A stretch of DNA of 12,346 bases from Verrucomicrobiales bacterium (GTDB lineage: Bacteria; Verrucomicrobiota; Verrucomicrobiia; Verrucomicrobiales; DEV007), in NCBI GenBank assembly GCA_023253615.1, contig JALRFZ010000292.1:1-12346 (forward strand), given 5' to 3'. The notes under the pieces were generated by a model, which had not been told where the DNA came from, searched no databases, and was given only the letters and a program-made list of their open reading frames with translations. Positions within the stretch are counted from its first letter, which is position 1. Each line of letters begins with the position of its first letter. A program made the position numbers and the translations under genes. Shown here piece by piece: positions 1 to 12,346 of this stretch.

Positions 1-2094
1 GTCGATGTGTGCCCCCACCATCACCGCGGGGTTCGGATGCGGACCGGTCTGGCCCGCGGACAAAATGCCGATGACATTGCGTCCCGTCCGCGTCTCCTGG
101 TCGACGTCGATCGTCGCGGTCAGTTTCGCGTCGGGGATGTCGAAACCCTGGATCATCTCGCCCTTGTCGAGCGCTTTCTGGATTTCGGAGAGATCCTTGC
201 CCGCGGAGGTGACCAGCTTTTTCGCGAGCTCGGTCGAGATGCTGATCGCAGGCAGACCCGAGTCGGCGTTCGAGGCGTCGAATTCCATCGGCACCAGTTC
301 CTCGCGCACCTCGGTCTCCGGCCCCGTCACGTAGATGATCCCGGCGGCGAACTTCCGGCGGGCCAGCGTCGCCTTGTGGCGGAGGCGCGAGTAGCGCTGC
401 ATCTGTTCGCGCTGCTCTTTCGGCATGTCTTCGGGCACGTAGCGCAACACCATCACCCACTTGCCCTTCACATCGAGGTGGAAATAGCTGGTATAGGATT
501 CGCCGCCCTTGCCATCCGGGATCTCGAGCCCGTATCCCGCGAAGACGATCCCCGAATCCTCCAGGGTGCCGTTTTTCGCGAAGGAGACCGGGCGCCATTC
601 CTTGTCCACCACGGGCTTGAGCGTCTCGCCGCCGAGGTTCAGGGTCATCGCGTTGTCCTTGCCGACGGCCACGCCGGCGGTGAATTGGAATTGCTGGAAG
701 TAGGTGCCGTCGTCACCGCCCGGCTCGAGCCCCCATTTCTTGAAGTAATCCGCCACGTGCGCCGTCGCCGCGATCTCGCCCGGGGTGCCGGTGAGACGGC
801 CGCCCAATTCCGGAGAAGCGAGGTATTCGAGATGCGCCCGCAGATCCGCTTCCTCGATCGCCGGCTTCGTTTCGAAGGCCGCGACCGGAGCCGTTTCGGT
901 GGTTTTGTCAGGAGCCGCGGTCGTCGTCTCCGGAACCGCCCCGCTCTTCTCCAGCATGGCCAAAGCCGCTTCGTGATTCCACGATGCCAGGAAAATCTGC
1001 GACTGTTTGGCGGGGGTGCGGTTGCTCGTCCAGGAAAGCGTTTTCCCATCCGGCGAAAAGACCGGCAGCCCGTCGAAACCGGCCGTGTGCGTCACCCGCA
1101 CCGGCTCTTTTTCGCCCTTCGCATCGACCAGGTAGAGCTCGAAATTGTCGAAGCCGTGTTTGTTCGTCGCGAAGACCAGGTATTCGCCGCTCGGGTGGAA
1201 ATAGGGCGCCCACGACATCGCGCCGAGCTTCGTGAGCTGGCGCTCCTTCCGGTCGGCCAGATTCATCGCGAAGATCTCCGCGACGAGGCCCTTGCGGTCG
1301 AAACGGCGCCAGCAGATTTCCTTGCCGTCGGCGCTGAAGAAGGGACCACCATCATAGCCGTCGGCGGTGGTGAGGCGCTCCACGTTCGTTCCATCGGCGT
1401 CGGAGAGGTAGATCTCCATCGGGAACTTTTTGTCGAGCTTGAACGCCTTCTGATCTTCCTCGCTCATCGAGCCGTCGTAGGCCTGGCGGTTCGAGGCGAA
1501 AACGAGCTTCTTCCCATCCGGCGACCAGGCGCCCTCCGCGTCGTAGCCTTCCGTCTTCGTCAGGTTCTTGTATTCGCCCGAGCCCGGCACGGTCTCGTAA
1601 ATGTCGAATTCCGCGTCGTAGTCCCACGAATACTTCCGCGCCGTGCCCGACTCACGCTCGGCGTATTCCGCCTTCTGCCGGGCCTCGGCCTCGGGATCCC
1701 CGTGGGTCGAGGCGAACATCACCCGCTTTCCGTCGGGGTGGATCCAGGCGCAGGTCGTCTTGCCCTTGCCCGTCGAAACGCGCTCCGTGTCGCCCGTCTC
1801 GAGATCGAGCAGGTAGATCTGGTAAAAAGGATTGCCTTCCTCCCGCTCGCTCTGGAAGACCATCTTCGTTCCATCCGCGGAAAAATACCCTTCACCCGCG
1901 CGCAACCCCTCGAAGGTGAGCTGCCGCGTCCCCGAGAGCAGTGCCGCCTCCGCCTTGGCCACCGCCGCCGGATCCTCCGTCGCCTCCGGTTTCGCGGACT
2001 CCTGCGCCACCAGCACCAGCCCCGCGAGGAGCAGACAGGGTGCGGTGAAGGACAATACCCTCTTCAGTGACGGAGAAAAACGGATCGAGGTCAT
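1..2094 (-). CDS. Secreted PD40 beta-propeller / M28 metallopeptidase, C-terminus beyond window
   Basis: The ATG at 2094 opens 698 codons that run off the left edge, so the C-terminal part is missing. Residues 1-30 look like a signal peptide (KR then a hydrophobic stretch ending LVLVA), so export is expected. Residues about 55-370 hold six PD40/TolB-like propeller repeats of the type F-S-x-D-G-x-x-x-x-F (near 71, 117, 190, 252, 298 and 346). A Thr/Pro/Ala linker at about 385-410 follows. From about 412 the sequence matches the start of M28 aminopeptidases: L-x-Y-L-A-S-P-E-L-x-G-R-L-T-G-T-P-G-E near 423-440, then an insert resembling a PA domain (about 520-640), then G-R-N-V-I-G and V-G-A-H-x-D at the very edge. 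In the family that His (696) is the first zinc ligand; the others lie outside. The likely role is peptide degradation in the periplasm or outside the cell, with the propeller as a substrate gate or binding module (inference). No Shine-Dalgarno sequence precedes the ATG. Fold and family are confident; the substrate is unknown. Confidence 0.9.
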   Translation of the reverse strand, partial: MTSIRFSPSLKRVLSFTAPCLLLAGLVLVAQESAKPEATEDPAAVAKAEAALLSGTRQLTFEGLRAGEGYFSADGTKMVFQSEREEGNPFYQIYLLDLETGDTERVSTGKGKTTCAWIHPDGKRVMFASTHGDPEAEARQKAEYAERESGTARKYSWDYDAEFDIYETVPGSGEYKNLTKTEGYDAEGAWSPDGKKLVFASNRQAYDGSMSEEDQKAFKLDKKFPMEIYLSDADGTNVERLTTADGYDGGPFFSADGKEICWRRFDRKGLVAEIFAMNLADRKERQLTKLGAMSWAPYFHPSGEYLVFATNKHGFDNFELYLVDAKGEKEPVRVTHTAGFDGLPVFSPDGKTLSWTSNRTPAKQSQIFLASWNHEAALAMLEKSGAVPETTTAAPDKTTETAPVAAFETKPAIEEADLRAHLEYLASPELGGRLTGTPGEIAATAHVADYFKKWGLEPGGDDGTYFQQFQFTAGVAVGKDNAMTLNLGGETLKPVVDKEWRPVSFAKNGTLEDSGIVFAGYGLEIPDGKGGESYTSYFHLDVKGKWVMVLRYVPEDMPKEQREQMQRYSRLRHKATLARRKFAAGIIYVTGPETEVREELVPMEFDASNADSGLPAISISTELAKKLVTSAGKDLSEIQKALDKGEMIQGFDIPDAKLTATIDVDQETRTGRNVIGILSAGQTGPHPNPAVMVGAHID

Positions 2095-2103
2095 AGGAGT
2101 AGG

Positions 2104-2132
2104 AATCTGAATGGGTCGGGGGATCAGGTCAA
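2104..2132 (-). promoter_or_regulatory. Weak candidate promoter for the M28 peptidase gene
   Basis: Reading leftwards, TTGACC (2132-2127) is followed by a 17-nt spacer and CAGATT (2109-2104). The -35 box is good; the -10 box matches TATAAT at only three of six positions. If used, transcription would start a few bases before the ATG at 2094, giving a nearly leaderless mRNA, which fits the lack of a ribosome binding site. This is a suggestion from motif matching only. Confidence 0.2.
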
Positions 2133-2152
2133 CGAGGTTACGTCGCGGATGC

Positions 2153-2174
2153 ACGGTAGATTGACGGTAGATTG
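2153..2174. repeat. 11-bp tandem direct repeat, two copies
   Basis: ACGGTAGATTG occurs twice head to tail (2153-2163 and 2164-2174), without mismatch. It lies 60-80 bp upstream of the peptidase start. It could be a tandem operator or simply a replication-slippage duplication; the sequence alone does not decide. Confidence 0.75.
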
Positions 2175-2214
2175 CCCAGGCGCAAACGTGTTCAATCTTC
2201 GTCTTCGTCTACCA

Positions 2215-2235
2215 ACTCATACTCATACTCATCTC
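2215..2235. repeat. ACTCAT hexamer tandem tract
   Basis: Three consecutive ACTCAT units are followed by CTC (2215-2235), directly after a CTTCGT dimer (2197-2208) and a short spacer. The sequence CTCATACTC, present at 2217-2225 and 2223-2231, is exactly complementary to GAGTATGAG at 2332-2340 in the opposite tract. The two tracts could therefore pair across about 100 nt in single-stranded DNA or RNA. Confidence 0.8.
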
Positions 2236-2319
2236 CCGGTCGCACCCTGAGCCCACACATGGAGGGGAACGCCAACCCGCACGCGCTCGCCCCCACCCGT
2301 CAACTCCTCCGCCGTTTTT

Positions 2320-2356
2320 GAGTAAGAGTAGGAGTATGAGGTAAGAGTAAGAGAGG
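2320..2356. repeat. GAGTAN hexamer tandem tract
   Basis: Successive degenerate units read GAGTAA, GAGTAG, GAGTAT, GAGGTAA, GAGTAA and GAGAGG. It is a purine-rich inverted counterpart of the ACTCAT tract at 2215-2235. It lies about 90-125 bp upstream of the gluQ start, so it may overlap that gene's promoter or leader. The function is unknown. Confidence 0.8.
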
Positions 2357-2383
2357 AACACCCTCAGCACGCCGACTTTTCAC

Positions 2384-2404
2384 CTTTTACTTTTTACCTT
2401 TTAC
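2384..2404. repeat. YTTTTAC heptamer, three tandem copies
   Basis: CTTTTAC, TTTTTAC and CTTTTAC follow one another without a gap (2384-2404), ending 40 bp before the gluQ start codon. The pyrimidine-rich, AT-rich block stands out from the GC-rich surroundings. It may act as a leader or unwinding element, or be a simple repeat. Confidence 0.75.
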
Positions 2405-2444
2405 TCCCCCACCGGCACTGACCGCGCCCTGCATCGCCTCTGCC

Positions 2445-3296
2445 ATGACCTCCCGCTTCGCCCCCAGCCCGACCGGCCAGCTCCACAAAGGCCACGCCTT
2501 TTCGGCGTTGACCGCTTTCGCCCTGGCCCGGCGCTCCGGCGGCCGCTTTTTGCTGCGCATCGAGGACATCGATCCGACGCGCTGCACGCGCGAAAACGCG
2601 GAACAGATTTTCGAAGACCTCGCCTGGCTCGGGATCGAATGGGAAACCCCCGTCCGTTTCCAGAGCGAACATCGCGCCGACTTCGCCGCCGCGGCCGACC
2701 GGCTCGCCGCCCGGGGGCTGCTTTATCCCTGCTTCTGCACCCGCAGCGACATCCAGCGCGAGATCGAACGCGCCGGCCACGCCCCCCACGGCAGCGAAGG
2801 CCCGCTCTACCCCGGCACCTGCCGCCGCCTCTCCGGCGACGAACGCGCGGCCCGCCTCGCCGCCGGCACGCCCCACGCCCTCCGTCTCGATCTCGAAAAG
2901 GCCCTTTCCCTCGCCGGACCCGGACTCACCTGGACCGACACCCATCAAGGCGTCCAGCCCGCCCGCCCCGGACTCCTCGGCGACGCCGTCCTCGTCCGCA
3001 AGGACATCGGCACCAGCTACCACCTCGCCGTCGTCGTCGATGACGGGCTCCAGGGGATCACCGACATTGTCCGCGGCGTCGATCTTTTCGAGGCGACCCA
3101 TCTCCACCGGCTCCTTCAGGAAATGCTCGGACTGCCCGTGCCCCTCTATCACCACCACGGACTCCTCACCGATGCCTCGGGCAACCGCCTCGCCAAGCGT
3201 GACCGGGCCGTCACTCTGAAAAGTCTTCGCGAAAGCGGCGTCCGCGCCCGGGACCTGAAAAAGGAGCTCGGATTCCCGGAAGACTTCGCGGTCTGA
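2445..3296 (+). CDS. gluQ: Glutamyl-Q tRNA(Asp) synthetase
   Basis: This 283-residue protein is a paralogue of glutamyl-tRNA synthetase without the anticodon-binding domain. In the family it activates glutamate with ATP and attaches it to queuosine-34 of tRNA(Asp), so it modifies the anticodon rather than charging the 3' end. The start (S-R-F-A-P-S-P-T-G, 3-11) and the HIGH-like H14-K-G-H17 are intact. The K-M-S-K-S-like loop reads R248-L-A-K-R. The expected zinc site is C96, C98, Y122 and C126. The short length and the zinc cluster separate it from full GltX (about 470 residues). Activity implies that the host makes or salvages queuosine; no queuosine gene is in view. The ATG at 2445 is favoured because only two residues precede the conserved block. 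No Shine-Dalgarno sequence is seen. The next gene on the same strand is 103 bp downstream. Confidence 0.93.
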   Translation: MTSRFAPSPTGQLHKGHAFSALTAFALARRSGGRFLLRIEDIDPTRCTRENAEQIFEDLAWLGIEWETPVRFQSEHRADFAAAADRLAARGLLYPCFCTRSDIQREIERAGHAPHGSEGPLYPGTCRRLSGDERAARLAAGTPHALRLDLEKALSLAGPGLTWTDTHQGVQPARPGLLGDAVLVRKDIGTSYHLAVVVDDGLQGITDIVRGVDLFEATHLHRLLQEMLGLPVPLYHHHGLLTDASGNRLAKRDRAVTLKSLRESGVRARDLKKELGFPEDFAV

Positions 3297-3399
3297 ACCG
3301 GACTGCTGCCGGATACCGCCGTGATTCCTTACTGGACATCTTTGCCCGGCTGGGTCAAAAAAAGAAGCATCCCCTCAATCTTGTCCCCCCCCGAATCCC

Positions 3400-4227
3400 A
3401 TGAGCTTCCGCCTGCCCCACGAAGACAGCCCCCTCGACGCCCCGCCCCTCGCCGACATGTCCGCGATTCTCGTAGTCGATGAAGATCCGGCCTTCCAGCT
3501 CGGTTTGAAGACATTTCTCCGCGAATACGTGGGATTTGAAAAAGTCTTCACCGCCCGCAGCGGTCAGGAGGCGCTCGATTTCATCCGTGCGGAACCTTCC
3601 ATCGAGGTGGTGACGCTCGACTACCGCATGCCGGGCATGAACGGCATCGAAGTCCTCGAGGCACTGCGCGGCCAGACGGCTCGGCCGCTCGCGGTGCTGA
3701 TGATCACGGGGTATGCCTCGGAGGAGCTCGAGGCGGAGTTCCGCGCCCAGGGTGGCGAACTGATCCTGACCACCCACTTTCTGACCAAGCCGGTGCAATT
3801 CGAGAAACTCGAGCCCGTGGTGCTCGCCGCCCATGAGGAAGTCCTCGCCACGAAACGCCGGCTCCACGAACGGGCCATGGCCGCCGCGGCAGAGCTCGCG
3901 CTGGCGGAGTCGGGTGCCATGGAGGCGCAGGCCGATGCCGCCCCCGTCTCCGGCGACCTCGGGTCGCGTCTCGAAGCCCAGGGCGAGCGCATCGCGGCCG
4001 TGGAGCAGGAACTTCGCGCCCAGCGCGGCAAGTGGCGGGCCGATTTCTGGCGTGTCACGGCGTTGCTGTTGCTCATCTGGCTGGCGGGTCAATTCGGTCT
4101 CCTCGCACCTCTCGCCCCGCGATGGGCATCGTTCAAAGCCGGGGTCATCGAGCGGGTCGAGGGGTGGAAACAATCCCTCTCCGCCCCCCCCGCGGCCCCC
4201 GCGGAAACTCCCGGCGAAGCGCTCTGA
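3400..4227 (+). CDS. Response-regulator receiver protein with coiled coil and C-terminal membrane helix
   Basis: This 275-residue protein has a REC domain at about 21-145 with all key residues: the acidic cluster D27/D29, phospho-acceptor D74 within [10 protein letters not shown], switch T103 (M-I-T-G-Y-A) and K130-P131. It therefore should accept phosphate from a histidine kinase. A charged, Ala-rich helical stretch, probably coiled coil, runs from about 145 to 212. One hydrophobic segment follows at about 216-240 ([14 protein letters not shown]), then a short tail ending in a Pro/Ala-rich stretch. No DNA-binding, cyclase or phosphodiesterase output domain is present. A tail-anchored REC protein is unusual and suggests signalling at the membrane by protein contact. 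No kinase is in the window. Met20, just before the REC domain, is an alternative start. The RNA ligase gene begins 44 bp downstream, so co-transcription is possible. Confidence 0.88.
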
Positions 4228-4235
4228 TTTTTTTT
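4213..4235 (+). terminator. Weak possible intrinsic terminator or attenuator after the REC gene
   Basis: A small hairpin, GGCG-AAG-CGCT (three Watson-Crick pairs plus one G-U), overlaps the end of the REC gene. A few bases later comes a run of eight T (4228-4235), the longest T run seen in the window. The stem is too short for a strong terminator, so partial read-through into the RNA ligase gene is likely if it works at all. Confidence 0.22.
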
Positions 4236-4271
4236 GCATCGCGCGGCGGTGCCGTTCGTCGTTTCCCGCCC

Positions 4272-5012
4272 ATGGGAGCGACCAGAGACCATTTCGTCAA
4301 ATACCCGCGCACCCCGCATCTTTCCGGATCGCGGGGTACGGACGATGACAAGCATCTCGGCGCGAAGGCCTCGGCGGCCTTCCTCGCGGATCCGTCACTG
4401 ATCGTCGAGGAGAAGCTCGACGGCACGCACGTCGGGATCCAGTTCCTCGCGGACGGCCGCCTTTTCCTGCAATGCCGCGGGCATGAGATCACCGAGGGGA
4501 TGCATCCGCAGTATGATCTTTTCAAACAATGGGCCGCGGTGAAACGCCCCGTGCTGGAGACGATGCTGGCGGACCGGTATCTGCTCTTCGGCGAATGGCT
4601 CCACGCGAAACACAGCGTCTTCTACACCCGGCTGCCGCACTACTTTTTCGAATTCGACGTGTATGACAAGGCGGAGAGCGTCTTTCTGCCGCTCGCGCGG
4701 CGGCTCGCCCTGCTCGAGGGCACCGGGATCGCGACGGTGCCGGTGATCCAACGGGGCCCGCTGCGCGAGGAAAGCCTCGAAGCGCTGATCGGCGAATCGG
4801 CTTTCGGCGCGGTGTTCGAGAATCCCCTCACCGGAGCGGCGGACGCGCGCATGGAGGGCCTCTATCTGAGGACCGAATCGGACCGGGCGGTGACCGGCCG
4901 GGCAAAGAAGGTGCGTCCCGAATTTGTCGAACGGGTAAAACAAAGCGAACATTGGCAGCACCGCACCATGGTGCCGAACGAACTCGCCGCCGGGGCGGAT
5001 CTCTGGTCATGA
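4272..5012 (+). CDS. ATP-dependent RNA ligase (nucleotidyltransferase family, Rnl2-like)
   Basis: This 246-residue protein has the ordered motifs of covalent nucleotidyltransferase ligases: motif I E47-K48-L-D-G51 with K48 as the AMP-accepting lysine, motif III F-G-E108-W-L, motif IIIa Y-F-F-E-F-D (124-129), motif IV E195-G-L-Y-L-R, and motif V around A-K-K-V-R (211-215). Ligases of this family join 5'-phosphate and 3'-OH ends through an enzyme-AMP and then an AMP-RNA intermediate. Only about 30 residues follow motif V, so this is close to a bare catalytic domain and may rely on a partner for RNA binding. The frame is open back to 4032, inside the REC gene, but recognisable sequence begins right after the ATG at 4272. 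Its stop overlaps the HD-Pnk start (ATGA, 5009-5012), showing translational coupling with the enzyme that would prepare its ends. RNA rather than DNA as substrate is inferred from the family and partner. Confidence 0.88.
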
Positions 5013-6133
5013 AAACGGTATCCAACGCCTGGCCGGACCTCGTCTCCGGGAACGACGACGACCTCCTCGCGTGGGCCGCGGAGCAACCGTGGGCGGAGGC
5101 GATGCGCCGATGCGCCCAGGATGCGGTGTGGCATCCCGAAGGCGACGTGTGGACGCACACGGCGATGGTCTTCGACGAGGTGCGCCGGCTCGACGGCTAT
5201 GACGCACTGCCCCGGAGGGAGCAGCTCGACCTGCTCTTCACCGCCCTGCTCCACGACAGCGGCAAGCCGGCGACGACGGCTCCGGATCCGGAGACGGGGC
5301 GCCTGCGTTCGCCGAGGCATTCCCTCGCCGGCGCCCGGCTCGCCCGCGAGGTGCTGCGCGAGGCCGGCTGCCCTTTGCGGGAACGGGAAACGATCGTCTC
5401 GCTCGTCCGCCACCACGGACGTCCGCCCCACCTTCTCGAAGCGGCGAAGCCCGAGCACGAGGTGATCCGCCTCTCCACGATCCTGACGAACCGACAACTG
5501 CACCGCTTCGCCGTGGCGGACACGCGCGGCCGCGACCGGAACGACGACTCGCGTCCCGAGGAGGCGCTGCACCTCTGGCGCGACCTCGCCGCGGAGCTCG
5601 GGTGCCTCGACGGCCCCTATCGTTTCACGAACGACCAGGCGCGCTTCCTCTTCCACCGGGACACCCTGACAAGCCTCCATTACGTGCCCCACGAATCGTG
5701 GCCGTGTACGGTGACGATGATGAGCGGGCTGCCGGGCGCGGGCAAGGACACGTGGCTGGCCCGGCACCGGCCGGATCTGCCGGTGATCTCGCTCGACGGC
5801 CTCCGCGAGGAGCTCGAGATCGCTCCGGAAAAGAACCAGGGCCGCGTCGCCCAGGCCGCTAAGGCGCGCTGCCAGGAATGGCTCGCGGCGGGGACTTCCT
5901 TCGCGTTCAACGCGACGAACCTGACCGCTCCGATGCGGGGCCGCTGGATCGATCTCTTCGCGGCCTACGGAGCCCGCGTCGAGATCGTCTACCTCGAGCC
6001 ACCGCTCGACACGCTGCTCCGGCAGAACCGGGATCGCGGGGCGGCGGTGCCGGAATCGGTCATGAACCGCCTCCTCGAAAAACTCGAGGTGCCGACCGCG
6101 GCGGAGGCGCACGAGGTGACCTGGATCGGATGA
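5009..6133 (+). CDS. HD-Pnk: HD-domain 2',3'-phosphoesterase fused to polynucleotide 5'-kinase
   Basis: This 374-residue, two-domain end-healing enzyme resembles Runella slithyformis HD-Pnk. The HD domain (about 35-195) shows the metal-site pattern H50, H82-D83, H104, H135-H136 and D171. In the characterised enzyme this domain removes 2',3'-cyclic phosphate and 3'-phosphate. The kinase domain (about 232-374) has the P-loop G240-L-P-G-A-G-K246-D-T, then S-L-D263-G-L-R266, then N-A-T-N (301-304) with R310, and a basic lid R338-Q-N-R-D-R343. It should phosphorylate 5'-OH ends from an NTP. The residue after the P-loop lysine is Asp, not the usual Ser/Thr; Thr248 follows. The ATG at 5009 is chosen because it overlaps the ligase stop by 4 nt; the frame stays open further upstream but adds nothing recognisable. 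A G-C-rich hairpin lies just after the stop. Function is inferred from the family and operon. Confidence 0.88.
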
Positions 6134-6141
6134 TGCTCCGG

Positions 6142-6161
6142 CCCGTTTTTCCAATAACGGG
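6142..6161 (+). terminator. Hairpin after HD-Pnk, possible 3' end of the repair operon
   Basis: CCCGTT (6142-6147) and AACGGG (6156-6161) form a perfect 6-bp stem with an 8-nt loop, 8 bp after the HD-Pnk stop. No U-run follows, so it is not a textbook intrinsic terminator. It could stabilise the mRNA 3' end or act with Rho. Confidence 0.3.
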
Positions 6162-6168
6162 AGAAATT

Positions 6169-6174
6169 TGTAAT
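6169..6174 (+). promoter_or_regulatory. Possible -10 box upstream of the small unknown gene
   Basis: TGTAAT matches the TATAAT consensus at five of six positions and lies in a locally AT-rich patch 61 bp before the ATG at 6236. No good -35 element stands at the right distance, only T-rich sequence around 6146. This is weak support for a separate promoter here. Confidence 0.2.
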
Positions 6175-6235
6175 CGCGTGGCGCGGAAAAAAATCGAACA
6201 ATGTCGGCGACATCCACTCCAACCTTCTTGAATCC

Positions 6236-6628
6236 ATGAATCACGACTCCCAGGATCCTGTTTCCCCCGATCCCACTCCTGCCCCCAAAACGACGCAGGA
6301 AAAGCTCGATGAACTTTCCAACACGCTGACCGAGGCCATCCTCAAGGGTGGCCGCGATGCGAAGCGAGCCTTCGAGGATGGGATGCCGAAGGTGAAGAGC
6401 GAATTCACCAAGGGACTCCACGACGTCGCCTACGCGGTCGGTTTTGCCGCGACCTTCGGGGCCACCTTGCTGCGCGAAGCCACTCCCGACGCCCTCCGCG
6501 ACGGTCTGCGCAACGGTGCCGCCTCGGGCCGGAAAGCCGCCGACGAGGTGATGCGCCAGCGTCGTGAAAAAGCGGAGCGCGAGGCCAAGGCCGAAGCCAC
6601 GGAAGACACCGGCGGCGCCTGGGCGTGA
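6236..6628 (+). CDS. Small mostly helical protein of unknown function (130 aa)
   Basis: I do not recognise this protein. Residues 1-20 are rich in Pro, Asp and Thr and probably disordered. Residues 21-60 look like an amphipathic helix with many Lys, Asp and Glu. Residues 64-79 (starting V-A-Y-A-V-G-F-A) are small and hydrophobic, either a short membrane-inserting or a helix-packing segment. Residues 95-122 form a strongly charged helix (R-Q-R-R-E-K-A-E-R-E), plausibly coiled coil. There is no signal peptide and no cysteine. The overall look recalls phasin-like or membrane-surface helical proteins, but that is only resemblance. It lies 102 bp after the HD-Pnk gene, with a hairpin and a possible -10 box between, so it may be transcribed separately. 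It converges on the M16 peptidase gene with 28 bp between them. Codon use fits the neighbours, so it is probably a real gene. Confidence 0.72.
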   Translation: MNHDSQDPVSPDPTPAPKTTQEKLDELSNTLTEAILKGGRDAKRAFEDGMPKVKSEFTKGLHDVAYAVGFAATFGATLLREATPDALRDGLRNGAASGRKAADEVMRQRREKAEREAKAEATEDTGGAWA

Positions 6629-6641
6629 CCCGGCCTCCGGG
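6629..6641. terminator. Short GC hairpin between convergent genes
   Basis: CCCGG-CCT-CCGGG forms a 5-bp stem with a 3-nt loop directly after the stop codon at 6626-6628. It sits in the 28-bp gap before the stop of the opposing M16 gene. Its symmetry and place suit a bidirectional terminator, but there is no T-run on either side, so confidence is low. Confidence 0.25.
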
Positions 6642-6656
6642 CATGCCACACCCCGT

Positions 6657-9197
6657 CTATCGCGTCAGCCGCACGATCACCCGGTTGTCCTCGCGGAGAT
6701 GCCGTGCGGCGGCGGCGCGGACGGCCTCGCGCGTGAGCGCGGCGACCGTCGCCGGAGTCTTGCGGTAATGATCCCAGCCGAGCCCGACGAGCTCGTCCAC
6801 CGTGGCGGTCGAGGCAAGCTCGCGCACGCCCTGAAGATGGATGGCTTCGCGCCCCAGCCATGAGGCCTTGGCCCGATCGAACTCCTCTTCTCCGAGCCCT
6901 TCGCGCACGATCAGATCGATCTCTGCGAGCATCTCTTCCTGCACGAGATCGAGCTTCTCCGGTGCGGTCGATGCATAAAAAACGAGGAATCCCGGCTCGA
7001 GCCCGACGAGGCGGCTCGCTCCGACCGAATAGGCCAGCCCGAGCTCCTCGCGGATGCGGATGAAAAGGCGCGATGCCATGTCGCTGCACGCCTCGTCGAT
7101 CATCTCGAGGGCGGGATTGTCGGGATGGGTGAGATCGACGGTGCGATAGCCGATGAGGAGCACGGCCTGTTCTTTTTCGTGCGTCAACTCCACGGTGCCG
7201 GCGTAGTCCGTCGGCAGCACGAACGATCCCGCCGCACAGACGCGCGGACCGGCTTCGAGGGTATGCTCGAAACGCGACCGGATCATCGCCTCGGCTTTTG
7301 CCGGATCGAGATCACCGAAGACTCCGACGACCCCGTTTCCTCCCACGAGGAGGCGGCGGTGCATCGCCACAAGTGATCCGCGATCGAGCCCGCCGATCGA
7401 CGCGACCGTGCCGCCGGACTCGAGTCCATAGGGATGATCGCCGTAGAGGCGCTTCCGCAGGGCTTTCATCGCCACGGTGAACGGACGGTCGGCTTCGGCC
7501 TTGATCTGGGAAAGCTGGAAGGTCTTTTCCCGATCGACCGTCTCATCGAGGAAGGCGGGCTCGAGCAGCGTCTCGCCCAACAAATCGACGACACGCTCGA
7601 GGTCGGGACGCAGGGCATGGACGGAGACGCCGAAGGAATTGTTGCCCGTGTTCGCCCCGATGCCGCCGCCGACCGATTCGATCCCGAGGGCGAGCTCCTC
7701 GGCGCTGCGCTTCAAGGTGTCCTTGGTGAGGAGTCGCGACATCAGGCGCGTGATCCCCGCGGTGGCCGCGGATTCGGCGAGCAGTCCACCGCGGAAGACC
7801 CCGCTCGCCTGCACGAAGGGCACGCGGTGATCGGGGAGGATCAGCACGGTGAGCCCGTTCGAAAGTTCGATCTTGCGGATGTCCTCCGACCGCTTCGCGG
7901 TGCCGGACCGCGATGCCTTCACCGGGCGCTCCGGCAGCAGCGCGACGGACGTCATGCGATCGGGATGCAGCCAGGTCGCGGCGATCTCGCGCACCGCTTC
8001 GCAACCGACGCGCTGCACGGCCTCGACATAATCCCGCGTCAGATCGGGATGACGGGCGAGGAGCCAGTTCGCCCCGATGTCGGAGGCCTGTCCGCGCATG
8101 TCGGTGAAGGTCGAGAACTGCGCGCCGAGGACCTGGCGCCTCGCCTTTTCGATCTCGCGTTCGCTGACACCCTCCTCGCGGATGCGGGCGACCTCGCGCA
8201 GGGCCGCTTCCCGGGCGGCCGCGGCTTTGCCGGGTTCCGTGTCGAAGCTGATGCCGAACTGGCCGGCGAAGGAGGGAGTGTAGGCCCAAGCCCCGATGGA
8301 ATGGGCGAGCTGCCCCTTTTCACGCACCGACTGGAAGAGGCGCGAACTGCGTCCATCGCCGAGGATGCCCGCCAGCAGATCGATCGCGGGCACGGAGGGA
8401 TCGAGCCCGTCGGGGATCTGCCAGGCGAGGCGTTCGCGGTGCAGCTCGGTGGGAAAGGCGGTCTCCTCGTGGCGGGGACCGCGCTGGGGAGGCTCGGCCG
8501 GCAGGATCAGCGGCGGGCGGCGGCGCCGGGCGTGACCACCGAGTTTTTCGCCGATCTTCGCGATGATCCCGTCCGCATCCACATCGCCCACCACGACAAA
8601 AAAGAGATTGTCGGGCGAATACCGCTGGCGGTAGTAGGCGTGGAGATCGTCGCGATGGAGTTGGTTGAAGAGATCGAGATACCCGATCACCGGATGGCGG
8701 CAGGGATGCTCGATGTAGGCGGTGCGGAAAAAGAGTTTGCTCAGCACCTGATCGGGATTGTCCTCGCCCATCGCAATCTCGCGGCGGATCACGTCGCTCT
8801 CGTTCGCGAATTCATCCTCCGGGATGGTGGCGTCGCCGACGACATCGCAGAGCACGTCGAGACAAGTCATCGCGCCCGCGGAAGGCGCGTCGATCCAGTA
8901 GACGGTGCGGTCGAAGGAGGTGTAGGCATTGATGTAACCTCCCTGGGCCTGTACCGTCTGCGCGATCTGGTTCGCATCGCGGCCGCCCGCCCCCTTGAAG
9001 AGCATGTGCTCGAGGAAATGCGAGACACCCGCGCCGAGCCAGTCGCCCTCGTGGATGCTGCCGGACCGGCACCAGGCCTGCAGGCTCACGACCGGGGCGG
9101 ACGGATCCTCGCGAACGAGGATCTCGAGGCCGTTCGGGAGCGTCTCCACCCGGACCTCGAAGGAAGGGAAATGCAGCGCCTCGGATTCCGCGCTCAA
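6657..9197 (-). CDS. M16 (insulinase/processing-peptidase type) tandem-domain metallopeptidase
   Basis: This 846-residue protein is built from two M16 halves. The first (about 13-420) is catalytic: inverted zinc motif H60-F-L-E63-H64 with the third ligand at E140, in V-I-R-R-E-I. The second (about 435-846) repeats the fold (S-N-G-L-T-V-L-I-L near 440) but has no HxxEH, as in the inactive partner half of this family. The R-E-K-G-Q-L-A-H-S and R-E-E-L-G-L-A-Y-S segments are the matching C-lobe motifs of the two halves. M16 enzymes close over and degrade unfolded or short peptides. No signal peptide is visible, so a cytoplasmic site is likely, unlike many periplasmic homologues. The start is TTG at 9197, overlapping the TGA of the upstream Minf_1886 gene (TTGA, 9197-9194). 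No in-frame ATG lies before the conserved region. Translational coupling to that gene is likely. Confidence 0.92.
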   Translation of the reverse strand: MSAESEALHFPSFEVRVETLPNGLEILVREDPSAPVVSLQAWCRSGSIHEGDWLGAGVSHFLEHMLFKGAGGRDANQIAQTVQAQGGYINAYTSFDRTVYWIDAPSAGAMTCLDVLCDVVGDATIPEDEFANESDVIRREIAMGEDNPDQVLSKLFFRTAYIEHPCRHPVIGYLDLFNQLHRDDLHAYYRQRYSPDNLFFVVVGDVDADGIIAKIGEKLGGHARRRRPPLILPAEPPQRGPRHEETAFPTELHRERLAWQIPDGLDPSVPAIDLLAGILGDGRSSRLFQSVREKGQLAHSIGAWAYTPSFAGQFGISFDTEPGKAAAAREAALREVARIREEGVSEREIEKARRQVLGAQFSTFTDMRGQASDIGANWLLARHPDLTRDYVEAVQRVGCEAVREIAATWLHPDRMTSVALLPERPVKASRSGTAKRSEDIRKIELSNGLTVLILPDHRVPFVQASGVFRGGLLAESAATAGITRLMSRLLTKDTLKRSAEELALGIESVGGGIGANTGNNSFGVSVHALRPDLERVVDLLGETLLEPAFLDETVDREKTFQLSQIKAEADRPFTVAMKALRKRLYGDHPYGLESGGTVASIGGLDRGSLVAMHRRLLVGGNGVVGVFGDLDPAKAEAMIRSRFEHTLEAGPRVCAAGSFVLPTDYAGTVELTHEKEQAVLLIGYRTVDLTHPDNPALEMIDEACSDMASRLFIRIREELGLAYSVGASRLVGLEPGFLVFYASTAPEKLDLVQEEMLAEIDLIVREGLGEEEFDRAKASWLGREAIHLQGVRELASTATVDELVGLGWDHYRKTPATVAALTREAVRAAAARHLREDNRVIVRLTR

Positions 9198-9661
9198 AGC
9201 TCGCTCGACTTCGCGGGTTGGTTGCCACGGGCGGGCGGATCCAGCTCGGCCCCCGCGCCACGTTTGGCGAGGACCTCGCGGGTCGGCCGGTAAGGGGCGA
9301 GCAATTCCTCGCGCAGGTTCATCACCCCGCTGAAATCCGAGGGCGAATCCTCCTCCGATTTTCCGAAGGCTCCGGCGTCGATGAGATTGAAGACCATCGT
9401 GCCGACATCCTCGCCTTCGCGGATCCCCCAGGATTCGAGCACGGCGACGGCCATGGGCCCGAATTTCCCGATGGCATGGGCGACGACGCCCTCGAGCAAC
9501 TCGGATCCGCTGACATGGCGGTGCTCGATGAGCTCTTCCTTCCGCAGGGCCTTGATGGTGTGATCGAGCGCGTCGCGCAGGAAGTGATAACCGTCCGTCT
9601 CATAACGCCGATCCTGGTTGAGGATCGCTCTGACAGCGACGTCGAATTGAACTCTTTCCAT
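9194..9661 (-). CDS. Minf_1886 family protein of unknown function
   Basis: This 155-residue protein matches my memory of the Minf_1886 family, named from Methylacidiphilum and common in Verrucomicrobiota and relatives. Hallmarks are D-R-R-Y near 17-20, Y-x-F-L-R-D-A-L-D (25-33), H-V-S-G-x-E-L-L-E-G (48-57), F-G-P-M-A-V-A-V-L-E-S-W-G-I (67-80) and V-F-N-L (89-92). The last 30 or so residues are Pro/Ala-rich and probably disordered. No biochemical function is established that I know of. There is no signal peptide or membrane helix. The frame is open to a TTG at 9727, but the family-typical start is the ATG at 9661. Its stop overlaps the TTG start of the M16 peptidase gene, so the two are probably translated together. 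The upstream membrane-protein gene ends 55 bp away on the same strand. Confidence 0.88.
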   Translation of the reverse strand: MERVQFDVAVRAILNQDRRYETDGYHFLRDALDHTIKALRKEELIEHRHVSGSELLEGVVAHAIGKFGPMAVAVLESWGIREGEDVGTMVFNLIDAGAFGKSEEDSPSDFSGVMNLREELLAPYRPTREVLAKRGAGAELDPPARGNQPAKSSEL

Positions 9662-9716
9662 GGGTGGCGCGGAGGGACGGGTGACCACGATCCTTTCGTC
9701 AAAAAGGACGCGTGAG

Positions 9717-10058
9717 TCAAGAAGCAATGCCGGGAGACGTTGGATTCATCGTCTGGATCAGGAACCCCGCGCCCACGCTCGCGGCATTCGCCACGATCGC
9801 CCAGCGCCAGGGATGCGCGATCCCGGTGGTTTTTCCGATCCAGCCTTCGGCGACAATGGCGAAGGTCTCGGCGGCGAGAAAACAGATCTCCCACGACACC
9901 GTCTCCCACGGAAACGCGAACCACACCACCGGATGCGTCACCGTGCTCGCTCCCAGCGCGAATCCCCAGCGCCGGGTCGCCGGGATTCCCCTGCCCGCCA
10001 AAAGATACAGGGGCACCTCGATCGCCTGGGTCGTCAGGTAGGCGGTCAACCACGTCAT
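9717..10058 (-). CDS. Small four-helix membrane protein with intramembrane Glu/His residues
   Basis: I do not recognise a named family for this 113-residue protein. Four hydrophobic segments fit transmembrane helices: about 4-22, 30-50, 56-75 and 84-102. Charged or polar residues fall inside them: Q11 and E14 with P16 in helix 1, H42-P43 in helix 2, E64 and E71 in helix 3, and N91 in helix 4. Such buried Glu and His can bind a metal, a cofactor or protons, or pack against a partner subunit. The ATG at 10058 overlaps the stop of the preceding membrane-protein gene (ATGA, 10058-10055) and is preceded by the only strong ribosome binding site seen in the window, GGAGGTGA. That arrangement points to high or well-balanced expression with its partner. 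It could be a small subunit of a complex with the upstream membrane protein (inference). The gene looks real; the function is open. Confidence 0.82.
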   Translation of the reverse strand: MTWLTAYLTTQAIEVPLYLLAGRGIPATRRWGFALGASTVTHPVVWFAFPWETVSWEICFLAAETFAIVAEGWIGKTTGIAHPWRWAIVANAASVGAGFLIQTMNPTSPGIAS

Positions 10059-11098
10059 GTCCTCACCTCCCCCGCCCGCGGCGCGGTGGCCTCGAAGCCG
10101 CGCCGCCCCTCCACGAAGAAAAGGGCCGCCGCCGCCAGCTCGAGATAGCCGTGGAAAAGCGCCATGCGCAGATAGCCGGCCCTCGCCTCGACGAGATCGA
10201 CGACCGCCCAGACCGCGAGCCCCGCGATGAGGATCACCGATCCCATGAGCAAAGCGGGGCCGAAATCCCTTTCGAGGGCGCGGTAGCTCGCGGCGAAAGT
10301 CCGCGGGGTCGGCTGGGGCCGGTCCTCCTCGGGAATGAGCCGCAGCCAGATCCCGTAATGGACTGCCTGGGCGAAGGCGAAGAGGAGCACGAGCCGGAGC
10401 CCCCATGGTTCGGCGAGACCGGGAGCGAGTTGACCGAGATGGTATTCGTCGCCCAGCCCCGGAGGCATCCACGCGGCAGTGACGTCCCACGGTGCCGCCC
10501 ACCCCCACCAGAGAGCGGCTCCGGCGAGGAAAAAGAAGGCCGGCACTCCGAGGCGCCACCACCCCGACACCGGTCTCCAGCACCACCAGAGGACGAGGGC
10601 GATGAAATTGTGGGCATGGGCGAAGACCAGCAGGGAGAGGCTCCCCGCCATCAAGCTGACGACGACGAGAGCCGCGCAGATCGCGATGATGACCGCTTTT
10701 TTCCACCATCCACCCCGCGCGAGCAGGGCCGCCATGGCCGCTGCGACGAGACCCGCCTCCACCGGATACCATCCCGCGCCGGCGACGACGAGGGGCAGCC
10801 CCACGCCGATGACGAGCCCGGCACGATGATGGAGGCGGGGGCGCAACACGAGATAGCGGAGGTCGGAAAGCACATGCGGGATCCCCCAGACGATCGGCCC
10901 GAGCGCCAGCAGCCAGAACGGAGCGAAAATCGTCAGAAGGAATGCCGCGGCCACGACGAGGCACCCGCCCGCGAGCACCCGCGCCTCGCGACGCCTGACA
11001 AAAAACCGCGCCGGAGCCCCCGCGAGGCGCAGCGCGCGCAGCCGCACCCGGTCGAGCGGCCGGGCCACTCCGTTGGCAATGTGGGAAAGAACGGTCAC
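10055..11098 (-). CDS. Polytopic membrane protein with conserved-looking His motifs, possibly Brp/Blh-like
   Basis: This 347-residue protein has about eight to ten hydrophobic segments between residues 40 and 330. Histidines sit at or near helix ends in several: G72-I-P-H75-V-L-S-D79, H161-A-H163-N, Q244-A-V-H247-Y and F-H316-G-Y-L-E320. G-I-P-H-x3-D recalls the G-x-P-H-G-x-x-D motif of the Brp/Blh beta-carotene 15,15'-dioxygenase family, whose members bind iron through histidines on several helices. The match is short, so a Brp/Blh-type role in making retinal is only a hypothesis; another membrane metal- or heme-binding enzyme is equally possible. A basic N-terminal stretch (R14-R40) favours a cytoplasmic N-terminus. 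The start is GTG at 11098, overlapping the sulfatase stop (GTGA). Its stop overlaps the next membrane-protein ATG. Operon membership with both is therefore strong. Confidence 0.8.
10063..10070 (-). promoter_or_regulatory. Strong Shine-Dalgarno sequence of the 4-helix membrane protein gene
   Basis: Reading leftwards, GGAGGTGA is followed by 4 nt (GGAC) and the ATG at 10058. It is complementary to the 16S rRNA 3' end over eight bases. It lies inside the last codons of the upstream gene. Most other genes here have no such motif, which makes this one stand out and confirms the start. Confidence 0.8.
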
Positions 11099-12346
11099 GG
11101 GAGGGCCTTCGCATTTTCCTTCGATTTCGCCTTCTCCTTTTGCCCGCCCTTGCCCTGTCCTTTGTTCCCTTTCCCCTTGGGCCTTTCGACGAGAGGCCAG
11201 TCGGGATGATCGACACGCGAGGCGGCCATGAGGACCGCGGCTCTTGTTACTTTGTCAGGGTGGGCCGGGGCGAGGTCCTTCGATTCCGCGGCATCGGTGG
11301 AGAGATCGTAGAGCTCCACCGGCGCGTCGGGTCCGTTTTTCACCGCCTTCCAATGCCCGTCGAACCGCACCGCCTGGATCGAGGTGCCTTCGTGCAGCTC
11401 CCAATAGAAGGATTCACGCTCGGGCGCCTTGCCTCCTTTGAGCAGCGCCGTCACATCAACGCCGTCGAAAGCCGCGCCATCGGGCAGGCTCGCACCGGCC
11501 AGTGCGGCGGCGGTCGGCAAATAATCCCAGAAGGCCCATGGCTCCTCCGAGACCGCCCCGGCCGGCACCTGCCCGGGCCAGCGTGCGATGCCCGCCTGAC
11601 GCAGGGCACCCTCGTAGAGCCCCCGCTTGTAGCCGCGCAGCTTGCCACCCATGTCCTGGTCGAAGAGCCGGCCCACTTCCGACCCGGGATCGAAAGACGC
11701 CCCGTTGTCGCCTGAGAATACCACGATGGTGTTTTCGTCGATTTTCAGATCGTCGAGCAAAGCCATGAGACGGCCGACATCACTGTCGAGGCGGCTCACC
11801 ATCGCGGCATAGGTCTTCTGCAGGTCCGTCCACGGTTTGTCGGCGTAGATTCCGAGCTCGTCGATCTCGAATTTGCCGTGCGGCAGGGTGATGGCGTAGA
11901 AGAGGAAAAAGGGCCCCGCCGCATTCGCCCGCACCCACTTCTCGACATCCTGCTGGATCAGTTCCTGGGCGTAGGTCTTGCCGTCGAGATCGATGCGCTG
12001 GTCATCGTTCCAGAGATACTTGGGAAAGTAGCTGTGGGCGTGGCGCTGGCAGTTGTAGCCGTAGAAATGATCGAAGCCCTTTTTCAGCGGACTGCCGCTC
12101 GTGTCGAACATGCCCATGCCCCACTTTCCCATGCAGGCCGTCGCATAGCCGGCGGATTTCAGCACCTGCGCGACCGTGATCGTTTTCTCCGGCAGCGGCT
12201 TCTGGCCCTCGGGCTGGATCTCGCGGTTCGCCCGGATCGGACAATGCCCGGTATGCAGTCCGGTCATGAGCGAGGCCCGCGATGGCGCGCACACGCTGGT
12301 GCCGGAATAGAGCTGGGGAAAGCGCGTCCCCTCCGCCGCCATGCGG
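11095..12346 (-). CDS. S1-family sulfatase, N-terminus beyond window
   Basis: About 416 codons are present; the gene continues past the right edge, so the signal peptide and first metal ligands are not seen. Numbering from the Met at 12342, the active-site motif C18-A-P-S-R22 is there; in this family an anaerobic or FGE-type maturase converts the Cys to formylglycine. Other active-site candidates are K73 (G-K-W-G), H155 (L-P-H), D212-N213 (G-D-N-G) and K239 (G-Y-K-R). The usual H of G-K-W-H is Gly here, as in a sulfatase subfamily that also has G-Y-x-x-Q-R-x-A-H-x-Y-x-P. The enzyme should release sulfate from a sulfated glycan or ester; the substrate cannot be read. The last 30 residues are a Lys/Gly-rich tail ([10 protein letters not shown]). 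The Met at 12342 is internal (R-M-A-A-E-G), not the start. The stop overlaps the next gene's GTG. Confidence 0.92.

What the first reader, a model, noticed from the sequence alone, without database searches (positions are those of the whole stretch)
4272..6133. Two-gene RNA repair operon: Rnl2-like ligase coupled to HD-Pnk
The ligase (K48-x-D-G) and the HD/P-loop enzyme overlap by ATGA and together contain all three activities needed to mend a break with 2',3'-cyclic phosphate and 5'-OH ends. Runella slithyformis HD-Pnk is a characterised end-healing enzyme, and such genes are known to sit beside putative ligases. The biological target and trigger remain open, and here the ligase is close to a bare catalytic domain, so it may depend on HD-Pnk for RNA binding.
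Basis: partly seen in the sequence, partly recalled or inferred. Interest (0 to 1): 0.8.

Follow-up and report, generated by a model that had tools for sequence, protein, structure and literature searches.

The report
Ligase plus end-healing enzyme gene pair
Two overlapping bacterial genes encode an enzyme that tidies the damaged ends of broken RNA or DNA and a small ligase that can rejoin them; the pairing is real, widespread and already known from Deinococcus, so this is a good new example rather than a new kind of system.

Summary
Window 4272-5012 encodes a 246-aa PF09414 RNA ligase and 5009-6133 a 374-aa HD + P-loop kinase protein (HD-Pnk), overlapping by ATGA. Of 44 other HD-Pnk loci (250 bits or more), 40 have the ligase upstream on the same strand, in at least nine phyla. 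Distances of the two proteins correlate (r = 0.55, 0 of 5000 permutations). The pair is not new: it matches the Deinococcus DRB0100/DRB0098 operon without its PARG gene. That precedent concerns DNA; RNA as target is inferred from fold and RNA-enzyme context. By-catch: a related ligase clade is the usual third gene of candidate defence system HEC-03 (whole in 16 of 22 loci, interrupted in one more). Verdict: new member of a known kind.

The parts
4272..5012 (+). ATP-dependent RNA ligase family protein (PF09414), 246 aa, nucleotidyltransferase domain only; motifs K48-x-D-G, R69, E108, E195-G196, K212, R215; His53 at a position that is Asn in its nearest relatives
5009..6133 (+). HD-Pnk, 374 aa: N-terminal HD phosphohydrolase domain (His50, His82-Asp83, His104, His136, Asp171) and C-terminal polynucleotide-kinase-type P-loop domain (GLPGAGKDT 240-248, Asp263, Arg266, Thr303, Arg310, Arg343)
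5009..5012 (+). ATGA start/stop overlap of the two genes
   Evidence: a start codon at the same 4-bp overlap is available in 18 of 39 pairs tested, window included

Best explanation
The two genes are a heal-and-seal cassette for broken polynucleotides, most likely RNA. The HD domain opens and removes a 2',3'-cyclic phosphate (or 3'-phosphate) to leave 3'-OH, and the kinase domain phosphorylates the 5'-OH. The ligase, charged with AMP on Lys48, activates the 5'-phosphate and seals. Because the ligase has only the nucleotidyltransferase domain, it probably works in contact with HD-Pnk or another partner that brings the RNA. The likely use is rescue of RNAs such as tRNAs cut by metal-independent ribonucleases in stress or conflict. 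Shown here: gene layout, motifs, predicted folds, conserved pairing and correlated distances. Inferred: the activities of these two proteins, the complex, RNA as the in vivo target, and the trigger.
Against: No activity was measured for these proteins. DRB0100 alone ligated neither DNA nor RNA, and no combination of the three operon proteins ligated DNA (PMC1997131); the later positive report concerns DNA with PprA. The 3'-phosphatase of DRB0098 was not secured there. The Deinococcus operon is induced by irradiation, which points to DNA as much as RNA. RtcB, another RNA-sealing route, is found in 35 of 42 genomes searched, though in the window's own genome only as an 87-bit match. tRNA genes near the pair are not clearly enriched. 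His53 may weaken this particular copy. Four of 44 loci lack an adjacent ligase, and in one of those genomes none was found. Among 50,697 annotated phage records only one covers 80% or more of HD-Pnk.
Confidence: 0.68

Rival explanations
1. The pair repairs DNA breaks with 3'-phosphate and 5'-OH ends, as proposed for the Deinococcus LigB operon; an end-binding protein such as PprA brings the ligase to DNA.
For: Passages in PMC1997131, PMC5128194 and PMC3893189 on DRB0100/DRB0098, radiation induction, and ligation with PprA.
Against: Ligase fold and Pfam family are RNA ligase; Asn in motif I in the family; joined or neighbouring genes in some relatives are RNA enzymes (Thg1, Hen1, MJ1316/2H/PAP); contigs that IMG/VR calls viral carry both genes, which fits tRNA repair.
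Confidence: 0.2
2. The ligase is impaired in this strain: His53 in motif I is damaging, so the window holds a working HD-Pnk with a weakened or dead ligase (or the base is an assembly error).
For: 120 of 120 nearest homologues have Asn53, the 99%-identical cluster representative P0121 among them. The genome is a draft of 802 contigs, 84.7% complete.
Against: The other motif residues checked are in place; 1 Glu and 1 Ser also occur at this position among 48 wider family members.
Confidence: 0.15
3. The genes sit together without a joint pathway: HD-Pnk heals ends for another purpose and the ligase does something else.
For: On three plasmids (L005, L006, L008) ligases of the family lie elsewhere on the record, not beside HD-Pnk.
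Against: Adjacency in 40 of 44 loci, correlated distances, ligase joined to HD and kinase domains.
Confidence: 0.06

Closest known systems
Deinococcus radiodurans operon DRB0100 (ligase, LigB) - DRB0099 (PARG) - DRB0098 (HD-Pnk)
   Same: Same two enzymes, same order and strand; bare nucleotidyltransferase ligase of 210 aa; HD then kinase. I looked at strain BRD125 (L010) and equate its genes with DRB0100-0098 by order, domains and motif.
   Different: A PARG macrodomain gene stands between them there (PF10021); its ligase lies in the other half of the ligase tree
Runella slithyformis HD-Pnk
   Same: HD plus polynucleotide-kinase architecture; a Runella MAG (L032) carries the same ligase-HD-Pnk pair
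   Different: Not compared residue by residue with the assayed protein
Bacterial Pnkp/Hen1 and Pnkp1-Rnl-Hen1 RNA repair
   Same: Healing plus sealing by kinase, phosphoesterase and RNA ligase (PMC4411300 seen in a search listing only; the rest recalled)
   Different: No Hen1 beside the pair; an HD domain in place of the calcineurin-type phosphoesterase (recalled)
Thg1-kinase-ligase neighbourhoods of Anantharaman et al. 2010 (PMC2904730, passages)
   Same: Polynucleotide kinase and, in some bacteria, RNA ligase and MACRO domain genes together
   Different: In the 10 Thg1 loci fetched from the genomes searched, Thg1 has no ligase of this family beside it, and 8 of 10 have a kinase-only gene
Candidate defence system HEC-03 (PADLOC)
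   Same: Its usual third gene is a ligase of this family
   Different: No HD-Pnk; partners are an AAA_15/DUF3696 ATPase and a PIN-like protein

Membership tests
HD-Pnk end-healing enzymes | N-terminal HD phosphohydrolase domain with metal-binding His/Asp residues | tested here: met
   PF01966 E = 8.9e-07; His50, His82, Asp83, His104, His136, Asp171 in 119 of 119 nearest homologues; in the wider set of 47, His136 is Gly in 5. Roles of the residues by recall.
HD-Pnk end-healing enzymes | C-terminal polynucleotide kinase P-loop domain with acceptor-site Asp/Arg and lid Arg | tested here: met
HD-Pnk end-healing enzymes | 5'-OH kinase and 2',3'-phosphoesterase activity | not testable with these tools
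   Needs purified protein.
PF09414 ATP-dependent RNA ligases | Nucleotidyltransferase motifs I, III, IV and V (motif names recalled) | tested here: met
   110.7 bits, cut-off 27; Lys48, Asp50, Gly51, Glu108, Glu195, Lys212 in 48 of 48 rows of A5; Glu108 in 119 of the 120 nearest.
T4 Rnl2 family proper | C-terminal Rnl2 domain after the nucleotidyltransferase domain (recalled) | tested here: not met
   Model residues 6-221 match residues 0-234 of the 317-residue chain 2hvq; the window protein ends at 246.
Rnl5 (Naegleria / Deinococcus DRB0094 type; names recalled) | N-terminal domain before the nucleotidyltransferase domain | tested here: not met
   Model residues 5-224 match chain residues 136-338 of 6vt9; only four residues precede them here.
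Deinococcus DRB0100-DRB0099-DRB0098 operon | Ligase gene upstream of HD-Pnk on one strand | tested here: met
Deinococcus DRB0100-DRB0099-DRB0098 operon | PARG macrodomain gene between them | tested here: not met
   The two genes overlap by 4 bp in the window.
Bacterial Pnkp/Hen1 RNA repair | Hen1 methyltransferase next to kinase/ligase | tested here: not met
   The flanking ORFs are a response-regulator protein (3400-4227) and a protein without Pfam match (6236-6628).
HEC-03 candidate defence system | HEC-03A gene beside the ligase | tested here: not met
   No HEC-03A match in the window's own genome, which is 84.7% complete.

The most novel reading that the evidence does not exclude
This ligase family is an interchangeable sealing subunit whose partner is set by the chemistry of the broken ends: HD-Pnk where the cut leaves 2',3'-cyclic phosphate and 5'-OH, and no healer in HEC-03, where a PIN-like nuclease should leave 5'-phosphate and 3'-OH that the ligase can seal directly. 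HEC-03 would then be a cut-and-reseal (reversible) RNA-targeting defence system, and the window's pair the rescue arm against nucleases of the other class.
Probability: 0.22. Interest if true: 0.72.

Novelty: new member of a known kind. Interest (0 to 1): 0.36.

Why it matters
The pair is a PARG-free version of an operon whose ligase gave no ligation product when first assayed alone. It offers a simple two-protein system, found across many phyla, in which to ask whether HD-Pnk presents the ligase with its substrate and whether that substrate is RNA or DNA. The related ligases in HEC-03 suggest that the same kind of ligase also works without healing enzymes, which makes the role of end chemistry testable.

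Tried and rejected
Third conserved operon gene: clustering of ORFs in 51 loci (mostly about 5 kb to each side) found, apart from ligase, HD-Pnk and their shadow frames, no family shared by more than 4 loci. The response-regulator gene upstream in the window groups only with two ORFs that lie well away from the pair in L022 and L031. Thg1 as a regular partner: present in 11 of 42 genomes searched; in the 10 loci fetched there is no ligase of this family beside it, and 8 have a kinase-only gene. Only the metagenomic proteins P0244 and P0246 join it to the ligase, and these could be read-through gene calls. tRNA genes as a clue to target: 5 of 48 bacterial or plasmid loci and 7 of 43 IMG/VR loci have tRNA genes, 3 of the 22 stronger ones; no background rate was computed, and I do not call it enrichment. 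Regulation: no sigma-70-like promoter, no more terminators than in shuffles (2 against a mean of 2.6), no Rfam family at gathering score. Burroughs and Aravind 2016 and the Shuman-group HD-Pnk papers are not held, so how far they already describe this pair is unknown to me. HEC-03A as PIN: the residue pattern fits, Pfam gave only PIN_3 at E 0.12 and 0.27 in 2 of 9, and a profile search of the PDB found nothing. Alignment A4 contained one wrong row (L006, an S1 protein); it was used as it stood and dropped for the profiles and later. Five places under 30 bits were not counted as ligases. Two truncated HD-Pnk loci under 250 bits were left out of the 44: L055, which has a ligase upstream, and L068, which has none. 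Duplicate rows remain in the counts (for example L027/L030, L103/L105, P0152/L093).

Full report
What is in the window. Two plus-strand genes overlap by four bases (ATGA at 5009-5012): a ligase at 4272-5012 and HD-Pnk at 5009-6133. The ligase matches PF09414 RNA_ligase (E = 1.1e-31); the second protein matches HD (8.9e-07) and AAA_33 (5.4e-22). No NCBIfam match reaches its cut-off for either; the kinase half is nearest to L-seryl-tRNA(Sec) kinase and more weakly to Pnkp. PHROG phrog_6931, a phage family without known function, matches nearly the whole HD-Pnk (28-371). No PADLOC match for the ligase; HD-Pnk only touches Cas3 HD models.

Residue 53, the last position of K-x-D-G-x-N, is His in the window (codon CAC at 4428-4430). 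All 120 nearest ligases have Asn there, the 99%-identical P0121 among them; of 48 wider members 45 have Asn, 1 Glu, 1 Ser, and the window His. It may be a polymorphism, an assembly error or a weakened enzyme. In HD-Pnk, Gln289 stands where 118 of 119 have Arg.

Is the pair conserved? Loci were gathered with HD-Pnk alone, so ligase presence was not selected for. 44 loci other than the window have an HD-Pnk match of 250 bits or more, 43 of them full-length and L041 truncated. Of the 44, 40 have a ligase (45 bits or more) upstream on the same strand, 37 of these overlapping or within 160 bp by the starts I used; the others are L007 (310 bp), L004 (488) and L010, D. radiodurans (829, with PARG in between). 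In L031 and L041 the ligase is in pieces. L043 has a second ligase downstream. The four without are L005, L006, L008 and L036; the first three have ligases elsewhere on the same plasmid, and the L036 genome has none detected. The 40 span Verrucomicrobiota, Planctomycetota, Cyanobacteriota, Bacteroidota, Actinomycetota, Pseudomonadota, Bacillota, Deinococcota, Myxococcota and Chlamydiota as the records or the tree labels name them. Several are close relatives, so 40 is not 40 independent events. In 288 genomes drawn from the window's phylum, 5 have full-length HD-Pnk (own included), all 5 with the ligase next door; a sixth (G279) is cut by its contig end beside a ligase. The tally of 278 is not a count of HD-Pnk: most of those matches cover the HD part alone, in longer proteins. 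A start codon giving a 4-bp overlap is available in 18 of 39 pairs, window included. Distances of ligase and HD-Pnk correlate over 38 pairs (r = 0.55; none of 5000 permutations reached it, best 0.26) and 24 of 38 share the nearest neighbour. In the ligase tree the HD-Pnk partners are not one clade (10 label changes) and fall in both halves; the metagenomic P rows there are labelled by family, not by seen neighbourhood.

Phages and plasmids. In the annotated phage collection, one record of 50,697 covers 80% or more of HD-Pnk (LR756500, uncultured), and it has a ligase just upstream (L011). Among the 80 IMG/VR loci kept, 43 hold a full-length HD-Pnk by profile; 17 have a ligase hit within the stretch held (about 6 kb each side), 3 of those at only 22 bits. 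Of the 22 rows of 180 bits or more, 14 have a ligase, several being near-duplicates, and in L123 it lies downstream. That these contigs are viral is IMG/VR's call. A jumbo-phage survey already notes ligases with kinases and, in a few phages, HD-like domains (passages of PMC7824862).

Joined proteins and RNA context. A search restricted to proteins of about 341-1085 aa that contain the ligase gave 18: among them ligase with HD and kinase domains (P0259), with HD (P0249; Pfam shows no kinase), with kinase (P0247), with Thg1 (P0244; P0246 Thg1C only), with a Hen1 fragment (P0255; TIGR04074 195 bits, below the full-length cut-off) and with another methyltransferase (P0251, P0258). Relatives of the P0251 methyltransferase are separate genes just before the ligase in L023 and L097. 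Several of the 18 look truncated or frame-shifted, so I take them as evidence of neighbourhood, not of real fusion proteins. In L016 a 974-aa protein with MJ1316, 2H phosphoesterase and poly(A) polymerase domains follows HD-Pnk; L017 has a homologue in the same place. These contexts favour RNA.

What is known. In D. radiodurans, DRB0100, DRB0099 and DRB0098 are a ligase-like adenylyltransferase, a macro/PARG protein and an HD-kinase protein. DRB0100 is adenylated on its motif lysine; alone it ligated neither DNA nor RNA, and no combination of the three proteins ligated DNA; DRB0098 is a 5'-kinase with an unsecured 3'-phosphatase (passages of PMC1997131). A review states that the ligase is active only with DR_B0098 and PprA (passage of PMC5128194); another paper says PprA restores its DNA end joining (passages of PMC3893189). 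Lu et al. [quoted passage not shown] Anantharaman 2010 reports Thg1, kinase, MACRO and RNA ligase neighbourhoods (passages of PMC2904730). Thus both the pair and a helper-dependent ligase are in print; the window is a PARG-free member.

By-catch. Four ligases without HD-Pnk in the same phylum (L098-L101) sit behind an AAA_15/DUF3696-type ATPase gene and a gene matching PADLOC HEC-03A; the PADLOC match of both partners (HEC-03B 6.8e-126, HEC-03A 4.8e-30) was run for L099. HEC-03A occurs in 5 of 288 genomes of the window's phylum, 4 with the ligase next to it (not G129); in 5 of 247 genomes of the phylum of G297 (the Sphingobacterium genome of L022), 4 with it; and in 12 PLSDB records, 8 with it by coordinates. 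Of the other four, one Aeromonas record has the ligase in two pieces around an IS element and three are Acinetobacter; the one of these looked at has an HNH gene in that place. That is 16 of 22 whole and one interrupted, with near-duplicates among the plasmids. No HEC-03A match in the phage records. The 10 HEC-03 ligases placed in a tree form one group (99/95) in the same half as the window's ligase; its exact neighbour is not resolved. Text searches for HEC-03 and for ligase with DUF3696, PIN and anti-phage, and passages of two papers, showed no description of a ligase component; the first search listed 8 of 1,562 papers, and the library lacks most subscription journals.

Noticed in passing
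L098, L099, L100, L101, L200, L201, L202, L204, L206, L207, L209: An RNA ligase of the same family, in one clade of its own, is the third gene behind an AAA_15/DUF3696 ATPase (HEC-03B) and HEC-03A (PIN-like residue pattern): whole in 16 of 22 HEC-03A loci.
   Followed up: partly
window 4428-4430 (codon 53 of the ligase): His53 where 120 of 120 nearest homologues have Asn in motif I K-x-D-G-x-N.
   Followed up: partly
window 5873-5875 (codon 289 of HD-Pnk): Gln289 where 118 of 119 nearest homologues have Arg.
   Followed up: no
L193 13-2190: Hen1 (TIGR04074, over cut-off), a polynucleotide-kinase domain and Thg1 in line in the genome of L017 (Rivularia MAG); in 8 of 10 Thg1 loci fetched a kinase-only ORF stands beside Thg1.
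   Followed up: partly
L016 6086-9007; L017 6034-9255: Downstream of cyanobacterial HD-Pnk: a large protein, in L016 with MJ1316, endonuclease/phosphatase, 2H phosphoesterase and poly(A) polymerase domains; the L017 protein is its homologue.
   Followed up: no
L043 4204-6804: HD-Pnk flanked by a ligase gene on both sides, same strand.
   Followed up: no
L003 434-2405; L041 8282-9873: Arrays of 9 and 13 tRNA genes near the pair, the second followed by a PARG gene.
   Followed up: no
L010 7265-8080: A second gene annotated 'RNA ligase (ATP)' lies about 2 kb from HD-Pnk in D. radiodurans BRD125, on the other strand.
   Followed up: no
window 2445-3296: tRNA glutamyl-Q(34) synthetase GluQRS (NF004315, 368 bits), a tRNA-modifying enzyme about 1 kb upstream of the pair; no link shown.
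   Followed up: no
window 3400-4227: Response-regulator receiver domain followed by a hydrophobic stretch, 44 bp before the ligase; not found beside the pair elsewhere.
   Followed up: partly
window 6660-9197; 11095-12345; 1-2154: Tandem M16 peptidase; partial sulfatase; partial WD40-like (PD40) repeat protein.
   Followed up: no
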